From Pseudidiomarina aestuarii (GTDB lineage Bacteria; Pseudomonadota; Gammaproteobacteria; Enterobacterales; Alteromonadaceae), in the NCBI RefSeq assembly GCF_003987355.1, contig NZ_PIPR01000001.1:372001-436000 (forward strand): 64,000 nucleotides of DNA, given 5' to 3'. The notes beneath the pieces were generated by a model. That model worked only from the letters and a program-made list of their open reading frames with translations, did no database searches and was not told the origin of the DNA. Numbering within the stretch: position 1 is the first letter of the stretch; each line of letters begins with the position of its first letter. The position numbers and the translations under genes are program-made. Below are positions 1 to 64,000 of the stretch, one piece after another.

Positions 1-111
1 TGGATTCATAACGACCTACTTATCAACATAAACTGGTATTGATAATAACAACCACCGCCACCGATGACATTAGTTTTCAAACAGTTTTCGGAGAATCCCA
101 TACATGCAAAA

Positions 112-1503
112 TCACAGCGCGCGGGCGCGAAAGCGCTTGCCCTTGATTTTGTCGTTGTTGATTAGGGTCAACGCATGCTTGGCAGAAGACTTTTTGACAG
201 CGACAAACGCCCACTGACTTTGAACTTTGATTTTGCCGATGTCGGCCATGGTGAGTTTATTGTCGCGAGTGAGTGCACCAACAATATCACCAGGACGTAA
301 TTTGTCTTTCTTGCCACCACTGAGTTGTAGCGTTACGAGTTCTGCTTGCAACGGTATGCGTCCGGCTGCTGGGTGTGGCAGTGGCTGCAGTTTGATGGGC
401 TCGGCGAAGGTATCTTCGAGTAAGCGCAGTCTGTAGTCGTCTTGTGGGCCAATGAGGGTAACCGCAAGGCCCTCAGCACCTGCACGTCCGGTACGACCAA
501 TACGGTGGGTATGGGTATCGGTGTCGTGAGCCATGTGCACACTAATCACTAAATCGAGTTCGGCGATATCAAGGCCGCGTGCAGCGACATCGGTTGCAAC
601 CAAAACGCGAGCGCTACCGTTGGTGAATTGCACCATCGTTTGGTCACGATCTTTCTGTTCCAAATCACCATGCAAGGCAAGCACACTGTGACCTTTGCCG
701 TGCAGCTTATCGGCGATTGCCTGCGTTTCTGCTTTGGTGTTACAGAACACCATACAATTACCCGGTTGCTGATCAAGAAGCAGTTGGTTGACTGCTTGTG
801 CAGCGGCGGTATCCGCTAAATCATAAAATCGTTGAGTGATTCTCGTAGCGGCTTGAGTCGAGGCGACTTGAATGGATCGCGCGTTCTTGCTGACACGAGC
901 CGTCAACTGTTCAATTTTGTTTGGATAGGTGGCACTAAATAATAAACTCTGGCGTGACGCTGGTGTTGCCGCAATCAGAGCGTTAATCTCGTCTTGAAAG
1001 CCCATTTCTAGCATCCGATCGGCCTCATCTAAAACCAACGTAGCTATCTGATCGAATTGGATACGCTGCAGATTCGCATGATCGAGGATTCGCCCAGGCG
1101 TCCCCACGAGCACATGAGCCCCGTGTTCGAGCGAAGCTATTTGATTGCGTGCCGGAACGCCACCACAGAGCGTTAATACTTTCACGTTCGCCATTGACTT
1201 GGCCAATGTTCGTATGGCTTCTGCGACCTGTTCTGCCAATTCGCGGGTAGGGCACAACACCAGCGCTTGCGGTGCGAATATTCCGATGTTGAGTTTTGCC
1301 AAAATCCCAAGTGCAAAGGCGGCTGTTTTGCCCGATCCTGTTTCTGCCTGAACAAGAACGTCCTCGCCCGCCAAGATGACCGGTAAGCTCAATGCTTGTA
1401 CCTCGGTCATATGCTGAAATCCAGCTTCACTCAAGCTTGATAACAGGGCTGGCGAGAGCTTCAATTCAGTGAAGTTGCGTGGACTAGTGTTTGAATCAGA
1501 CAT
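112..1503 (-). CDS. dbpA: ATP-dependent RNA helicase DbpA
   Basis: DEAD-box helicase acting in 50S ribosomal subunit assembly. All core motifs are visible, numbered from an upstream GTG at 1515: an N-terminal Q-motif region, Walker A AETGSGKT (57-64), PTRELAEQ, TPGRI, DEAD (163-166), SAT, ARGLDI and HRIGRTGR. About 75 C-terminal residues form the DbpA-type RNA-binding domain, which in E. coli recognises hairpin 92 of 23S rRNA and separates DbpA from RhlE or SrmB. The ATG at 1503 (MSDSNT) is preferred over the GTG at 1515 because the four extra residues add nothing to the family alignment; neither start has a strong ribosome binding site. It is divergent from ppiC. Bases 1-111 downstream show no recognisable gene or terminator. 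Confidence 0.95.
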   Translation of the reverse strand: MSDSNTSPRNFTELKLSPALLSSLSEAGFQHMTEVQALSLPVILAGEDVLVQAETGSGKTAAFALGILAKLNIGIFAPQALVLCPTRELAEQVAEAIRTLAKSMANVKVLTLCGGVPARNQIASLEHGAHVLVGTPGRILDHANLQRIQFDQIATLVLDEADRMLEMGFQDEINALIAATPASRQSLLFSATYPNKIEQLTARVSKNARSIQVASTQAATRITQRFYDLADTAAAQAVNQLLLDQQPGNCMVFCNTKAETQAIADKLHGKGHSVLALHGDLEQKDRDQTMVQFTNGSARVLVATDVAARGLDIAELDLVISVHMAHDTDTHTHRIGRTGRAGAEGLAVTLIGPQDDYRLRLLEDTFAEPIKLQPLPHPAAGRIPLQAELVTLQLSGGKKDKLRPGDIVGALTRDNKLTMADIGKIKVQSQWAFVAVKKSSAKHALTLINNDKIKGKRFRARAL

Positions 1504-1629
1504 GCTTACGATCACTTATTGGTGGCTTTGTATTGGCTACATTTAGTTGCGGGCATTGTATCAGAGATATTGGTTGGGACGGATGGTTTGTGTAGACTTC
1601 AATAGTTCTGACAGATTCTAGGAGAGCTC

Positions 1630-1908
1630 ATGGCTCGCGCGCACGCTTTACATATTTTAGTGAAAACCCAAGCCGAAGCAGAACAGCTGAAACAGCAATT
1701 AGCAAAAGGTGCCAAGTTTGGGGACCTAGCGCGCAAATATTCCTTGTGCCCGTCAGCTAAGAAAGGCGGTGATCTGGGTGAGTTTGGTCGTGGTCAAATG
1801 GTTCCCGCTTTCGATAAAGTTGTCTTTAGTAAACCTACCTTAGAAGTTCACGGTCCGGTGAAAACCAAATTTGGTTGGCACCTCATTAAAACACTTTCGA
1901 GGAGTTAG
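1630..1908 (+). CDS. ppiC: Peptidyl-prolyl cis-trans isomerase C (parvulin)
   Basis: Small single-domain parvulin of 92 residues, the same length as E. coli PpiC, catalysing cis-trans isomerisation of prolyl bonds in the cytoplasm. Characteristic segments are ALHILVK at the N-terminus, [13 protein letters not shown] in the middle, [12 protein letters not shown], and the C-terminal FGWHLIK. No signal peptide is present. A ribosome binding site (AGGAGAG) ends a few bases before the ATG. It is transcribed alone, divergently from dbpA, with no obvious terminator after it. Confidence 0.95.
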
Positions 1909-1933
1909 AACTTTACCCAAGCTAAACATCCTA

Positions 1934-1949
1934 TGTGCGTTACCGTACC
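1934..1949. promoter_or_regulatory. Candidate Crp/Fnr-family operator, degenerate copy
   Basis: TGTGCGTTACCGTACC matches the perfect palindrome found at 4159-4174 at 13 of 16 positions, and its left half is identical. It lies about 79 nt before the CsbD-like gene, so that gene may be under the same regulator as the genes near 4.2 kb. The match is seen in the sequence; the function is inferred. Confidence 0.45.
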
Positions 1950-2027
1950 GAATTCCCCACAATAATCCTGCAGACTCTGTCCACAACCAACACATTTTAG
2001 TGTCGGCTGATTAAGATAGAGGTAGTT

Positions 2028-2363
2028 ATGAAAACACAAGATAAACGTCCAGACGGTTCTCATATTAACGAAAACCATAGCGGCAAAACTGCTCAAGGCA
2101 AAACTATTGGTATGCCGGACACGCAGAAAAATGCTGATTCTACCCGTCCGCAACAAACTCAGGTAAAGCAGCAAGCCAACCCGAGTAAACAGCAATGGCA
2201 GCAGCGTGTGCCATCTGCTCAAACTGAGTGGAAAAAGCTTAGTGAAGCTGAGTTGTTGCAATCAAATGGTGATCCAAAGCGCCTAGCTGGTTTGGTTGAG
2301 AAACGTTATGACATCAGCCATTCCGCAGCTGAAACGCAAGTAAATCGTTTTCTAAATAAATAA
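2028..2363 (+). CDS. CsbD-like stress protein with N-terminal extension
   Basis: Protein of 111 residues. The last 45 or so (WKKLSEAELLQSNGD onward, through KRYDISHSAAETQVNRFL) fit the CsbD family of small hydrophilic stress proteins, in which a conserved W..L.E.EL..GD segment precedes an amphipathic helix. Residues 1-65 are polar, rich in Gln, Lys, Asn and Thr, and look disordered; this extension is longer than in typical CsbD proteins of about 60-70 residues. No signal peptide or membrane segment. Molecular function is not established for the family; it is induced by general stress in other bacteria. It sits beside a BON-domain gene and a Crp/Fnr regulator with a likely shared operator upstream. 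Confidence 0.75.
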   Translation: MKTQDKRPDGSHINENHSGKTAQGKTIGMPDTQKNADSTRPQQTQVKQQANPSKQQWQQRVPSAQTEWKKLSEAELLQSNGDPKRLAGLVEKRYDISHSAAETQVNRFLNK

Positions 2364-2384
2364 GGTTAGACCCAGTCTAGCTCG

Positions 2385-2417
2385 ATGCTGATGGCCATAT
2401 ATTTGGGCCGTCAGCAT
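2385..2417 (+). other. Stem-loop between the CsbD-like and BON genes
   Basis: ATGCTGA-T-GGCC pairs with GGCC-G-TCAGCAT around a 9-nt AT-rich loop, giving an 11-bp stem with one mismatch. No T-run follows, so it is a poor intrinsic terminator. It may act as a processing site or partial attenuator between the two stress genes. Confidence 0.5.
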
Positions 2418-2445
2418 ATTTGGCCCTAGTGGTGAGGAATATAGT

Positions 2446-3279
2446 ATGCGTACTTTAACGACAAATGTATTAGTGTCTTCGGCAATAGCTCTAGCGCTTG
2501 GCTTTAGCAACGTTCAAGCATCTGACAAGATCACGCTCGAAGAATCACTAATGAACGCGCGCCAAGAAGCGCAGATTTCTACGACTTATGCTTTAAGTCC
2601 ATATTTACAGACGCATGGGCTTCAAGTTTCAGTTCTCGATGGTAAAGCCATTCTGACCGGTAATGTCTCTGATGAGATTCATAAAGAACTCGCCGGCGCT
2701 ATTGCTGATGGTGTTGATGGCGTAGATAGTGTTGATAACCGTATTGTTGTCGATCGCAATTACCAACGTCCGAGCTCTAATGATGTTCGTGATTATGCAG
2801 ACGTTGTTAGCGATGCGGAAATCAACGCAGCAATTAAATCAAAACTATTATGGAGTAAACATTCTGACGGTATGGATATGGTTGTTGTGACTGAAAATGG
2901 TCATGTTGAATTGACCGGTAATGTTGCCACTCAACAAATGAAACAGCTCGCTCAAAAGCTAGCTCTTGATACCCAAGGTGTGCGCTCTGTCCGAAATGAA
3001 CTTCAGGTGAGTGAAAAAACTATGACTGGGCATGCTTATGGTAAAGACAAAACAGCAGATAATACGATGATAGAGGACAGCTGGATAACCACTAAGGTCA
3101 AATCTAGTCTGCTCTATTCGCGAAATGTATCAGGTTTCGATATCGGTGTAAAAACCAACAAGGGTGTGGTTACTCTCGACGGTTTAGTAAGTAGTGGCAT
3201 CGAGAAAGCGTTAGCGATTGAACTCGCTGAGCATGTTCGCGGTGTCAATAGCGTTGAAGCAAAGGGTCTAGTATTTTAA
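2446..3279 (+). CDS. Periplasmic protein with three BON domains (OsmY-like)
   Basis: Secreted protein of 277 residues. A cleavable signal peptide (hydrophobic core to ...SNVQA, about 25 residues) is followed by three BON domains at roughly 38-105, 126-190 and 212-277, each with the G.V.L.G.V pattern (for example DGKAILTGNVSDE and NGHVELTGNVATQ). BON domains bind phospholipid or membrane surfaces; OsmY, with two, is an osmotic-stress chaperone in the E. coli periplasm. A third copy is unusual compared with OsmY. A ribosome binding site (GTGAGGAAT) precedes the ATG. It is convergent with the Crp/Fnr regulator gene and probably cotranscribed with the CsbD-like gene. Confidence 0.85.
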   Translation: MRTLTTNVLVSSAIALALGFSNVQASDKITLEESLMNARQEAQISTTYALSPYLQTHGLQVSVLDGKAILTGNVSDEIHKELAGAIADGVDGVDSVDNRIVVDRNYQRPSSNDVRDYADVVSDAEINAAIKSKLLWSKHSDGMDMVVVTENGHVELTGNVATQQMKQLAQKLALDTQGVRSVRNELQVSEKTMTGHAYGKDKTADNTMIEDSWITTKVKSSLLYSRNVSGFDIGVKTNKGVVTLDGLVSSGIEKALAIELAEHVRGVNSVEAKGLVF

Positions 3280-3289
3280 AAGACCATCG

Positions 3290-3346
3290 ATAACAGTGAC
3301 GGCGAGCAACTAGTCTTGATGAGTTAGGTGTCGCTGTTACTGTTAT
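3290..3346. terminator. Long hairpin between convergent genes
   Basis: ATAACAGTGACGGCGA (3290-3305) pairs with TCGCTGTTACTGTTAT (3331-3346), with two G-U or mismatch positions, around a 25-nt loop. It lies between the convergent BON gene and the Crp/Fnr gene and probably ends transcription from one or both sides, although the U-run is weak. Confidence 0.5.
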
Positions 3347-3353
3347 TCGACTT

Positions 3354-4100
3354 TCAGCTCATCAAACGTGCGGTTTCTGCTCGAACGACTGCGTAACATT
3401 CACAACAAAGACGTTCAAGCTTAGGACGGTCAGTAACCATAATATGACCTCGGCTATAATCAATCACACCTTGTTTATGCAGACAACCTGCAGCTTCGGT
3501 CACTCCCTCGCGACGAACCCCCAGCATATTGGCGATTAATTCCTGAGTCATGACCAAATGATTGTCTTTGAGTAAATCCAGTGATAGTAACAACCACCGA
3601 CAGAGTTGTTGTTCAATATTGTGGTGACGATTGCAGACAGCTGTTTGCGCCATTTGAGTTAACAATGATTGAATGTAGCGCAATACCAGTAACATCAATT
3701 CACCATGTCGGTTAAATTCATCTTTGATGCGGAGCCGTGGCAATCGATAGGCAAACCCTGAACTTTGCACTACAGCACGACTGGTTGTACTACCGCCTCC
3801 CATAAACAGCGAAACGCCTACCAAACCGTCGTGTCCGACAACTGATATTTCAGCTGATGCTCCGTCTTCTAAAACATAGAGGAGCGATACAATACAGTTG
3901 GTTGGGAAATAAACATGGCGGAGTAACTCTCCAGATTCATAAAGTACTTTTCCCAATGGCATATCAACGAGTTCGAGATAGGGCAGAATTCGCTGCTGCA
4001 CGTCTACAGAGAGCATCTGCAGAATACTATTCTCGATGGGAGAATGGATACCGAGGAAGCCATTAGTTTTATTCGTAATTAACCGATTGGAGTCTGACAT
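3354..4100 (-). CDS. Crp/Fnr-family transcriptional regulator
   Basis: Regulator of 248 residues. Residues about 25-140 form the cyclic-nucleotide-like beta-roll sensor domain (GKVLYESGE, HVYFPTNCIVSLLYVLEDG). A long dimerisation helix follows, and a winged helix-turn-helix occupies about 185-235 (MTQELIANMLGVRREGVTEAAG). There is no N-terminal FNR-type cysteine cluster and the canonical CRP cAMP residues are not evident, so the ligand is unknown. A strong ribosome binding site (AAAGGAT) lies before the ATG. Two copies of a TGTGC-N6-GCACA palindrome lie in the divergent spacer with the 48-codon membrane gene, suggesting autoregulation and control of the neighbouring stress genes. Confidence 0.88.
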   Translation of the reverse strand: MSDSNRLITNKTNGFLGIHSPIENSILQMLSVDVQQRILPYLELVDMPLGKVLYESGELLRHVYFPTNCIVSLLYVLEDGASAEISVVGHDGLVGVSLFMGGGSTTSRAVVQSSGFAYRLPRLRIKDEFNRHGELMLLVLRYIQSLLTQMAQTAVCNRHHNIEQQLCRWLLLSLDLLKDNHLVMTQELIANMLGVRREGVTEAAGCLHKQGVIDYSRGHIMVTDRPKLERLCCECYAVVRAETARLMS

Positions 4101-4158
4101 AATTCCGATCCTTTCTAGGTCTTAATTTATCAGAGTACAGGTCGCGGAAAGCAGGAAC

Positions 4159-4174
4159 TGTGCGTTAACGCACA
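4159..4174. promoter_or_regulatory. Perfect 16-bp palindrome, candidate Crp/Fnr operator
   Basis: TGTGCGTTAACGCACA is its own reverse complement. It keeps the CRP/FNR layout of two TGTG half-sites around a 6-bp core but carries C/G where CRP sites have A/T (TGTGA-N6-TCACA). It lies 59 nt before the start of the Crp/Fnr gene, as expected for an autoregulatory site. Confidence 0.65.
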
Positions 4175-4225
4175 CAGATTCATGGTTTCGATTTTGCTTA
4201 AACCTTACTTAAAAAAATATCTATA

Positions 4226-4241
4226 TGTGCGTTAACACACT
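4226..4241. promoter_or_regulatory. Near-perfect copy of the Crp/Fnr operator palindrome
   Basis: TGTGCGTTAACACACT differs from the perfect palindrome at 4159-4174 at two positions. It lies about 66 nt before the 48-codon membrane gene at 4307 and is 67 bp centre to centre from the first copy. It is the probable activator or repressor site for the rightward gene. Confidence 0.6.
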
Positions 4242-4306
4242 GAACAAAGCATAGAGGTTGAGCAAACTACGGAGGGTTAATAGTTTATTCATTGGAGAAC
4301 GCCGTT

Positions 4307-4453
4307 ATGTTAGAAACAATTGTTGTTTTACTCATCATATTATGGGCATTAGGTCTGGTGTCATCTTACACGCTAGGTGGTTTTATCCATATTCTCTTAG
4401 TTGTAGCGCTGGTCGTTATCGTGATTCGCGTTCTACAAGGTCGACGAATTTAA
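4307..4453 (+). CDS. 48-residue membrane protein, lmo0937/DUF5670 type
   Basis: A small gene reading from ATG 4307 to TAA 4451-4453. The product has two predicted membrane segments (LETIVVLLIILWALGLV and FIHILLVVALVVIVIRVL) joined by SSYTLGG and ends in the basic tail QGRRI. The pattern (LW.LGLVS.YT.GGFIHILL, then R..QGRR) is that of the lmo0937/DUF5670 family of very short stress-associated membrane proteins of unknown function. A good ribosome binding site (TTGGAGA) lies 8-14 nt before the ATG. An overlapping reading frame at 4258-4458 is rejected in its favour. A Crp/Fnr-type palindrome lies upstream. Confidence 0.82.
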   Translation: MLETIVVLLIILWALGLVSSYTLGGFIHILLVVALVVIVIRVLQGRRI

Positions 4454-4489
4454 ATTGAGGATATTTGTTAATCTTTATTTAGTCACTCG

Positions 4490-4516
4490 TTGATAATTAA
4501 TAGTCAGGCGTATAAT
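4490..4516 (+). promoter_or_regulatory. Possible sigma-70 promoter
   Basis: TTGATA (4490-4495) and a perfect TATAAT (4511-4516) are separated by a short 15-bp spacer, 36 bp before the secreted TonB-domain gene. The -10 is convincing; the -35 assignment is tentative. Confidence 0.45.
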
Positions 4517-4551
4517 CTTGACTCAGAAAATCAACAAAAAGGTCAGATTAA

Positions 4552-5001
4552 ATGAAACGATTAATGCTGAGTACTGCGGCAGTATTCTTGGGGCTAATTG
4601 CTGTACCTGGGGTCCATGCGCAGGTTGCGGGTAGCGCGCATGTCAAACTCAGTCAGCTTGACCCCGCTGCGGAACAGGCTTTGTGGTCTCGCGAAAAGGA
4701 TTTTCCAGTTGCGTATCCAATTGAATTGGCGATGGATGGCATTACCGGCTGCGCGGTATTAGAAGTTAAAGTGGATAGCGACGGTGTTACAGATGCGATT
4801 GAACTGGTTAGCGGTGTGCCGAGTCGTGAAATGAAGTTTTCTGCACCGAAGTTGGTTCGTAGTTGGGACTGGGTCAACAGAACCGAGCGTCCTAATGCTG
4901 CAGAAACTAAGCTTATTCGCCTCGATTTTTGCATGGAACGCGGTGATGAAAGCGCAGCTATTGCCGCCTGCGAAGCGCAAGCCAAATTGGAATGTCGGTA
5001 A
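4552..5001 (+). CDS. Periplasmic protein with a lone TonB C-terminal-like domain
   Basis: Product of 149 residues with a signal peptide (cleavage after about VHA, residue 23). Residues 54-110 (YPIELAMDGITGCAVLEVKVDSDG and following) resemble the TonB C-terminal fold, in which a Y/P start, a G.A...V.VD..G strand pair and a W near the end are typical. No TonB transmembrane anchor or Pro-rich spacer is present, so this is not a functional energy transducer. Four cysteines (67, 127, 140, 148) could form two disulfides. Function unknown. Confidence 0.7.
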   Translation: MKRLMLSTAAVFLGLIAVPGVHAQVAGSAHVKLSQLDPAAEQALWSREKDFPVAYPIELAMDGITGCAVLEVKVDSDGVTDAIELVSGVPSREMKFSAPKLVRSWDWVNRTERPNAAETKLIRLDFCMERGDESAAIAACEAQAKLECR

Positions 5002-5015
5002 ATAAAGCGAGAAAG

Positions 5016-5092
5016 TGGTGCGTCCGAGTAGACTCGAACTACCGACCCCTACCATGTCAAGGTAGTGCTCTAACCAACTGAGCTACGGACGC
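5016..5092 (-). tRNA. tRNA-Val (anticodon GAC)
   Basis: A 77-nt cloverleaf including an encoded CCA. The acceptor arms GCGTCCG and CGGACGC pair perfectly. The D arm is GCTC/GAGC, the anticodon arm CTACC/GGTAG encloses the loop TTGACAT, and the T arm has TTCGAGT. The sequence is nearly that of E. coli tRNA-Val(GAC), with compensated changes in the anticodon and T stems. It is a solitary tRNA gene converging on the TonB-domain gene. Confidence 0.97.
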
Positions 5093-5217
5093 ACATTCTA
5101 AAGCAGAAGTTCGCAAGCGCGAACGGCCGCTATATTAGTCATTTGGCGGTACGGGTGCAAGTGGTTTTTCACCTACACCCGTTTGTTTGCTTGAAATGTG
5201 TGCAGTATTAGCCAGCA

Positions 5218-6774
5218 TTAAAAGCCCAATGGAATACCTAAAGTAAAGAACGCGACGAGCAGGGCACTCCAGACCACCATAAATGCCAAAGAATAGGGCA
5301 GCATCATGGCAATCATTTCCCCAAAGGTGAGTTGCGGATTGTATTTGCGCATAAAGGCAAGAATAATGCCTGCATAACTCATCATCGGTGTGATGATGTT
5401 GGTCGATGAGTCGGCTAAGCGGAACGCAGCTGCCACTAAATCGGGCGTCATTTCGCTATTTACTAGGTACAACATCGGAATAAAGATAGGGCCCAGTAAC
5501 ATCCACTTCGAAGTTAAACCACCGACAAAGAGATTGATCAGCGCGGTAACCACAATAAAGCCAAGTAATAACAACACAGGATAAGACTGCAAGCCGAGGT
5601 TGGTCAGTAAAGTGGCACCGAGATAGGTGATGTAGGCGCCCAACCCACTGTGACTGAGCACACCCAAGAAGTTGTAGCAGAAGAATGTGAGCACCAGAAT
5701 ATAGCCCATGGTATCCATCTGTTTGACCATAGCGCGGACGACATCAGGCAAGCCCTTAAATTTTCCACTTGCCACACCGAATGCGATACCGATCACGATA
5801 AAAACAAAGGTGATGAGTAATATTACATTGTTTAGATATGGCGTTACCGTTGTGCCTTCTGCGGTGGTGTAAGGTGCAAGTGGTCCTGCAGCAAGCCCAT
5901 AAATGGCAAGCAGAGCGAGCAGCAAACCTATACCAGCTGCCCGTAAGCCTTTCTTTTCTTCCGGTGTGACGTCAAAGTCAGTGATTTTGAGTTCGTCAGG
6001 CACGGTAAAAGCTTTTTGTTCGAGCCGTGGTTGCACAAACTTTAGAGTAACCCAAGCACCGACAATTCCCAGAACGAAGGTTGAAGCCAAGATAAAGTAG
6101 TAGTTCATTGTGGCGGGAGTCAGCGCTTCGCCCGCAGCATTCACAAAAGGTATGTTTTGCGCTTCGGCAAAAACTTTAGCATTGACGCCGATAATGACGT
6201 CGATAGGCGTCGCTGGAATCAAGTTCGCGCTAAATCCAGCTGAGACGCCGGCAAAGGCTGCAGCCATGCCAATCAATGGATTCTTATTCAAACCGGCGTA
6301 GAGTAAACCCGCTAAAGGAATGAGGATTAGGTAGCCAGCATCTGTGGCAATAGAACTCATAATACCAATGAAAACCAGGAACAAAGGTAACCAATTCATT
6401 GGGAGTCCGCGCGAAACCTTCTTCAGAATAGCCGCGAATAATCCGGAGTGTTCGGCGACACCGACACCAAGCATCACAATCAAGATAACGCCAAGTACAC
6501 CACCACCAAAACCTAGCCAATTGGCTAGAAGAGCGTTGTCAAAAAGCCATACGACGTTTTCCGCGGCCAACATATTTCGAATTTCGTAATTAATCGGCTG
6601 ACCATCGCCACCATAGGTTGTAAAGGTAAGGCCACCAATTGCCCAGGTCAGCACTAATGCACCGATTAGGAAGTAAATAAAGATAATAACGGGATCTGGA
6701 ATTCGTCGTCCGACACGTTCGACAAACGCAATAAAGCCGCCGTTCTCAGCGGCAGAAGGGGATTGTTGTGACAC
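5218..6774 (-). CDS. AbgT-family transporter
   Basis: Inner-membrane protein of 518 residues with about 11-13 hydrophobic segments, close to the 508 residues of E. coli AbgT. Family signatures include the N-terminal RVGRRIPDPVIIFIY, the SSIATDAGYLILIPL segment, the AGVSAGFSANLIPATPIDVIIG loop and the C-terminal DSSTNIITPMMSY. AbgT imports p-aminobenzoyl-glutamate; several relatives (MtrF, YdaH) export sulfonamides or other drugs as antimetabolite pumps. No abgAB peptidase genes are adjacent, so the substrate here cannot be assigned. Transcribed alone, with a ribosome binding site (AAAGGAACA) before the ATG. Confidence 0.9.
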   Translation of the reverse strand: MSQQSPSAAENGGFIAFVERVGRRIPDPVIIFIYFLIGALVLTWAIGGLTFTTYGGDGQPINYEIRNMLAAENVVWLFDNALLANWLGFGGGVLGVILIVMLGVGVAEHSGLFAAILKKVSRGLPMNWLPLFLVFIGIMSSIATDAGYLILIPLAGLLYAGLNKNPLIGMAAAFAGVSAGFSANLIPATPIDVIIGVNAKVFAEAQNIPFVNAAGEALTPATMNYYFILASTFVLGIVGAWVTLKFVQPRLEQKAFTVPDELKITDFDVTPEEKKGLRAAGIGLLLALLAIYGLAAGPLAPYTTAEGTTVTPYLNNVILLITFVFIVIGIAFGVASGKFKGLPDVVRAMVKQMDTMGYILVLTFFCYNFLGVLSHSGLGAYITYLGATLLTNLGLQSYPVLLLLGFIVVTALINLFVGGLTSKWMLLGPIFIPMLYLVNSEMTPDLVAAAFRLADSSTNIITPMMSYAGIILAFMRKYNPQLTFGEMIAMMLPYSLAFMVVWSALLVAFFTLGIPLGF

Positions 6775-6855
6775 CGAAATGTTCCTTTTGAAGTATCGTT
6801 TTTCTTGTTAAGAAACCGATACTAGCTAATTCAAATAGGTGTGTCACGCCACTAT

Positions 6856-8058
6856 TTATTCGACCGAAAGGCCGGTAGCAGCAGACTTTTTCAACAGCGC
6901 AGCAATCGCCTCGGTGAGTCCGGCAACAGTGAGAGGATACATGCGTCCGCCCATTATCTCGTGCAGCATGTCAATGGAGTGATGCCAATGCCAGTGTTCG
7001 CGTAATTGCGGATTGAGCCAGACGGCATTGGTAAAATGATTCAGTAGACGGCGCATCCACACTTCACCCGGTTCTTCATTCCAATGTTCAACACTGCCAC
7101 CTGGGTAGGCGATTTCATAGGGCCCCATAGTGGCATCACCGACGAAAATCAGTTTGTAGTCGCGACCAAAGCGATGAATAAGGTCAAGTGTTGAGAGCTT
7201 CTCGGTGTGGCGGCGATTATTCTGCTTCCAAACGGATTCATATACGCAGTTATGAAAATAGTAGAACTCAAGGTGTTTAAACTCATTTCGAGCAGCGGCA
7301 AAGAGTTGTTGGCAGGCAAAGATGTGGTCGTCCATTGAGCCGCCAACGTCAAAGAGAATCAATACTTTCATGGCATTATGGCGCTCGGGCTGCCACTGCA
7401 AATCAAGTAAGCCGGCCTTTTTTGAAGTGGCGCGGATGGTTTCATCCAAATCCAATTCTTCTAACGCTCCGGTTCGAGCAAATTTCCGGAGACGTCGCAA
7501 CGCTAATTGAATGGAACGATTATTAAGCTCTTCGTCGGTATCTAAGTCTTTGAATTCGCGTTTGTCCCAAACTTTTACGGCTCGACGGGCGTTACTGCCA
7601 TCTTGGCCAATCCGAATTCCCTCAGGATGGTAGCCATAGGCGCCAAATGGTGACGTGCCACCTGTGCCTATCCACTTATTGCCGCCAGCATGTCGTTTTT
7701 GCTGTTCTTGCAGACGCTCGCGAAAGGTTTTGAGCAATTCATCAAGTCCGCCTAGGGCTTTTAGTTTTGCTTTGTCCTCATCACTCAGGTGTTTTTGCAT
7801 ACTGCGTTCAAGCCATTCGGCGGGTATGCTCGACGCAATATCAATTTGTTCAACACCCTCAAAATACTCTGCGCAAGCGCGGTCAAACCGGTCATATTGA
7901 GTTTCATCTTTCACCATAATCAAGCGCGCTAGATGGTAAAACGCCTCAACATCGGCGAATACCAGTTGACGTTCCATGGCGTTCACCAAATCGAGGAGTT
8001 CCGTCAGGCTTGTCGGAACGCCGTGCTTGCGCAAGCAGAGAAAGAATTCGATTAGCAT
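6856..8058 (-). CDS. VWA domain protein, CoxE-like
   Basis: Protein of 400 residues. The C-terminal third is a von Willebrand factor A domain with a MIDAS-type motif DVGGSM (D237-M242), where the GGS variant is typical of the CoxE/YeaD-like families. Conserved SVEHWNEEPGEVWMRRLL and PLTVAGLTEAI segments follow. The N-terminus (LCLRKHGVPTSLTELLDLVNAM) is the usual CoxE helical region. It is 12 bp downstream of the MoxR ATPase gene in the same operon; such pairs act as AAA+/VWA cofactor-insertion or maturation chaperones. The target is unknown, since no CO dehydrogenase or other metalloenzyme is adjacent. Confidence 0.88.
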   Translation of the reverse strand: MLIEFFLCLRKHGVPTSLTELLDLVNAMERQLVFADVEAFYHLARLIMVKDETQYDRFDRACAEYFEGVEQIDIASSIPAEWLERSMQKHLSDEDKAKLKALGGLDELLKTFRERLQEQQKRHAGGNKWIGTGGTSPFGAYGYHPEGIRIGQDGSNARRAVKVWDKREFKDLDTDEELNNRSIQLALRRLRKFARTGALEELDLDETIRATSKKAGLLDLQWQPERHNAMKVLILFDVGGSMDDHIFACQQLFAAARNEFKHLEFYYFHNCVYESVWKQNNRRHTEKLSTLDLIHRFGRDYKLIFVGDATMGPYEIAYPGGSVEHWNEEPGEVWMRRLLNHFTNAVWLNPQLREHWHWHHSIDMLHEIMGGRMYPLTVAGLTEAIAALLKKSAATGLSVE

Positions 8059-8070
8059 AAGAGAGAGTTG

Positions 8071-8928
8071 CTACGAGCCATCACGACGACGCGCCATAAA
8101 TGCCAACTTCTCGACTAGTTGGACATCTTGCTCATTCTTTAACAAGGCGCCGAACAAGGGCATGAGACCACCTTTTTGCTTGGTCTCCTGTAGTTGTTGA
8201 GGAGTGATCTTTTCCGCCAATAAAAGCTTCAACCAATCAATTAGCTCAGAGGTTGAGGGCTTCTTCTTAACGTTGGGCATCTGCCGCACATCGAAGAAGA
8301 CCTCGAGTGCAGTGCTCAAGAGCTGCTTCTGGATATCCGGGTAATGGACTTGAACGATGTCGCGCAGAGTATCGGCATCGGGGAACTTGATGTAATGAAA
8401 AAAGCACCGGCGTAAAAAGGCATCAGGTAATTCTTTTTCGTTATTAGAGGTGATGATGACAATCGGGCGTTGCTGCGCCACGATCTGTTCGCCCGTTTCG
8501 TAGACGTGAAATTCCATCTGGTCGAGTTCATGCAACAAGTCATTTGGGAATTCAATATCGGCTTTGTCGATTTCATCAATGAGCAGAACCGGGCGCTGCT
8601 CAGCAGTAAATGCCTGCCACAACTTACCTGGTTTGATGTAATTGCTAATATCGTGAACTTTATCGCTACCTAGCTGACTATCACGCAGTCTTGATACCGC
8701 ATCATACTCGTACAAGCCTTGTTGTGCTTTGGTCGTCGATTTAATCTGCCACCGTAACAGGGGAGCATTGAGACTGGCAGCAAGTTCTTCCGCAAGTCGA
8801 GTTTTACCGGTCCCCGGTTCACCTTTTAAGAGCAGCGGCTTTTCCAATGTTACCGCGGCATTTACGGCTAAGCTAAGATCTTCCGCCACAATATATGTGG
8901 CGGTACTGGTAAACGATTGGCGTGTCAT
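8071..8928 (-). CDS. MoxR-family AAA+ ATPase
   Basis: ATPase of 285 residues. Walker A is GEPGTGKT (36-43), Walker B is LLIDEID (115-121), sensor 1 is ITSNNEKELPDAFLRRC with the arginine finger pair, and the C-terminal lid follows (TPQQLQETKQKGGLMPLFGALLKNEQD). MoxR ATPases drive maturation of enzymes or surface proteins together with VWA partners. The partner gene follows after 12 bp, and a small periplasmic protein gene lies 12 bp upstream, so all three are probably one transcript. Confidence 0.92.
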   Translation of the reverse strand: MTRQSFTSTATYIVAEDLSLAVNAAVTLEKPLLLKGEPGTGKTRLAEELAASLNAPLLRWQIKSTTKAQQGLYEYDAVSRLRDSQLGSDKVHDISNYIKPGKLWQAFTAEQRPVLLIDEIDKADIEFPNDLLHELDQMEFHVYETGEQIVAQQRPIVIITSNNEKELPDAFLRRCFFHYIKFPDADTLRDIVQVHYPDIQKQLLSTALEVFFDVRQMPNVKKKPSTSELIDWLKLLLAEKITPQQLQETKQKGGLMPLFGALLKNEQDVQLVEKLAFMARRRDGS

Positions 8929-8940
8929 AACGTGTCTCTA

Positions 8941-9321
8941 TTACTGCTTCGGTGGAGCAATCTTAGCAATATTCTCGAGGTAGTTGGTGCCAGTTTCTTG
9001 TACTTGGTCAAATTCCATCCGTTCAGAACTCAAGTGGACTACTTCCACTTGCTCTTGCATGGTTTCAACTTCCTCATTTAAGCGAGCTAAAGCGACCTCA
9101 ATGGTATAGGTGAGTTGATGAATTTCAGCCATATCGGTGGCCGTCAAGTTTGACTTGCCGATAATAGCTTGCAGTTTCGCATTGTAGACACTGAGATTTT
9201 CAATAGCTGCATCTAGGGTTGGCGATGCCTCACCTTCAAAGTGATCAGGACGTTTTTCATCAGCAAATGCAACGGTTGCTGGGATAAGCGCTAAAGCGAC
9301 AACTAAAGGTAAAAACTTCAT
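8941..9321 (-). CDS. Small periplasmic helical protein (DUF6746-like)
   Basis: Product of 126 residues with a clear signal peptide (cleavage after VAFA). The mature part is helical and acidic, beginning DEKRPDHFEGEASPTLDAAIENL, and carries an HQLTYTIEVALARLNEE segment like that of the DUF6746 family. No catalytic motif is visible. It heads the MoxR-VWA operon with only 12 bp to moxR, so a role in that system is possible but unproven. The family name is from memory of its pattern and should be checked. Confidence 0.65.
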   Translation of the reverse strand: MKFLPLVVALALIPATVAFADEKRPDHFEGEASPTLDAAIENLSVYNAKLQAIIGKSNLTATDMAEIHQLTYTIEVALARLNEEVETMQEQVEVVHLSSERMEFDQVQETGTNYLENIAKIAPPKQ

Positions 9322-9338
9322 ATTAACTCCTGATTGAA

Positions 9339-9429
9339 TGCTAATGGTTACTGGCTAATGGTTAATGGCTATTTGTTAATCGTTATTCGTTATTCGTTAG
9401 TCGAAAAACGAACAGCGAAGCGTACGAAC
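9339..9429. repeat. Heptad-period spacer repeat, locus A
   Basis: Thirteen consecutive 7-bp units fill most of the spacer between the DUF6746-like and DUF3080 genes. Units such as GGTTACT, GGTTAAT and CGTTATT (twice) pass gradually into CGAACAG and CGAAGCG. The left half is GTT-rich and the right half CGAA-rich, so the two can pair imperfectly. The period stays in phase throughout. Confidence 0.75.
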
Positions 9430-9473
9430 AACACTTTTAATTTTAAGTAGTGAGAATCATTCGCATTAGAGTA

Positions 9474-10529
9474 TCACGATTGTGAGCCCGGTTGGAAGTC
9501 ACAGTCACGAAAGAATTGTTGCCAATGTTCGGCGTGCGTTTTAATCGCGGCAGTCAACTGGATCGATAGGTCCTGTAACTCGGTAAGATAATCAACCAAT
9601 AGCGTTTGGTTGCTGTGTTTTTGAAGCTCTGTGAGTAACGGGTTGACGCGATACGCATGGCCGATCAGGAGTGCTACTTGTGCTTGCACTTCAGCGGCAA
9701 AGTACTTACTAAAGACCGTCCGGAGTACCTGTGCACGCTGCGGAGTGCCAGCACTCAAACAGCCTGAGCGCTCTCCAGAACCGATGACTAACGAGTGACT
9801 TTGCTCAAGCCCATGGAGCCATTCATGCTGATTGCGCCACAATAAACCGAGTGCTTCATTTTGTTCTAAGGTTTCAAGGGCCCGCTCAAGTCGCTCGGCA
9901 CTGATCAATACTTGATCCGACTCCTCGGTGTATTGAAGCAAATTCAGGAGCACTTGAAAGGCATCCAAACTCTCAGCCAGAGATTCATTCGAGAGGTCAG
10001 CGCTACTTTGATTAGCAGGTGTCAGGGCGTGTCGTAATGCGTCGTCAGATGCGATAGCTCGTTGCTTGAGCAGTGGGAGAGTCTCTCGTTTAGCCGCGAG
10101 TGCTTGCTGCAATCGTTGTCCGAGTTCGGAACTAGGATCATCTAAGCTGGTTAAACAGTCATTTAATTGGTCAATAATTTCTAAATCACCGTGGTAACGT
10201 CGAAAACCAGTTTCTAAACGCCCCAATGCCGAGTTACGCTGCACGATACTTGCGCCTGCAGCACAGGTATCTAACCGTAACGAATCCAGCAGAGAAACCG
10301 TGACATCCGGAACTTCAACACGCAGTTTGCGGGGTTCTGGCGGTCGAATTACAGCAGGTAACTGCAAAGCTGGGAGCGGCAAATCTTGTGGTGTGGCAAC
10401 GCGTTCACGATAATCGACTAAAACTTTAAGTGCTGGCGGCGTATCGCTACAGCCGCTTAGAGTTAGGCTGAAAAGCAGTGTAAGTAGGCCGAATGCATAG
10501 CCAAATCGAGTGGTTCTGGTTACAATCAT
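9474..10529 (-). CDS. DUF3080-family lipoprotein
   Basis: Product of about 351 residues from the ATG at 10529, chosen because a strong ribosome binding site (AGAGGACG) precedes it; upstream in-frame codons would only mask the signal. The N-terminus carries a lipobox (LTLSGC) after a hydrophobic stretch, so it is a lipoprotein. The mature region is mostly helical, with pairs such as YRERVA and RRYHGDLEIIDQLNDCL that match the DUF3080 family of marine gammaproteobacteria. Function unknown. It is divergent from riboflavin synthase with only 31 bp between start codons. Confidence 0.82.
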   Translation of the reverse strand: MIVTRTTRFGYAFGLLTLLFSLTLSGCSDTPPALKVLVDYRERVATPQDLPLPALQLPAVIRPPEPRKLRVEVPDVTVSLLDSLRLDTCAAGASIVQRNSALGRLETGFRRYHGDLEIIDQLNDCLTSLDDPSSELGQRLQQALAAKRETLPLLKQRAIASDDALRHALTPANQSSADLSNESLAESLDAFQVLLNLLQYTEESDQVLISAERLERALETLEQNEALGLLWRNQHEWLHGLEQSHSLVIGSGERSGCLSAGTPQRAQVLRTVFSKYFAAEVQAQVALLIGHAYRVNPLLTELQKHSNQTLLVDYLTELQDLSIQLTAAIKTHAEHWQQFFRDCDFQPGSQS

Positions 10530-10560
10530 CGTCCTCTCACATCGTTCATGGAATGGGTTC

Positions 10561-11166
10561 ATGTTTACAGGTATTGTCCAAACGCAGGCCACCGTCAAAA
10601 CACTGACTCGGCGTGGCGAGTTCGTCCAATTGTGCTTGCAAGTGGAACCTCAGTTTCTGGTCAACGTTCAGCTCGGTGCCAGTATAGCCATAAACGGTTG
10701 TTGTCTCACTGTGGTTCACTTTACCGAAACAACGGTCAATTTCGATGTTATTAACGAAACCTTGCGCTTAACCAATCTCGGTGAGTTGAGCGTGGGCAGT
10801 GTGGTGAATTTCGAACGGTCGTTGAAGGTGGGTGATGAAATAGGAGGGCATCATGTGTCTGGCCATATACACGGTGTCGGCACGGTTGCACAACTCGATA
10901 TCAGCGATGATAACTGGGCGATGTGGATTGAATTTCCAGAAGATTTTATGCGCTATATTTTTGCTAAGGGTTTCATCAGCGTCAATGGCGCCAGTCTTAC
11001 TATTGGTCAGGTTAAAGACAATCGTTTCTCGCTGCATTTAATTCCAGAAACGCTGCGATTAACCAACTTAGCAAACGTCGAAGTAGGAACGCGTCTGAAT
11101 CTAGAACTCGATCAACAAACAATCACCATCGTCGACACCGTAGAACGAACCCTCGAGCGTCGCTAA
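10561..11166 (+). CDS. ribE: Riboflavin synthase, alpha subunit
   Basis: Catalyses dismutation of two 6,7-dimethyl-8-ribityllumazine molecules to riboflavin, the last step of the pathway. The product of 201 residues contains two tandem lumazine-binding repeats: MFTGIVQTQATV onward with NGCCLTVV, and the second with GHVSGHIHGVGTV and NGASLTI. The ATG at 10561 gives the invariant MFTGIV start; an upstream in-frame start at 10510 would overlap the divergent lipoprotein gene. No other rib genes are adjacent, and there is no room for an FMN riboswitch in the 31-bp spacer. Its stop codon falls in the first heptad of repeat locus B. Confidence 0.95.
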   Translation: MFTGIVQTQATVKTLTRRGEFVQLCLQVEPQFLVNVQLGASIAINGCCLTVVHFTETTVNFDVINETLRLTNLGELSVGSVVNFERSLKVGDEIGGHHVSGHIHGVGTVAQLDISDDNWAMWIEFPEDFMRYIFAKGFISVNGASLTIGQVKDNRFSLHLIPETLRLTNLANVEVGTRLNLELDQQTITIVDTVERTLERR

Positions 11167-11258
11167 TTGCTATTAGTTACTGGCTATTTGAAAACACTCG
11201 ATCCTGTGTCGCGAGTAACTAATATCCAATAGCTAATATCGCTTTGCGCTTTTCGTTA
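11161..11258. repeat. Heptad-period spacer repeat, locus B
   Basis: Fourteen in-phase 7-bp units (CGCTAAT, TGCTATT, AGTTACT, GGCTATT and so on) run from the ribE stop codon to the stop codon of the convergent zinc-ribbon gene. TATTAGTTACT (11171-11181) and AGTAACTAATA (11214-11224) form a perfect 11-bp inverted repeat. The right arm matches locus D. It may work as a bidirectional transcription stop. Confidence 0.75.
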
Positions 11259-11447
11259 TTCCTCCACTCGGAGGCGTAGTTGATCGTGTAATTCATCGAC
11301 CTCGAGATGTAGATGAATATCATGCCCGCAAGCGCGGCATTCATCCTGATAGTCTTGGTCGCCCTGACTCGGGTCAAGCATTACATGCACGGCATGTCCG
11401 CACATGGGGCAGTGTACCGATGCATCACGTAATTTCTCAGCATTCAT
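11256..11447 (-). CDS. CPXCG-motif zinc-ribbon protein
   Basis: Product of 63 residues with two metal-binding knuckles, CPMCGH (residues 13-18) and CRACGH (37-42), the pattern of the CPXCG cysteine-rich family (PF14255). The rest is acidic (VEVDELHDQLRLRVEE). It probably binds one zinc; its cellular role is unknown. A strong ribosome binding site (GAGGAGT) lies before the ATG. It is downstream of the EamA transporter on the same strand. Confidence 0.88.
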   Translation of the reverse strand: MNAEKLRDASVHCPMCGHAVHVMLDPSQGDQDYQDECRACGHDIHLHLEVDELHDQLRLRVEE

Positions 11448-11551
11448 GACAGGTACTCCTCAGTTAAACTCCTTCCTATTGAGAGTTTTCACTTGTGAGT
11501 ATGGTACGTGGACTGGATATTTTCCTGCCGTAATCAAGCTAACAAAGTTAA

Positions 11552-12457
11552 CTAATTGAAGAGTAGTGCAATTCCGCAAACAGCAAGTAATGCGCCGGCT
11601 ATTGCGCGCAGCGAAAGTCGGCGCCGACCGTGTTCTGCTGGCAGAAACCATTGAATAGGTATCAACCATAACGGCGCGGTTGCCAACAAGGTTTGCGCCA
11701 CGCCGGGGTGCACAAAAGCAATAGCGGTTTGTTGCAACCAAATAGCAATGAACGTACCCAGTACAATCGCTGTCACTAACCATGGTATCGATGTATGACG
11801 CAATGCAGAACGAGTTGAGCTAATAAGGCTGGGTTTGAGCACCAACAAAGCGATCGTTAGTGCGACGGTACCGGCAAAAATACGCAACAATGCGGCGTTT
11901 AATGGATTCATTTCGAAGGCAGTCAGCGCATGGAATGCCATGACTAAGCCGATGGCTTGACACAATGCAGCGCCAACACCCGCTGCAAGGCCAGAACGGC
12001 TCAACTGAGCGTTTGTAACCGTGGCCGGTTGACGTTCAGAAAGCACAATGACGATGCCACCAATAATGACCAGCGCAGCAATAATTTCGCCAGCAGCCAT
12101 TCCTTCATTCAAGAACCACCACGCAATCAACGCCGCAAAAGGCGGTGCCAAATACTCCAGTAGCATGGTGTGCCATGGGCCGAGCCGGCGCAAAGCAGTA
12201 AAATACAGGGTATCGCCGATAGTAATGCCAATCACACCACTAGCCAGTAACAGCCATGCTGCAATGCTGCCGTCAAAACTCAAGAGTTGACCGGTTAACC
12301 ATGCTGCGATGAATAATAACGGACACGCGACCGCGCCTTTGACAAGGTTCAATTGTGCGGCATTCAGGTAGCTACCCGCTTGGTTATATAGCAGCGTGGC
12401 AATGGCCCAGAATAGTGCAGCGGTGAGTGCGGCTAAATGACCGATATAGGCTTCCAT
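11552..12457 (-). CDS. EamA-type drug/metabolite transporter
   Basis: Inner-membrane protein of 301 residues with ten predicted membrane segments in two EamA repeats (first half with SFDGSIAAWLLLASGVIGITIGDTLYF, second with LVTAIVLGTFIAIWLQQTAIAF). Loop features such as LLEYLAPPFAALIAWWFLNEG are typical of the DMT superfamily. Substrate cannot be predicted. It is divergent from thrS; about 140 bp separate the two genes. Confidence 0.9.
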   Translation of the reverse strand: MEAYIGHLAALTAALFWAIATLLYNQAGSYLNAAQLNLVKGAVACPLLFIAAWLTGQLLSFDGSIAAWLLLASGVIGITIGDTLYFTALRRLGPWHTMLLEYLAPPFAALIAWWFLNEGMAAGEIIAALVIIGGIVIVLSERQPATVTNAQLSRSGLAAGVGAALCQAIGLVMAFHALTAFEMNPLNAALLRIFAGTVALTIALLVLKPSLISSTRSALRHTSIPWLVTAIVLGTFIAIWLQQTAIAFVHPGVAQTLLATAPLWLIPIQWFLPAEHGRRRLSLRAIAGALLAVCGIALLFN

Positions 12458-12510
12458 GGCGCGCTATTCTAGCGGCCATTTTGGATTGCAGCAATGCGCA
12501 GGCTACGATA

Positions 12511-12541
12511 TAGTTGAGGGCTAATTCGTGAGAACTCAAAC
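12511..12541 (+). promoter_or_regulatory. Possible thrS translational operator hairpin
   Basis: AGTTGAG pairs with CTCAAACT (one bulge) around a loop containing TTCGTGA. The CGT resembles the threonine anticodon mimic in the E. coli thrS leader, where ThrRS binds its own mRNA. It lies about 70 nt before the start codon, farther than in E. coli, so this is tentative. Confidence 0.3.
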
Positions 12542-12600
12542 TCGCTTTAAAAATCACAAGTGACACTTGGTAGGTGCCACCACTGTTAAAGGATAAAGTC

Positions 12601-14517
12601 ATGCCTGTAGTAACGCTTCCCGACGGTAGTCAACGCGCATATGAAAACCCAGTCTCCATTTTAGACGTCGCCCAAGATATCGGCCCCGGTTTGGCAAAAG
12701 CCACTGTCGCTGGTCGTATTAATGGTGAACTTGCGGATGCTAGTGACCTAATCTCCAGTGACGCAACACTGCATATCATTACGCCGAAAGACGAAGATGG
12801 GCTGCATATTATTCGTCACTCTTGTGCGCATTTGTTAGGACATGCCATCAAACAGCTGTTTCCACAAGTAAAAATGGCAATTGGTCCAGTTATTGATAAC
12901 GGTTTTTACTACGACGTTGATCTCGACAAATCGTTAACGCAAGACGACTTGAATGCCATTGAACAACGCATGCTAGAGCTTGCTAAGACCGAATACGAAG
13001 TCGTGAAGAAGAAGGTCAGCTGGCAAGAAGCGCGTGAAACCTTTGTACAAAGACATGAGTCTTACAAAGTCGAAATTTTAGATGATGATATCAGCCAGGA
13101 TGATCGCCCTGGTCTGTATCATCATGAAGAATATATTGATATGTGCCGCGGACCTCATGTTCCCAACATGAAATTTTGTCAGCATTTCAAAATCATGAAG
13201 GTAGCGGGTGCATATTGGCGCGGTGACTCTGACAATAAAATGCTGCAACGCATCTATGGCACTGCATGGACCGACAAGAAACAATTAAAGGCCTATTTAC
13301 AACGCTTGGAAGAAGCTGAGAAGCGCGACCATCGCAAGATCGGTAAAACCCAAGACTTGTTTCACTGGCAAGAAGAAGCGCCGGGAATGGTGTTCTGGCA
13401 CAACAACGGCTGGACCATTTTCCTTGAGTTGGAGCGCTATGTTCGGCAAAAACTGCGTGAGTATCGTTACCAAGAGGTGAAAGGCCCATTAATGATGGAT
13501 CGCGTCTTATGGGAACGTTCTGGTCACTGGGAGAAGTTCTCTGAATTGATGTTTACCACTTCTTCAGAAAACCGTGAATACGCAGTGAAGCCGATGAATT
13601 GCCCAGGCCACGTACAAATCTTTAATCAAGGTTTGAAATCCTACCGTGATTTACCTTTGCGCATGGCTGAGTTCGGTTGTTGCCATCGGAATGAGCCGTC
13701 AGGTGCTTTGCATGGATTGATGCGCGTTCGTGGTTTCACACAAGATGACGCCCATATTTTCTGTACGGAAGAGCAAATACAGGAAGAAGTCAGCGGCTGT
13801 ATCAAAATGGTCTATGAAACCTATAAAACATTCGGTTTTAACGACATTGTTGTGAAACTGTCGACTCGTCCTGAAAAACGATTGGGTGACGATGCCACGT
13901 GGGACCGCTCTGAGGCCGCTTTGGCTCAAGCTTTGAAGAATAATGGCATCGATTTTGAGTATTTGCCCGGAGAAGGGGCGTTTTACGGCCCTAAAATCGA
14001 ATTTACCTTGCACGACTGTATCGGTCGGGCATGGCAATGTGGTACAGTACAGCTCGATTTTGCGTTGCCTGGTCGATTAGGTGCAACCTATGTTGGCGAG
14101 AACAACGAAAGACACGTGCCGGTGATGATTCACCGCGCGATTTTAGGGTCTCTCGAGCGCTTCATGGGTATTCTCATTGAAGAGTATGCGGGTTATTTCC
14201 CAACGTGGCTGGCGCCAAACCAAGTTGTTGTCATGAATATTACCGATAATCAGGCGGATTACGCTAAAAATATCGTGAAAGAACTGACAAAACTGGGCTT
14301 TAGAGCAACAGCTGACTTGAGAAATGAGAAAATAGGCTTTAAAATCCGCGAGCACACTTTAAAACGTGTTCCATATTTATTGGTTGTCGGCGATAAAGAA
14401 GTCGAAAACCAAGCGGTTGCGGTACGTACTCGTCGTGGCGAAGACCACGGTGTGAAAGGGCTCAACGAGTTTATTGAGCTACTCACAGACGATGTAAATA
14501 CACGCAAGATTAGTTAA
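12601..14517 (+). CDS. thrS: Threonyl-tRNA synthetase
   Basis: Class II synthetase charging tRNA-Thr in the cytoplasm. It has 638 residues from the ATG at 12601 ([12 protein letters not shown], matching E. coli [12 protein letters not shown]), with ribosome binding site AAAGGA. Domain order is TGS (1-62), the editing domain with [10 protein letters not shown] and the zinc-binding region, the catalytic core with motif 2 ([30 protein letters not shown]) and motif 3, and the C-terminal anticodon-binding domain. It heads the thrS-infC-rpmI-rplT operon. Confidence 0.98.
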
Positions 14518-14536
14518 CTTGTTGGAGGAATAACCC

Positions 14537-15079
14537 ATTAAAGGCGGAAAAAGAACTCAGAAAGCTGGTGACAAAAATCGGATTAATGAAGAAATTCGCG
14601 TCAACGAAGTACGTTTGATTGGCGTTGAAGCCGAACAGATTGGTGTCGTAAGTATTCAAGAAGCTCTTACATTGGCTGAAGAAGCTGGTGTTGATTTGGT
14701 GGAGATCAGTCCAAACGCTGAACCACCTGTCTGTCGTTTGATGGATTATGGCAAGTTCCTCTACGAGAAAGCGAAGAACCAGAAAGAGCAAAAGAAAAAC
14801 CAGAAGCAGATCCAGGTGAAGGAAGTCAAATTCCGGCCTGGAACTGATGAAGGCGATTATCAGGTAAAACTACGCAACCTGACTCGCTTTCTGGAGGGAG
14901 GTGACAAAACTAAAGTCACTATCCGTTTCCGTGGCCGGGAAATGGCACACCAAGACCTCGGGATTGATTTGTTGAATCGTATTAAAGACGATTTACAAGA
15001 AATCTCGACCGTCGAATCGTTCCCAAGACGTGCTGAGGGTCGCCAGATGATTATGGTGCTGGCCCCTGTTAAGAAGTAA
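14537..15079 (+). CDS. infC: Translation initiation factor IF-3 (ATT start)
   Basis: IF3 of 180 residues that prevents premature subunit joining and checks start-codon pairing. The gene starts at ATT 14537-14539, giving KGGKRTQ..., as in E. coli infC whose AUU start lets IF3 repress its own synthesis. A strong ribosome binding site, GGAGGAA (14524-14530), is 6 nt upstream and no in-frame ATG or GTG fits. N-terminal domain to about residue 75 ([30 protein letters not shown]), Lys-rich linker, then the C-terminal domain ([13 protein letters not shown] ... RQMIMVLAP). It follows thrS by 19 bp. Confidence 0.96.
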
Positions 15080-15164
15080 CTGTGGTTCGCAAGTAGGGCG
15101 GTTGTTGTAACCAATAACCAAACTCACCCTGTTACACTTTTATTAACAATGCGGAGTAATTTTC

Positions 15165-15362
15165 ATGCCGAAAATGAAATCCAATAAAGGCGCTTCCAAG
15201 CGCTTTAAGAAAACCGCTTCAGGCGGCTTTAAATGCAAGCAATCACACTTGCGCCACATCCTGACTAAGAAGAGCTCAAAGCGTAAGCGTCATCTCCGTG
15301 CTAAAAGCATGGTACATGTAGCTGACGTTCCACTTGTCGCTCGTATGTTACCGTACGCTTAA
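15165..15362 (+). CDS. rpmI: Ribosomal protein L35
   Basis: Basic 65-residue protein of the large subunit ([20 protein letters not shown], ending RMLPYA), the usual length for L35. It follows infC by 85 bp; in E. coli that leader region is where L20 represses translation of both rpmI and rplT. Ribosome binding site GCGGAG precedes the ATG. Confidence 0.98.
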
Positions 15363-15379
15363 GGAAGGAGATTTAAAAA

Positions 15380-15733
15380 ATGGCACGAGTAAAACGTGGT
15401 GTGACAGCGCGCGCGCGTCACAAGAAAGTCCTGAAGCAGGCGAAAGGTTATTATGGTGCTCGTAGTCGCGTTTATCGCGTCGCGAAGCAAGCTGTTATCA
15501 AAGCAGGTCAGTACGCATACCGCGACCGCCGTGCGAAGAAACGTCAATTCCGTCAATTGTGGATTGTTCGTATCAACGCTGCAGCGCGTCAAAACGGTTT
15601 GTCATACAGCCGCTTTATCAATGGCTTGAAAAAGGCATCTGTAGAAATCGATCGTAAAATCCTAGCTGACATCGCTGTGCACGACCAAAATGGTTTTGCT
15701 GCGTTGGTAGAGAAAGCAAAAAGCTCTCTGTAA
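15380..15733 (+). CDS. rplT: Ribosomal protein L20
   Basis: Large-subunit assembly protein of 117 residues with the very basic N-terminus [19 protein letters not shown] and the globular C-terminal domain ([22 protein letters not shown]). It binds 23S rRNA and in E. coli also the rpmI leader. It follows rpmI by 17 bp with ribosome binding site AAGGAGA. A strong terminator follows. Confidence 0.98.
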
Positions 15734-15748
15734 GCGGGTATAGGTTGT

Positions 15749-16818
<1,070 letters not shown>

Positions 16819-16832
16819 GACCAGGTGAACAA

Positions 16833-19220
16833 ATGAAATTCAGTGAACAGTGGTTACGGACCTGGGTAAACCCAACATTGTCGAGCTTAGAGTTATCGGA
16901 ACAACTCAGCATGGCAGGACTCGAAGTTGACGGTATTGAGCCGGTCGCAGAGCATTTCTCAGGTGTTGTAGTCGGTGAAGTGGTGAAGTGTTGGCAGCAT
17001 CCAGATGCCGATAAGTTGCAAGTGACCGAAGTCAATATTGGTACCGATGAATTGCAAACGATCGTCTGTGGCGCACCCAATTGCCGAGCCGGACTTAAAG
17101 TTGCTGTGGCGACTGTTGGTGCCGTGTTACCGGGCGACTTTAAAATTAAGAAAGCAAAATTACGTGGGCAGCCGTCGAATGGCATGCTGTGCTCAGCGTC
17201 AGAACTGGGTTTGAGTGATGACCATGATGGTATTTTGGAACTTCCGAAAGATGCACCGCTCGGGCAAGACTATCGCGAGTATTTAGGCTTAGACGATGTC
17301 ACTTTAGATGTAGATTTAACACCGAATCGTGCGGATTGCTTGGGCGTTCGCGGTATCGCTCGCGAAGTAGGCGTGCTCAACCGATTACCGGTCACTGAAC
17401 CGATTATTGAAGCGGTGAAGCCATCCATTAATGACGAACGAGCTATTATCTTGGACGCTCCTGCAGCGTGTCCACGTTATTTAGGTCGAGTCGTGCGCGG
17501 GATTAATGTAAAAGCGCCATCACCGCTGTGGTTGCAAGAGCGGTTGCGTCGCAGTGGTGTACGCAGTATTGATGCAGTGGTTGATGTAACCAACTACATT
17601 TTGCTCGAGTTAGGGCATCCGATGCACGCCTTTGATTTGGCTAAAATTGACGGTTCTATTCATGTTCGTATGGCGCTGCAAGGTGAAACGTTAACCTTGT
17701 TGGACGGTCAAGAAGTCACCCTTCAAGACGATGTCCTGGTGATTGCTGATGAGAGTAAAGCGCTTGCTATGGCTGGTGTTTTCGGTGGTGAAGACAGCGG
17801 CGTGAGCGACACGTCACAAGATATATTTCTAGAGTCTGCCTTCTTCAGCCCGAACGCAATAGCAGGGCGTGCTCGTCGTTTTGGTTTGCATACAGATGCC
17901 TCGCATCGCTATGAGCGTGGTGTCGATCCTGAATTGCAGCGCGACGCGATGGAACGCGCAACTGCACTATTGATTGAAATTTGTGGCGGTGAGCCGGGCC
18001 CTATTGTCGAAGCGGTTGCCTCAGAGCAGTTACCTAAGCCAGCTCAAGTCACTTTGCGTGCTGAACGATTACAGAAAGTACTAGGCATAACTATCGCTGC
18101 TGAGGAAGTCACTGAAATTCTAGAGCGACTTGGCTTCAAAGTGGTTACTACGGATGCTGGTTGGGATGTTACTGTGCCGACGTTCCGATTCGACATCAGT
18201 ATTGAAGAAGACCTGATCGAAGAAGTGGCGCGAATCTACGGTTATCATCGTATTCAAGCATCAGCACCAGCGGCGCAATTACGGATGATTCCGCGCCAAG
18301 AACGTCGCAGTAGCGCTGATAACGTTAAGCGTCTGTTGATTGACCGAGGTTACCAAGAAGCGATTACCTATAGCTTTGTCGACCCTAAGCATCAAGCGAT
18401 GTTGTTTGACGACATTGCAGCATTAACTCTGCCGTACCCTATTTCATTAGATATGTCATCGATGCGTGTGAGTTTATGGCCCGGTCTGATTGGTGCAGTC
18501 ACTCATAACCAAAAGCGTCAGCAACCGGTATTGGCCTTCTGTGAAACGGGTCTTCGGTTTGTACCGGACCCGCAAGCAGAAAACGGTGTGCATCAGCAAG
18601 CCATGGTTGCCGGTATTCGCGCGGGAAAAGCGGCGGCAGAACATTGGAGTGAAGGTGAGCGGGCGGTCGACTTTTACGATATCAAGGGTGATGTCGAAGC
18701 ACTGTTGGCAAATCGAGGCATTGAAGGAACGTGCCGCTTTGTTGAAGATCATCACCCAGCGCTGCATCCAGGTCAATCAGCTGCTATTTTTGCTGCCGAG
18801 AAGCGCATTGGTTGGGTGGGAGCTATTCATCCTCAGTTCGAGAAGAAACTTGGCCTGAATGGTCGCACTTACGTATTTGAACTTGAATTAGCAGCGGTGA
18901 CTGAGCGACGTTTACCGCAGGCTGTCGGTGTATCGAAGTTCCCGTCCATTCGACGCGATATCGCGGTAGTGTTGAAGCAATCGATTGCAGCAGGCGAAGT
19001 GATTGCGGCCATTGAAAATATTGGCGTAAATCATTTAGTTGGCCTAAACTTATTTGATGTTTATCAGGGGCCTGGGGTCGCAGAAGGGCATCGCAGTCTT
19101 GCGTTGTCATTGACATTACAGCACCCAGAGCGCACCCTCGAAGAACAAGAGATCAATGCCACAATCAAAATAGTGGTGGAGATGTTGACAGCTGAGTTTG
19201 GGGCAACCCTACGGGAGTGA
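16833..19220 (+). CDS. pheT: Phenylalanyl-tRNA synthetase, beta subunit
   Basis: Beta chain of 795 residues, same as E. coli (795). Domains in order: N-terminal tRNA-binding OB fold ([23 protein letters not shown], 39-148), the B3/B4 editing domain (about 210-400, [17 protein letters not shown] just before), B5 (400-475), the catalytic-like core, and a C-terminal ferredoxin-fold anticodon-binding domain ([14 protein letters not shown] onward). It is followed immediately by ihfA. Confidence 0.97.
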
Positions 19221-19225
19221 GCATT

Positions 19226-19519
19226 ATGGCGCTAACAAAGGCAGAAATGGCCGAGCGTTTGTTCGACAAGCACGGTATCAACAAACGTGATGCAAAGGAA
19301 TTGGTAGAGCATTTTTTTGAAGCCATTCGGCATTCGTTAGAAAATGGTGAACCAGTGAAATTGTCTGGTTTTGGAAATTTTGAGCTACGGACCAAGAACG
19401 AACGTCCTGGCCGTAATCCAAAAACCGGAGAAGACATCCCCATTTCAGCACGTCGCGTTGTGACTTTTCGGCCCGGCCAAAAGTTGAAACAACGCGTGAG
19501 TAGCGCTAAACCTGACTAA
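19226..19519 (+). CDS. ihfA: Integration host factor, alpha subunit
   Basis: DNA-bending nucleoid protein of 97 residues, [17 protein letters not shown] at the N-terminus as in E. coli IhfA. The beta-arm region ([33 protein letters not shown]) holds the Pro that intercalates in the minor groove. The ATG at 19226 is preferred over an upstream in-frame start at 19217 that overlaps pheT. Ribosome binding site GGGAG lies inside the pheT end. Terminal gene of the pheST-ihfA unit. Confidence 0.97.
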
Positions 19520-19553
19520 TCCTCTCTCGTTTTATTCTCAACTCAAAAAGCAA

Positions 19554-19575
19554 GGCGTCGAGGTTACTCGACGCC
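19554..19575 (-). terminator. Terminator at the end of the S46 peptidase gene
   Basis: A 9-bp perfect stem GGCGTCGAG/CTCGACGCC with loop GTTA overlaps the peptidase stop codon (19564-19566). On the minus strand TTGCTTTTTG follows. It can also stop ihfA transcripts from the other side. Confidence 0.7.
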
Positions 19576-21723
19576 AAGTTCCTTGAGTAAATTATCCGCT
19601 TTATCAACGTGCTTCATTTGCCACAGCATAAAGCGCCAATCGACTTGAATAGAGCGGGTATTATCGAGATTGAAATCCCAATCTGAGATAATCGAGTCGA
19701 GTGTGCCGTCAAAGGCCAACCCAACAAACTCGCCTTTACTATTGAGCACCGCAGAACCTGAATTGCCGCCGGTAATGTCCAGTGTTGCCAAGAAGTTCAC
19801 CGGAACTGAATCAAGCGATTCGACATAATAATCGCCATAGTCTTTAGCAGCGATAGCAGCTAATTGATTGGCCGGCGCATTAAACTCGCCCTCCCCAGTA
19901 GCTTTCTCGGTGATGCCACGCAATGTCGTAAAAGCTGTCCAGGCCGTGCCGTCATAGGTACCATGACCGCGGCCTTCAACAGTTCCGAAGGTAACGCGTA
20001 AAGTACTGTTAGCATCTGGGTAAACGGCTTCACCTTGGCTGTTCATATAGGCGATTTTTGCGCGCATGTAGCTAGCATAGGCTTGCTGAATTTTACCGCC
20101 ACGTTCTTCACGTTCCGCTTCGCGTTCCCGATCAAATGCATAGAGCCCAACTGCAGCGCGTACAAATGCATCGTCGGTATCCGCCATTTGTGCGGGTGAT
20201 TGCTTCAGTAGCTCTAACCGAGCTTCAAGATCGAGTAGTGTGGTATTGGCATACCAGCTATCGATGAGATTACGAATATCCGCGTCACTCATGTTATTAC
20301 TGATACCCATTTGCTGATCAAAATCAGCATTCCGCTCTGCTTCTGGAAGGTTTGCATAGGCACTGAGGTTATGAAAATCGAGTGCTTTTTCGACTTCAAC
20401 ATCAAAGTTGCGCTCCATACCACGCAAGAACGCTTCAAAGCGCGGCAGGTCGCGTTCCTGATAGCCGAGGTCACGGTCGCTATCTGGCTTCTGCTGTTCT
20501 TCGGCGAGGCGATACAATGCTCGCGCAACACCAAGCAGTCGCGGGCTTGCGTTATTTAAATAATAGTCTGCGCGGCTCTGTGCTTGTGACTCCGCGAGCA
20601 ACGATTCGATGGCTTCGAGATCATCAGCGTAAGCTTCGCGATTTGATTCCGAGCTCATGACCCAATCGGTCAACGCGGCATGTTCTGCGCGCTTGCGCTC
20701 AAGCATTTCGCCTTCACCATAACTATCGAGCATTCCCTGACGATTTTTCAGGTAATTGTTCAAGCCTGCAACACGGCTAGCATATTTCAGTTCAGCATCC
20801 TTATTGGTTGCTGTTACAGAATCAATAATCGCTAGCTGCGTGGTGAAATTCTCGACCGTTTTAGGGTAACTCCACTCAAAGGTTGATTCCACTTCAGAAG
20901 GAAGGCGGTGACGATTGGTGCTGCCCGGGTAACCGAGCGCCATGACAAAGTCGCCTTCATTTAATGGACTTGAAGCGAGTTCCAGATGAAAGTCAGGTGC
21001 ATAAGGTACGTTGTCTTCGTGATATTCAGCTGACTCACCTTCGGGAGTTACGTAAGCACGTAAAAAGCTGTAATCGCCTGTATGCCGGGGCCACATCCAG
21101 TTGTCGGTATCGCCGCCAAATTTACCAACGCCCTCAGCTGGAGCGTGAACCAAACGGACGTCTTTAATTTCCAGTTGTTTAATTAAAAAATATTCAAGGC
21201 TGCCATAGTAACCAGCCACACGACAACGGTGTCCAGCGTCAGCTTCACATTCGGCAACTAATCGCTTTTGATTCGCTTCGATGGCATCTAAGCGCGCTTT
21301 ACCATCCAATTGAGCCGTATCGCTATCAATAATTTGTTCTGTGACTTGTGTCACCTCTTTAGTGACATAAATACGACTGCCTGGAGCCGCGGGTAATTCG
21401 TCATGGATAGTGCTTGCTAGAAAGCCGTTCGCAAGCAGATCATTTTCTGGAGTTGAGTTGTGCGCAATACTGTTATAAACACAGTGGTGGTTGGTTGCTA
21501 CCAAGCCTTGTGGTGATACAAATGACGCAGAACAACCACCAAGGCTGACAATCGCACCCATCGGAAATTCAGTGAGTTTGGTTAAATCACTCGGGTTAAG
21601 TTCAAGTCCTGTAGCTTTTAATTCCGCGGCAATTTCAGGTAATTGCTGTGGCATCCACATGCCTTCATTAGCATGAGCCGTTGCACTGACAATCGCCAGT
21701 GCGATAAGCGTTCGTTTGATCAT
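19564..21723 (-). CDS. S46 family dipeptidyl-peptidase (DPP7-like)
   Basis: Secreted serine exopeptidase that releases dipeptides from peptide N-termini in the periplasm. It has 719 residues from the ATG at 21723, which gives a clean signal peptide (KRTLIALAIVSATAHA); a longer frame from 21837 does not. The catalytic His is in TNHHC (77-81) and the nucleophile Ser is in GNSGS near 655. A glycine follows in AFDG (about 673), where Asp/Glu-specific DPP11 enzymes have Arg; this suggests DPP7-type preference for hydrophobic P1 residues. Peptide-feeding marine gammaproteobacteria often carry several S46 genes. Monocistronic, downstream of the chrR terminator. Confidence 0.9.
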   Translation of the reverse strand: MIKRTLIALAIVSATAHANEGMWMPQQLPEIAAELKATGLELNPSDLTKLTEFPMGAIVSLGGCSASFVSPQGLVATNHHCVYNSIAHNSTPENDLLANGFLASTIHDELPAAPGSRIYVTKEVTQVTEQIIDSDTAQLDGKARLDAIEANQKRLVAECEADAGHRCRVAGYYGSLEYFLIKQLEIKDVRLVHAPAEGVGKFGGDTDNWMWPRHTGDYSFLRAYVTPEGESAEYHEDNVPYAPDFHLELASSPLNEGDFVMALGYPGSTNRHRLPSEVESTFEWSYPKTVENFTTQLAIIDSVTATNKDAELKYASRVAGLNNYLKNRQGMLDSYGEGEMLERKRAEHAALTDWVMSSESNREAYADDLEAIESLLAESQAQSRADYYLNNASPRLLGVARALYRLAEEQQKPDSDRDLGYQERDLPRFEAFLRGMERNFDVEVEKALDFHNLSAYANLPEAERNADFDQQMGISNNMSDADIRNLIDSWYANTTLLDLEARLELLKQSPAQMADTDDAFVRAAVGLYAFDREREAEREERGGKIQQAYASYMRAKIAYMNSQGEAVYPDANSTLRVTFGTVEGRGHGTYDGTAWTAFTTLRGITEKATGEGEFNAPANQLAAIAAKDYGDYYVESLDSVPVNFLATLDITGGNSGSAVLNSKGEFVGLAFDGTLDSIISDWDFNLDNTRSIQVDWRFMLWQMKHVDKADNLLKELGVE

Positions 21724-21818
21724 AGTTATTATCTCTGGAAGGTTAGTAAATACCTTCCGACTATAGCGATTTGCTTGGGGTGTGAAAAGCAAAAGCACAG
21801 GTCTAGAAACATACAGAA

Positions 21819-21858
21819 ACAAAAATGCCGACGCCACATCACTGTGGAGTCGGCATTT
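21819..21858 (-). terminator. Rho-independent terminator after chrR
   Basis: A stem AAATGCCGAC/GTCGGCATTT extended by CCACA/TGTGG around TCAC. On the minus strand it is followed by TTTTTGTTTC. It closes the LON-sigma-chrR transcription unit. Confidence 0.85.
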
Positions 21859-21876
21859 GTTTTATATGTTACCAGT

Positions 21877-22548
21877 CTAGCGGAAGAATAGACTGCTGAA
21901 TGGATTCAACAAGCGACTGATACCCGCTGTAAAATGCATTGGAGCATCAAGCGTTGCCAACGTTAAGCAATCTTCGCCTTGTGTTTGCGGAGTATGCTTG
22001 TGGTGTTCGTCTAACAAGATAAAGTCACCGTCGCGATACTCGTTGAATTCGTCATTGAACACACCGTTGATGACTAGCGTTGCTTCACGACCCTTGTGCG
22101 TGTGCTCTGGAACTTGTGCACCATCCGCCATGTAGATTAAGTTCAACATTTCGCCGTTACCAATATCGACTGGCGCACGCCACAACTTGCTCACCATGTG
22201 GTGCCATTGACCAATGCGATGCTCGTTACGCGCTAACGTCGCTGGTAGCGCAAACCGCTTACCTTCTAAAGAGATGTAATCGCGTGCTGCCTCTGCTCGG
22301 ACTTGGATCGGAGCAGGTGAGTTCATAATTGACTCTAGCATGGAGTCAACCACCGTATTCGGCAACGCAGCGTCAGTAACTCGTTCACCGAGCACTTTCA
22401 GCGCGATTTGTTCTTCAATGTCAGCAACGTGCTGCTGGCACTGTGGACACATATCAACGTGCGTACCAATCATTACAAGCATGGCAGGGTTCAATTCACC
22501 TGTAGCATACTGCACCAATAATTGTTCGTGAGGATGTGATTTAATCAT
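21877..22548 (-). CDS. chrR: ChrR-type zinc/cupin anti-sigma factor
   Basis: Anti-sigma of 223 residues. The N-terminal zinc-binding domain has the His-x3-Cys-x2-Cys motif (H30, C34, C37, with His5/7), which in Rhodobacter sphaeroides ChrR holds the ECF sigma factor inactive. The C-terminal cupin has EHTHKGREATLV (H149, H151, E155) and a later His cluster (EHHKH, 182-185), the metal site needed for the singlet-oxygen response in that species. It overlaps the sigma gene by 8 bp, so the two are translationally coupled. Confidence 0.9.
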   Translation of the reverse strand: MIKSHPHEQLLVQYATGELNPAMLVMIGTHVDMCPQCQQHVADIEEQIALKVLGERVTDAALPNTVVDSMLESIMNSPAPIQVRAEAARDYISLEGKRFALPATLARNEHRIGQWHHMVSKLWRAPVDIGNGEMLNLIYMADGAQVPEHTHKGREATLVINGVFNDEFNEYRDGDFILLDEHHKHTPQTQGEDCLTLATLDAPMHFTAGISRLLNPFSSLFFR

Positions 22549-23161
22549 CAGTCTTAATCAACTCTTTCAGTTTTTGAAGCGCAAGCCGAGTACGAGACTT
22601 CACTGTACCCAACGGGATTTCGAGTGCGTCAGCGACTTCTTGCTGCGACTTGCCCTCGATATAAATGAGTTCAACCACCTCTTTTTGGGCGATTGGGAGA
22701 CTTTCGCAATATACAGCTAACTGCTGCAAGAGCAGGTCATCGTCTAATGCGTAGTCGTCATCTAGCGATTCGTTTGTTTCTGCTAATACCGGCCATAAAT
22801 CGTCAGCGCTCAAATCATATTGCCGGTGTTTATTCTTGCGTAAGAAATCAAAACGAATGTTTCGTGCAATAGTAAAAATCCAGGTCGCAGCGGAACCGCG
22901 ATCTGGTTTGAATAAGTGTGCCTTGTGCCATACATTCGTCATTGTTTCTTGAACCAGGTCCATGGCCGTTTGTTCATTACCGAACTGACGGGTAGCATAG
23001 GCCTGGAGCTTTGGGGCAAAATGTTTGAACAATTCCGCAAAAGCTTGACGACTTCTGGATGCTGCAATGCGAGAGAGAAGCTCAGCAGCGTATTCAGCAC
23101 TATCTGGCTGCGCAGAGGACATAGGTTTCCGTTTTGTGGGTGATTCAATCACTGACTGCAT
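22541..23161 (-). CDS. rpoE: ECF sigma factor, RpoE/ECF11 type
   Basis: ECF sigma factor of 206 residues (193 if the internal ATG at 23122 is used). Region 2 spans FAELFKHFAPKLQAYATRQFG to AWIF-like TWIFTIARNIRFDFLRKNK, and region 4 is ESLPIAQKEVVELIYIEGKSQQEVADALEIPLGTVKSRTRLALQKLKEL. Pairing with a ChrR anti-sigma places it with ECF11 sigmas that respond to singlet oxygen or other photooxidative stress. A promoter-like site at 23197-23226 matches what such sigmas recognise, implying autoregulation. Here rpoE names the ChrR-partner family, not the E. coli envelope-stress sigma E. Confidence 0.88.
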   Translation of the reverse strand: MQSVIESPTKRKPMSSAQPDSAEYAAELLSRIAASRSRQAFAELFKHFAPKLQAYATRQFGNEQTAMDLVQETMTNVWHKAHLFKPDRGSAATWIFTIARNIRFDFLRKNKHRQYDLSADDLWPVLAETNESLDDDYALDDDLLLQQLAVYCESLPIAQKEVVELIYIEGKSQQEVADALEIPLGTVKSRTRLALQKLKELIKTDD

Positions 23162-23196
23162 AGTCTATACCTGCTGATTTTTTCCTCAAGTAAAGT

Positions 23197-23226
23197 CTAT
23201 TACGCCTTCTTGTCTAACTTTGATCA
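23197..23226 (-). promoter_or_regulatory. Candidate ECF11 promoter before rpoE
   Basis: On the minus strand, TGATCA is followed after 18 nt by TAATAG, with GCG just before the -10. R. sphaeroides sigma E promoters read approximately TGATCC-N18/19-TAAGA. It lies 36 nt before the rpoE ATG. Confidence 0.6.
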
Positions 23227-23245
23227 CTATAGCTTAAAAAAATGT

Positions 23246-23845
23246 TTATTGGTCACTTTCTTGAACTAATTGGCGTAAAAAACTCAATGCTTCCGAACAA
23301 TCATTCTGTTGTAAAAGTTCTTGTTTGGTACTGGCACAGATTGGCAACAACTCCAACCAACGCATACAAATCCAATCCGCTTGCTGCATCTGTTGGGGAC
23401 ATTTACTCCCCTCAAGTTCAGGATAACTCTCGTATACTTTCGCGAGCTGCTCTGCGAGTAGTGCGTCTTCATGGGTCAATGGCATCGTCGGCCACAAGGC
23501 TTGAGCTTCGACGGTACCGATACGCAATCCATCCGCGGCCGTTGTTACTTCACTCAATTTAAAGCATTGCTCGCCTTCAACGGTGATGCCAAGAAGACCG
23601 TCAGGGAGCGTTTCGAAGTCAATGACGCGAGCCAATGTTCCGATTGGATGAATGTGCGTATTTTGCTCTACACTTCCGGCGTCGTTAAACATACACATTC
23701 CGATGTATCCGGAAGGCTGAGTTGAACAAGCTTCTTTGACCATCCGCAAATAGCGACTTTCAAAGATTCGCAGACGCAACCGCCCGCCCGGCAGCACATG
23801 CGCAGATAATGGAAACAGTGGAACCTGCATGGGTTCGTGACTCAT
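23246..23845 (-). CDS. LON substrate-binding-domain protein
   Basis: Product of about 199 residues from the ATG at 23845 (MSHEPMQVPLFPLSAHVLPGGRLRLRIFESRYLRMV), with upstream AGAGGCG as ribosome binding site; a longer frame from 23899 is possible. It carries only the N-terminal LON fold (PLFPL...LPGG, RIFE.RY) and lacks the AAA+ and protease domains of Lon, so it is a stand-alone PUA-like binding domain of unknown ligand. It is upstream of rpoE-chrR on the same strand and has its own sigma-like promoter shared divergently with the photolyase operon. Confidence 0.85.
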   Translation of the reverse strand: MSHEPMQVPLFPLSAHVLPGGRLRLRIFESRYLRMVKEACSTQPSGYIGMCMFNDAGSVEQNTHIHPIGTLARVIDFETLPDGLLGITVEGEQCFKLSEVTTAADGLRIGTVEAQALWPTMPLTHEDALLAEQLAKVYESYPELEGSKCPQQMQQADWICMRWLELLPICASTKQELLQQNDCSEALSFLRQLVQESDQ

Positions 23846-23921
23846 AGATGACGCCTCTACTCGTACTGCGTTACAGCTACTCATACAGCAGCTGTTCAAA
23901 CGAATTGATTACTTACTGTCC

Positions 23922-23951
23922 AACTTACGCGGATTTAATGACTTTGGTTCA
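23922..23951 (-). promoter_or_regulatory. Candidate ECF11 promoter before the LON gene
   Basis: On the minus strand, TGAACC, 18 nt, TAAGTT, with GCG directly before the -10. It lies 77 nt before the chosen start. It is back to back with the promoter at 23961-23989; the two -35 elements are 9 bp apart. Confidence 0.6.
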
Positions 23952-23960
23952 ATGAAAAGC

Positions 23961-23989
23961 TGAACTTTTCGGGTATTTTTGCGTAAGCT
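23961..23989 (+). promoter_or_regulatory. Candidate ECF11 promoter of the photolyase operon
   Basis: TGAACT, 17 nt, TAAGCT, with GCG directly before the -10, the same layout as the two minus-strand sites. It lies about 82 nt before the first gene of the operon at 24071. Confidence 0.58.
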
Positions 23990-24070
23990 AAAACGGCTTG
24001 GGATGTGCGGTATGGTTACCTGTCTATATTTGTTGAAGTCGAAAGTCACGATCAGTTGGCAAGGAATGTT

Positions 24071-25009
24071 ATGGCTGCGATTAAAGTTGGAATCAGTGCG
24101 TGTTTGCTCGGTGATTTAGTTCGTTACGACGGCGGTCACAAAAAGTCAGCATTTTGCGCGGACGAATTGAGCCGACATGTCGAATTTATCAAGCTTTGTC
24201 CTGAGGTGGGTATCGGACTTCCAATTCCTCGACCCACCATTCGTTTGGAACAGCATGGCGAGGATATCCGTGCCATCATCCCCAAAACCGGAGCTGATGT
24301 GACTGAAGCGCTGCGTGATTTTGCTGACCGCGCGCAATCTCACTTACGCCAAATCAGTGGTTATGTGCTGTGCGCGAAATCACCGAGTTGTGGCATGGAA
24401 CGGGTGAAATTGTATAACCCTGAGACGGGGCATGCCCGCAAAGAAGGCGAAGGGATTTTTGTTCGCCGGTTGCGGGAATTACACCCAGCAATACCAATTG
24501 AGGAGGATGGCAGACTCAATGACTCCCATTTGCGTGAAAACTTTGTATTACGTGTTTTTGTATATGCGGCATGGCAAAACATTAAAACACAACTTGATAA
24601 AGCAACTTTGGTAAATTTCCACACCGATTTAAAGCTGCTGCTGTTAGCTCATGATCAAGCGTTATATCGCGCACTTGGACGTTTTGTTGCCGATTGCCAA
24701 ACTATCACAGAAGACATCGCAGAAGCGTACATTAGGCAAGTGATGACGGCGCTGAGTAAACCGGCGTCACGTGCCAACCACACCAATGTGTTGCAACATA
24801 TCCAAGGCTATTTTAAATCCCAATTGTCGGCCGCACAAAAACAGGAATTAAGTGACTTGATCTTGGCATACCGACAGGGTGAACAACCGTTGTTAGCTCC
24901 ACTGACGCTGATCCGTCATTATCTGCGTGAGTATCCGAACACCTATTTGGCAAGACAGCGATATATTGACCCGTATCCCAACGACTTAAAACTAAGGTAT
25001 GCACTCTAA
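24071..25009 (+). CDS. DUF523/DUF1722 two-domain protein
   Basis: Product of 312 residues from the ATG at 24071, with ribosome binding site AAGGAA; an earlier in-frame start at 24005 overlaps the promoter leader. The N-terminal DUF523 part (GISACLLGDLVRYDGGHK, then CPEVGIGLPIPRP and SPSCGMERV) has conserved cysteines at SACLLG, LCPEVG and SPSCG. The C-terminal DUF1722 part (about 190-312) holds LVNFHTDLKLLLLAHD and a YxEYPNTYLARQRY-like end. This combination commonly precedes photolyase genes; no biochemical function is known to me. Its stop codon overlaps the phrB start (TAATG). Confidence 0.85.
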   Translation: MAAIKVGISACLLGDLVRYDGGHKKSAFCADELSRHVEFIKLCPEVGIGLPIPRPTIRLEQHGEDIRAIIPKTGADVTEALRDFADRAQSHLRQISGYVLCAKSPSCGMERVKLYNPETGHARKEGEGIFVRRLRELHPAIPIEEDGRLNDSHLRENFVLRVFVYAAWQNIKTQLDKATLVNFHTDLKLLLLAHDQALYRALGRFVADCQTITEDIAEAYIRQVMTALSKPASRANHTNVLQHIQGYFKSQLSAAQKQELSDLILAYRQGEQPLLAPLTLIRHYLREYPNTYLARQRYIDPYPNDLKLRYAL

Positions 25010-26424
25010 TGAACACAGGTATTTGGTTTCGAGGTGATTTACGGCGGTTGGACAATCCGGCTGTTACTGCTGCACTTGAAAGTTCGCGAGCACACGATTC
25101 TGAAGCTGTAGTGCATGCTTTGTATATCGCGTGTCCGAAACAATGGGAATTGCATGATTGGGCTCCCATCAAGATTGATTTGTTGTGGCGTCACCTTGAG
25201 CAATTTCGGCAGGAATTGGCTGAATTTGGAATTTTACTTGATATTGAAATAGCGGATGACTGGCGAGCCGCACCGAAGACGGTTTTGCAATTCTGCCAAC
25301 GTCATCAACTCAGTCAAGTGCACGCCAATGCTGAATACCCAGTGCATGAACAACGACGAGATAGAGCTGTTGGCAAATGGCTCACTGACAATGAATGTAG
25401 TCTGCAATTACATCACGGCCTATTACTTGTGCCACCGGTAGTGAAAACCCAGCAAGGGAACGTTTATCAAAAGTTCACACCATTCAATCGTGCTTGGCGC
25501 GAACATCTGGCGCTTACCGGCATCGCGCCTCTGAAAAGTTGGAATCGGATTACGCAGCCGTTGCAGTTAGAACCGATGCCCACCTGTCCTGGACCACGTC
25601 GAGATTCTTCCACATGGGTTGTCGGGGAGGAAAATTGCCGACGAGCTTTGCAACGATATATCGAGGAACATGTCCAAGACTATGATGCTGAGCGTGATTT
25701 CCCAGCACTAGATACCACCTCTCGGTTATCACCGTATTGGGAATTAGGTTGTCTGGGACCCGTGACGGCAGCGCGTGCGCTCCAAAAACTGAGTCCAGAG
25801 TTTCCATATGGTTTGGAACAGGGTGCCGATACTTGGCTCACTGAACTGGCGTGGCGTGAGTTCTACCAACACTTGATGTGTCATATTCCACGGCTGAGTT
25901 ATGGCAAAGCATTTCAACAACATACCGATGCCTTTCCGTGGCGAGACGCAAAAGATGATTTTCAGCGCTGGTGTGACGGACAAACAGGGTTTCCGATTGT
26001 GGATGCTGGTATGCGCCAACTGAAACACGAGGGGTGGATGCATAATCGAGTGCGTATGATTGTTGCTAATTTTTTGGTGAAAGACCTGCGTATTGATTGG
26101 CGCAAGGGCGAACGATACTTTATGCAGAACCTAATAGATGGCAGTTTCCCCGCCAACAACGGGGGGTGGCAGTGGAGCGCCTCAACAGGTACCGACGCAG
26201 TCCCTTATTTTCGCGTGTTTAATCCCACTCGCCAGAGCGAAAAGGTTGATCCTGATGGATCCTACATTCGTAAATGGATTCCAGAACTGAGGGATTGTCC
26301 AACCAAGCAGATTCATGCACCCATGCTATGGTTACAAGCAAGCGGAAACAGTGATTACCCCGCACCCATGGTCGACCATAGTGAGGCTAGAGAAGCATTT
26401 TTGAGTGCATTCAAGGCACTCTGA
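25009..26424 (+). CDS. phrB: Deoxyribodipyrimidine photolyase
   Basis: Light-driven repair of cyclobutane pyrimidine dimers, 471 residues, similar to E. coli PhrB (472). N-terminal alpha/beta antenna-binding domain (TGIWFRGDLRRLDNPA...) and C-terminal FAD domain with the diagnostic DERDFP-like DAERDFPALDTTSRLSPYWELG, ELAWREFYQHLM, GQTGFPIVDAGMRQL, WMHNRVRMIVANFLVKDL and WQWSASTGTDAVPYFRVFNP. Membership of the cryptochrome/photolyase class I group is clear. Translationally coupled to the upstream gene; part of the putative ECF regulon. Confidence 0.96.
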   Translation: MNTGIWFRGDLRRLDNPAVTAALESSRAHDSEAVVHALYIACPKQWELHDWAPIKIDLLWRHLEQFRQELAEFGILLDIEIADDWRAAPKTVLQFCQRHQLSQVHANAEYPVHEQRRDRAVGKWLTDNECSLQLHHGLLLVPPVVKTQQGNVYQKFTPFNRAWREHLALTGIAPLKSWNRITQPLQLEPMPTCPGPRRDSSTWVVGEENCRRALQRYIEEHVQDYDAERDFPALDTTSRLSPYWELGCLGPVTAARALQKLSPEFPYGLEQGADTWLTELAWREFYQHLMCHIPRLSYGKAFQQHTDAFPWRDAKDDFQRWCDGQTGFPIVDAGMRQLKHEGWMHNRVRMIVANFLVKDLRIDWRKGERYFMQNLIDGSFPANNGGWQWSASTGTDAVPYFRVFNPTRQSEKVDPDGSYIRKWIPELRDCPTKQIHAPMLWLQASGNSDYPAPMVDHSEAREAFLSAFKAL

Positions 26425-26464
26425 TAAGGCACGTAACCGTTGATGCAACGTAAAGGAGGCGAAT

Positions 26465-26917
26465 ATGAGTTCAAATAATAAAGACGCCGCACCTATCATC
26501 GAAAAGCTACGACAATTCTATGATGAATTTGCGGAAAGTAGTTTAGATAAGTTAGGTGACATTTATACAGAGGATGTCACTTTTATTGACCCCATTCATC
26601 AAACCAATGGCCTTGACGATCTCAAAGCGTATTTCAAGCATACCATGGCCGGTGTATCTCAATGTCATTTCGCCTTTGACGAGCAGCGCGGTGACAACGA
26701 AGTGCAGTTCTTAACATGGCAAATGCGGCTCATCCATCCGAAGTTAGCGAAAGGGCGAGAAATTGTGGTCCCTGGTGTTAGCGAATTACACATACGGGAT
26801 AATAAGATCCGCAAGCAACAAGATTATTACGACCTCGGAGCCATGCTCTACGAACATATCGCACTACTTGGCTTTGTGATCGACAAAGTGAAACAACGTT
26901 TAGTGCTGAAGGACTAG
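26465..26917 (+). CDS. NTF2/SnoaL-like protein
   Basis: Product of 150 residues with an NTF2-like cone fold pattern: LRQFYDEFAESSLDKLGDIYTEDVTFIDPIHQTNGLDDLKAYF, typical of SnoaL-type proteins. No signal peptide. Proteins of this group can be small enzymes or ligand-binding proteins. Ribosome binding site AAGGAGG precedes the ATG; only 8 bp separate it from the SDR gene. Its constant position in such photolyase/SDR/FAD/CFA operons suggests a role in the same pathway, but that is inference. Confidence 0.8.
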   Translation: MSSNNKDAAPIIEKLRQFYDEFAESSLDKLGDIYTEDVTFIDPIHQTNGLDDLKAYFKHTMAGVSQCHFAFDEQRGDNEVQFLTWQMRLIHPKLAKGREIVVPGVSELHIRDNKIRKQQDYYDLGAMLYEHIALLGFVIDKVKQRLVLKD

Positions 26918-26925
26918 GGGGCACT

Positions 26926-27642
26926 ATGAATATTTTAATCACTGGAGCGACCTCAGGTATCGGTAAGCAGGTTGCTTTGGATTATGCAGCCGCTGGGCAC
27001 CACGTGGTAGCCTGCGGGCGCAATCAAGAGTCCTTAGCCGCATTGGTTGCTCAATTCCCGAACAACATAGCTGGCCAACAGTTGGATGTGACTGATGTTG
27101 AAGCCACACAAAATGTATTGAAGACTTATTTAGACTTGGACGTCGTTATTTTATCGGCAGGTGTCTGTGAGTATGTCGACATTGAGACCTTCTCGACAGC
27201 TATGTTCGAGCGCGTATATGAGGTGAATATCTTCGGTACATTGCGCTGTGTCGAGGCACTGTTGCCAAATCTTCGGCGCGGTGCCAAGTTGGTGTTTGTG
27301 GGCAGTACAGCACGCTTGCTGCCATTCACCAGAGCGGAAGCTTACGGTAGTTCCAAAGCTGCGCTGCAATATATCGCACGCAGTCTGCAAGTTGATCTGG
27401 CAGATAGAGGCATCCGTGTGCAGACGGTGTCGCCTGGTTTTGTTGAAACACCCATGACCGACGCGAATGACTTCGAAATGCCAATGCGCGTAAGTGTGGA
27501 GTTTGCCTCGAAAGCGATTCGGCAGGGTATAAAAGCGAATCGAACAGATATTACCTTTCCGAGAGTGTTCGGTTGGTTTTTAAAAATACTTTCCAGATTG
27601 CCACAAAGCTGGCAAGTTGCAGTATCAAAACGGATTGCCTAA
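26926..27642 (+). CDS. Short-chain dehydrogenase/reductase
   Basis: Product of 238 residues with the SDR cofactor motif GATSGIGKQ near the start, VILSAG, catalytic Ser in FVGSTARLLP and the catalytic pair YGSSK. The C-terminal PGFVETPMT is standard. Cofactor NAD(P)H; substrate unknown, perhaps an acyl chain or oxidised lipid, judged only from its operon. Confidence 0.92.
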   Translation: MNILITGATSGIGKQVALDYAAAGHHVVACGRNQESLAALVAQFPNNIAGQQLDVTDVEATQNVLKTYLDLDVVILSAGVCEYVDIETFSTAMFERVYEVNIFGTLRCVEALLPNLRRGAKLVFVGSTARLLPFTRAEAYGSSKAALQYIARSLQVDLADRGIRVQTVSPGFVETPMTDANDFEMPMRVSVEFASKAIRQGIKANRTDITFPRVFGWFLKILSRLPQSWQVAVSKRIA

Positions 27643-27657
27643 GGCGGAAAGAGCGCA

Positions 27658-28983
27658 ATGAAGATAGCAATTATTGGTTCGGGAATAGCCGGATTAACGA
27701 GCGCGTGGTTACTACACCGCAAGCATGATGTCACTGTCTTTGAAAAAAATGACTACATTGGTGGACACACTCATACCATCGATTTAGAAAAAGATGGTCA
27801 GGCCTACGCCGTCGACACTGGTTTTATTGTCTTTAACGATAGAACCTATCCGTATTTTCGAGCTTTGATGCGGGAAATTGGGGTAGATTGGCGTGATACC
27901 GAAATGAGTTTCAGTGTTCGCGATCCACTCAGTGGTCTTGAATATAACGGACATAATCTGAATACACTATTTGCCCAGCGCAGTAACTTGTTTAAACCTT
28001 CTTTTTATCGTCTGTTGTCAGGTATCGTCCAGTTCAACAAAGCGGCAAAATCAGCGTATGAGAAAGGTGGTGATGCGTTAGATACAGTGACGTTGGGTGA
28101 ATTCATTGCTGAGCAGAATTTGTCGCAAGACGTTTCAGACTATTATTTGTTGCCTATGGTCGCGGCGATTTGGTCGGCCAGTTTACAGGAAGCCGAGCAG
28201 TTCCCGTTAGGGTTCTTCCTGCGCTTTTTCAATAATCATGGGTTATTGAATATCTCGGACCGACCACAGTGGGCAACGATAGTCGGTGGTTCCAGTGCTT
28301 ATATTCCAAAGTTAACCGCCGGGTTCGCTGACCAGATTCGTTTGAACAGTAAAATCTCACGCGTCCAGCGGCGCGAGCAAGAACAGGACTCGGTTTTGAT
28401 CGAGTTTGTCGATCGTCAACCCGAAAGCTTTGATGCGGTTATTTTTGCTTGCCACAGTGATGAGGCCTTAGATTTACTGGCAGACCCTGATGCAGCTGAG
28501 CGTGATGTCCTCACCAATATCCCATATCAGATGAACGATGTTGTGTTACATACGGATACTCGCTTGTTACCGCGAGCGCAGCGAGCTTGGGCGAGTTGGA
28601 ACTATTTGCTCCATCATGGCGAGCAGGCGCGGACACGGCCAAGTTCAGTCACGTATAATATGAATATTTTGCAGGGGGTAGAGTCACCGCACACATTTTG
28701 TGTGACGTTGAATAATACCGCGGCTATTCAACCCGATAAAATTATTGGTCAATACGCCTATTCACACCCGGTTTACAGTGTCGCTTCGATGGCAGCTCGC
28801 CAACGTCGTCACGAAATCAATGGTCATCGCCAAACCTATTTTACCGGTGCGTACTGGTATAACGGGTTCCATGAAGATGGTGTTCGCAGTGCAGTGGACG
28901 TCGCTCGTATGCTGGGTTCTGATTGGCGCACTGATTTAGATACCAGTGCAGGTTTGGAACCAAAGTCTGGAACCACAACCTGA
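27658..28983 (+). CDS. FAD-dependent oxidoreductase, amine-oxidase/desaturase-like
   Basis: Flavoprotein of 441 residues with the N-terminal dinucleotide-binding motif IAIIGSGIAGLTSAWLL and the second FAD contact GGHTHTID. Further features are ACHSDEALDLLADP and a C-terminal FTGAYWYNGFHEDGVRSAVDVARMLG. It belongs to the amine-oxidase-like superfamily that also holds carotenoid and fatty-acid desaturases. Homologues accompany cfa-like genes in ChrR/sigma E regulons; by analogy with R. sphaeroides UfaD, unsaturated-acyl oxidation is plausible but not shown. Stop codon overlaps the next start (TGATG). Confidence 0.88.
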   Translation: MKIAIIGSGIAGLTSAWLLHRKHDVTVFEKNDYIGGHTHTIDLEKDGQAYAVDTGFIVFNDRTYPYFRALMREIGVDWRDTEMSFSVRDPLSGLEYNGHNLNTLFAQRSNLFKPSFYRLLSGIVQFNKAAKSAYEKGGDALDTVTLGEFIAEQNLSQDVSDYYLLPMVAAIWSASLQEAEQFPLGFFLRFFNNHGLLNISDRPQWATIVGGSSAYIPKLTAGFADQIRLNSKISRVQRREQEQDSVLIEFVDRQPESFDAVIFACHSDEALDLLADPDAAERDVLTNIPYQMNDVVLHTDTRLLPRAQRAWASWNYLLHHGEQARTRPSSVTYNMNILQGVESPHTFCVTLNNTAAIQPDKIIGQYAYSHPVYSVASMAARQRRHEINGHRQTYFTGAYWYNGFHEDGVRSAVDVARMLGSDWRTDLDTSAGLEPKSGTTT

Positions 28984-29735
28984 TGCTCAGTAGCGCCTTA
29001 CAGAAAGGTCAGGTATTTCACCGTCGTTACCGACCGACGGAACACCAATTCCATTATTCGACGACGCAATGGTGGCTGGCTCTCGATGAGTTAGACACCT
29101 TGCATCAATGTAGCCATTTGCTGTCAACAAGACGGTTTGCGCCTTTGTGGTTCCGGCGGGCTGATTATTTACGTGGCTCGGTAGGAGACTTGGCTACTTG
29201 TGTCCGCCAAAAGCTGACTGAGCTGACTGGAAATAAAGTGACAGGGCGGGTATTTTTCCTCGGTAACTTAAGAACTTGGGGATTATATTTCAGTCCTATT
29301 AACTGCTATTTCGTCGAGGATGAAGCAGGTCATTACAGCTATATGCTTGCCGAAGTCAGTAATACCCCGTGGAATGAGCGGCATTATTATGCAATTGATA
29401 TGGCTGATGCGGCGACCGAAACGACGCGTGCGGAGCATCCAAAAGCATTTCATGTGTCGCCGTTTAATCCGTTAGAAATGAGCTATCAATGGCGTATCAA
29501 GCCACCGTTGAATCACGTTGAAGCACGTTCCCTGATTCAATTGGATGCGGTGCGCGAGACGAAACATTTTCGTGCCAGTTTGGCACTACAACGAGTCGAA
29601 TTGAACCCAAGAGCAATTCGTTCCGTATTTCTTAGATATCCGATCAACACAGTAACGACTGTGGCGGCGATTTATTGGCAAGCGTTAAAGCTATTCCTCA
29701 AACGCACACCAATATACGACCACCCAGCGAGTTAA
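28983..29735 (+). CDS. DUF1365 family protein
   Basis: Product of 250 residues, N-terminal MLSSALQKGQVFHRRYRPTEHQFHY..., typical of DUF1365 (G.V.H.R..P..H.F.Y), with LGNLRTWGLYFSPINCYFV and the KAFHVSPFNPLEMSYQWR segment conserved in the family. No membrane segment is evident except a hydrophobic stretch near 222-238. Function unknown; DUF1365 genes nearly always neighbour cfa-like and FAD oxidoreductase genes, as here. Coupled to the previous gene by overlap. Confidence 0.9.
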   Translation: MLSSALQKGQVFHRRYRPTEHQFHYSTTQWWLALDELDTLHQCSHLLSTRRFAPLWFRRADYLRGSVGDLATCVRQKLTELTGNKVTGRVFFLGNLRTWGLYFSPINCYFVEDEAGHYSYMLAEVSNTPWNERHYYAIDMADAATETTRAEHPKAFHVSPFNPLEMSYQWRIKPPLNHVEARSLIQLDAVRETKHFRASLALQRVELNPRAIRSVFLRYPINTVTTVAAIYWQALKLFLKRTPIYDHPAS

Positions 29736-29750
29736 TACACAGGAAGCGTT

Positions 29751-30989
29751 ATGTACAAGGGTGAAACTGTGCTTGCAGAGCAACAACAAGAATCAAGCTT
29801 CGACCGGATGGCTCGAAAACTCGTCTTAAATTTACTGAGTCGTATTCGGCATGGCCGATTCGTCATCAAAGAGCAGGGGACACTATTGGGTGATTTTGGC
29901 GATGCAACGAGTTCGCTCGTAGCGGAAGTCAATGTACTTCATTTCTCGTTCTACCGTCGGATGTTGCTGAAAGGGAGTATTGGCGCGGCTGAACTATTTA
30001 TTGACCAAGCCTGGGAAACCCCCGATTTGACCGCGGTGATTCAGGTGTTCGCGCGCAATCTTCGCGCACTGGATGAGCTCGAAGCTAAATTCAGTTGGTT
30101 GCTATTGCCGTTCCAGAAATTCCAGCATTGGCGTCGCAGTAATAGTAAGCAACAAGCCAAAGAAAACATCTCAGCGCACTATGACCTGGGCAATGATTTG
30201 TATCAGGCGTTTCTCGACCCAAGGCTGCAGTATTCTAGTGCAGTTTATCCAAGTGCTCAGTCGACACTGGCCGAGGCGCAAGAACACAAGCTCAAACGGT
30301 TGTGTGATTCGCTAGAACTTACTGCGGCTGACCATTTGATTGAAATCGGCACTGGCTGGGGCGGCTTGGCTGTTTTTGCAGCCAAGAATTATGGCTGTCG
30401 GGTGACCACGACGACCATTTCAACCGAACAGCATGACTACGTCCGCGATTTGTTGGTGCAAGAAGGTTTGACTGAGCAAGTCACCCTACTGAAGCAAGAT
30501 TATCGTGATTTGACGGGAACCTACGATAAGTTGGTCTCCGTTGAAATGATTGAAGCGGTGGGGCGTTCTTACATGCCGACATTCTTCAAGACCTGTAGTC
30601 GGTTGTTGAAGCCTGAGGGCAAGATGGCGTTGCAGGCGATTACCATCGCTGACCAGCGAATGAAATCTTACGCAAACTCGGTCGATTTTATTCAGAAATA
30701 TATTTTCCCGGGCGGCTTTTTGCCATCCATCACGATGATGTCAGAAATGTTCACCAAGCACACTGATATGGTCATGCGTCATATTGACGATATTGGCTTT
30801 GATTACGCGCGCACCTTAAAAGACTGGCGCGTTCAATTTAATGCCAAGCATCCAGAATTAAAAGCTTCGGGTTATGATGACCGCTTCGGTCGTTTATGGA
30901 ACTACTATTTAGCGTATTGCGAAGGTGGTTTTCGTGAACGTGCTGTGTCTGCGGTGCAACTGGTGGCCACCAAGCCTATGTGTCGCTAA
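29751..30989 (+). CDS. cfa: Cyclopropane-fatty-acid-synthase-family methyltransferase
   Basis: SAM-dependent methyltransferase of 412 residues acting on unsaturated acyl chains of membrane phospholipid. SAM-binding motif I is EIGTGWGG (198-205); VSVEMIEAVG and the C-terminal YLAYCEGGFRE, with the Cys conserved in Cfa enzymes, are present. The N-terminal 130 residues form the lipid-binding domain (AELFIDQAWETPDLTAVIQVFARN). In the ChrR regulon of R. sphaeroides the homologue (CfaA, later UfaM) makes a methylated acyl intermediate of furan fatty acids; whether this one makes cyclopropane or methyl-branched products cannot be read from sequence. Start ATG 29751 follows GGAAG. Confidence 0.9.
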   Translation: MYKGETVLAEQQQESSFDRMARKLVLNLLSRIRHGRFVIKEQGTLLGDFGDATSSLVAEVNVLHFSFYRRMLLKGSIGAAELFIDQAWETPDLTAVIQVFARNLRALDELEAKFSWLLLPFQKFQHWRRSNSKQQAKENISAHYDLGNDLYQAFLDPRLQYSSAVYPSAQSTLAEAQEHKLKRLCDSLELTAADHLIEIGTGWGGLAVFAAKNYGCRVTTTTISTEQHDYVRDLLVQEGLTEQVTLLKQDYRDLTGTYDKLVSVEMIEAVGRSYMPTFFKTCSRLLKPEGKMALQAITIADQRMKSYANSVDFIQKYIFPGGFLPSITMMSEMFTKHTDMVMRHIDDIGFDYARTLKDWRVQFNAKHPELKASGYDDRFGRLWNYYLAYCEGGFRERAVSAVQLVATKPMCR

Positions 30990-30991
30990 CT

Positions 30992-31561
30992 ATGTCGATT
31001 GCCAGCAAAGCTCAACTGAAAAAAACGTTTTCTTGGCAGAATATGCGCCGCATAGCTGGGCTGTTTCTGTTTGATGCAGTTTGGTTTGCTGCGGTGATTG
31101 GACGAGGTGACTGGTTACTCGTTACAGCTTTGCTGGTCGTCGCTCAGATTGGCTTAGCTTGGAAAGGCGGAGCGTTAATAGGGAAGCGTTCATTTTATCT
31201 TTACACGCTGCTACTCCTGCTTGGCTTAGGCCTCGAAGGTACCGTTATTCTCTCAGGCATTATCAGCTTCACCGAGGGCCCCTTTCCATGGTGGCTAGTA
31301 CTTCTTTGGTTTGGTTTTGTTGCCATGCTGATGAACACACTGGATTGGCTAGCAGGTCGCTACTGGTTGGCCAGTTTCTTTGGAATCGCCTCGGGACCTC
31401 TAACCTATGCCATAGGGATACGATTAGATGCCGCTACCTTGCACGGTCCTGAGTGGCAACTTTGGGCCCTTTATGGGGTCTTATGGTGCATCTATATGCT
31501 GATCTTTGCGTATGTCATGAAGCTTCAAGGAGAGTCCCATGAAGAGACAAAAACGGCTTAG
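30992..31561 (+). CDS. DUF2878 membrane protein
   Basis: Product of 189 residues with about five to six hydrophobic segments (GLFLFDAVWFAAVIGRG, LLVTALLVVAQIGLAW, LYTLLLLLGLGLEGTVIL, WWLVLLWFGFVAMLMNTL, LWALYGVLWCIYMLIFAYV). The pattern fits DUF2878. The ATG at 30992 is two bases after the cfa stop; a GTG at 30980 inside cfa is an alternative. It overlaps the next gene by 23 bp. Unknown inner-membrane partner of the lipid-modification genes. Confidence 0.82.
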   Translation: MSIASKAQLKKTFSWQNMRRIAGLFLFDAVWFAAVIGRGDWLLVTALLVVAQIGLAWKGGALIGKRSFYLYTLLLLLGLGLEGTVILSGIISFTEGPFPWWLVLLWFGFVAMLMNTLDWLAGRYWLASFFGIASGPLTYAIGIRLDAATLHGPEWQLWALYGVLWCIYMLIFAYVMKLQGESHEETKTA

Positions 31562-32075
31562 TTGGTTTGTTGCTGCAAGTGTTATTGGTTTGAGTTCAGT
31601 AACGTTTTCTGCTCAAGGTGCCTGCGTCAACGACCAGTTTGAAAGTTTAGAAGTGGTTGGCGAAACCCGGCTGTCGGTATTGTTTTGGGATGTATACGAT
31701 GCTCAATTACGCACCGATAGCGGGAATTATGATAGTTATGACCAGCGCGCCCTTCGCTTGACTTACCTGCGTGAAATTAAAGCGACAGAACTTGTTGAGA
31801 GCACTCAGGAAGAGTGGGAACGATTGGGAATCGAGATTACTGAGAATCATCAGACTTGGCTGCAAGAACTGAATCAAATGTGGCCTGACGTGAAAAAAGG
31901 CACCTGTTTGATGATGATTGAGGACGCTGATGGATTCGCTCAATTTCATTCGGCAGATGGGCAATTAGGAACCATCCAGTCGGCTACGTTCACAGATGAC
32001 TTTTTAGCCATTTGGCTCGATGAAAATTCTCGCTTCAAAGACGAGCGGAATGAATTAATAGGAGCAGGATCATGA
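31539..32075 (+). CDS. Secreted chalcone-isomerase-like protein
   Basis: Product of 178 residues with a signal peptide ending near SAQGA. The mature part (FESLEVVGETRLSVLFWDVYDAQLRTDSG, ALRLTYLREIKATELVESTQEEWERLGI) fits the chalcone isomerase-like fold, whose eukaryotic FAP members bind fatty acids. Bacterial members have no demonstrated chalcone isomerase activity. A periplasmic lipid-binding role is consistent with the operon. Start overlaps DUF2878; the end overlaps the next gene by 4 bp. Confidence 0.85.
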   Translation: MKRQKRLSWFVAASVIGLSSVTFSAQGACVNDQFESLEVVGETRLSVLFWDVYDAQLRTDSGNYDSYDQRALRLTYLREIKATELVESTQEEWERLGIEITENHQTWLQELNQMWPDVKKGTCLMMIEDADGFAQFHSADGQLGTIQSATFTDDFLAIWLDENSRFKDERNELIGAGS

Positions 32076-32596
32076 CAAAGAAATTTAGCATTATCGCGGC
32101 ATTTATTTTGGTACTAGCAGCCTGTTCTTCGAGTATTGAAGATTATCGTGGTGAAACTCCAGAATTGAAACTTGAAGAGTTTTTTAATGGTGAGTTAGTA
32201 GCTTATGGTGTTGTCCAAGATTACAGCGGAGAAGTCATTCAACGGTTTCGAGTGGAGATGGTTGGCACCTGGGAAGGTAACGAAGGCGTGCTCGATGAAC
32301 AGTTTTATTATGCTGATGGACGCGAGCAAGAACGTATTTGGTATCTCACGAAGACTGGGCCAAATGAATACGAAGGTCGCGCTAGTGACGTAGAGGGCGT
32401 GGCCAAGGGTAAAACCGTTGGCAATGTGTTGACCTGGGAATATGTTTTAGTCATTGAAATGGACGGTGAACCGTTTTCAGTCACGCTCGATGATTGGATG
32501 TATCTGGTCGACGCAGACAATATGATCAACCGCACTAAAATGTACAAATACGGCTTACCAGTGGGTGAACTGACGCTCTATATCGGTAAACGTTAA
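32072..32596 (+). CDS. DUF3833 lipoprotein
   Basis: Product of 174 residues beginning MTKKFSIIAAFILVLAACSS, with lipobox LAAC. The mature part (LKLEEFFNGELVAYGVVQDYSGEVIQRFRVEMVGTW) fits DUF3833, a beta-rich lipoprotein family that is frequently encoded beside chalcone-isomerase-like and cfa genes. ATGA overlap with the previous gene. It is the last gene of the operon and is followed by a terminator. Confidence 0.88.
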   Translation: MTKKFSIIAAFILVLAACSSSIEDYRGETPELKLEEFFNGELVAYGVVQDYSGEVIQRFRVEMVGTWEGNEGVLDEQFYYADGREQERIWYLTKTGPNEYEGRASDVEGVAKGKTVGNVLTWEYVLVIEMDGEPFSVTLDDWMYLVDADNMINRTKMYKYGLPVGELTLYIGKR

Positions 32597-32614
32597 TGCG
32601 TATAGTGTGCGCAT

Positions 32615-32645
32615 AAAAAAGCCCCAATTCAATGGGGCTTTGTTC
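32615..32645. terminator. Bidirectional terminator after the photolyase operon
   Basis: AAGCCCC (32619-32625) pairs with GGGGCTT (32634-32640), flanked by an A6 run on the left and TTGTT on the right. It serves the operon and, on the other strand, the convergent histone-H1-like gene. Confidence 0.85.
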
Positions 32646-32666
32646 TATCTGAAGTTCGTGTATGAC

Positions 32667-33089
32667 TTAGTTATCATAGCCACGCGGTAGACGCGACAAT
32701 GTAGCGTCTTCTTCGAGTTTCTTCTTCCACAACTCTTTGGCTGTTAAACCACCCGAATTAGCAGAAGCCGATTTTTTCGCGGCGGCTTTTTTAGCTGGAG
32801 CAGCCTTTTTAGCTGGTGCCTTTGCAGCGGCCGCTTTCTTCGCAGGAGCAGCTTTGGCAGCAGGTTTTGCGGCTTCTTTTGCAGGCTTCTTAGCCGCTGT
32901 TTTAGTCGCTTTTTTAGCGCCACCCTTCAGCTCGTCCACTTGCTCAGCCAATTGCGCTAGGCGCATGTTTTTGCCACCATCCACGCTATACCAACCACCA
33001 CTTGCTTCAATTTTCGGTTGTTTACCGTGGGCTTGCTGATAAGCTTCAGTAAAATCAGCAAGAACTTTGTCTTTATCAAGTTTGCTCAT
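32667..33089 (-). CDS. Histone-H1-like Lys/Ala-rich protein
   Basis: Product of 140 residues. Residues 1-54 form a small folded part (FTEAYQQAHGKQP.IEASGGWYSVDGGKN). Residues 55-110 are almost only Ala, Lys and Pro, with KKAAPAKK-type repeats as in bacterial H1-like proteins such as AlgP or HU tails. The end (LTAKELWKKKLEEDATLSRLPRGYDN) is a second conserved patch. It probably binds DNA or RNA through the basic tail. Ribosome binding site AGGATAT lies close before the ATG. Confidence 0.75.
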   Translation of the reverse strand: MSKLDKDKVLADFTEAYQQAHGKQPKIEASGGWYSVDGGKNMRLAQLAEQVDELKGGAKKATKTAAKKPAKEAAKPAAKAAPAKKAAAAKAPAKKAAPAKKAAAKKSASANSGGLTAKELWKKKLEEDATLSRLPRGYDN

Positions 33090-33231
33090 GCAATATATCC
33101 TATGGATTACCTTTTTAAAGATGAAATTTTATAAATGAACAGTTCGCTTCATTTTTATACCGTTTTTTACGGAGCTTGTCCAACGACCTCGTTGAAGTGA
33201 GATAAATACGAGCTTAGAAGGAGCCATACCC

Positions 33232-33990
33232 ATGTTAGAGCGCCAACAATTAAACAGCTATTTAGCTGACTTCTTTCAGGTCGACTCGATTCAAGATTAT
33301 TGTCCAAATGGGCTGCAAGTCGAGGGGCGGAGTGCCATTCAAACCATTGTGACTGGAGTTACAGCAAGCCAAGCTTTGATCGAAGCGGCCGTCAGTAGAA
33401 ATGCTGATGCGATATTGGTTCACCATGGTTATTTTTGGAAGAACGAGCGCAGTGAAATAGTGGGGATGAAGAAGCGCCGGTTACAACTTTTGTTGCAGCA
33501 TGACATCAATTTATTTGCCTATCATTTACCGCTGGATATTCATCCGCGGGTGGGAAATAACATTCAGTTAGCAGAAAAGCTGGGAATTTTGGAGGCACGC
33601 ATTGTCGCGGCGGCAAATCCACCGGGTGTCATGATGATGGGGGATGTGTCGGGCAATCACAGTAGCGTGACCTTTGCTCAACATATTGAGAGTGTTCTTG
33701 GACGAACACTGACCTGCCAAATTGATCGAAACGATCCCATTCGAACCATTGCTTGGTGTACTGGGGGCGGGCAGGGTTTTATTGATATTGCGGCAGATGT
33801 TGGCATCGATGCATATTTGACGGGTGAAGTTTCTGAGCAAACCGTGCATAGCGCTCGCGAGCAAGGATTAGCATTTTTCGCCGCAGGCCATCATGCAACC
33901 GAGCGCTACGGCATTAAAGCGCTTGGTGAACATTTGGCGGAACGGTTTGAATTAACGCACCACTTTATTGATATCGATAACCCTGCATGA
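33232..33990 (+). CDS. NIF3-like dinuclear metal-binding protein (YbgI)
   Basis: Product of 252 residues, typical for YbgI (247). Conserved metal-binding motifs include DAILVHHGYFWK and the C-terminal FFAAGHHATERYGIKALGEHLAE. Also LQVEGRS..I..IVTGVTAS. A GTP cyclohydrolase I type 2 annotation is common but its physiological reaction is uncertain. Its end overlaps cmoM (ATGA). Confidence 0.93.
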   Translation: MLERQQLNSYLADFFQVDSIQDYCPNGLQVEGRSAIQTIVTGVTASQALIEAAVSRNADAILVHHGYFWKNERSEIVGMKKRRLQLLLQHDINLFAYHLPLDIHPRVGNNIQLAEKLGILEARIVAAANPPGVMMMGDVSGNHSSVTFAQHIESVLGRTLTCQIDRNDPIRTIAWCTGGGQGFIDIAADVGIDAYLTGEVSEQTVHSAREQGLAFFAAGHHATERYGIKALGEHLAERFELTHHFIDIDNPA

Positions 33991-34751
33991 GTGAACATGA
34001 CCAAAGCTTTGCTTCGATGACGGGCAAGTTTCAGCGTAATATTTACGCCACAACGAAGGGTCGATTGAGACTCGCGGTTCTGAAACGTGACTTGGCGTCG
34101 TTTTACGAAGCATCACCGTTAAGAATATTAGATATTGGAGGCGGGCTAGGGCAGTTATCCGCTTGGTTCATTGCGGCTGGACACCAAGTCACACACACAG
34201 ATATCGCTGCCGAAATGGTTGTCGAAGCGAAAGCGCTGCATCAGCAGCAGGGGTTACTAGCGCATCGCTACGAAGTCGCGGCATTGCAAGATTTACCGCA
34301 GCTTCTCGAGTCCGAGCACTATGATTTAGTGTTATGCCATGCAGTATTGGAGTGGATGGCTAATCCTGAGCAAGCGCTGCTGGTTATCAAGCGACTGCTG
34401 GCTCCCAACGGACAACTGTCGTTGATGTTCTACAATCGTAATGCAAAGTATTTTGCGAACGCCATTTATGGCAATTTCGACTATGTTCAAAGCAATTTGA
34501 AGGTGAAGAAAACAGTTCGACTCAGTCCACAGCAACCGCTGGATCCCAATCAGGTTGAGCAGTGGATCCAGGCCCAAAATGGTCACGTTTTAAGCAAAAC
34601 GGGTGTTCGGGTTATTCATGATTATCTCCGTAACCCAAAGGATGCCGAGCAATTTGACCAACTGTTAGAAATTGAACTCAGATTCAACCAAGAATCCCCA
34701 TTTCGTGATTTAGGCCGCTATTTGCATTGGCTCATTCGTTTTGACGAGTAA
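33987..34751 (+). CDS. cmoM: tRNA 5-carboxymethoxyuridine methyltransferase
   Basis: SAM methyltransferase of 254 residues that in E. coli makes the methyl ester of cmo5U34 in tRNAs. Motif I is LDIGGGLGQLSAW; HAVLEWMANPEQAL, LMFYNRNAKYFANAIYGNFDYVQ, LSPQQPLDPNQVEQWI and KTGVRVIHDYLRNP align closely with E. coli CmoM. Coupled to the NIF3 gene by a 4-bp overlap. The partners cmoA and cmoB are not in this window. Confidence 0.93.
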   Translation: MSEHDQSFASMTGKFQRNIYATTKGRLRLAVLKRDLASFYEASPLRILDIGGGLGQLSAWFIAAGHQVTHTDIAAEMVVEAKALHQQQGLLAHRYEVAALQDLPQLLESEHYDLVLCHAVLEWMANPEQALLVIKRLLAPNGQLSLMFYNRNAKYFANAIYGNFDYVQSNLKVKKTVRLSPQQPLDPNQVEQWIQAQNGHVLSKTGVRVIHDYLRNPKDAEQFDQLLEIELRFNQESPFRDLGRYLHWLIRFDE

Positions 34752-35637
34752 CGACGTGACGTCCTCATCACAACATATTGCTATCTACTACCACGCACTT
34801 CGGCCGCGAATTTTGCGGTTGGTCGCGATGTATGAGCAACACTTTCATCGTTTGGGCTGCGCGGTATCGCTTATTGCAAGCACACCGAATCGTCGCATCG
34901 ATATTCAGCAATTAACTTCGTTACGCGGATACATTGATGAATTAATCGTGATGGGTGGCGATGGCAGCGTCAACATAGCTGCGCAAGTATTCGCACACAG
35001 TGACGTACCGATTTCGGTGGTGCCTTTAGGTACTGGCAACGACTTTGCTCGCGACAATGGCATTTTCGACGCAAGCTGGCGTTTGCAGAACAGCTATGCA
35101 AAGCGTCACGTTGCCCTGGGTCGATGTGGTGAACATTTCTTTGTCAATCATGCCGGAGCAGGACTTACAGTTGATCTGATTCGGCTGCAACGGCCGTGGA
35201 TGAAACGACTTTTGCGTGGTGGTAGTTATGTACTCGCCATCTTGCGCTATCTCTGTGGCCCCTATGAAAAGCGATCGTCCATACATGATACTGAAACCGG
35301 AGCTTTGTACGATGCACAAATTGTTGCGGTAAGTCGCTTTATTGGTGGAGGTATACCCATTTATCCGCGCGCCAATCGCTATGCAGGAATCGCACAGTGG
35401 GCGGCAGTGCCGCGGGCATCACGCTGGTGTCAATTCAAAGCATTGGTTCAAGTGCTTCGCGGGCATATCGAACAAACGGAGTTGGTCAATTTAAGTGTTG
35501 GTAGTCAGTTCATAATCGGTGATAGTGAGCACTCTATTGAATTAGATGGCGATTGTTTCGATACTGGGCCGCAACCCGTTCAAGTTATTCCACAAGGCTT
35601 AACGATACATATACCCATTCAATCATCTAAAGATTAA
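34741..35637 (+). CDS. Diacylglycerol/lipid kinase family protein
   Basis: Product of 298 residues from a TTG at 34741, or 293 from GTG 34756; either start sits in or at the cmoM end and no clear ribosome binding site distinguishes them. The catalytic-domain motifs GGDGSVNIAAQ (usual GGDGT.NE) and PLGTGNDFARDNG are present, with a beta-sandwich C-terminal half. Resembles YegS/DagK-type enzymes that phosphorylate lipids or sphingosine-like alcohols with ATP. Confidence 0.87.
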   Translation: MTSNDVTSSSQHIAIYYHALRPRILRLVAMYEQHFHRLGCAVSLIASTPNRRIDIQQLTSLRGYIDELIVMGGDGSVNIAAQVFAHSDVPISVVPLGTGNDFARDNGIFDASWRLQNSYAKRHVALGRCGEHFFVNHAGAGLTVDLIRLQRPWMKRLLRGGSYVLAILRYLCGPYEKRSSIHDTETGALYDAQIVAVSRFIGGGIPIYPRANRYAGIAQWAAVPRASRWCQFKALVQVLRGHIEQTELVNLSVGSQFIIGDSEHSIELDGDCFDTGPQPVQVIPQGLTIHIPIQSSKD

Positions 35638-35658
35638 TCACAACCAGCAGAAGGAGTC

Positions 35659-36537
35659 ATGATGAAACCGCAGGTTGCTTTTATCGGCTTAGGCGTCATG
35701 GGTTATCCCATGGCCGGCCATTTACAGCGAGAGGGTTGGAACACGACCGTTTATAATCGCACTGGCAGTAAGGCGCAACGCTGGGTACAAGAATACGGCG
35801 GAGAAGCGGCATCGACACCACGAGCAGCGGCGGCTGGGAAGGATGTCATTTGTGTCTGTGTTGGCAATGACGACGACGTCCGTAGTGTCTTTTACGGCTC
35901 GGATGGCCTGCTCGCTGAACTAAAACCGGGTGCTATTGTGATTGACCATACGACGGCATCCGCAGAACTCGCTCGCGAGTTAAGTCAGGCTGTTAGTGAA
36001 GCAGGCGGGCGCTTTCTCGACGCGCCCGTATCCGGTGGTCAGCAAGGTGCAGAAAATGGCAAGCTGACGGCGATGATTGGCGGTGACCAAAGTGCCCTAG
36101 CAGCTGTCGATACGATGCTATCCAGCTATGCTAAAACTCGCGAGTATATGGGTCCAGCAGGGCATGGCCAGTTAGCGAAGATGGTGAATCAAATTTGCAT
36201 AGCGGGTGTGGTGCAAGGCTTAGCCGAGGGGTTATCGTTTGCGCGCAAAGTTGGATTAGACGCAGATACGCTGATTAAAGCAATTAGTCAGGGCGCTGCC
36301 GGTTCATGGCAAATGCAAAATCGTTACAAGACAATGTGGGAGCAACACTACGACCATGGTTTCGCCGTAGATTGGATGCGTAAGGATCTTAAAATTGCTC
36401 TAGCAGAGGGGGACCGTCAGGGTCTAACTTTGCCATTGACCGCTTTAGTGGACCAATTTTATGCGGAAGTTCAGCAAATGGGTGGGAATCGCTGGGATAC
36501 GTCGAGTCTGTTAGCACGATTAGAAAAACATCGCTAG
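35659..36537 (+). CDS. NAD(P)-dependent beta-hydroxyacid dehydrogenase
   Basis: Product of 292 residues. N-terminal Rossmann motif AFIGLGVMGYPMAGHL, conserved DHTTASAELARELS and the substrate-binding DAPVSGGQQGAENGKLTAMIGG, then KMVNQICIAGVVQGLAEGL with the catalytic Lys. Family includes 3-hydroxyisobutyrate and tartronate-semialdehyde reductases; substrate not decidable. Ribosome binding site AAGGAGT. Ends just before a terminator. Confidence 0.92.
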   Translation: MMKPQVAFIGLGVMGYPMAGHLQREGWNTTVYNRTGSKAQRWVQEYGGEAASTPRAAAAGKDVICVCVGNDDDVRSVFYGSDGLLAELKPGAIVIDHTTASAELARELSQAVSEAGGRFLDAPVSGGQQGAENGKLTAMIGGDQSALAAVDTMLSSYAKTREYMGPAGHGQLAKMVNQICIAGVVQGLAEGLSFARKVGLDADTLIKAISQGAAGSWQMQNRYKTMWEQHYDHGFAVDWMRKDLKIALAEGDRQGLTLPLTALVDQFYAEVQQMGGNRWDTSSLLARLEKHR

Positions 36538-36563
36538 TAGCTCGTAGCCCCAGTAGCCAATAA
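36533..36563. repeat. Weak heptad-like spacer, locus C
   Basis: GCTAGTA, GCTCGTA and GCCAATA units precede the terminator, with one 2-bp phase shift. It may be a decayed member of the family seen at loci A, B, D, E and F; support is weak. Confidence 0.3.
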
Positions 36564-36592
36564 CAAAAAAAGCCCCGTAAAGGGGCTTTTTA
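36564..36592. terminator. Bidirectional terminator
   Basis: AGCCCC/GGGGCT stem with GTAAA loop, A7 on the left and T5 on the right. It separates the convergent dehydrogenase and DUF1329 genes. Confidence 0.9.
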
Positions 36593-36606
36593 AATGATTA
36601 GGATGA

Positions 36607-37962
36607 TTAACGAATACCCATACGGCGCAGCGCAGAAGTACTGAAATCACTACGCTCTGGCTCGATATCGAAATCCATATAAGAAGATTCTTCGTTAGCG
36701 AGACCAAGGACAATGTAACGACCTGAGTTTAAGTCATACAGTGCTTCTGCAGCCATCCACGGAGTGTCGTGATGATAGAACTGCGAATTGTAAGCTTCAG
36801 CAACACGCCATAACTCGCCACGACCATCGTAATGATCAATCACTGACGCTGTCCAAGTATCTTCGTCAATAAACATGTGACGCGTAGAATAGATATGGCG
36901 CTCACCATCTTTCAACGTGGCTTTCACTTCCCATACGCGGTGTTTTTCATAACGAATCAGATCTTGGTTCAAGTGACCTGCGTTGATGATATCGTCATAG
37001 CTTAAATTGGTATCCATCAACTTGTAGTTGTTGTAACCGATGTACATTTCACGCTTACCAACGAGTTCCCAGTTGTATTTGTCTGGAGCACCGTTGTACA
37101 TGTCTAAGCCATCAGAGGTACGTAGACCATCCGAAGCAGTACCTGGACCGTCATAGGCAACGTTTGGCGCACGACGGACGCGACGCTGACCTGCATTATA
37201 TAACCATGCGCGACGGCCTTCACGAACCTGGTTGATGGTTTCGTGCACCAACAATACAGTACCGGTCAAACGACTCGGTGCTAGGACTTCTTGTAAGAAG
37301 TAGAACAAAACGTTGTCGTCTGCTTCTTCACGACCACTTTGCATATATTCAGGGAATACAAGTGATTCACGCAGTAAAACTGGCACGAAATCACCATTCT
37401 CGAGAACTGGGAACTGATTGACCAAACGAGTGACGGCACCACCGCGGTAGCGGGTTACATGGTTCCAAATCACTTCCAGACCATTTTGTGGAATCGGGAA
37501 CGGCACATGGCGGTCGAAGTTATCAAGACCATTACCACCAGCAACCATTTCAGCGTTGACGGCGTTCTTTTTCACGACGTCGTAAACTTCTTGCGGATAA
37601 GCAGCGGTCCGACGAGTCGGATAGATATTCATTTTGTAATCAGGATACTTGTTGAACATAGCAACCTGTCCAGGAGACAGCATGTCACGGTGTTCATCTA
37701 AGTTATCGCGAGTGATGGTGAAGAGAATTTCATCATCAGCAAAAGGGTCTGCTGGGCGAGCCGGGACGTCACCATTTGCGTCGACGCTATAACCGCCTGT
37801 CCACGCCGGAATGGAGCCATCGGCATTACCAGCCATTTCAGCCCCCATTGGGGTTAAATCTTGGCCAAGACGTGCAGCTTCCTCAGGAGTGACTTTCGCC
37901 ATTACACTGACTGAGATCACAGAAAGCGCAAACACACCGGCTTTAAGCATCATTTTATTCAT
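36607..37962 (-). CDS. DUF1329 secreted protein
   Basis: Product of 451 residues with signal peptide (ALSVISVSVMA). Family signatures: VTPEEAARLGQDLTPMGAEMAGNADGSIPAWTGG, and later WNHVTRYRGGAV, RRVRRAPNVAYDGPGTASDG and RYEKHRVWEVKATLKDGERHIYSTRHMFIDEDTWTAS. The fold resembles outer-membrane lipoprotein sorting proteins (LolA/LolB-like). It is usually found with DUF1302, YCF48-type and MMPL-type genes; the last two are divergent here. Ribosome binding site AAGGAAA. Confidence 0.92.
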   Translation of the reverse strand: MNKMMLKAGVFALSVISVSVMAKVTPEEAARLGQDLTPMGAEMAGNADGSIPAWTGGYSVDANGDVPARPADPFADDEILFTITRDNLDEHRDMLSPGQVAMFNKYPDYKMNIYPTRRTAAYPQEVYDVVKKNAVNAEMVAGGNGLDNFDRHVPFPIPQNGLEVIWNHVTRYRGGAVTRLVNQFPVLENGDFVPVLLRESLVFPEYMQSGREEADDNVLFYFLQEVLAPSRLTGTVLLVHETINQVREGRRAWLYNAGQRRVRRAPNVAYDGPGTASDGLRTSDGLDMYNGAPDKYNWELVGKREMYIGYNNYKLMDTNLSYDDIINAGHLNQDLIRYEKHRVWEVKATLKDGERHIYSTRHMFIDEDTWTASVIDHYDGRGELWRVAEAYNSQFYHHDTPWMAAEALYDLNSGRYIVLGLANEESSYMDFDIEPERSDFSTSALRRMGIR

Positions 37963-38040
37963 GGGTTTTTCCTTGTTGTACTTTGTACTCTTATCGATTT
38001 ATACGCTTAAACTACATGAAAAGCAGACCGATTAAAATCC

Positions 38041-38089
38041 CCAGCTGATACTAGCGTTTCTACCTTTCTCAAGGTATGGTAGCAGCTGG
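38041..38089. promoter_or_regulatory. Nested inverted repeat between DUF1329 and YCF48 genes
   Basis: CCAGCTG (38041-38047) and CAGCTGG (38083-38089) enclose a second perfect inverted pair TACCTT (38061-38066) and AAGGTA (38071-38076). It lies in the 226-bp divergent spacer and could be an operator for both units or a leader hairpin. Confidence 0.4.
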
Positions 38090-38188
38090 TTTGACCTGTC
38101 ATGAAATATCCATAGCATGTATCGCTTATCGAAAATTTGCAACTGTTACAATGACAATACTAAGACACAAAATTTGTAAGAGGGTTCC

Positions 38189-39337
38189 ATGAGAAGAACA
38201 ATCGTAGGGTTAGGCATAAGTTGTGCACTGACGCTTTTAACGGTGCCAGTGGCAGCACAAATGGTGACTGACTATGAAGTCATTACCGCGCCAGCTCTGG
38301 TTGCGCCAAAGGCTGAGCGTGCTGTACTAACAGAAATTGCGGTAGCCGGTGAGCGGCTGATCGCAGTGGGTGACTACGGTTTGATACTCACGCGTGAGCA
38401 GAATAGTAGTGATTGGATCCAAGCCAATGTGCCTACCAGTGTCCTGTTCACGGGAGTCAGTTTTGCCAACGCTCAGCGCGGCTGGGCAGTCGGTCATCAT
38501 GGTGTCATTGTTGCGACCAGCGACGGTGGGTTAACTTGGCAACGCCAACTTGACGGCTTTCAATTTATTGAATTGCAGCAAAATTATTGGGGCAACTTAG
38601 TGGAAGAGCTTGAATCCGCCATTGATGCCAGTGACGATGAGGCTGAAATAGAAGAACTCGAGTGGGCTTTGGAGAATGCGACCTTTCAAGCAGAAAACGC
38701 CGACTTTGCTGCGGAAGAAGGTCCCACAAAACCTTTTCTTGACGTCTTAGCTCTGGATGCAAACACGGTGCTGGTTGCTGGAGCATATGGAACCTTACTG
38801 CGTAGTGATGATGGCGGAGCCAGCTGGAATTTATTGGATGCCAATGTCGAGAATCCGGATGGTTATCACTTTAACGGTTTGGCGAATGGCTCTGAGTATT
38901 TATTCCTTGCCGGTGAGGCTGGGCAAATATTCCGCAGTGCGGACCGCGGTGATTCTTGGGAAGTTCTCGATTCACCGTATTACGGTTCGTTTTTTGGATT
39001 ACATGTCGATCAATCGGACCGACTCTGGGTTGCTGGCCTACGAGGCAATATTTTCATGAGCGACGATCAAGGTGAAACCTACACTCAAATCCGTCTTGAA
39101 GATACGGTCAACATCAATAGCATCGTCGACGCAGCAAACGGTGGCGTTTACCTAGTGGGTAATGCTGGCGTTGTTGGTTATGTCGATGAGCAAGGTGAAG
39201 TTGAACAACGAACACACAGTAGTGGCGCTATTTTGACGGATTTAACTATCAATCAAGACGGTTCGTTGACCTTGGTTGGGCAGCGCGGTGTGCTGTCACT
39301 TGAATCGTTTGATACAGCCTCTGTAGAACAAGAATAA
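38189..39337 (+). CDS. YCF48/BNR-type beta-propeller protein
   Basis: Secreted protein of 382 residues, signal peptide ending near VAAQ. Repeats such as GDYGLILTRE, VGHHGVIVATSDGGLTWQRQLDG, AGAYGTLLRSDDGGASWNLLDA, AGEAGQIFRSADRGDSWEVLDS and AGLRGNIFMSDDQGETY are the D.G..W motifs of the YCF48/photosystem II stability factor family. An acidic helical insert lies near 135-175. It is 13 bp before the MMPL gene, as in related gammaproteobacterial clusters; a periplasmic accessory to that pump is likely. Confidence 0.9.
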   Translation: MRRTIVGLGISCALTLLTVPVAAQMVTDYEVITAPALVAPKAERAVLTEIAVAGERLIAVGDYGLILTREQNSSDWIQANVPTSVLFTGVSFANAQRGWAVGHHGVIVATSDGGLTWQRQLDGFQFIELQQNYWGNLVEELESAIDASDDEAEIEELEWALENATFQAENADFAAEEGPTKPFLDVLALDANTVLVAGAYGTLLRSDDGGASWNLLDANVENPDGYHFNGLANGSEYLFLAGEAGQIFRSADRGDSWEVLDSPYYGSFFGLHVDQSDRLWVAGLRGNIFMSDDQGETYTQIRLEDTVNINSIVDAANGGVYLVGNAGVVGYVDEQGEVEQRTHSSGAILTDLTINQDGSLTLVGQRGVLSLESFDTASVEQE

Positions 39338-39350
39338 GGAATCGCTGACA

Positions 39351-41657
39351 ATGTTGGAACGTGCATTATTTGGTATTCGCCCGTTGTGGTTCGTTATTTT
39401 TGCGGCTTTGACGTTATTTTTAGGCTGGCACGCGAGTCAAGTTCGTCCCGAGGCCAGCTTTGTGAAGATGATCCCCACCAATCATCCGTTTATCCAGAAT
39501 TATTTCGAACATCAAGATGATCTGCGCAGCTTGGGTAACGTGGTACGTATTGTTGTTGCCACAGAAGAAGGTGATATTTTTACTCCTGAGTTTTTAAAAA
39601 CGCTTCGTTCTGTAACCGATGAAGCAACATTTATTCCGGGAGTTGACCGCTCAGCAATCAAGAGCTTGTGGACACCCAACGTGCGCTGGAGTGAAGTCAC
39701 TGAAGAAGGCTTTGTTGGCGGACCTGTGGTCCCAGACACATGGGATGATAACAATCCAGAAGAGTCACTCGAGCAATTCCGTACCAATACGTTGCGCTCT
39801 GGCGAAGTCGGTAATTTAGTCGCAACGAACTTTAAGTCGGCTATCGTTTATGTTCCTTTGATCGAGACGAATCCAGAAACTGGAGAGCCGCTTGATTATC
39901 AGGAATTTTCCGAACAGCTCGAAACGCAGATCCGAGACAAGTACTCAAGCGATACTATCTCTATTCATATGACTGGCTTTGCCAAAATTATTGGTGATTT
40001 AATTGAAGGCGCGCAGCAAGTTGGTTTGTTCTTCCTGCTCGCCATTATCATTACGCTGGTCATGCTGTTTTGGTACAGCCGTTGCTGGCGGAGCTCGATT
40101 GCGGTGCTTGCTTGCTCAATTATTGCGGTAATTTGGCAGTTGGGCATCATCAAGTTAATCGGCAGCGGTATCAATCCCTATTCAATGCTCGTGCCATTCT
40201 TGGTGTTCGCTATTGGTGTGAGCCATGGTGTACAAATCATAAACGCGATCAGTAACAACACCGTTGATGGGCACGACAAATTAAAAGCCGCACAACTCGC
40301 ATTCCGTGGCCTCTATATTGCCGGTCTAACCGCTCTGATTTCAGACGCTATTGGTTTTACCACCTTGATGGTCATTGATATCGCTGTTATTCAAGAGCTG
40401 GCTATCGCAGCCAGTATCGGTGTGGCTGTTGTCGTCCTAACTAATTTAGGCTTGCTACCGATCATCATGTCCTACGTAGGTATTTCACCACGTGGACAAA
40501 CCTACACCGCGTCGGTTCGCAACGAAGCGCATCCAATGCTGGCATTCTTCGGTCGCTTCTCTCAGCCAAAATACGCTTACACCGCGCTGATTCTAGCCGT
40601 GGTCGGATTGTCTTGGGGGGCTTATTACGGGCAGCAGATGAAGATCGGTGATTTGGATGCGGGGGCACCAGAATTGCGCCCAGACAGCCGTTACAACCTG
40701 GATAATCAGTTTGTGGTCGACAACTACAGTTCCAGCACCGATATCTTCGTGGTGATGGCTGAAACGGCGCCTAGCCAATGTATTGCCTATGATAACCTGG
40801 AGTTGATGGATCGGTTCAGTTGGCACATGGAAAACACGCCGGGTGTGCAAGATGTGAAATCGATTGTCTATGTCGCAAAAATGGGCGGCTTTGGTTTAAA
40901 CGAAGGAAACCTGAAGTGGTTTAGCCTCAATCGTAACCAGTACGTATTAAACGCGAATACATCACGCACGCCACCGGGGCTGATTAATCCAGATTGCTCC
41001 ATGGCTCCGATCATCATTTATCTCAATGATCACAAAGCGGAAACACTGAAAACAGTTGTTGCCTCGGTCAACGAGTTTAACCAAAACTATCAACAAGAAG
41101 GCTTAGAATTGCTGATGGCGGCCGGTAACTCGGGTATTGAGGCGGCGACCAACTCTGTCATCGAGGATGCTCAGTACGAGATGCTGTTGTGGGTGTACGG
41201 CGTTGTGGTGGTCTTATGTTTAATCACATTCCGTAGCATTCGAACGGTTGCCTGTATTGTGTTGCCACTCGCATTAACGACTGTCATGAGTCAAGGCTTG
41301 ATGGCGGTGTTAGGTATCGGTGTGAAAGTAGCGACTCTGCCCGTCATTGCGTTAGGTGTTGGTATTGGTGTCGACTACGGTATTTACATCTATACCAAAA
41401 TGAAAGAAGGCTTAGAGCAGGGCATGAACTTGAATGACTGTTACCGTTATGCACTTGAGAATACGGGTAAAGCGGTAGGGTTTACTGGTCTGACACTGGC
41501 GATTGGCGTGGCGACTTGGATATTCTCACCAATCAAGTTCCAAGCCGATATGGGTATCCTGCTCACTTTCATGTTCCTGTGGAATATGTTGGGAGCCTTG
41601 ATCCTGATACCGGCGCTCGCACGGTTGTTCTCAAAGCTGGGCAAACCAATGCATTAA
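39351..41657 (+). CDS. MMPL/RND-family lipid-type exporter
   Basis: Inner-membrane RND protein of 768 residues. One membrane helix at the N-terminus (LWFVIFAALTLFLGWHA), a large periplasmic loop to about 220, five helices with the SSD-like region (VGLFFLLAIIITLVMLF, PYSMLVPFLVFAIGVSHGVQIINAI), then a second loop and helices (VIALGVGIGVDYGIYIYTKMKEGL). The family includes MmpL and HpnN, which move lipids, sterols or hopanoids. No membrane-fusion protein or TolC gene is adjacent, as is usual for this type. Confidence 0.9.
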   Translation: MLERALFGIRPLWFVIFAALTLFLGWHASQVRPEASFVKMIPTNHPFIQNYFEHQDDLRSLGNVVRIVVATEEGDIFTPEFLKTLRSVTDEATFIPGVDRSAIKSLWTPNVRWSEVTEEGFVGGPVVPDTWDDNNPEESLEQFRTNTLRSGEVGNLVATNFKSAIVYVPLIETNPETGEPLDYQEFSEQLETQIRDKYSSDTISIHMTGFAKIIGDLIEGAQQVGLFFLLAIIITLVMLFWYSRCWRSSIAVLACSIIAVIWQLGIIKLIGSGINPYSMLVPFLVFAIGVSHGVQIINAISNNTVDGHDKLKAAQLAFRGLYIAGLTALISDAIGFTTLMVIDIAVIQELAIAASIGVAVVVLTNLGLLPIIMSYVGISPRGQTYTASVRNEAHPMLAFFGRFSQPKYAYTALILAVVGLSWGAYYGQQMKIGDLDAGAPELRPDSRYNLDNQFVVDNYSSSTDIFVVMAETAPSQCIAYDNLELMDRFSWHMENTPGVQDVKSIVYVAKMGGFGLNEGNLKWFSLNRNQYVLNANTSRTPPGLINPDCSMAPIIIYLNDHKAETLKTVVASVNEFNQNYQQEGLELLMAAGNSGIEAATNSVIEDAQYEMLLWVYGVVVVLCLITFRSIRTVACIVLPLALTTVMSQGLMAVLGIGVKVATLPVIALGVGIGVDYGIYIYTKMKEGLEQGMNLNDCYRYALENTGKAVGFTGLTLAIGVATWIFSPIKFQADMGILLTFMFLWNMLGALILIPALARLFSKLGKPMH

Positions 41658-41674
41658 GGACGAGTTGACTGTAA

Positions 41675-41709
41675 CTTGGCTGACGCGGTGTTAACTGTAG
41701 TCAGCCAAG
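41675..41709. terminator. Hairpin between MMPL and GMC genes
   Basis: CTTGGCTGAC (41675-41684) and GTCAGCCAAG (41700-41709) form a perfect 10-bp stem that includes the stop of the GMC gene. No strong U-run on either strand, so termination is likely but not certain. Confidence 0.5.
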
Positions 41710-43298
41710 ATAAAGTCAGCAGCCTGCTCAGCAATCATCATGGTGGGCGCATTGGTGTTGCCGCTAATCACTTGTGGCATGACTGATGCGTCAATAACAC
41801 GTAAGTTGTGCACTCCACGAACTCGCAGTTTTTCATCCACAACGGCGTCGGCATCAAGCCCCATCCGGCAGGTACTAGTCGGGTGATAAATAAGGCCACA
41901 ATGTCGCTGTAACTGCGCCAATAATTCCTCATCATCGTCGAACTGACCGGGCATTAATTCACCACCATAGTGACTGGCTAAAGCGGGTTGCTGCATGATC
42001 TGTTGGACCTGTCTGACGCCCGCAATAAGCGCTTGCTGATCGGCTTCGTTATCGAGAAAATTAAATTGAATACGCGGTGGTTGACGCGGGTCTGAACTCG
42101 CTAAGGTCAAGGTCCCGCGTGCTTGCGGACGTAATACGCAGACATGACACGAAAAGCCGTAGCGCAGGGCAGGTGTCAGATCATAGCCACTGTCATTAAA
42201 GAGTGTACTGACGAGGTGTAGTTGCAAGTCAGGCTCTGCTTGCTGATCGTTCGATTTGATAAATCCGCCTACTTCACAGGGGGGATGGGCCATCGCCCCT
42301 TTGCGATGACGCCAATACTTCCAAGTTTGACCGGCTAATTGCAGCAATCCAAGTGGATTTAAAGATATGGTGTCGCGTTTTTTGTTGCGCACGTGAACGG
42401 TAATATCGACATGTTCTTGCAAATTCGCGCCAACTTCCTGCCTGTCCGCGATCACCTCAATACCATGGCTGCGTAACTGTTCTCGCGGGCCTATACCCGA
42501 TAGCAATAACAGTTGCGGTGAATTAAATGCGCCGGCGCTTAAAAGCACTTCCCGCGATGCCGTGAGGCTTGAGACCAGCTTGCCGTGCCGAATTTGAACA
42601 CCTTGCGCTTCACCACTACTGTTGAACAGGATCTTTTCAACGGCAGTAGCAGACAAGATATGGAGATTGACGCGATCGATAACGGGTTCCAAGAATGCGC
42701 GTTTGGCACTGAAACGCTCGCCGTTTTTAATCGTAAATTGAAACGGGCCAAATCCTTCCAAACTCTCGCCATTAAAATCTGGATTGAGCGGGTATCCAGC
42801 TTCTTGCGCTGCCTGAAGGAATGCTTTTGCAACAGCAAAATGCGGTGCAACATCACTGACATGCAGTGGGCCATCAGCGCCATGATAAGCATTCGCACCG
42901 CGCGTGTTTGACTCGAGCCGCTTGAATACAGGTAACACATGCTCCCAATTCCAATGCTCGCCGGCAGTTTCCGCCCAGCGATTGTAGTCACTGGGTAAGC
43001 CGCGGGTATAAATCATCGCGTTAATGGCGCTGCTGCCACCCAGACCTTTACCACGTGGCGCATAGAGCCCTTTGCCTGCCCGCAACGGGGCTGCATCAGA
43101 ACTGCGATTCAACCAGTTAAACCGGCGACTGTGCATAAACCGTGCAACACCGCCCGGCATGGTTGAAAAAGGAGAGGTGGCTGCCGGTCCTGCTTCAATC
43201 AAAGCAACGTGAAAGCGACCACAAGCCGACAAGCGATTTGCTAGAACACAGCCTGCGGAGCCACCGCCGACAATAATAAAATCAAAGCTGTTGCGCAT
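41691..43298 (-). CDS. GMC-family FAD oxidoreductase (choline/alcohol dehydrogenase-like)
   Basis: Product of 535 residues from the ATG at 43298 (MRNSFDFIIVGGGSAGCVLANRL); ATG 43313 or 43355 are alternatives, all overlapping the sbcB end. FAD-binding GGGSAG and LIEAG; GMC signature 1 GKGLGGSSAINAMIYTRG, signature 2 GAFNSPQLLLLSGIG; C-terminal HPTSTCRMG and SGNTNAPTMMIAEQAAD with catalytic His/Asn. Oxidises primary alcohols in most relatives (BetA, AlkJ). No betB or transporter neighbour, so the substrate is not assigned. Confidence 0.9.
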   Translation of the reverse strand: MRNSFDFIIVGGGSAGCVLANRLSACGRFHVALIEAGPAATSPFSTMPGGVARFMHSRRFNWLNRSSDAAPLRAGKGLYAPRGKGLGGSSAINAMIYTRGLPSDYNRWAETAGEHWNWEHVLPVFKRLESNTRGANAYHGADGPLHVSDVAPHFAVAKAFLQAAQEAGYPLNPDFNGESLEGFGPFQFTIKNGERFSAKRAFLEPVIDRVNLHILSATAVEKILFNSSGEAQGVQIRHGKLVSSLTASREVLLSAGAFNSPQLLLLSGIGPREQLRSHGIEVIADRQEVGANLQEHVDITVHVRNKKRDTISLNPLGLLQLAGQTWKYWRHRKGAMAHPPCEVGGFIKSNDQQAEPDLQLHLVSTLFNDSGYDLTPALRYGFSCHVCVLRPQARGTLTLASSDPRQPPRIQFNFLDNEADQQALIAGVRQVQQIMQQPALASHYGGELMPGQFDDDEELLAQLQRHCGLIYHPTSTCRMGLDADAVVDEKLRVRGVHNLRVIDASVMPQVISGNTNAPTMMIAEQAADFILADYS

Positions 43299-44715
43299 AT
43301 TGATAGAGGTCATTAAGCAGTCGTAATTGATTAGGATGCTCTTGATACTGCTCACTTAAACGCTGTAATTCAAGCAGAAATTGCTCAGCATTTAACCCTT
43401 TTGCAGGTGGGTGCGTCAGACGTTCTTGACAGAAGCTCCGCCAGCGTTGCAGTTCTTGGTCGGTCAGTGTGGCCGGATAGTTACGGGCACGATATCGAAA
43501 CAACATGATAGGTAACCGAGGGTCGGCAAAGTTCAATGACAAGCCGGCAAGTTGGTCGGGCGCAGTGGCGCGTATAATATCCATATTGGAGCGGTCTTGG
43601 TCGGAAAAAAAATCGCCGCTGTAGAGCATCAAATCAGGGTCGCTGCTCTGTTCGTACTGTCTTTGTTCTAGCGCAGCTTGTAGCAATCTTTCACGCAATT
43701 CAGGCTGTTGAATCAGGTAATCGCGATGACGAGCGCAGGCCTCAAGATCAATTTGCCAATGCTGCGCTCGCTCACTATCGAGAACCCGCGGGTCGGCGAT
43801 GAATGGACATTTATTGGTATGCAGCGTGTTACCAGCAAAAAATGGACGTTGTTGTTCACGCAATGTGTTTCGGCGTGTAAAGCGCCAGTCTACCAATTCG
43901 TCATGACTTGCGTTTTCAAAAACGCGCGGGTCAACCCGTAGATCCCAATAGATCAAGCCATTGGTCTGTTCCGGATGATAGGCCAGCGGCATAATCAGAC
44001 TTAAATAACCATTCTCAGCGCCATAGAAACCACTGATATGTACGAGAGGTTTGAACTCGGCCAATTTGATGTGTTGTTGCACCGCTTGCTTACGACGTAA
44101 GCCATAAGCGTATTCAAACAGCTTGGGCTGTGCTTGTTTGATCTTCATCGCCATAGCAATCGTTGCATTCACATCTGCTAGCGCATCATGGGCTTGTCCA
44201 TGATCAATCCCATTGGCTTTGGTGAGATGTTCTAACTTCATACTAACCCGTCCATCATCATGATAGGGCCATTTGATTCCCTCCGGACGCAATGCATAGC
44301 AGGCACGCACCAAATCAATCAGATCCCAACGCGAATTCTGCTGTTGCCAGGTATGTGCATAGGGATCGATAAAGTTTCGATAGAACAGATGGCGTGTGAC
44401 TTCGTCATCAAAAGCTATGTTGTTATAGCCGATGATGGTGGTATTCGGTTGCGAGAATTCGGCAGCGATTCGCTCCGCAAAAGCGGCTTCGTTTGAGCCT
44501 TGCTTGAGCGCATGTTGCGGCGTAATGCCGGTAATCATGACGGCTTGCGGATGTGGCAAGAAATCAGGTGTCGGCTGACAATATAGCATCAACGGCCGCC
44601 CCACAGGTGTGCCATCTAGCGTGGTTCGCAGTCCAGCAAACTGTGCCGGTCGGTCAACCTGCGGATTGGCACCCCAAGTCTCATAATCATGCCAGTAGAA
44701 GGTGGGTTCTTGCAT
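43282..44715 (-). CDS. sbcB: Exodeoxyribonuclease I
   Basis: 3'-5' single-strand DNA exonuclease of 477 residues (E. coli 475) used in recombination and mismatch repair. DEDDh nuclease motifs HDYETWG (first), YNNIAFDDEVTRHLFYRN, and ANGIDHGQAHDALADVNATIAMA (with catalytic His/Asp); then SH3-like and helical C-terminal domains (LMLYSGDFFSDQDRSNM, LFRYRARNYPATL). The ATG at 44715 (MQEPTFYWHDYETWG) matches the E. coli start; a frame beginning at 44787 would add a non-conserved 24 residues. Divergent from the asparaginase gene across repeat locus D. Confidence 0.95.
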   Translation of the reverse strand: MQEPTFYWHDYETWGANPQVDRPAQFAGLRTTLDGTPVGRPLMLYCQPTPDFLPHPQAVMITGITPQHALKQGSNEAAFAERIAAEFSQPNTTIIGYNNIAFDDEVTRHLFYRNFIDPYAHTWQQQNSRWDLIDLVRACYALRPEGIKWPYHDDGRVSMKLEHLTKANGIDHGQAHDALADVNATIAMAMKIKQAQPKLFEYAYGLRRKQAVQQHIKLAEFKPLVHISGFYGAENGYLSLIMPLAYHPEQTNGLIYWDLRVDPRVFENASHDELVDWRFTRRNTLREQQRPFFAGNTLHTNKCPFIADPRVLDSERAQHWQIDLEACARHRDYLIQQPELRERLLQAALEQRQYEQSSDPDLMLYSGDFFSDQDRSNMDIIRATAPDQLAGLSLNFADPRLPIMLFRYRARNYPATLTDQELQRWRSFCQERLTHPPAKGLNAEQFLLELQRLSEQYQEHPNQLRLLNDLYQYAQQL

Positions 44716-44789
44716 GGATTCGCTATCTATCGGTTGTTCGCTCGTGGCAACAGAATATCGTATCGGTAAGGAAACAGCCAACAACACAC

Positions 44790-44914
44790 TGCTAGTGGCG
44801 GCTAGTTACTGGATACTCGGTTGCGTGATACGAGATAAATGGTCCGCTTTACCGGTTCAAGCTAGGCTTTCGGTCTTTTGTTTTACGAGTAACTCATATC
44901 TAATAGCTATGAGC
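44790..44914. repeat. Heptad-period spacer repeat, locus D
   Basis: Two arms (44790-44838 and about 44883-44914) with 7-bp spacing. AGTTACT (44804-44810) and AGTAACT (44888-44894) are inverted, as at locus B. The right arm starting CGAGTAACT at 44886 is identical to locus B (11212) at 22 of 24 positions. It fills most of the sbcB-asparaginase divergent spacer. Confidence 0.65.
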
Positions 44915-44937
44915 ATCTTTTGAACAACGGAGCGGTC

Positions 44938-45951
44938 ATGCGACATTTATTACTTTCGACTTTGTTAATACTCAGCCCTGCAGCAGTGGCTGCTGATCAT
45001 GCAGACGGCGCGGAGTTTGCGATTGCGATTCACGGCGGTGCGGGAACCATTACTCGAGCGAATTTGTCAGCGGAACAGGAAGCGGCCTATGAAGCCAAGT
45101 TAACTGAGGCAATCAATGCCGGATATGCTGTTCTCGAATCGGGTGGTACCAGTATGGATGCCGTGGTAGCGGCGGTCACCATTATGGAAGAGTCTCCATT
45201 GTTTAACGCGGGTCGTGGTGCCGTGTATACCTTCGATGGCGAGCATGAATTAGATGCTTCGATTATGGATGGCGCCACACGTGAAGCAGGAGCGGTTGCC
45301 GGCGTGAAAACAGTAAAGAGCCCGATTACATTAGCGCGTGCTGTTATGGAAAACTCGGTTCATGTGATGTTAAGCGGCGAAGGTGCTGAGGAGTTTTCAC
45401 GGTTACAGGGCCTTGAGCAAGTCGAGAATAGCTACTTTAATACGCCCGCGCGCTATCAGCAATTGGAAGCGGCGCGTGCGAAGTTAGGTGAACAGCCTGA
45501 TAAACAAGCATATCTAAACCTCGACCAACGCTATAAATATGGAACGGTTGGTGCGGTAGCGCGTGATAAGGCGGGGAATTTAGCCGCGGCGACCTCCACG
45601 GGTGGCATGACAGCCAAACGCTGGGGTCGAGTTGGTGACTCGCCGATTATCGGTGCTGGTACGTGGGCGGATAATGAAAGCTGCGCAGTCAGTGCCACCG
45701 GACATGGCGAGTACTTTATTCGCTATCAAGTTGCAGCGGATATTTGTAATCGCATGAAATATCAGGACCTCGATGTCTACACCGCAGGCGATACAGTCAT
45801 TCATGACGTCTTATTGCCCGCTGGTGGAACGGGCGGGGTGATTATTGTCGATAAAGATGGTCGCGTTCACTTGCCGTTTAATACGGAAGGAATGTATCGC
45901 GCAAGTCGGCAAGCGAATCAAACGATCGAAGTCGCAATCTACAAAGATTAA
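44938..45951 (+). CDS. Isoaspartyl peptidase / plant-type L-asparaginase
   Basis: Ntn-hydrolase precursor of 337 residues, signal peptide to about AVAA. The ATG at 44938 has ribosome binding site GGAG; a TTG at 44920 is rejected. IHGGAGT near the N-terminus and VLESGGTSMDAVVAAV, then the autocleavage site at G-T within YGTVGAVARD, whose Thr becomes the nucleophile; STGGMTAKRWGRVGDSPIIGAGTWAD completes the active site. It hydrolyses isoaspartyl dipeptides and asparagine; secretion suggests periplasmic peptide use. Confidence 0.92.
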   Translation: MRHLLLSTLLILSPAAVAADHADGAEFAIAIHGGAGTITRANLSAEQEAAYEAKLTEAINAGYAVLESGGTSMDAVVAAVTIMEESPLFNAGRGAVYTFDGEHELDASIMDGATREAGAVAGVKTVKSPITLARAVMENSVHVMLSGEGAEEFSRLQGLEQVENSYFNTPARYQQLEAARAKLGEQPDKQAYLNLDQRYKYGTVGAVARDKAGNLAAATSTGGMTAKRWGRVGDSPIIGAGTWADNESCAVSATGHGEYFIRYQVAADICNRMKYQDLDVYTAGDTVIHDVLLPAGGTGGVIIVDKDGRVHLPFNTEGMYRASRQANQTIEVAIYKD

Positions 45952-45962
45952 CTATAATCACT

Positions 45963-45990
45963 AGTGAACAGTGAACAGTGAACAGTGAAC
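45963..45990. repeat. Four tandem AGTGAAC heptads, locus E
   Basis: Four perfect copies of AGTGAAC occupy 45963-45990, preceded by CACT, which makes CACTAGTG at the border. It lies just before the ribosome binding site of the CBS gene. Copy number could vary by slippage. Confidence 0.9.
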
Positions 45991-46002
45991 TTTGGAGGTG
46001 GT

Positions 46003-46422
46003 ATGCAATCGTTAACGGTGGCGGATTACATGAATCGACATCCCGTGGTGTTTACTGCATCGATGTCGATTGAACATGCGGTCGAACGACTTTTACAAAG
46101 TCATCAGCGTGGGGGTCCTGTGGTGGATGACCAACAACGTGTTGTTGGCTTTCTATCCGAACAAGATTGCTTAGCGGCTATGTTACGCGATACCTATCAC
46201 AATGAACAAAGCGCCAATGTTGGCGATTGCATGTTCAAAGGCGATGTACTGATGGTTGTCGATCATCACAGTATCACCGACTTGGCGCAATCCATGCAGT
46301 CCAATAAGCCGAAAATCTATCCCGTCGTCGATAGCAGTGGCATATTGGTCGGTATTATTACGCGAACCGATGTGTTGCGAGCAATTGACGTCCACCTCCA
46401 GAATCATTATCGGCAGCGCTAA
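46003..46422 (+). CDS. CBS-domain protein
   Basis: Product of 139 residues consisting of two CBS domains (VADYMNRHPVVFTASMSIEHAVERL... and VGDCMFKGDVLMVVDHHSITDLAQSM...), ending ITRTDVLRAIDVHL. The pair likely binds an adenine nucleotide and acts as a regulatory module. The ATG at 46003 follows GGAGGTG; an in-frame GTG at 45985 lies within the heptad repeat and is rejected. Confidence 0.9.
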   Translation: MQSLTVADYMNRHPVVFTASMSIEHAVERLLQSHQRGGPVVDDQQRVVGFLSEQDCLAAMLRDTYHNEQSANVGDCMFKGDVLMVVDHHSITDLAQSMQSNKPKIYPVVDSSGILVGIITRTDVLRAIDVHLQNHYRQR

Positions 46423-46448
46423 ACATCGCTGTCATACACTGGTAAACT

Positions 46449-46486
46449 ACGCGCTGTCTACTCATTGATTCCTTAAGGCAGCGCGT
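46449..46486 (+). promoter_or_regulatory. Inverted repeat over the hrpA start codon
   Basis: ACGCGCTG (46449-46456) is an exact inverted copy of CAGCGCGT (46479-46486), which ends in the first two bases of the GTG start codon. The palindrome CCTTAAGG (46471-46478), holding the probable ribosome binding site, lies in the loop. Folding would hide the start codon. Confidence 0.5.
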
Positions 46487-49400
46487 GCAGTCCATTCACT
46501 ATCCAGCCGAACTTCCGGTCGTACAAGCCAAAGCTGAGATTCAGAGAGCGATCCAGACGCATCAGGTGGTTATTATTGCCGGTGAGACCGGTTCTGGTAA
46601 AACCACTCAGTTACCGAAAATGCTGCTCGAATTAGGCTATGGACAACCACCGAACCAAGATTCGTCGCAGCCCGCTCGTAAAATTGGTCATACGCAACCG
46701 CGCCGGCTCGCTGCACGAAGCGTGGCACAGCGCATTGCAGAAGAGCTACAGACGGCTGTCGGGCAGTTGGTGGGTTATAAGATTCGCTTTCAAGACGAAA
46801 CTCATGCCGGTACCGCTATTAAGCTGATGACTGACGGTATGCTGCTGGCTGAGGTGCAAGCGGATCCACTGTTGCGTGATTATGACGCAATCATTATTGA
46901 TGAAGCACACGAGCGTAGTCTCAATATCGACTTTTTGCTGGGTGTACTGGCGCAACTCCTGCCTAAACGACCCGATCTTAAGGTTGTCATTACCTCTGCG
47001 ACTATCGAAACCGAGCGTTTCGCTAAGCACTTCAACGCGGCACCTATTATCACGGTTGAAGGGCGCACTTATCCGGTTGAAGTGCGTTATCGACCGCTTC
47101 AGGATCGCGATGCAGATAGCCGTGAAGACTCGGGTGATGTCATTCAAGGTGTGTGCGATGCGGTACAAGAATTACGTCGTGAAGGCCCCGGCGACATTTT
47201 GATTTTTGCCAGTGGTGAGCGAGAAATTCGCGATTTTGCCGAAGCTCTGAGTGACTTGGATTTGCATGACACTGAGCTGTTGCCGTTATTCTCACGTCTT
47301 TCCAACAGTGAACAAAATCGGATTTTTCAATCGCATAGCAACCGACGCATTGTGATTGCAACGAACGTGGCTGAAACATCGTTGACGGTGCCAGGTATTC
47401 GTTATGTGATTGACCCAGGGACGGCACGGATTAGTCGTTATAGCTATCGCACCAAAGTGCAGCGATTACCGATTGAAAAGATTTCACAGGCGAGTGCCAA
47501 CCAACGAAAAGGGCGCTGTGGACGCGTAGCTCCCGGTATTTGCATACGCTTGTATAGCGAGGATGACTTCTCGCTCCGACCTGAGTACACCGAACCAGAA
47601 ATACTTCGAACAAACCTAGCCGCGGTTATTTTACAAATGACAGCAGCTAAGCTCGGTGATATCCGTAAGTTTCCATTCATTGATCGACCCGATGAGCGGT
47701 TTATCAATGATGGATTTAATTTGTTGCAGGAGCTACATGCCGTTCGCTCCAATGGTCGGAAACGCCGTGGTGGCGCTCAGCTAACTCCATTAGGACGTCA
47801 GCTCGCCCAATTGCCGATTGATCCGAGACTAGGTCGAATGGTGTTGGCCGCGAACGAATTTGGCTGTGTGCAAGAGGTCATGGTGATTGTCGCTGCGCTG
47901 AGTATTCAAGATCCTCGCGAACGACCGCAAGCAGCGAAACAAAAAGCTGATGAGCTGCATCAACGATTTCATGACAAGGATTCGGATTTTTTGGCTTATT
48001 TGAAGCTCTGGAACTATGCCAGAGAGCTTCAAGATGAGCTCTCCAAAACCCAATTTAGAAAACGACTACAGTCGGAGTTTATACATTTTCTGCGCATGCG
48101 TGAGTGGCAAGATGTGTACACGCAAATTCGACAAACTGTGCGCGGCTTGGGTTATCGAATCAATCAAGAGCCGGCGAGCTATGAAGCGATTCACCGAGCA
48201 CTGCTGACCGGCCTGTTGTCGCATCTTGGCACCAAAGAAGAAGGGCATGAATTTCTTGGTGCCCGAAACCGTAAGTTCTATGTATCTCCGGGTTCTGGAC
48301 TCTTTAAGAAGTCTCCAAAATGGTTGATGAGTGCCGAATTGGTGGAAACATCGCGACTCTTTGCGCGAGTGAACGCCCGAATTGAGCCGGAGTGGGTAGA
48401 GCCTGCAGCAATACATTTGGTCAAGCGGAACTATTTCGAGCCGCATTTTTCCAGTAAGCAAGGCTCAGTGATAGCCGATGAGCAGGTCACATTATTTGGT
48501 TTGATTATCGTTCCAAAGCGCTCAGTTCAGTATGGCCCGATTAACCCCGTTGAAGCGCGTGAACTGTTCATTCGAGAGGCATTAGTGCAAGGTCAACTGA
48601 AGCGCCCATTGCCTTTTGTGCAACACAACCTAGCATTGATCCAGCAAGTTCAGGAACTCGAAGAGAAATCACGGCGGCGCGACATTCTCGTTGACGATGA
48701 AGCACTGTTCGCAGCCTATGACGCTGAAATACCAGAGGGAATCTATAATCAGCAACTGTTGAGTGGCTGGTGGCATAAAGCCGTTAAACAAGCGCCACGG
48801 CTACTATTTTTTGAACGGTCTGATTTACTCGCTCAAGACGCTAGTCATGTCACTTCAGCGGCTTATCCCGACATTTGGCAACAAGATGGCATTCGATTGC
48901 CGCTCAGATATCGGTTTGAACCGGGTGAGTTGGATGATGGCGTCACCGTGGATATTCCGTTGACATTATTGAATCAAGTGGAGGTCGTGGGCTTCGATTG
49001 GTTGATTCCGGCACTGCGCGAAGAGTTGGTCATGGCTTGGATCAAAAGCTTACCGAAGTCATGGCGGCGAAATTTTGTGCCGGCACCGAATTATGCACAA
49101 GCGTTTCTGGCTGATATCGGCGCTGAGCCAGATATCCGGGAGCCGTTATTGGAGGTCTTAGCAGCAAAATTGCGGCGAATGACCGGTGTCACGGTACCGA
49201 TTGAAGCGTGGGATTCCAGCCAGTTACCTGTGCATCTGCAAATGAACTTTGCCATTTGGGCAAGCCCGCCGGGTAAACAGAAGCCACAGTTGGTTGCCCA
49301 AGGTCGTGACCTTAAAGCGTTGAAGTCGCAACTGCAAAATCGAGTGAAACATGCGTTGCGACAAGCGGTCGATGACAAACCGAAGGAGCAAACTAAAGCG

Positions 49401-50261
49401 GTCGCCACGGACTGGCAATTTGGCGAGCTACCAGAGGTGTTGGAGCAGCAACAACAAGGATTTTCGATTAAGGCGTATCCGGCATTAGTCCCTTTTGAAC
49501 AAGGTGTTCGACAGGAGCTCTTTGATTCCCCAGAAAAAGCGGCTCAGGCGCACTTAAAAGGTTTACGTCAGTTGCTCCTGGTTCAGTTACCATCTCCGGT
49601 TCGGTACCTGCAACAATCTCTGTCTAACAAGGCTAAATTAGCCATGTATTACAATCCTTGGGGCAAAGTCGATGAACTAATTCAGGATTGTGTAGTGGCT
49701 GCGCTGAATCAACTGATTGAAGAGCATGGCGGTGCTTTGGCCAATCGCGATGCAACTGCGTTCAAGACGTTATTAGAACAAGCGCGAGCGGAGCTTAATG
49801 ATCGGGTAACGGCAATAGCGCAGCGTGTGGAACCTTGTTTAATTCTGAGCCAAGCAATCCGGAAACGACTAAAAGGACGTGTACCACTGGATCAAATTCA
49901 AGCCCATGGTGATATCGCGCAGCAATTAGATCAGCTTGTTTATCCGGGTTTCGTAAGCGCGGCGGGCGCACATCGTTTGGTGGATATTGAACGGTATTTA
50001 AAAGCGATTGAGCGCCGTCTCGATAAACTGCCAGTGGATCCGAATCGAGATCGTTTACAAACTTTAGTGATCGATAAATTATGGCAACAGTACCAGGCTA
50101 AACGAGCAAAGCAGAGTAATACCAAGCTGCAACAGCCAGATTGGCGTGAATTGCCATGGTTGATTGAAGAGTTACGGGTAAGTTTGTTTGCGCAAACGCT
50201 CGGAACGCGTGTACCAATCTCTGAGAAGCGGGTCGAACAAGCAATAAAGGCACTCGATTGA
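46485..50261 (+). CDS. hrpA: ATP-dependent RNA helicase HrpA
   Basis: DEAH helicase of 1258 residues. Walker A GETGSGKT (33-40), DEAH (139-142) in IIDEAHERSLNIDFLLG, SAT, TNVAETSLTVPGI and QRKGRCGR are intact, followed by HA2, OB-fold and the long DUF3418 C-terminus. E. coli HrpA has 1300 residues; here about 70 N-terminal residues are missing and the protein begins at the conserved YP..LPV just before the helicase core. There is also an extra stretch near 50-67 (PPNQDSSQPARK). GTG start; AAGG as ribosome binding site. HrpA rescues stalled ribosomes in E. coli. Confidence 0.95.
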   Translation: MQSIHYPAELPVVQAKAEIQRAIQTHQVVIIAGETGSGKTTQLPKMLLELGYGQPPNQDSSQPARKIGHTQPRRLAARSVAQRIAEELQTAVGQLVGYKIRFQDETHAGTAIKLMTDGMLLAEVQADPLLRDYDAIIIDEAHERSLNIDFLLGVLAQLLPKRPDLKVVITSATIETERFAKHFNAAPIITVEGRTYPVEVRYRPLQDRDADSREDSGDVIQGVCDAVQELRREGPGDILIFASGEREIRDFAEALSDLDLHDTELLPLFSRLSNSEQNRIFQSHSNRRIVIATNVAETSLTVPGIRYVIDPGTARISRYSYRTKVQRLPIEKISQASANQRKGRCGRVAPGICIRLYSEDDFSLRPEYTEPEILRTNLAAVILQMTAAKLGDIRKFPFIDRPDERFINDGFNLLQELHAVRSNGRKRRGGAQLTPLGRQLAQLPIDPRLGRMVLAANEFGCVQEVMVIVAALSIQDPRERPQAAKQKADELHQRFHDKDSDFLAYLKLWNYARELQDELSKTQFRKRLQSEFIHFLRMREWQDVYTQIRQTVRGLGYRINQEPASYEAIHRALLTGLLSHLGTKEEGHEFLGARNRKFYVSPGSGLFKKSPKWLMSAELVETSRLFARVNARIEPEWVEPAAIHLVKRNYFEPHFSSKQGSVIADEQVTLFGLIIVPKRSVQYGPINPVEARELFIREALVQGQLKRPLPFVQHNLALIQQVQELEEKSRRRDILVDDEALFAAYDAEIPEGIYNQQLLSGWWHKAVKQAPRLLFFERSDLLAQDASHVTSAAYPDIWQQDGIRLPLRYRFEPGELDDGVTVDIPLTLLNQVEVVGFDWLIPALREELVMAWIKSLPKSWRRNFVPAPNYAQAFLADIGAEPDIREPLLEVLAAKLRRMTGVTVPIEAWDSSQLPVHLQMNFAIWASPPGKQKPQLVAQGRDLKALKSQLQNRVKHALRQAVDDKPKEQTKAVATDWQFGELPEVLEQQQQGFSIKAYPALVPFEQGVRQELFDSPEKAAQAHLKGLRQLLLVQLPSPVRYLQQSLSNKAKLAMYYNPWGKVDELIQDCVVAALNQLIEEHGGALANRDATAFKTLLEQARAELNDRVTAIAQRVEPCLILSQAIRKRLKGRVPLDQIQAHGDIAQQLDQLVYPGFVSAAGAHRLVDIERYLKAIERRLDKLPVDPNRDRLQTLVIDKLWQQYQAKRAKQSNTKLQQPDWRELPWLIEELRVSLFAQTLGTRVPISEKRVEQAIKALD

Positions 50262-50269
50262 GTGCCTTT
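50246..50269 (+). terminator. Terminator overlapping the hrpA stop codon
   Basis: AAAGGCACTC pairs with GAGTGCCTTT around a GATT loop; the TGA stop (50259-50261) is inside it. Stem is perfect over 10 bp, followed by only a short T/A tail. Confidence 0.7.
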
Positions 50270-50300
50270 ATCTAGACGGTCAGTGGTTTTACGCTGATAT

Positions 50301-50564
50301 TTACGCGTATAGACCTAGATTTGCGCGAGCATAAGCTTCAAATTCGGTACAGCCGCCAACATGACGTTCGTCAATAAAGATTTGTGGCACTGTGTGAACC
50401 GGTGCACCCACCGTTTTTTCTAGATCCGCTTTAGTAATACCTTCTTCGAGCATGTCGATGTAGCGAAACTCGAAGTCATCGCGATCAGCCGTGAGCTTTT
50501 CGGCTATCTGCTTGGCGCGGACACAGTACGGGCAGCCAGGGCGACCAAAAATTACAGTAAACAT
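50301..50564 (-). CDS. grxA: Glutaredoxin 1
   Basis: Product of 87 residues with dithiol active site CPYC in GRPGCPYCVRAKQ, cis-Pro region HTVPQIFIDERHVGGCTEF. E. coli GrxA is 85 residues and donates electrons to ribonucleotide reductase; here the gene lies just downstream of nrdAB-yfaE, supporting that role. Ribosome binding site AAAGGAG before the ATG; own promoter likely in the 105-bp gap from yfaE. Confidence 0.95.
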   Translation of the reverse strand: MFTVIFGRPGCPYCVRAKQIAEKLTADRDDFEFRYIDMLEEGITKADLEKTVGAPVHTVPQIFIDERHVGGCTEFEAYARANLGLYA

Positions 50565-50669
50565 AGAACTCCTTTCTCGCTTCTAATGCAGTAAAACAGA
50601 ACATATTTTCCTATAAATCGTACCTAGAGACCAATAGCTTTGCTGAATAATCACTACATAAGAAATCGA

Positions 50670-50930
50670 TTAATGATCGAGATCAAGGTCTGAAGCGGGG
50701 ACACAACAACAGGGTAGACAGTCGCCGGGTCTAACAAAGGCCAGCGGCTCATTAATGTAATAGACATCACCACTGACGAGCTTAGTTCGACAGGCACCAC
50801 AAAAACCATCACGGCAATGATAGTGAGTGTCGATATTGGCGGCTTCCATAGCTTCCAATAGCGTACCTTCAGATGGATCAACGGTCAGCTCATGCTGACC
50901 GTTGACTTTCACTCGGAATGTAGTGGTCAT
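50670..50930 (-). CDS. yfaE: 2Fe-2S ferredoxin of ribonucleotide reductase
   Basis: Product of 86 residues, plant-type ferredoxin with cysteines in CRDGFCGACRTKL and the last in CLPCCCVPASDLDLDH. In E. coli YfaE maintains the diferric-tyrosyl radical cofactor of NrdB. It follows nrdB by 9 bp. Position and length agree with that function. Confidence 0.94.
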   Translation of the reverse strand: MTTTFRVKVNGQHELTVDPSEGTLLEAMEAANIDTHYHCRDGFCGACRTKLVSGDVYYINEPLAFVRPGDCLPCCCVPASDLDLDH

Positions 50931-50939
50931 GGTTACCAG

Positions 50940-52070
50940 TTATAAATCGAAATCTCCCAAGTCAGAAGCGCTGACTTGGCTATCAATTTGACCGACTAAA
51001 TAGGATGAAATTTCGGCTTCTTGAGGTGCCACTTGGACATTGTCAGAAACCAAATATTTGTTCATCCATGGTAAAGGATTACTCCGTTGTTTGAACGGCG
51101 CGTCAAAGCCAATAGCTTCCATCCGTAAATTGGCAATGTACTCAACGTATTGGCAGAGGATCTCTTCGTTCAAACCAATCATCGAACCATCACGGAATAG
51201 ATAATGTGCCCATTCTTTCTCTTGCTCGACGGCCTTCATAAAGATCGCCAAGGCTTCTTCACGAAGCTCTTCAGCAATTTCTTTCATCTCAGGATCATCA
51301 GATCCGTATTGCCATAAATTCAGAATCTGCTGGGTCGACACCAAGTGCAAGTTCTCATCACGTGCAATCAGACGAATGATCTTCGAGTTGCCTTCCATCA
51401 AGTCACGCTCAGCAAAGGCAAAGGTACAAGCAAAGCTGACGTAGAACCGAATCGCTTCCAACGCATTGACTGAGTTGATGCATAAAAACAGCTTCTTCTT
51501 CAATTCACGCATGGTGACATTGTGGACTTCACCATGTACCTCAATTTCGCCTTCACCATGGGTCTGCCAGAGTTGCGTGTAGAAAATCAGATCGTCGTAA
51601 TATTGCGAGATATCATTGGCTCGCTTCTGAATCTCTTCGTTGATTACGATATCTTCAAAAACTTCACTCGGGTCAGTAAACAAATTACGCAGAATATGCG
51701 TGTATGAGCGCGAATGGATAGTCTCAAAGAATGACCAAGTTTCAATCCAGGTTTCCAACTCAGGTATCGACACTATCGGCAGTAAAGCAATATTCGGACT
51801 GCGACCCTGTACCGAGTCTAACAGTGTTTGATACTTTAAGTTGGAGATGAAAATGTGCTTCTCTGCACTGGTTAAATTATTGAAGTCAACCCGATCACGG
51901 CTCACATCAACTTCTTCTGGACGCCAGAAGAAGCTAATTTGCTTTTCAATGAGCTTTTCAAAAATACTGTGTTTTTGTTGGTCATAACGAGCAACGTTAA
52001 CCGAGTTACCGAAAAACATAGGTTCGGTCAGTGGGTTGATCTGATTCTTATTAAATGTCGAATAACTCAT
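50940..52070 (-). CDS. nrdB: Ribonucleotide reductase class Ia, beta subunit
   Basis: Radical-bearing small subunit of 376 residues (E. coli 376). Metal ligands and radical region are conserved: [58 protein letters not shown], and the C-terminal peptide ending DLGDFDL that docks in Nrd[21 protein letters not shown] at the N-terminus is typical of class Ia. 30 bp from nrdA. Confidence 0.97.
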
Positions 52071-52100
52071 GCGTTACTACTTCCTTTCTCATCAGATGCG

Positions 52101-54440
52101 TTAGATTTTACAAGCGCCGCCTGCACAATCATCGTCTTCTTCACTTACGTCAACGGTTGCGCTCTGGTTTGCTGCTTCTACTTGTTTTTGGTCAATTTTA
52201 TCGCGCAGATCGACTTGGTTGTCAGACGCACCATCGCGAGTGTTGTGGTAGTACAAAGTCTTGACGCCCAGTTTGTAGGCATAGAGCAGATCTTGTAGTA
52301 ACTGCTTCATCGGAACCTTGCCACCCTCAAACTTGTTCGGGTCGTAGTTGGTGTTGGCAGAAATGGTTTGATCGACAAACTTCTGCATAATGCCGACTAA
52401 TTCCAAATAGCCTTTGTTGTTCGGGATAGTCCACAGCAACTCATACGCATCTTTCAGCGTTTCGTATTCAGGGACAACTTGCTTGGTGACACCATCTTTC
52501 GATGCTTTGATACTGATATGGCCACGTGGTGGCTCGATACCGTTCGTTGCATTCGAAATTTGCGATGATGTTTCTGATGGCATCAACGCCGACAGCGTGG
52601 AGTTACGCATACCGTATTTTTTGACATCCGCGCGCAATTGATCCCAATCCAGATGCAGTGGTTCTGAACAAACGGCATCGAGTTCTTTTTTATAGGTATC
52701 GGTTGGCATCAAGCCTTGCGAGTATGTGGTCTCGTTGAACTTCGGACATGCGCCTACTTCTTTCGCCAAATTCACCGAGGCTTTCATGAGATAATATTGA
52801 ATCGCTTCGAATGTCTTGTGGACCAAACCATTGGCTGACCCGTCAGAGTAACGGACACCGTTTTTGGCTAGGTAATAGGCAAAGTTGATCACGCCAATAC
52901 CGAGTGTACGACGGCCCATAGTGGCATTGAGTGCTGCTGGCACTGGATACTCTTGATAATCGAGCAGACTATCAAGGGCACGTACTGCCAAATCCGCCAT
53001 TTCTTCGATTTCATCGAGTGATTTAATCGCACCTAAGTTGAATGCCGATAACGTACACAACGCAATTTCGCCTTCCTCATCATTGACATGACGCAATGGC
53101 TTGGTCGGTAACGCGATTTCGAGACACAAGTTGCTTTGTCGAATCGGTGCAACTTTGGGGTCAAATGGGCTATGCGTGTTGCAGTGGTCAACGTTCTGCA
53201 AGTAGATACGACCTGTACTGGCGCGCTCTTGCATATATAACCCAAAGAGCTCTATGGCTTTGATACGTTTCTTCCGAATCGAGTCATCAGCTTCGTATTG
53301 AAGATACAAGCGTTCGAACTCGACTTGGTCAGCAAAGAATGCGTCATACAACCCAGGGACATCCGATGGGCTGAAGAGGGTGATGTAATCGTCTTTAATC
53401 AGACGTTGGTACATGAGCTTGTTAAACTGGACGCCATAATCGAGGTGACGTACGCGGTTTTCTTCAACACCGCGGTTATTCTTTAATACCAATAAGTTTT
53501 CAACTTCCAAGTGCCATAGCGGATAGAAGAGGGTCGCTGCACCACCACGCACGCCACCTTGCGAGCAGCTTTTCACCGCAGTTTGGAAGTATTTGTAGAA
53601 CGGAATACAGCCGGTGTGGAATGCTTCGCCGCTACGAATTGGGCTACCGAGTGCACGAATGCGCCCAGCGTTAATTCCAATACCAGCGCGCTGTGATACG
53701 TATTTGACGATGGCGCTCGCCGTGGCATTGATAGAATCTAGGCTATCGCCCGCTTCGATTAATACGCATGAGCTGAATTGGCGAGTTGGCGTGCGGACAC
53801 CTGACATGATTGGTGTCGGCAATGAGATCTTAAATAATGAGGTCGCGTCGTAAAAGCGTTTGACGTAGGTCAAACGGGTTTCGCGAGGATAATTCGCAAA
53901 CAAGCAAGCCGCAACGAGCAGGTAAAGGAACTGCGCGCTCTCATAGATTTCACCAGTGACGCGGTTCTGGACTAGATATTTGCCTTCCAATTGTTTCACA
54001 GCGGCATACGAGAAGTTGAGGTCGCGACCATGATCCATGTAATCGTTCAACTCATTGAACTCAGCTTCGGTGTAGTCTTCGAGTAAGTGTTTGTCATAAC
54101 GACCGTTTTCGACCATTCGCTTCACCTGCTGGTACAGGTGTGGTGGCTCGAATTTGCCATACGCTAATTTACGCAAGTGAAAGATGGCCAACCGCGCGGC
54201 GAGGTATTGATAGTCCGGAGCTTCTTCCGAAATCAAATCAGCAGCAGCCTTAATGATGGTTTCATGAATGTCTTCGGTTTTGATACCGTCATAAAATTGA
54301 ATGTGTGACTTAATCTCAACTTGTGAGACTGAGACATTATTCAGGCCTTCCGCGGCCCAACTAATCACTCGGTGGATTTTATCGAGGTCTAGAGGTTCGC
54401 GTTCACCGCTACGTTTCGTCACGAAGAGCTGTTGGTTCAT
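52101..54440 (-). CDS. nrdA: Ribonucleotide reductase class Ia, alpha subunit
   Basis: Catalytic subunit making deoxyribonucleotides from NDPs, 779 residues from the ATG at 54440 (MNQQLFVTKRSGE, cf. E. coli MNQNLLVTKRDG); a GTG at 54458 adds six residues and is rejected. N-terminal ATP cone (about 1-95), active site NCTHSPFDP-type region (HCNTHSPFDP), QSNLCLEIALPT with the catalytic Cys, ALMPSETSSQISNATNGIEPPRG, and C-terminal CAGGACKI redox pair. About 18 residues longer than E. coli NrdA near the C-terminus. A 400-bp upstream region with NrdR-like boxes controls it. Confidence 0.97.
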   Translation of the reverse strand: MNQQLFVTKRSGEREPLDLDKIHRVISWAAEGLNNVSVSQVEIKSHIQFYDGIKTEDIHETIIKAAADLISEEAPDYQYLAARLAIFHLRKLAYGKFEPPHLYQQVKRMVENGRYDKHLLEDYTEAEFNELNDYMDHGRDLNFSYAAVKQLEGKYLVQNRVTGEIYESAQFLYLLVAACLFANYPRETRLTYVKRFYDATSLFKISLPTPIMSGVRTPTRQFSSCVLIEAGDSLDSINATASAIVKYVSQRAGIGINAGRIRALGSPIRSGEAFHTGCIPFYKYFQTAVKSCSQGGVRGGAATLFYPLWHLEVENLLVLKNNRGVEENRVRHLDYGVQFNKLMYQRLIKDDYITLFSPSDVPGLYDAFFADQVEFERLYLQYEADDSIRKKRIKAIELFGLYMQERASTGRIYLQNVDHCNTHSPFDPKVAPIRQSNLCLEIALPTKPLRHVNDEEGEIALCTLSAFNLGAIKSLDEIEEMADLAVRALDSLLDYQEYPVPAALNATMGRRTLGIGVINFAYYLAKNGVRYSDGSANGLVHKTFEAIQYYLMKASVNLAKEVGACPKFNETTYSQGLMPTDTYKKELDAVCSEPLHLDWDQLRADVKKYGMRNSTLSALMPSETSSQISNATNGIEPPRGHISIKASKDGVTKQVVPEYETLKDAYELLWTIPNNKGYLELVGIMQKFVDQTISANTNYDPNKFEGGKVPMKQLLQDLLYAYKLGVKTLYYHNTRDGASDNQVDLRDKIDQKQVEAANQSATVDVSEEDDDCAGGACKI

Positions 54441-54485
54441 GGGGCGTATTTCCGTCACTTTTATCGTTATGAGTTATTTTTGTTA

Positions 54486-54501
54486 CCACTAGATGTAGTG
54501 C
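54486..54501. promoter_or_regulatory. NrdR box 1 (proximal pair)
   Basis: CCACTAGATGTAGTGC matches the NrdR consensus (acaCwAtATaTwGtgt) well. It is about 46 nt before the nrdA ATG and 43 bp, roughly four helical turns, from box 2. Confidence 0.7.
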
Positions 54502-54528
54502 TTTGAATAGGTGTTTCGAGCGAAAATT

Positions 54529-54544
54529 GCACAATATCTAGGGT
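54529..54544. promoter_or_regulatory. NrdR box 2 (proximal pair)
   Basis: GCACAATATCTAGGGT, a moderate NrdR-box match 43 bp from box 1. NrdR operators normally come in pairs about 31-32 or 41-42 bp apart, so the spacing supports the call. Confidence 0.6.
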
Positions 54545-54641
54545 TGTTAGCTTTGGGTATCGTAGTCATGGATCTACGGATGATCAAGCGATTCTTTTCG
54601 ACAAAAGTGTGGGTAAGCGGACAACTGGGTCGAGGTGTCTG

Positions 54642-54672
54642 GCTAAAAGCGTTGTGGTTATAACGCTTTAGC
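54642..54672. other. Stem-loop in the nrdA leader region
   Basis: GCTAAAAGCGTT and AACGCTTTAGC pair almost perfectly (one bulged A) around GTGGTTAT. There is no U-run after it, so it is not an obvious terminator; it lies between the two NrdR box pairs. Confidence 0.5.
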
Positions 54673-54768
54673 AAAATCAAGCAGAGAAAAACTTATTTTT
54701 AAGAATTTTTTGGTCTTTCAGATAGCTTCTTAAGATATACAAATCATAAGCGCCTATTTATAAGGCTT

Positions 54769-54784
54769 GCACAAGATGTTTGAA
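54769..54784. promoter_or_regulatory. NrdR-like box 3 (distal pair, weak)
   Basis: GCACAAGATGTTTGAA keeps only part of the consensus but lies 32 bp from box 4, a canonical NrdR box spacing. Confidence 0.35.
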
Positions 54785-54800
54785 GAAATTGTGACCACAA

Positions 54801-54816
54801 ACCCTACATCTAGTGT
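54801..54816. promoter_or_regulatory. NrdR-like box 4 (distal pair)
   Basis: ACCCTACATCTAGTGT is a strong match. It contains CTACATCTAGTG, which is also found in box 1 read on the opposite strand. It sits 25 bp after the gph stop and about 360 bp before nrdA. Confidence 0.55.
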
Positions 54817-54840
54817 TTGCGGTCGTTCCATGTCTTTCGG

Positions 54841-55500
54841 TTACAGCAGCGATAATAGGTCTAGTGGCGTCTGAATTTGGTGATCAGCTTGCCAGAGGTG
54901 CGGCTGCTCGGAACTGTGGATATAGCCGTACGCAGCGAGAATGGTCCGCATGCCGGCCGCTCGGCCCGCTTGGATGTCTCGTTCAGCGTCACCAATGTAC
55001 CAGCAAGCCTCGGCACTGACGCCGAGTTGCTGTGCTGCATGAAGGAGTGGTTCGGGATGCGGTTTAGCGACCGCTAACGTGTCACCAGACACAACGACAT
55101 CTATAGCATGCAGTTGTGGGTAGTAAGGCAGCAGTTGCTCAGTCAGTTTACTCGGCTTGTTGGTCACAATAGCAACGGCTATAGAGTGCGTTTTGAGCGC
55201 TTCCAACAGATCAATAACGCCAGGGTAGAGCGCTGTGCCGTTGGCAATGGAGTCCGCATAGGCCTGTAAAAATGCCGTGCGTAACTCGTGTTTGCGTTGT
55301 TCAAACTCGTCAATACCATACGCGTGCTTCAACAAACCCGCCGAACCATGCGAGGCCAGCGGCGTATATTCTTCCGCAGTGACCAACGGTCGCTCCTCTG
55401 CGGCGAGTACTTTATTAAGTGCAGCGCCTAAATCAGGTGCGGTATCGAGCAAGGTACCATCAAGGTCAAAGAGAATGGCTTGCGGCTTCGTCAGAGACAT
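54841..55500 (-). CDS. gph: HAD-family phosphatase, phosphoglycolate phosphatase-like
   Basis: Product of 219 residues. HAD motif I FDLDGTLLDT (nucleophile Asp12, acid Asp14), motif II IVTNKP, Lys in VAKPHPEP, motif IV YIGDAERDIQAGRAAGM. Length and the cap domain fit Gph/PGP-type enzymes that remove 2-phosphoglycolate; the neighbour ubiG is the same arrangement seen in E. coli relatives, where a HAD gene (often called mupP in pseudomonads, an N-acetylmuramate-6-P phosphatase) follows ubiG. The MupP alternative is therefore serious. ATGA overlap with ubiG. Confidence 0.85.
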   Translation of the reverse strand: MSLTKPQAILFDLDGTLLDTAPDLGAALNKVLAAEERPLVTAEEYTPLASHGSAGLLKHAYGIDEFEQRKHELRTAFLQAYADSIANGTALYPGVIDLLEALKTHSIAVAIVTNKPSKLTEQLLPYYPQLHAIDVVVSGDTLAVAKPHPEPLLHAAQQLGVSAEACWYIGDAERDIQAGRAAGMRTILAAYGYIHSSEQPHLWQADHQIQTPLDLLSLL

Positions 55501-56237
55501 CAGCTGTTCTCCTTAGACTCAGGCTTACGCAACGCCACAATATAGTTCACATCGACATTTTGCTCGTCTAAATAAAAGCCGCGCCATGGTAAGTAATGCA
55601 GACCCGTCATCGTTATTGCTGATAGACCGACTGCATCAGTCATTCTGAGCAGTTCGGCCGGTTGAATGAAGCGTTTATGGTCATGCGTCCCCCGCGGCAC
55701 CCAGCGCAAGACATACTCAGCAGCGACAATACCTAGTAACCACGACTTGAGATTTCGATTTAAAGTGGAGAACACCACCACACCACCGGGTTTCACCAAC
55801 TGACTCGCTGCGCGCACGACACTACTGGGGTCAGGCACGTGTTCTAACATCTCTAAGCAAGTTACCACGTCGAACTGGTATGGTTGTTGCTCAGCAAAAT
55901 CTTCTGCGGCTACACAGCGGTAATCAATAGTCAGTTGACTCTCTAATGCATGCAGACGAGCTACTTCCAAGGATTGCTCAGCCAAATCTATACCTGTGAC
56001 TCGCGCTCCGGCTTTTGCTAAACCTTCAGCAAGAATGCCGCCACCACAGCCGATATCGAGAACATCCAGATCAAAGACACCGTCGCTATGCTGCTGAATA
56101 AAGTCTAACCGCAGCGGATTAATAGCGTGCAGGGGTTTGAACTCGCCTTCCGGATCCCACCAGCGTGAGGCGAGGGCACTAAATTTTGCGATTTCATTCG
56201 GGTCGACATTTTCATGTGCGGGCTGTTTAAGGCTCAT
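55500..56237 (-). CDS. ubiG: Ubiquinone biosynthesis O-methyltransferase
   Basis: SAM methyltransferase of 245 residues from the ATG at 56237 (MSLKQPAHENVDPNEIAKFSALASRWWDPEGEFKPLHAINPLR), performing both O-methylations of the quinone ring. Motif I LDIGCGGGILAEGLAKAGARVTGID, then VTCLEMLEHVPDP and FSTLNRNLKSWLLGIVAAEYVLRWVPRGTHDH are diagnostic for UbiG. A longer frame from 56279 adds unrelated residues. Divergent from gyrA by 152 bp. Confidence 0.95.
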   Translation of the reverse strand: MSLKQPAHENVDPNEIAKFSALASRWWDPEGEFKPLHAINPLRLDFIQQHSDGVFDLDVLDIGCGGGILAEGLAKAGARVTGIDLAEQSLEVARLHALESQLTIDYRCVAAEDFAEQQPYQFDVVTCLEMLEHVPDPSSVVRAASQLVKPGGVVVFSTLNRNLKSWLLGIVAAEYVLRWVPRGTHDHKRFIQPAELLRMTDAVGLSAITMTGLHYLPWRGFYLDEQNVDVNYIVALRKPESKENS

Positions 56238-56389
56238 AATACTTCTGCTACGGCGAAAAAGTGGGTACAGTGTACTCAACCTACCGCCTTAAAAAAAGCG
56301 CCGGAAAAAGGATGCGATAGCATTTTGCTACGGGTACAATGGAATCCGTTTGAATATTATAAAAAGAATGATCGTTTAGGGATAAAGCT

Positions 56390-59089
56390 ATGAGTGATCT
56401 CGCAAGAGAAGTCGTACCGGTCAATATTGAAGATGAACTGAAGAGTTCATACCTCGATTACGCGATGAGCGTCATTGTCGGACGTGCATTGCCAGACGTA
56501 CGCGATGGTCTAAAACCCGTTCATCGACGCGTGTTGTTCGCGATGAACGAATTGCGGAATGATTTTAACAAGCCGTATAAAAAATCAGCTCGTATTGTCG
56601 GTGATGTCATTGGTAAGTATCACCCCCACGGTGACAGTGCTGTGTATGACACCATTGTCCGTATGGCCCAGCCTTTCTCATTGCGCTATATGTTGGTCGA
56701 CGGCCAAGGTAACTTCGGTTCTGTCGATGGTGACTCGGCTGCAGCTATGCGTTACACCGAAATTCGCATGGCAAAAATTGCCAGTGAATTGCTGTCAGAC
56801 CTCGATAAGGAAACCGTCGACTTTGTCCCTAACTATGACGGTACTGAACAAATCCCTGATGTATTGCCAACACGGGTCCCGAACTTATTGGTGAACGGTT
56901 CGTCGGGTATTGCTGTCGGTATGGCAACCAATATCCCGCCGCATAACTTGACCGAGGTTATCGACGGCTGTTTGGCGATGATTGAGAATCCGGCGATCAC
57001 CATTGAAGAATTGATGGAATACATTCCGGGTCCAGACTTCCCGACGGCGGCAAGTATTTCAGGTCGTGCCGGCATCATCGAAGCTTATAAAACCGGTCGT
57101 GGCCGTATTCATTTGCGGGCTAAGGCTGAAATTGAGACCGATAGTAATGGTCGTGAAGCCATTATCGTTACTGAGATTCCTTATCAGGTTAACAAAGCAC
57201 GATTAATCGAAAAGATTGCGGAACTGGTCAAAGAGAAGCGTCTCGAGGGCATTTCTGGCTTGCGCGACGAGTCTGACAAAGACGGTATGCGTATCGTGAT
57301 CGAATTGAAACGTGGCGAAGTCAGCGACGTAGTTCTGAACCATCTGTATGCCAATACCCAAATGCAAGTGGTGTTTGGTATCAACATGGTGGCTTTGGAT
57401 CGCAATCAACCGCGTTTGTTTACCCTTATCGATATGCTCGAATGCTTTATTCGTCACCGTCGAGAAGTGGTGACGCGCCGCTCGGTTTATGAACTGCGTA
57501 AAGCGCGTGAACGTGCACATATCCTCGAAGGTCTCGCTATTGCGCTGGCCAATATCGACGAAATTATCGAGCTGATCCGGCGCTCACCCACACCAGCGGA
57601 AGCGAAAGCTGGCTTAACTGCACAAGCGTGGTTGTTAGGTGACGTGGCAGCTATGTTGGAGCGCGCTGGTGTTGACGCTGCGCGTCCTGATCACTTGGAT
57701 CCTGCGTTTGGAATTCGCGACGGTCAGTACTATCTCACCGAAGAACAAGCGCAAGCGATTTTGGATTTACGCCTGCACAAGTTGACTGGACTTGAGCATG
57801 AGAAAATCCTAGAAGAATATAAGAATCTGCTGCAGCAAATCGAAGAACTGTTGCTGATTTTGAATGACTCCAACCGCTTGATGGAAGTGATTCGCGAAGA
57901 ACTTGAGAAAATTAGAGCCGATTATGGTGATGCGCGTCGTACCGAGATTACCGCATCAATGCATGATATCAGCATGGAAGACCTCATCAACGAGGAAGAC
58001 GTCGTCGTAACACTGTCACATCATGGTTACGTGAAGTATCAGCCGTTGACCGAGTATGAGGCTCAGCGTCGTGGTGGTAAAGGCAAGTCAGCGACGAAGA
58101 TGAAAGACGAAGATTTCGTCGAGAGACTCTGGGTGGCCAATACCCATGACACTATTCTGTGCTTCTCGACGCGCGGTCGGATTTACTGGATGAAGGTTTA
58201 CCAACTGCCGTTGGCGACGCGTATTTCGCGTGGCCGTCCTATTGTGAACTTATTGCCACTTGAAGCTGAAGAGCGTATCACCGCGATTCTGCCGACACGT
58301 GACTATCCAGAAGACAAGTTTGTCGTAATGGCGACGCGTAACGGGACTGTGAAGAAAACCCCATTGGTCGATTATTCACGACCACGTAATGGTGGCATTA
58401 TCGCTCTTAACCTAAATGATGGTGATGAACTGATCGGTGTGGATCTAACCAGTGCCGGCGACGAAATCATGCTGTTCTCGGACGCGGGTAAAGTGGTTCG
58501 ATTCAGCGAAGATCAAGTGCGCTCAATGGGTCGTACGGCTACCGGTGTTCGTGGTATTCGCCTCGAAGCAGGGCAGCGCGTGGTGTCGTTGATTGTGCCA
58601 CGTAGCGAACCTGAATTAGGTGAAGACGAGACGGAAACCGCGGTACTGACGGTGACCGAAAACGGTTATGGTAAGCGTACTCCGATTAGTCAATATCCTG
58701 CGAAGAGTCGCGCGACCAAAGGTGTGGTCTCAATTAAGGTCAGTGAACGTAATGGTGCGGTAGTTGGAGCGATGGAAGTGGTCGCCAACAACCAAATTAT
58801 GTTGATCAGTGACCGCGCCACCCTAGTTCGAACGCGAGTCAGTGAAGTTTCCGTGGTTGGCCGTAACACACAAGGTGTGCGACTGATAAGAACCACCGGT
58901 GATGAGAAAGTTGTTGGTATGCAGCGGATCGATGAGATCGATGAAGATGCAGAGACCGATGCACTTGAACCTGTTGATCCAGCAGATTTGGTAGAAGAGC
59001 CAGAAGCGCTGGATGATGCGGAAGCAACTGATGATGCCGCTGACGGTGACATGGATAGTGATAGTCCGGTGGACAAAAACGAGGATTAA
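56390..59089 (+). CDS. gyrA: DNA gyrase subunit A
   Basis: Topoisomerase breakage-reunion subunit, 899 residues (E. coli 875). Catalytic Tyr122 in AAMRYTEIR. The quinolone-resistance region [13 protein letters not shown] has Ser83 and Asp87, the wild-type susceptible residues. GyrA box QRRGGKG begins the C-terminal beta-pinwheel, which ends in a long acidic tail (about 845-899, many Asp/Glu/Ala). First gene of the gyrA-serC-hisC-aroA-cmk-rpsA series. Confidence 0.98.
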
Positions 59090-59094
59090 AGTGC

Positions 59095-60186
59095 ATGAGT
59101 AGTGCCCCGTTTAACTTTTCTGCGGGGCCGGCAATGCTGCCGGCTGAAGTCATGGTGCAAGCCCAAGAGGAATTCCGTAATTGGAATCACAGCGGCATCT
59201 CAGTGATGGAGATCAGTCACCGTGACCGAGCTTTTATGGATATGGCTGCGGCGGCAGAGCAAGATCTTCGCGATTTGATGAGTATTCCCGACAACTATCG
59301 CGTGCTCTTCATGCATGGTGGTGGTCGAGGGCAGTTTTCAGCGGTGCCGCAAAATATTGCTGGGCCCGATGCAACCGTCGATTATTTGCATTGTGGTATT
59401 TGGTCTGATTTTGCGATTCGCGAAGCCCAAAAATACGTGGCTCAAGTGAATGTGGTGGGAGCAACGGTCGATACGCCGCAAGGTCGAGCGATTAGTGCCC
59501 CAGAAACTTGGCAACGGTCAAGCGCACCGGCATATTTTCATTATTGCCCAAACGAAACCGTGGACGGTATTGCATTACATGATATTCCCGATGTCGGAGA
59601 CGTGCCGTTAGTTGCGGATATGTCGTCAAACATTTTGTCCGAGCCTTTGGATGTGAGCCGCTTCGGTGTTATTTATGCCGGCGCCCAGAAGAATATCGGT
59701 CCGTCAGGTTTTGCTATTGCGATAGTCCGTGATGATTTGCTGGGCAGAGCCCAAGGTAATACCTCAACCATCATGGATTATACCGTTCAGGCGAAAGATG
59801 GCTCGATGTATAACACCCCCAATACATTTGCTTGGTATTTGTCTGGACTCGTTTTTCAGTGGCTGAAGCGACAAGGTGGAGTCGAGGCGATCGGGCGAAT
59901 GAACCACGCCAAGGCAAATAAACTTTACGAATACATTGATCAATCCGATTTCTATTCGAATCCAGTCCATCCGAATTACCGTTCTATAATGAACGTGCCG
60001 TTCCTGTTAGCCGATAATCGGCTCGACGGTGAATTCTTACAACAAGCTGCGGCGGCGGGATTGGTTGGGCTTAAAGGTCACCGCTTTGTCGGCGGCATGC
60101 GCGCGAGCATCTATAACGCTATGCCTATGGCTGGCGTCGACGCTTTACTCGACTTTATGCGCGACTTCGAAAAAGCCAAAGGGTAG
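59095..60186 (+). CDS. serC: Phosphoserine aminotransferase
   Basis: PLP enzyme of 363 residues for serine and pyridoxine synthesis. N-terminal FNFSAGPAMLPAEV, HGGGRGQFSAVPQN, and the PLP Lys in YAGAQKNIGPSGFAI are all conserved. It starts 5 bp after the gyrA stop without its own clear ribosome binding site, so translation may depend on gyrA. Followed by heptad repeat locus F. Confidence 0.96.
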   Translation: MSSAPFNFSAGPAMLPAEVMVQAQEEFRNWNHSGISVMEISHRDRAFMDMAAAAEQDLRDLMSIPDNYRVLFMHGGGRGQFSAVPQNIAGPDATVDYLHCGIWSDFAIREAQKYVAQVNVVGATVDTPQGRAISAPETWQRSSAPAYFHYCPNETVDGIALHDIPDVGDVPLVADMSSNILSEPLDVSRFGVIYAGAQKNIGPSGFAIAIVRDDLLGRAQGNTSTIMDYTVQAKDGSMYNTPNTFAWYLSGLVFQWLKRQGGVEAIGRMNHAKANKLYEYIDQSDFYSNPVHPNYRSIMNVPFLLADNRLDGEFLQQAAAAGLVGLKGHRFVGGMRASIYNAMPMAGVDALLDFMRDFEKAKG

Positions 60187-60195
60187 TCTCTTTCG

Positions 60196-60251
60196 ACTAT
60201 CTATTACCTATTAACTATTAACTATTAACTATTAACGGTATTACGAGTCAC
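60196..60251. repeat. Heptad-period spacer repeat, locus F
   Basis: Eight in-phase units including three perfect ATTAACT copies (60210-60230) flanked by ATTACCT and ATTAACG. It fills the serC-hisC gap inside an apparent operon. Confidence 0.85.
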
Positions 60252-60262
60252 AAGGTGTAATC

Positions 60263-61360
60263 ATGACATTTAACGCGACCGAATTGGCCAACTTAGGCAT
60301 TCGCAATCTAAGCCCTTATCAAGCGGGTAAGCCCATTGAAGAAGTAGAGCGCGAGCTCGGTATCAAGAATATCGTGAAACTGGCTTCGAATGAGAATCCG
60401 CTTGGTTTGAGTCCTCGCGTTAAAGAGGCTCTGACCGCGACGCTAGCAGGTTTAGCACGCTACCCGGACGCGAATGGTTTTTACTTGAAAGCGAAAATTG
60501 CTGAAAAATTTGGTGTGCGCGCGAATCAAATTACTTTGGGTAACGGTTCGAATGATGTGCTTGAGTTGCTAGCAAGAACCTTTGTGAGTGATGAGCATGA
60601 AGTCATCTATTCACAGCACGCTTTTGTCGTCTATCCGCTAGTGACCCAAGCGTTGGGAGCTAAGGGTATTGCGGTACCAGCCAAAGATTATGGCCACGAC
60701 TTGGATGCAATGTTAGCGGCGATTACACCGCGTACGCGCATGATTTTTATTGCCAACCCCAATAATCCAACCGGTACTTTTTTAACGTCAGAACAATTAG
60801 CAGCTTTTATCGCCAAGGTTCCTGAGAACGTGTTGGTCGTTCTCGATGAAGCGTACTACGAATATGTGCCAGAGTCACAACGCGCGCCATCTATTGATTG
60901 GGTTCAGCGTTATCCCAATTTAGTAGTTAGCCGGACCTTTTCAAAAGCCTATGGCCTAGCAGGTTTGCGCGCGGGCTTCATGGTGACTCATCCTGATTTA
61001 GCTGATTTGATGAATCGCGTTCGTCAGCCATTTAATATGAATAGCTTAAGTTTGCGTGCTGCTGAAGTTGCTCTTGATGATATAGCGTACCTAAATGAAT
61101 CAGTAGCGGTGAATGATGCAGGGATGGCGCAATTGGTAGCATTTTGTGAAAAGCATGAATTGCCATACATTCCATCATACGGAAACTTTCTCACTATTGA
61201 AGTGGGCTCTGACGCGGCCGGTTTATATCAGAAACTGTTGCAGCACGGTGTGATCGTACGTCCAGTTGCGGGCTACGAGTTACCGCGCCATTTAAGGGTG
61301 AGTATCGGTCTCAAACATGAAAACCAGGCGTTTATCGACGCCATGGAAGCCATACTGTAG
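60263..61360 (+). CDS. hisC: HisC-type aminotransferase
   Basis: PLP aminotransferase of 365 residues: LASNENPLGLSP, GNGSNDVLELLARTF, NPNNPTGTF, LDEAYYEYV, and PLP Lys in RTFSKAYGLAGLRAGF. Histidinol-phosphate aminotransferase by family, but placed between serC and aroA and away from any his operon, as hisC2 genes of pseudomonads are; it may serve phenylalanine or tyrosine synthesis. 12 bp before the aroA ATG. Confidence 0.92.
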   Translation: MTFNATELANLGIRNLSPYQAGKPIEEVERELGIKNIVKLASNENPLGLSPRVKEALTATLAGLARYPDANGFYLKAKIAEKFGVRANQITLGNGSNDVLELLARTFVSDEHEVIYSQHAFVVYPLVTQALGAKGIAVPAKDYGHDLDAMLAAITPRTRMIFIANPNNPTGTFLTSEQLAAFIAKVPENVLVVLDEAYYEYVPESQRAPSIDWVQRYPNLVVSRTFSKAYGLAGLRAGFMVTHPDLADLMNRVRQPFNMNSLSLRAAEVALDDIAYLNESVAVNDAGMAQLVAFCEKHELPYIPSYGNFLTIEVGSDAAGLYQKLLQHGVIVRPVAGYELPRHLRVSIGLKHENQAFIDAMEAIL

Positions 61361-61371
61361 CTGTGCTAACT

Positions 61372-62673
61372 ATGGAAACCATCAGGCTCCAAGGACTACA
61401 GCAGTGCGCAGGTGAAATTCATGTGCCTGGCTCTAAAAGTATTGCGAATCGAGCCTTACTGATGGCAGCGTTGAGTACAACTGATGACGGTTCGCCAGCT
61501 GTGACCGAATTGACCAATTTGTTACGCAGTGACGATACTGAACGTATGCTTGAAGCGTTACAAGCGCTCGGTGTCGCCATTGAGTTTGACGCGAATCCCA
61601 CTACCGTCCGTGTAACAGGCTGCGGAGGACACTGGTCTCAGATACCTGAACAACTCTACCTAGGGAACGCAGGAACAGCTATGCGTCCCCTGGTTGCAGT
61701 GCTTGCCAGTACGTTAAAGCAGTCGCAAAATATCAAGCTCACTGGTGATGCTCGGATGCAGGAACGTCCTATCAAAGCTTTAGTGTCGGCGCTATTGCAG
61801 GGTGATGCAGGTATCCAATATCTTGCCGAGGAGGGCTATCCACCGCTCAGTATTCGCGCGGGTATGCACGGGGGTTCAATCAGTATTGATGGAAGCGAAT
61901 CGAGTCAATATGTGAGTGCTCTCTTGATGGCATTGCCCTTGCTACCTCAGGAAAGCTTGTTGACACTGACTGGTACTGTGGTCTCGTGGCCATACATAGA
62001 GCTCACCTTAGCCATGTTGGAACGCTTTGGCATTGAAATTCATCGCATCGCAAAACATGAATTTATAATTCCGGGTGGACAGCGATACCGCTCACCACAG
62101 CAATATTGGGTTGAGGGAGATGCTAGCTCAGCTTCCTACTGGTTAGCGGCAGGGGTGCTCGGTGGAGGTCCGCTGCGGGTCCATGGCGTCGGCAGTGCAA
62201 GTATTCAAGGTGATCTGGCCTTTGCCGAGCAACTACGAGCCATTGGTGGCAAGGTAACCGTCGCAGAAACCTATATTGATGTTGCCGGTGGCGATATTCA
62301 TGGCTTCGATGCTGATTTGAATGCGATTCCGGATGCGGCTATGACCTTTGCGACAATGGCATTGTTTGCCGATGGACCAACAACAATTCGCAATATCGCT
62401 AACTGGCGAATCAAAGAAACCGACCGCTTGGCGGCGATGGCGACTGAGCTGAGAAAAGTTGGTGCGACAGTCGAAGAGGGCAGTGACTACATTCAAATTA
62501 CCCCGCCTGCCGTGATTTCTCATGGACACATTGACACTTACGATGATCATCGTATGGCCATGAGTTTTGCTTTGCTGGGCTTTAGCACCGCCGGCGTGAC
62601 CATCCGTGATCCCAATTGCTGTCGTAAGACCTATCCCGATTTCTTCACGAAGTTTCAACAGTACTGTCATTAA
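61372..62673 (+). CDS. aroA: EPSP synthase
   Basis: 5-enolpyruvylshikimate-3-phosphate synthase of 433 residues from the ATG at 61372 (METIRLQGLQQ; E. coli MESLTLQP); a GTG at 61363 is rejected. Motifs VPGSKSIANRALL, LGNAGTAMRP (class I, with Gly and Pro intact), GDASSASYWLAAGVLGGG and RIKETDRLAAMATELRKVGA. It is a stand-alone enzyme, not fused to TyrA as in pseudomonads. Confidence 0.97.
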   Translation: METIRLQGLQQCAGEIHVPGSKSIANRALLMAALSTTDDGSPAVTELTNLLRSDDTERMLEALQALGVAIEFDANPTTVRVTGCGGHWSQIPEQLYLGNAGTAMRPLVAVLASTLKQSQNIKLTGDARMQERPIKALVSALLQGDAGIQYLAEEGYPPLSIRAGMHGGSISIDGSESSQYVSALLMALPLLPQESLLTLTGTVVSWPYIELTLAMLERFGIEIHRIAKHEFIIPGGQRYRSPQQYWVEGDASSASYWLAAGVLGGGPLRVHGVGSASIQGDLAFAEQLRAIGGKVTVAETYIDVAGGDIHGFDADLNAIPDAAMTFATMALFADGPTTIRNIANWRIKETDRLAAMATELRKVGATVEEGSDYIQITPPAVISHGHIDTYDDHRMAMSFALLGFSTAGVTIRDPNCCRKTYPDFFTKFQQYCH

Positions 62674-62711
62674 CGGACGGTAGCCTTCACCTCCCAAACT
62701 TCGATTAAACG

Positions 62712-62738
62712 TGCATTTTTTGTAAAAATCCGTATAAT
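62712..62738 (+). promoter_or_regulatory. Possible cmk promoter
   Basis: A perfect TATAAT (62733-62738) lies 29 bp before the cmk ATG; TGCATT about 15 bp upstream is a weak -35. It would give cmk and rpsA transcription independent of aroA. Confidence 0.4.
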
Positions 62739-62767
62739 TGCGGCGCTTCAATTTTATAGAGGACAGC

Positions 62768-63469
62768 ATGGCGACAAACATACCGGTAATTACAATCGAT
62801 GGCCCAGGCGGGGCCGGCAAAGGCACAGTAAGCCAAATATTGGCGGAAAAACTTGGCTGGCATTTACTCGACAGCGGTGCGATTTATCGGGTGTTAGCGT
62901 TGGCTGCTATCCATCACCGGTTCGCTCCGGACGATGAAGAGAGTCTGGTGGCACTCGCCAGCAATCTTGATGTGAAGTTCGAAGTTGAGGCTGAGAAGGC
63001 GCTCACGCACATCATTCTTGAGGGCGAAGATGTCACCATGACGATTCGCACTCAGCAGGTCGCTGATATGGCTTCGAAGGTCGCTGCATTACCTCGCGTC
63101 CGTGAAGCGTTACTGCGTCGCCAACGCGCGTTCAAAGAGTTACCCGGTCTGGTTGCTGATGGTCGCGATATGGGGACTGTGGTATTTAAAGATGCTGCCG
63201 CGAAAGTTTATTTGACCGCCAGTGCTGAAGAACGAGCACGCCGCCGTCACCAGCAATTGCTGGAAAAGGGAATACCTGCTAAAATTGACCAATTAATCGC
63301 CGAAATCCAAGAGCGTGATGAACGCGATACGAACCGCTCGGTTGCCCCTTTGAAGGCCGCCGAGGGTTCTTTGTTTGTAGATTCAACGACTTTGACGATT
63401 GCAGAAGTCGTGGACCAAATTTTAGAGTTTGCTCATGGCAAGCTCTCACATTCTGAGAAAACAGCCTAA
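62768..63469 (+). CDS. cmk: Cytidylate kinase
   Basis: Phosphorylates CMP and dCMP, 233 residues from the ATG at 62768 (ribosome binding site GAGGACA). P-loop [10 protein letters not shown], with Gly where GPSGAGKG is more usual, [23 protein letters not shown] and [10 protein letters not shown] are conserved. Upstream in-frame start at 62738 is inside the promoter. It precedes rpsA as in E. coli. Confidence 0.96.
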
Positions 63470-63488
63470 GACGCTGTTGGCTTAGCTG

Positions 63489-63574
63489 TCTGCCGTAAGG
63501 ATGCGAGCAGATTATTTTTCACAACCCCGCCTTTCAGGATTGCTTGGTGGACGTACTTAACTAAAAGTAGTTAA
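63489..63574 (+). promoter_or_regulatory. rpsA leader: three hairpins of the S1 autoregulatory type
   Basis: Hairpin I, TCTGC/GCAGA (63489-63511), has GGA in its loop; hairpin II, CCGCC/GGTGG (63527-63550), also has GGA in its loop; hairpin III, TTAACTA/TAGTTAA (63557-63574), ends 5 nt before the ATG. In E. coli the rpsA leader has this same three-hairpin form without a Shine-Dalgarno sequence and is repressed by free S1. Confidence 0.75.
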
Positions 63575-63579
63575 CACAT

Positions 63580-64000
63580 ATGTCAGAAAATTTTGCACAA
63601 CTGTTTGAAGAGAGCCTGAAAACGGTCGAAACTCGCCCAGGTTCTATCGTAAAAGGTACTGTCGTAGCGATTAACCGCGATGTCGTGTTAGTTGACGCAG
63701 GCCTCAAGTCTGAAAGTGCTATCCCAGTTGAACAATTCCGCAATGCTGAAGGCCAAGTCGAAATCAAAGTCGGCGACGAAATTGATGTGGCGTTGGACGC
63801 AGTAGAAGACGGCTTCGGTGAGACTATCCTGTCTCGTGAAAAAGCGAAGCGTTATGAAGCGTGGTTGGTGCTTGAGAAAGCATACGAAGAGCAAGCAACT
63901 GTTACCGGTTTAATTAGCGGTAAAGTTAAAGGCGGCTTCACAGTTGATTTAGGTGGTGTACGCGCGTTCTTACCAGGTTCTTTGGTAGACGTACGTCCAG
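63580..64000 (+). CDS. rpsA: Ribosomal protein S1 (5' part)
   Basis: First 140 residues of S1, cut by the window edge. [41 protein letters not shown] is the first OB-fold S1 repeat, and [29 protein letters not shown] is the start of the second, both typical. S1 binds mRNA on the 30S subunit. No Shine-Dalgarno sequence precedes the ATG; see the leader. Confidence 0.97.

Follow-up and report, generated by a model that had tools for sequence, protein, structure and literature searches.

An ECF11 sigma factor locus in Pseudidiomarina aestuarii with candidate promoter sites before its genes and within its divergent operon

From which promoters does a ChrR-bound ECF sigma factor read the genes around it, and does its regulon end there? 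The question is raised by a stretch of 64,000 nucleotides of the Pseudidiomarina aestuarii genome (hereafter, the window), in which rpoE, chrR and a gene for a stand-alone LON substrate-binding-domain protein face a divergent operon of ten genes (Table 1). A first-pass annotation had placed ECF-type motifs before rpoE, the LON gene and the photolyase operon, and had proposed that the sigma factor drives all three as a self-contained photooxidative regulon. The reading that we consider highly probable is that of an ECF11 locus with three intergenic and two embedded sigma sites, and with additional targets elsewhere in the genome.

Table 1. Features of the sigma factor locus and candidate sites elsewhere. 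Positions are those of the window, except where preceded by C1.
Feature	Position	Strand	Basis or remark
ChrR-family zinc anti-sigma factor gene	21877..22548	-	TIGR02451, PF12973
ECF sigma factor gene (rpoE / ECF11)	22541..23161	-	family and structure searches
Promoter-like site of ECF sigma gene	23200..23227	-	GTGATCAAAGTTAGACAAGAAGGCGTAA; GTGATCA-N16-CGTAA; rpoE start codon 23161
Stand-alone LON substrate-binding-domain protein gene	23246..23845	-	PF02190
Promoter-like site of LON-domain gene	23925..23952	-	TTGAACCAAAGTCATTAAATCCGCGTAA; TTGAACC-N16-CGTAA
Promoter-like site of DUF523/DUF1722-photolyase operon	23960..23986	+	CTGAACTTTTCGGGTATTTTTGCGTAA; CTGAACT-N15-CGTAA
DUF523 + DUF1722 (YbgA-like) gene	24071..25009	+	family search
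Deoxyribodipyrimidine photolyase gene	25009..26424	+	family search
Embedded site within photolyase gene, upstream of SnoaL gene	26246..26273	+	TTGATCC-N16-CGTAA; top matrix match of window
SnoaL/NTF2-like gene	26465..26917	+	family search
Short-chain dehydrogenase gene	26926..27642	+	family search
FAD amine-oxidase-fold gene (UfaD-like)	27658..28983	+	named by order and family after PMC7380195
DUF1365 gene (UfaO-like)	28983..29735	+	PF07103; named after PMC7380195
Embedded site within DUF1365 (UfaO-like) gene	29601..29628	+	TTGAACC-N16-CGTAT; ~120 bp before CMAS (UfaM-like) gene
CMAS-family methyltransferase gene (Cfa/UfaM-like), cyclopropane-synthase family	29751..30989	+	family search
DUF2878 gene	30980..31561	+	family search
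Chalcone-isomerase-like gene	31539..32075	+	family search
DUF3833 gene, last of operon	32072..32596	+	family search
Terminator-like hairpin after last gene	32618..32641	+	consensus match only
DPRP photolyase-related gene	C1:13593-15182
DUF1499 gene	C1:444041-444760
ECF11-like candidate site	C1:188579-188605	-	33-45 bp before gene (all three candidate sites)
ECF11-like candidate site	C1:193134-193160	+
ECF11-like candidate site	C1:328476-328502	-

The sigma factor, its partner and three intergenic sites

Among solved structures the sigma factor has its nearest match in R. sphaeroides sigma-E (PDB chain 2q1z_A, also 2z2s, with E 5.4e-31 against 3.1e-14 for the next), and the protein encoded by the adjoining gene, which matches TIGR02451 with 187.1 bits (cutoff 124.5) as well as PF12973, likewise finds its best counterpart in the R. 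sphaeroides sigma-E/ChrR chains (2Q1Z/2Z2S). Residues H5, H30, C34, C37, H149, H151, E155 and H185 of this ChrR align with the eight published zinc ligands (PMC6852236). Membership of ECF11, a label that we took over from the same review and not from an ECF classifier, is indicated by two of its marks, the closeness to R. sphaeroides sigma-E and the adjacent cupin-domain zinc ChrR. The spacing of the ten divergent genes suggests that they form one transcript. For the first of them, ATG at 24071 is a likelier start than GTG at 24005, because most relatives align from about there (residue 14-23 onward). The hairpin behind the last gene is a weak call, since a scan of the window returned 17 such sites and shuffled sequence a mean of 13.1. 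The UfaD-, UfaO- and UfaM-like genes lie together, and their Pfam families and order fit a furan-fatty-acid (Ufa) cassette, which is what these three genes look like, the naming being by family only; in R. sphaeroides UfaD is RSP1091, UfaO (DUF1365) RSP1090 and UfaM RSP2144 (PMC7380195). Just past the operon, an ORF of 140 amino acids (32667-33089, minus strand) matches a histone-H1-like HC2 model below the cut-off, and in one Pseudoalteromonas an HU gene comes next after the operon.

All three motifs of the first-pass annotation were found where it had put them. Set against the published motif, they are TGATC-N17-CGTAA (rpoE), TGAAC-N17-CGTAA (LON gene) and TGAAC-N16-CGTAA (operon head), with TGAWC-N16/17-CGTAA as their common form. 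The GCG described as standing before the -10 does recur at all three, but the -10 hexamers proposed with it begin two bases late; GCG belongs in part to the -10 itself, because the published gammaproteobacterial -10 is CGTATT or CGTAW. The motif is of the type TGATCC..CGTATT for Shewanella RpoE2 (PMC4336711) and TGATC-N16-18-CGTAW in V. cholerae (PMC5241685). The latter, ECF11 form is present here as conserved motifs, also before the sigma factor's own gene, and TGAAC replaces TGATC in two of the three sites. The -35 is gene-specific, being mostly TGATCC before rpoE in the relatives and TGAACTTTT before the operon in 14 of 22, where it is kept together with CGTA. In loci L009-L032 this operon-head -35 contains GAACTT, the -35 of envelope-stress sigma-E published upstream of Shewanella rpoE (PMC4336711), and cross-recognition is possible. 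That the envelope-stress sigma-E reads the operon head, instead of or beside the ChrR-bound sigma factor, nevertheless seems quite improbable to us: the -35 fits in part, but the -10 is CGTAA and not TCTACA or TCCAAA (PMC4336711), CGTA stands there in 18 of 22 relatives, and the same -10 is found in the LON site, nine bases away.

How often would such motifs arise by chance? The bare pattern is common: in the window TGATC-N16/17-CGTA occurs twice (1.05 expected; reached by 24 of 100 shuffles) and TGAAC-N16/17-CGTA four times (0.88 expected; reached by 4 of 100). We trained a two-box matrix on 21 rpoE and 18 divergent sites from other genomes, leaving out this genome and all LON sites, so that the LON site of the window is an independent prediction. 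Over about 128,000 start positions the matrix ranked the LON site second (18.4), the operon site third (17.1) and the rpoE site fourth (14.5), while the first rank (19.3) fell to 26246 on the plus strand, within the photolyase gene. The best score per sequence in 100 random Markov sequences of the same length averaged 15.1 and reached 20.0, a value that no single score of the window exceeds. The joint ranking does exceed the random set, as the third-best score is 17.1 in the window and on average 12.8, at most 16.2, in the random sequences. The case for the intergenic sites is one of position and conservation, and single scores alone are not decisive.

The sigma factor is present in 24 of 26 genomes of the genus. 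TGAWC-N16/17-CGT precedes rpoE in 21 of the 22 relatives with upstream sequence (L025 has none and was left out; L014, which reads CGTT, is counted; L031, with TGATC-N18-CGTA, is missed) and occurs in the divergent direction in 18 of 22, always as CGTA. Toward the LON gene, the best sites of 23 loci, our own included, scored 7.7-18.4 with a mean of 11.8, against a mean of 2.2 and a highest single score of 11.7 in the reversed control; 20 of the 23 share the same spacing and the -10 is mostly CGTAA, while the -35 often departs from TGAWC.

A wider comparison, with families assigned from the record titles, was limited to the best 80 of 586 relatives and overlaps the genus set, some genomes being in both. 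Within these 80, the LON gene is the immediate upstream neighbour of the sigma gene, on the same strand, in 17 of 18 Idiomarinaceae (the remaining locus has no upstream sequence), 32/32 Alteromonadaceae and 3/3 Vibrio; none of the 7 Thalassospira and 14 Rheinheimera/Arsukibacterium-group loci shows this arrangement. In 32/32 Alteromonadaceae and 7/7 Thalassospira the sigma factor is found together with divergent FAD-DUF1365-CMAS genes. Again among these best 80, the strict motif TGATC-N15-18-CGTA precedes rpoE in 12 of the 17 Idiomarinaceae with upstream sequence (three more in relaxed form), 16 of 32 Alteromonadaceae, 3/3 Vibrio, 7/7 Thalassospira and 3 of 6 others, and its reversed control had no match in the same loci. 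The 16 Alteromonadaceae loci that lack it count against our reading, as do all 14 of the Rheinheimera/Arsukibacterium group (one an unclassified MAG). In that group the ChrR-linked sigma factors (L292-L307 except L294 and L304) lack LON and lipid genes within 6 kb as well as the strict motif upstream, and possibly represent a distinct branch. In two Pseudoalteromonas megaplasmids the operon and LON-rpoE-chrR share a strand, the second stretch ending inside the cyclopropane-synthase-like gene.

The two genomes of the genus without the sigma factor, G008 and G009, also lack a stand-alone LON gene, their LON matches lying within long Lon proteases; they lack the DPRP gene (as does G015) and the DUF1499 gene (as do seven others), both discussed below. 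Each keeps a distant DUF523 gene without the site, and no photolyase was found within 12 kb around it. These shared absences may reflect one event, because the two genomes may be sisters.

Candidate promoters inside the photolyase and DUF1365 genes

The first rank of the matrix scan lies in the photolyase gene. A scan of the operons found the same site in 20 of 20 relatives, one of them weak and with CGTT. In the photolyases of 21 genomes, D414 (GAT) and R421 (CGT) are the only residues written with a single codon among 144 invariant residues with degenerate codons, and they fall in the -35 and -10 of TGATC-N17-CGTA, whose spacing is that of the rpoE and LON sites. When the set was enlarged to 30 sequences (our own, 20 of the genus and nine Idiomarina/Aliidiomarina loci), D414 was GAT and R421 was CGT in 30/30, whereas in the D and R columns that come closest GAT makes up 77% and CGT 43%. 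All nine motif bases are the same as in the window in 28 of 29 relatives, L336 having CGTT for CGTA.

The site embedded in the DUF1365 gene scores only 11.4, the twelfth place in the window, which counts against it. In a scan of the 250 bp upstream of the CMAS gene, 10 of 42 loci scored 11 or more, compared with 1 in the control, and in 8 of the 10 the match has the same position inside DUF1365, 140-158 bp upstream. Over 21 genomes N208 and V215 are the only single-codon positions among 69 invariant degenerate residues; they are AAC and GTA in 21/21 and fall in the -35 and -10 of TGAAC-N17-CGTA, again with the spacing of the rpoE and LON sites. The neighbouring bases are kept even where the residue varies: codon 207, for L, V or M, always has the form xTG, and codon 214, for S, N, R, G or H, always ends in C (21/21 of the genus for both). 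In a set of 63 full-length DUF1365 sequences (our own and 62 others; 14 of 76 loci, incomplete at the end of the stretch, were left out), those with the N..V pair have AAC, GTA and a C before GTA in 34/34, compared with a background in the same genes of 43%, 21% and 16%, respectively. Counted as distinct genes these 34 sequences are 33, of which 21 belong to the genus and 12 come from the 32 Alteromonadaceae; three of the 34 have TTA before AAC, which spoils the first -35 base, and 31 keep TGAAC. The remaining 29 of 63, including 20 of 32 Alteromonadaceae and 7/7 Thalassospira, do not have both N and V, and the site is absent; it is also absent in both Pseudoalteromonas clusters examined. These absences count against our reading. 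An embedded promoter may even shape the protein, as DUF1365 sequences with the codon pattern keep N..V and the other 29 do not have both.

Are these codons unusual in the cluster as a whole? In 13 genes of the cluster, with 19-24 sequences for each, a single codon fills 7 of the 1194 columns that hold an invariant degenerate residue, and four of the seven are the motif columns of the two embedded sites. The other three are N402 of the UfaD-like protein, which has no CGTA partner, codon 2 of ChrR, which lies in the overlap with the end of the sigma gene, and ChrR E155, which aligns with a zinc ligand. Judged by codon usage, protein conservation alone does not explain the invariance at the embedded sites, and both genes carry a sigma motif under constraint beyond that on the protein. 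Weak matrix matches also recur in the short-chain dehydrogenase, CMAS and DUF2878 genes of the relatives' operons, with no single-codon column there. One of them, GTAATCTATGC..GCCGTAT at about 465-486 into the DUF2878 gene of six relatives (L326, L328, L329, L330, L331 and L344), is not among the matches of the window's own operon.

Alternatively, only the three intergenic sites would be promoters, and the embedded matches would reflect codon preference, mRNA structure or translation needs at protein motifs. The photolyase match does sit in the conserved peptide DPDGxYIR and the DUF1365 motif in LNxxxIRxV, and the peptide forces the spacing. We compared 15 outgroup photolyases, picked for diversity from 141 records of a plasmid collection. 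The photolyase motif is kept in nine (six Pseudoalteromonas, Aeromonas, Photobacterium and one Vibrio), a neighbouring sigma/ChrR pair being confirmed in two of the six Pseudoalteromonas, and broken in six (Klebsiella, two E. coli, two Vibrio and a MerR-linked Salinivibrio). The persistence of the motif in the Aeromonas photolyase, which adjoins a MerR gene, suits the alternative and counts against a strict ECF11 link; its presence in those of Photobacterium and Vibrio also speaks against our reading. We nevertheless consider the alternative unlikely, since elsewhere in the two proteins conserved D, R, N and V residues are written with mixed codons, single-codon columns are rare and four of the seven fall in the motif, third bases are held where residues change, and six of the 15 outgroup photolyases break the motif. 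In Salinivibrio kushneri (megaplasmid, L350) the run from photolyase to DUF1365 has a MerR-family gene inside and no sigma/ChrR in 7.4 kb, a possible regulator swap on one gene set.

Taken as active promoters, as we infer for all five sites, the embedded sites would complete the picture of an operon that one sigma factor drives from three successive promoters, two of them held within the photolyase and UfaO-like genes by selection on synonymous codons. This we regard as likely. No description of such embedded sites was found among the open-licence papers listed in our search, judged by title or start of abstract, and an earlier mention is possible.

Regulon members elsewhere in the genome

The first-pass annotation had called the regulon self-contained and suggested a genome-wide motif search. 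In none of three patterns is the bare motif more frequent than its reversed control (4 vs 5, 23 vs 23 and 48 vs 57 matches in the whole genome), yet conserved sites do emerge outside the locus. We checked all 75 matches of the three patterns (27 + 48) for overlap with coding sequence and followed some leads. The DPRP gene was sought out because a photolyase-related target is listed for Shewanella: [C/T/G]GATC-N16/17-CGTA lies upstream of it in 22 of 23 genomes, and the site scores at least 7.5 in 21 of 23 (our own included in both counts; reversed control 0). For the DUF1499 gene the site is present in 15 of 17 genomes, one AGATCT form counted, and scores at least 7.5 in 15 of 17 (our own included; control 1). 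At least these two genes elsewhere would belong to the same regulon. DUF1499, a word absent from the papers listed in our search of the open-licence literature and from the RpoE2 rows compared in the Shewanella table, which list SO_4169 (PMC4336711), may be a new member of the light-stress response.

That promoters, sigma factor, anti-sigma factor and ten target genes fit within 12 kb gives the idea of a self-contained regulon its appeal, but the conserved sites before DPRP (~380 kb away) and DUF1499 (~48 kb away) contradict it, and we give it next to no credence. The targets assigned to the sigma factor by the first-pass annotation, namely its own gene, the LON gene and the operon, are probably right and also incomplete, considering the two sites inside operon genes.

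Other candidates were set aside or are presented with caution. The pattern GTGATCM-N16-CGTA has 99 matches in 26 genomes, compared with 23 for the reversed control; we discounted this count because the sigma-less G008 and G009 give 4 and 3 matches and several matches are in-frame coding triplets. GTGATCA-N16-CGTA occurs upstream of genes resembling fadE (acyl-CoA dehydrogenase), old yellow enzyme and YceI, names assigned by eye (the candidate sites on C1 of Table 1). The fadE block keeps its spacer as well in the eight loci compared, a comparison that is biased because seven of the eight were picked for matching the pattern. We rejected folE2, with a site 76 bp upstream, as an ECF11 target, because the block TGGCAAACTA(C/T)CGTA is also found in G008 and G009. 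Counted by eye, this block, followed by a TATACT-like box, precedes folE2 in 25 of the 26 genomes (C1 ~1325924-1326025; diverged in L167), and by its distribution it would be a regulatory element other than an ECF11 one.

Known systems and a proposed mechanism

By its sequence the system is the known ECF11 sigma-E/ChrR regulon, and the sites embedded in the photolyase and DUF1365 genes are its new elements. Since the regulon was already known, the regulon idea of the first-pass annotation is mostly a confirmation in a new genus. In Shewanella oneidensis, motifs for RpoE2-ChrR are predicted before rpoE2, a LON-domain gene, a ybgA-phrB-cfa operon and a photolyase-related gene, with starts mapped for rpoE2 and pgpD only; unlike here, that operon is far from rpoE2-chrR by locus number, pgpD/hemH2 are members, and the RpoE2 rows compared give no embedded promoter (PMC4336711). 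Vibrio cholerae shares the motif TGATC-N16-18-CGTAW and induces photolyase/cryptochrome genes via ChrR and sigma-E under blue light, but its targets are at many places, and the parts of the two reports available to us describe no embedded sites (PMC5241685, PMC11976125). With Rhodobacter sphaeroides sigma-E/ChrR, for which an earlier regulon prediction exists (Dufour et al. 2008, as cited in PMC6852236), the locus has in common the sigma/anti-sigma pair, the zinc ligands and, by family, UfaD-UfaO genes as probable targets; the RSP1087-1091 operon, however, is not described as holding a LON gene or photolyase, and UfaM is encoded elsewhere (PMC6852236, PMC7380195). The Pseudoalteromonas cluster (LON-rpoE-chrR-DUF523-phrB-...-DUF3833) has the same genes in the same order and keeps the photolyase motif, and differs in lying all on one strand and in the absence of the DUF1365-embedded site (2/2). 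A sigma promoter within a coding sequence that serves the next genes is known from the FliA promoter inside flhC of E. coli, which drives motAB-cheAW (PMC4183435). That sigma factor is of another class and its promoter lies in the gene before the operon, whereas here two sites would divide up an operon that has the same sigma factor at its head.

The mechanism that we propose is as follows. ChrR, as a two-zinc anti-sigma factor, would hold the sigma factor until singlet oxygen or a related oxidant inactivates it, a photooxidative signal that we infer from the homologues in R. sphaeroides and V. cholerae. The freed sigma factor would start transcription at TGAWC-N16/17-CGTAW sites, five of which lie in this cluster. 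It would fire its own gene and the LON-domain gene upstream, whose transcript could also run on into rpoE-chrR, as well as the divergent operon, whose genes serve DNA repair by light and probably the synthesis of furan/cyclopropane fatty acids. From the photolyase and UfaO-like genes the same sigma factor would restart transcription twice within the operon; with the start taken 7 nt after CGTA, these points lie ~185 bp upstream of the SnoaL gene and ~115 bp upstream of the CMAS gene. Stress operons of R. sphaeroides, RpoE-dependent ones included, often show 5' polarity after singlet oxygen (PMC3688512), and re-promotion would counter the distal genes being left behind; the distal lipid genes might then match the first genes in speed and strength of induction.

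If the embedded sites are active, they show that the binding of a sigma factor can fix codons within enzymes throughout a genus and farther afield, that promoters are overlooked when operon maps rely on intergenic motifs, and that the sigma factor at the head of a stress operon can also act from further promoters along it. Embedded sites of this kind can be found without RNA data by the codon test applied here. Finally, the LON-domain protein is missing from the genomes without the sigma factor and is, speculatively, a candidate for the step that hands ChrR to a protease.
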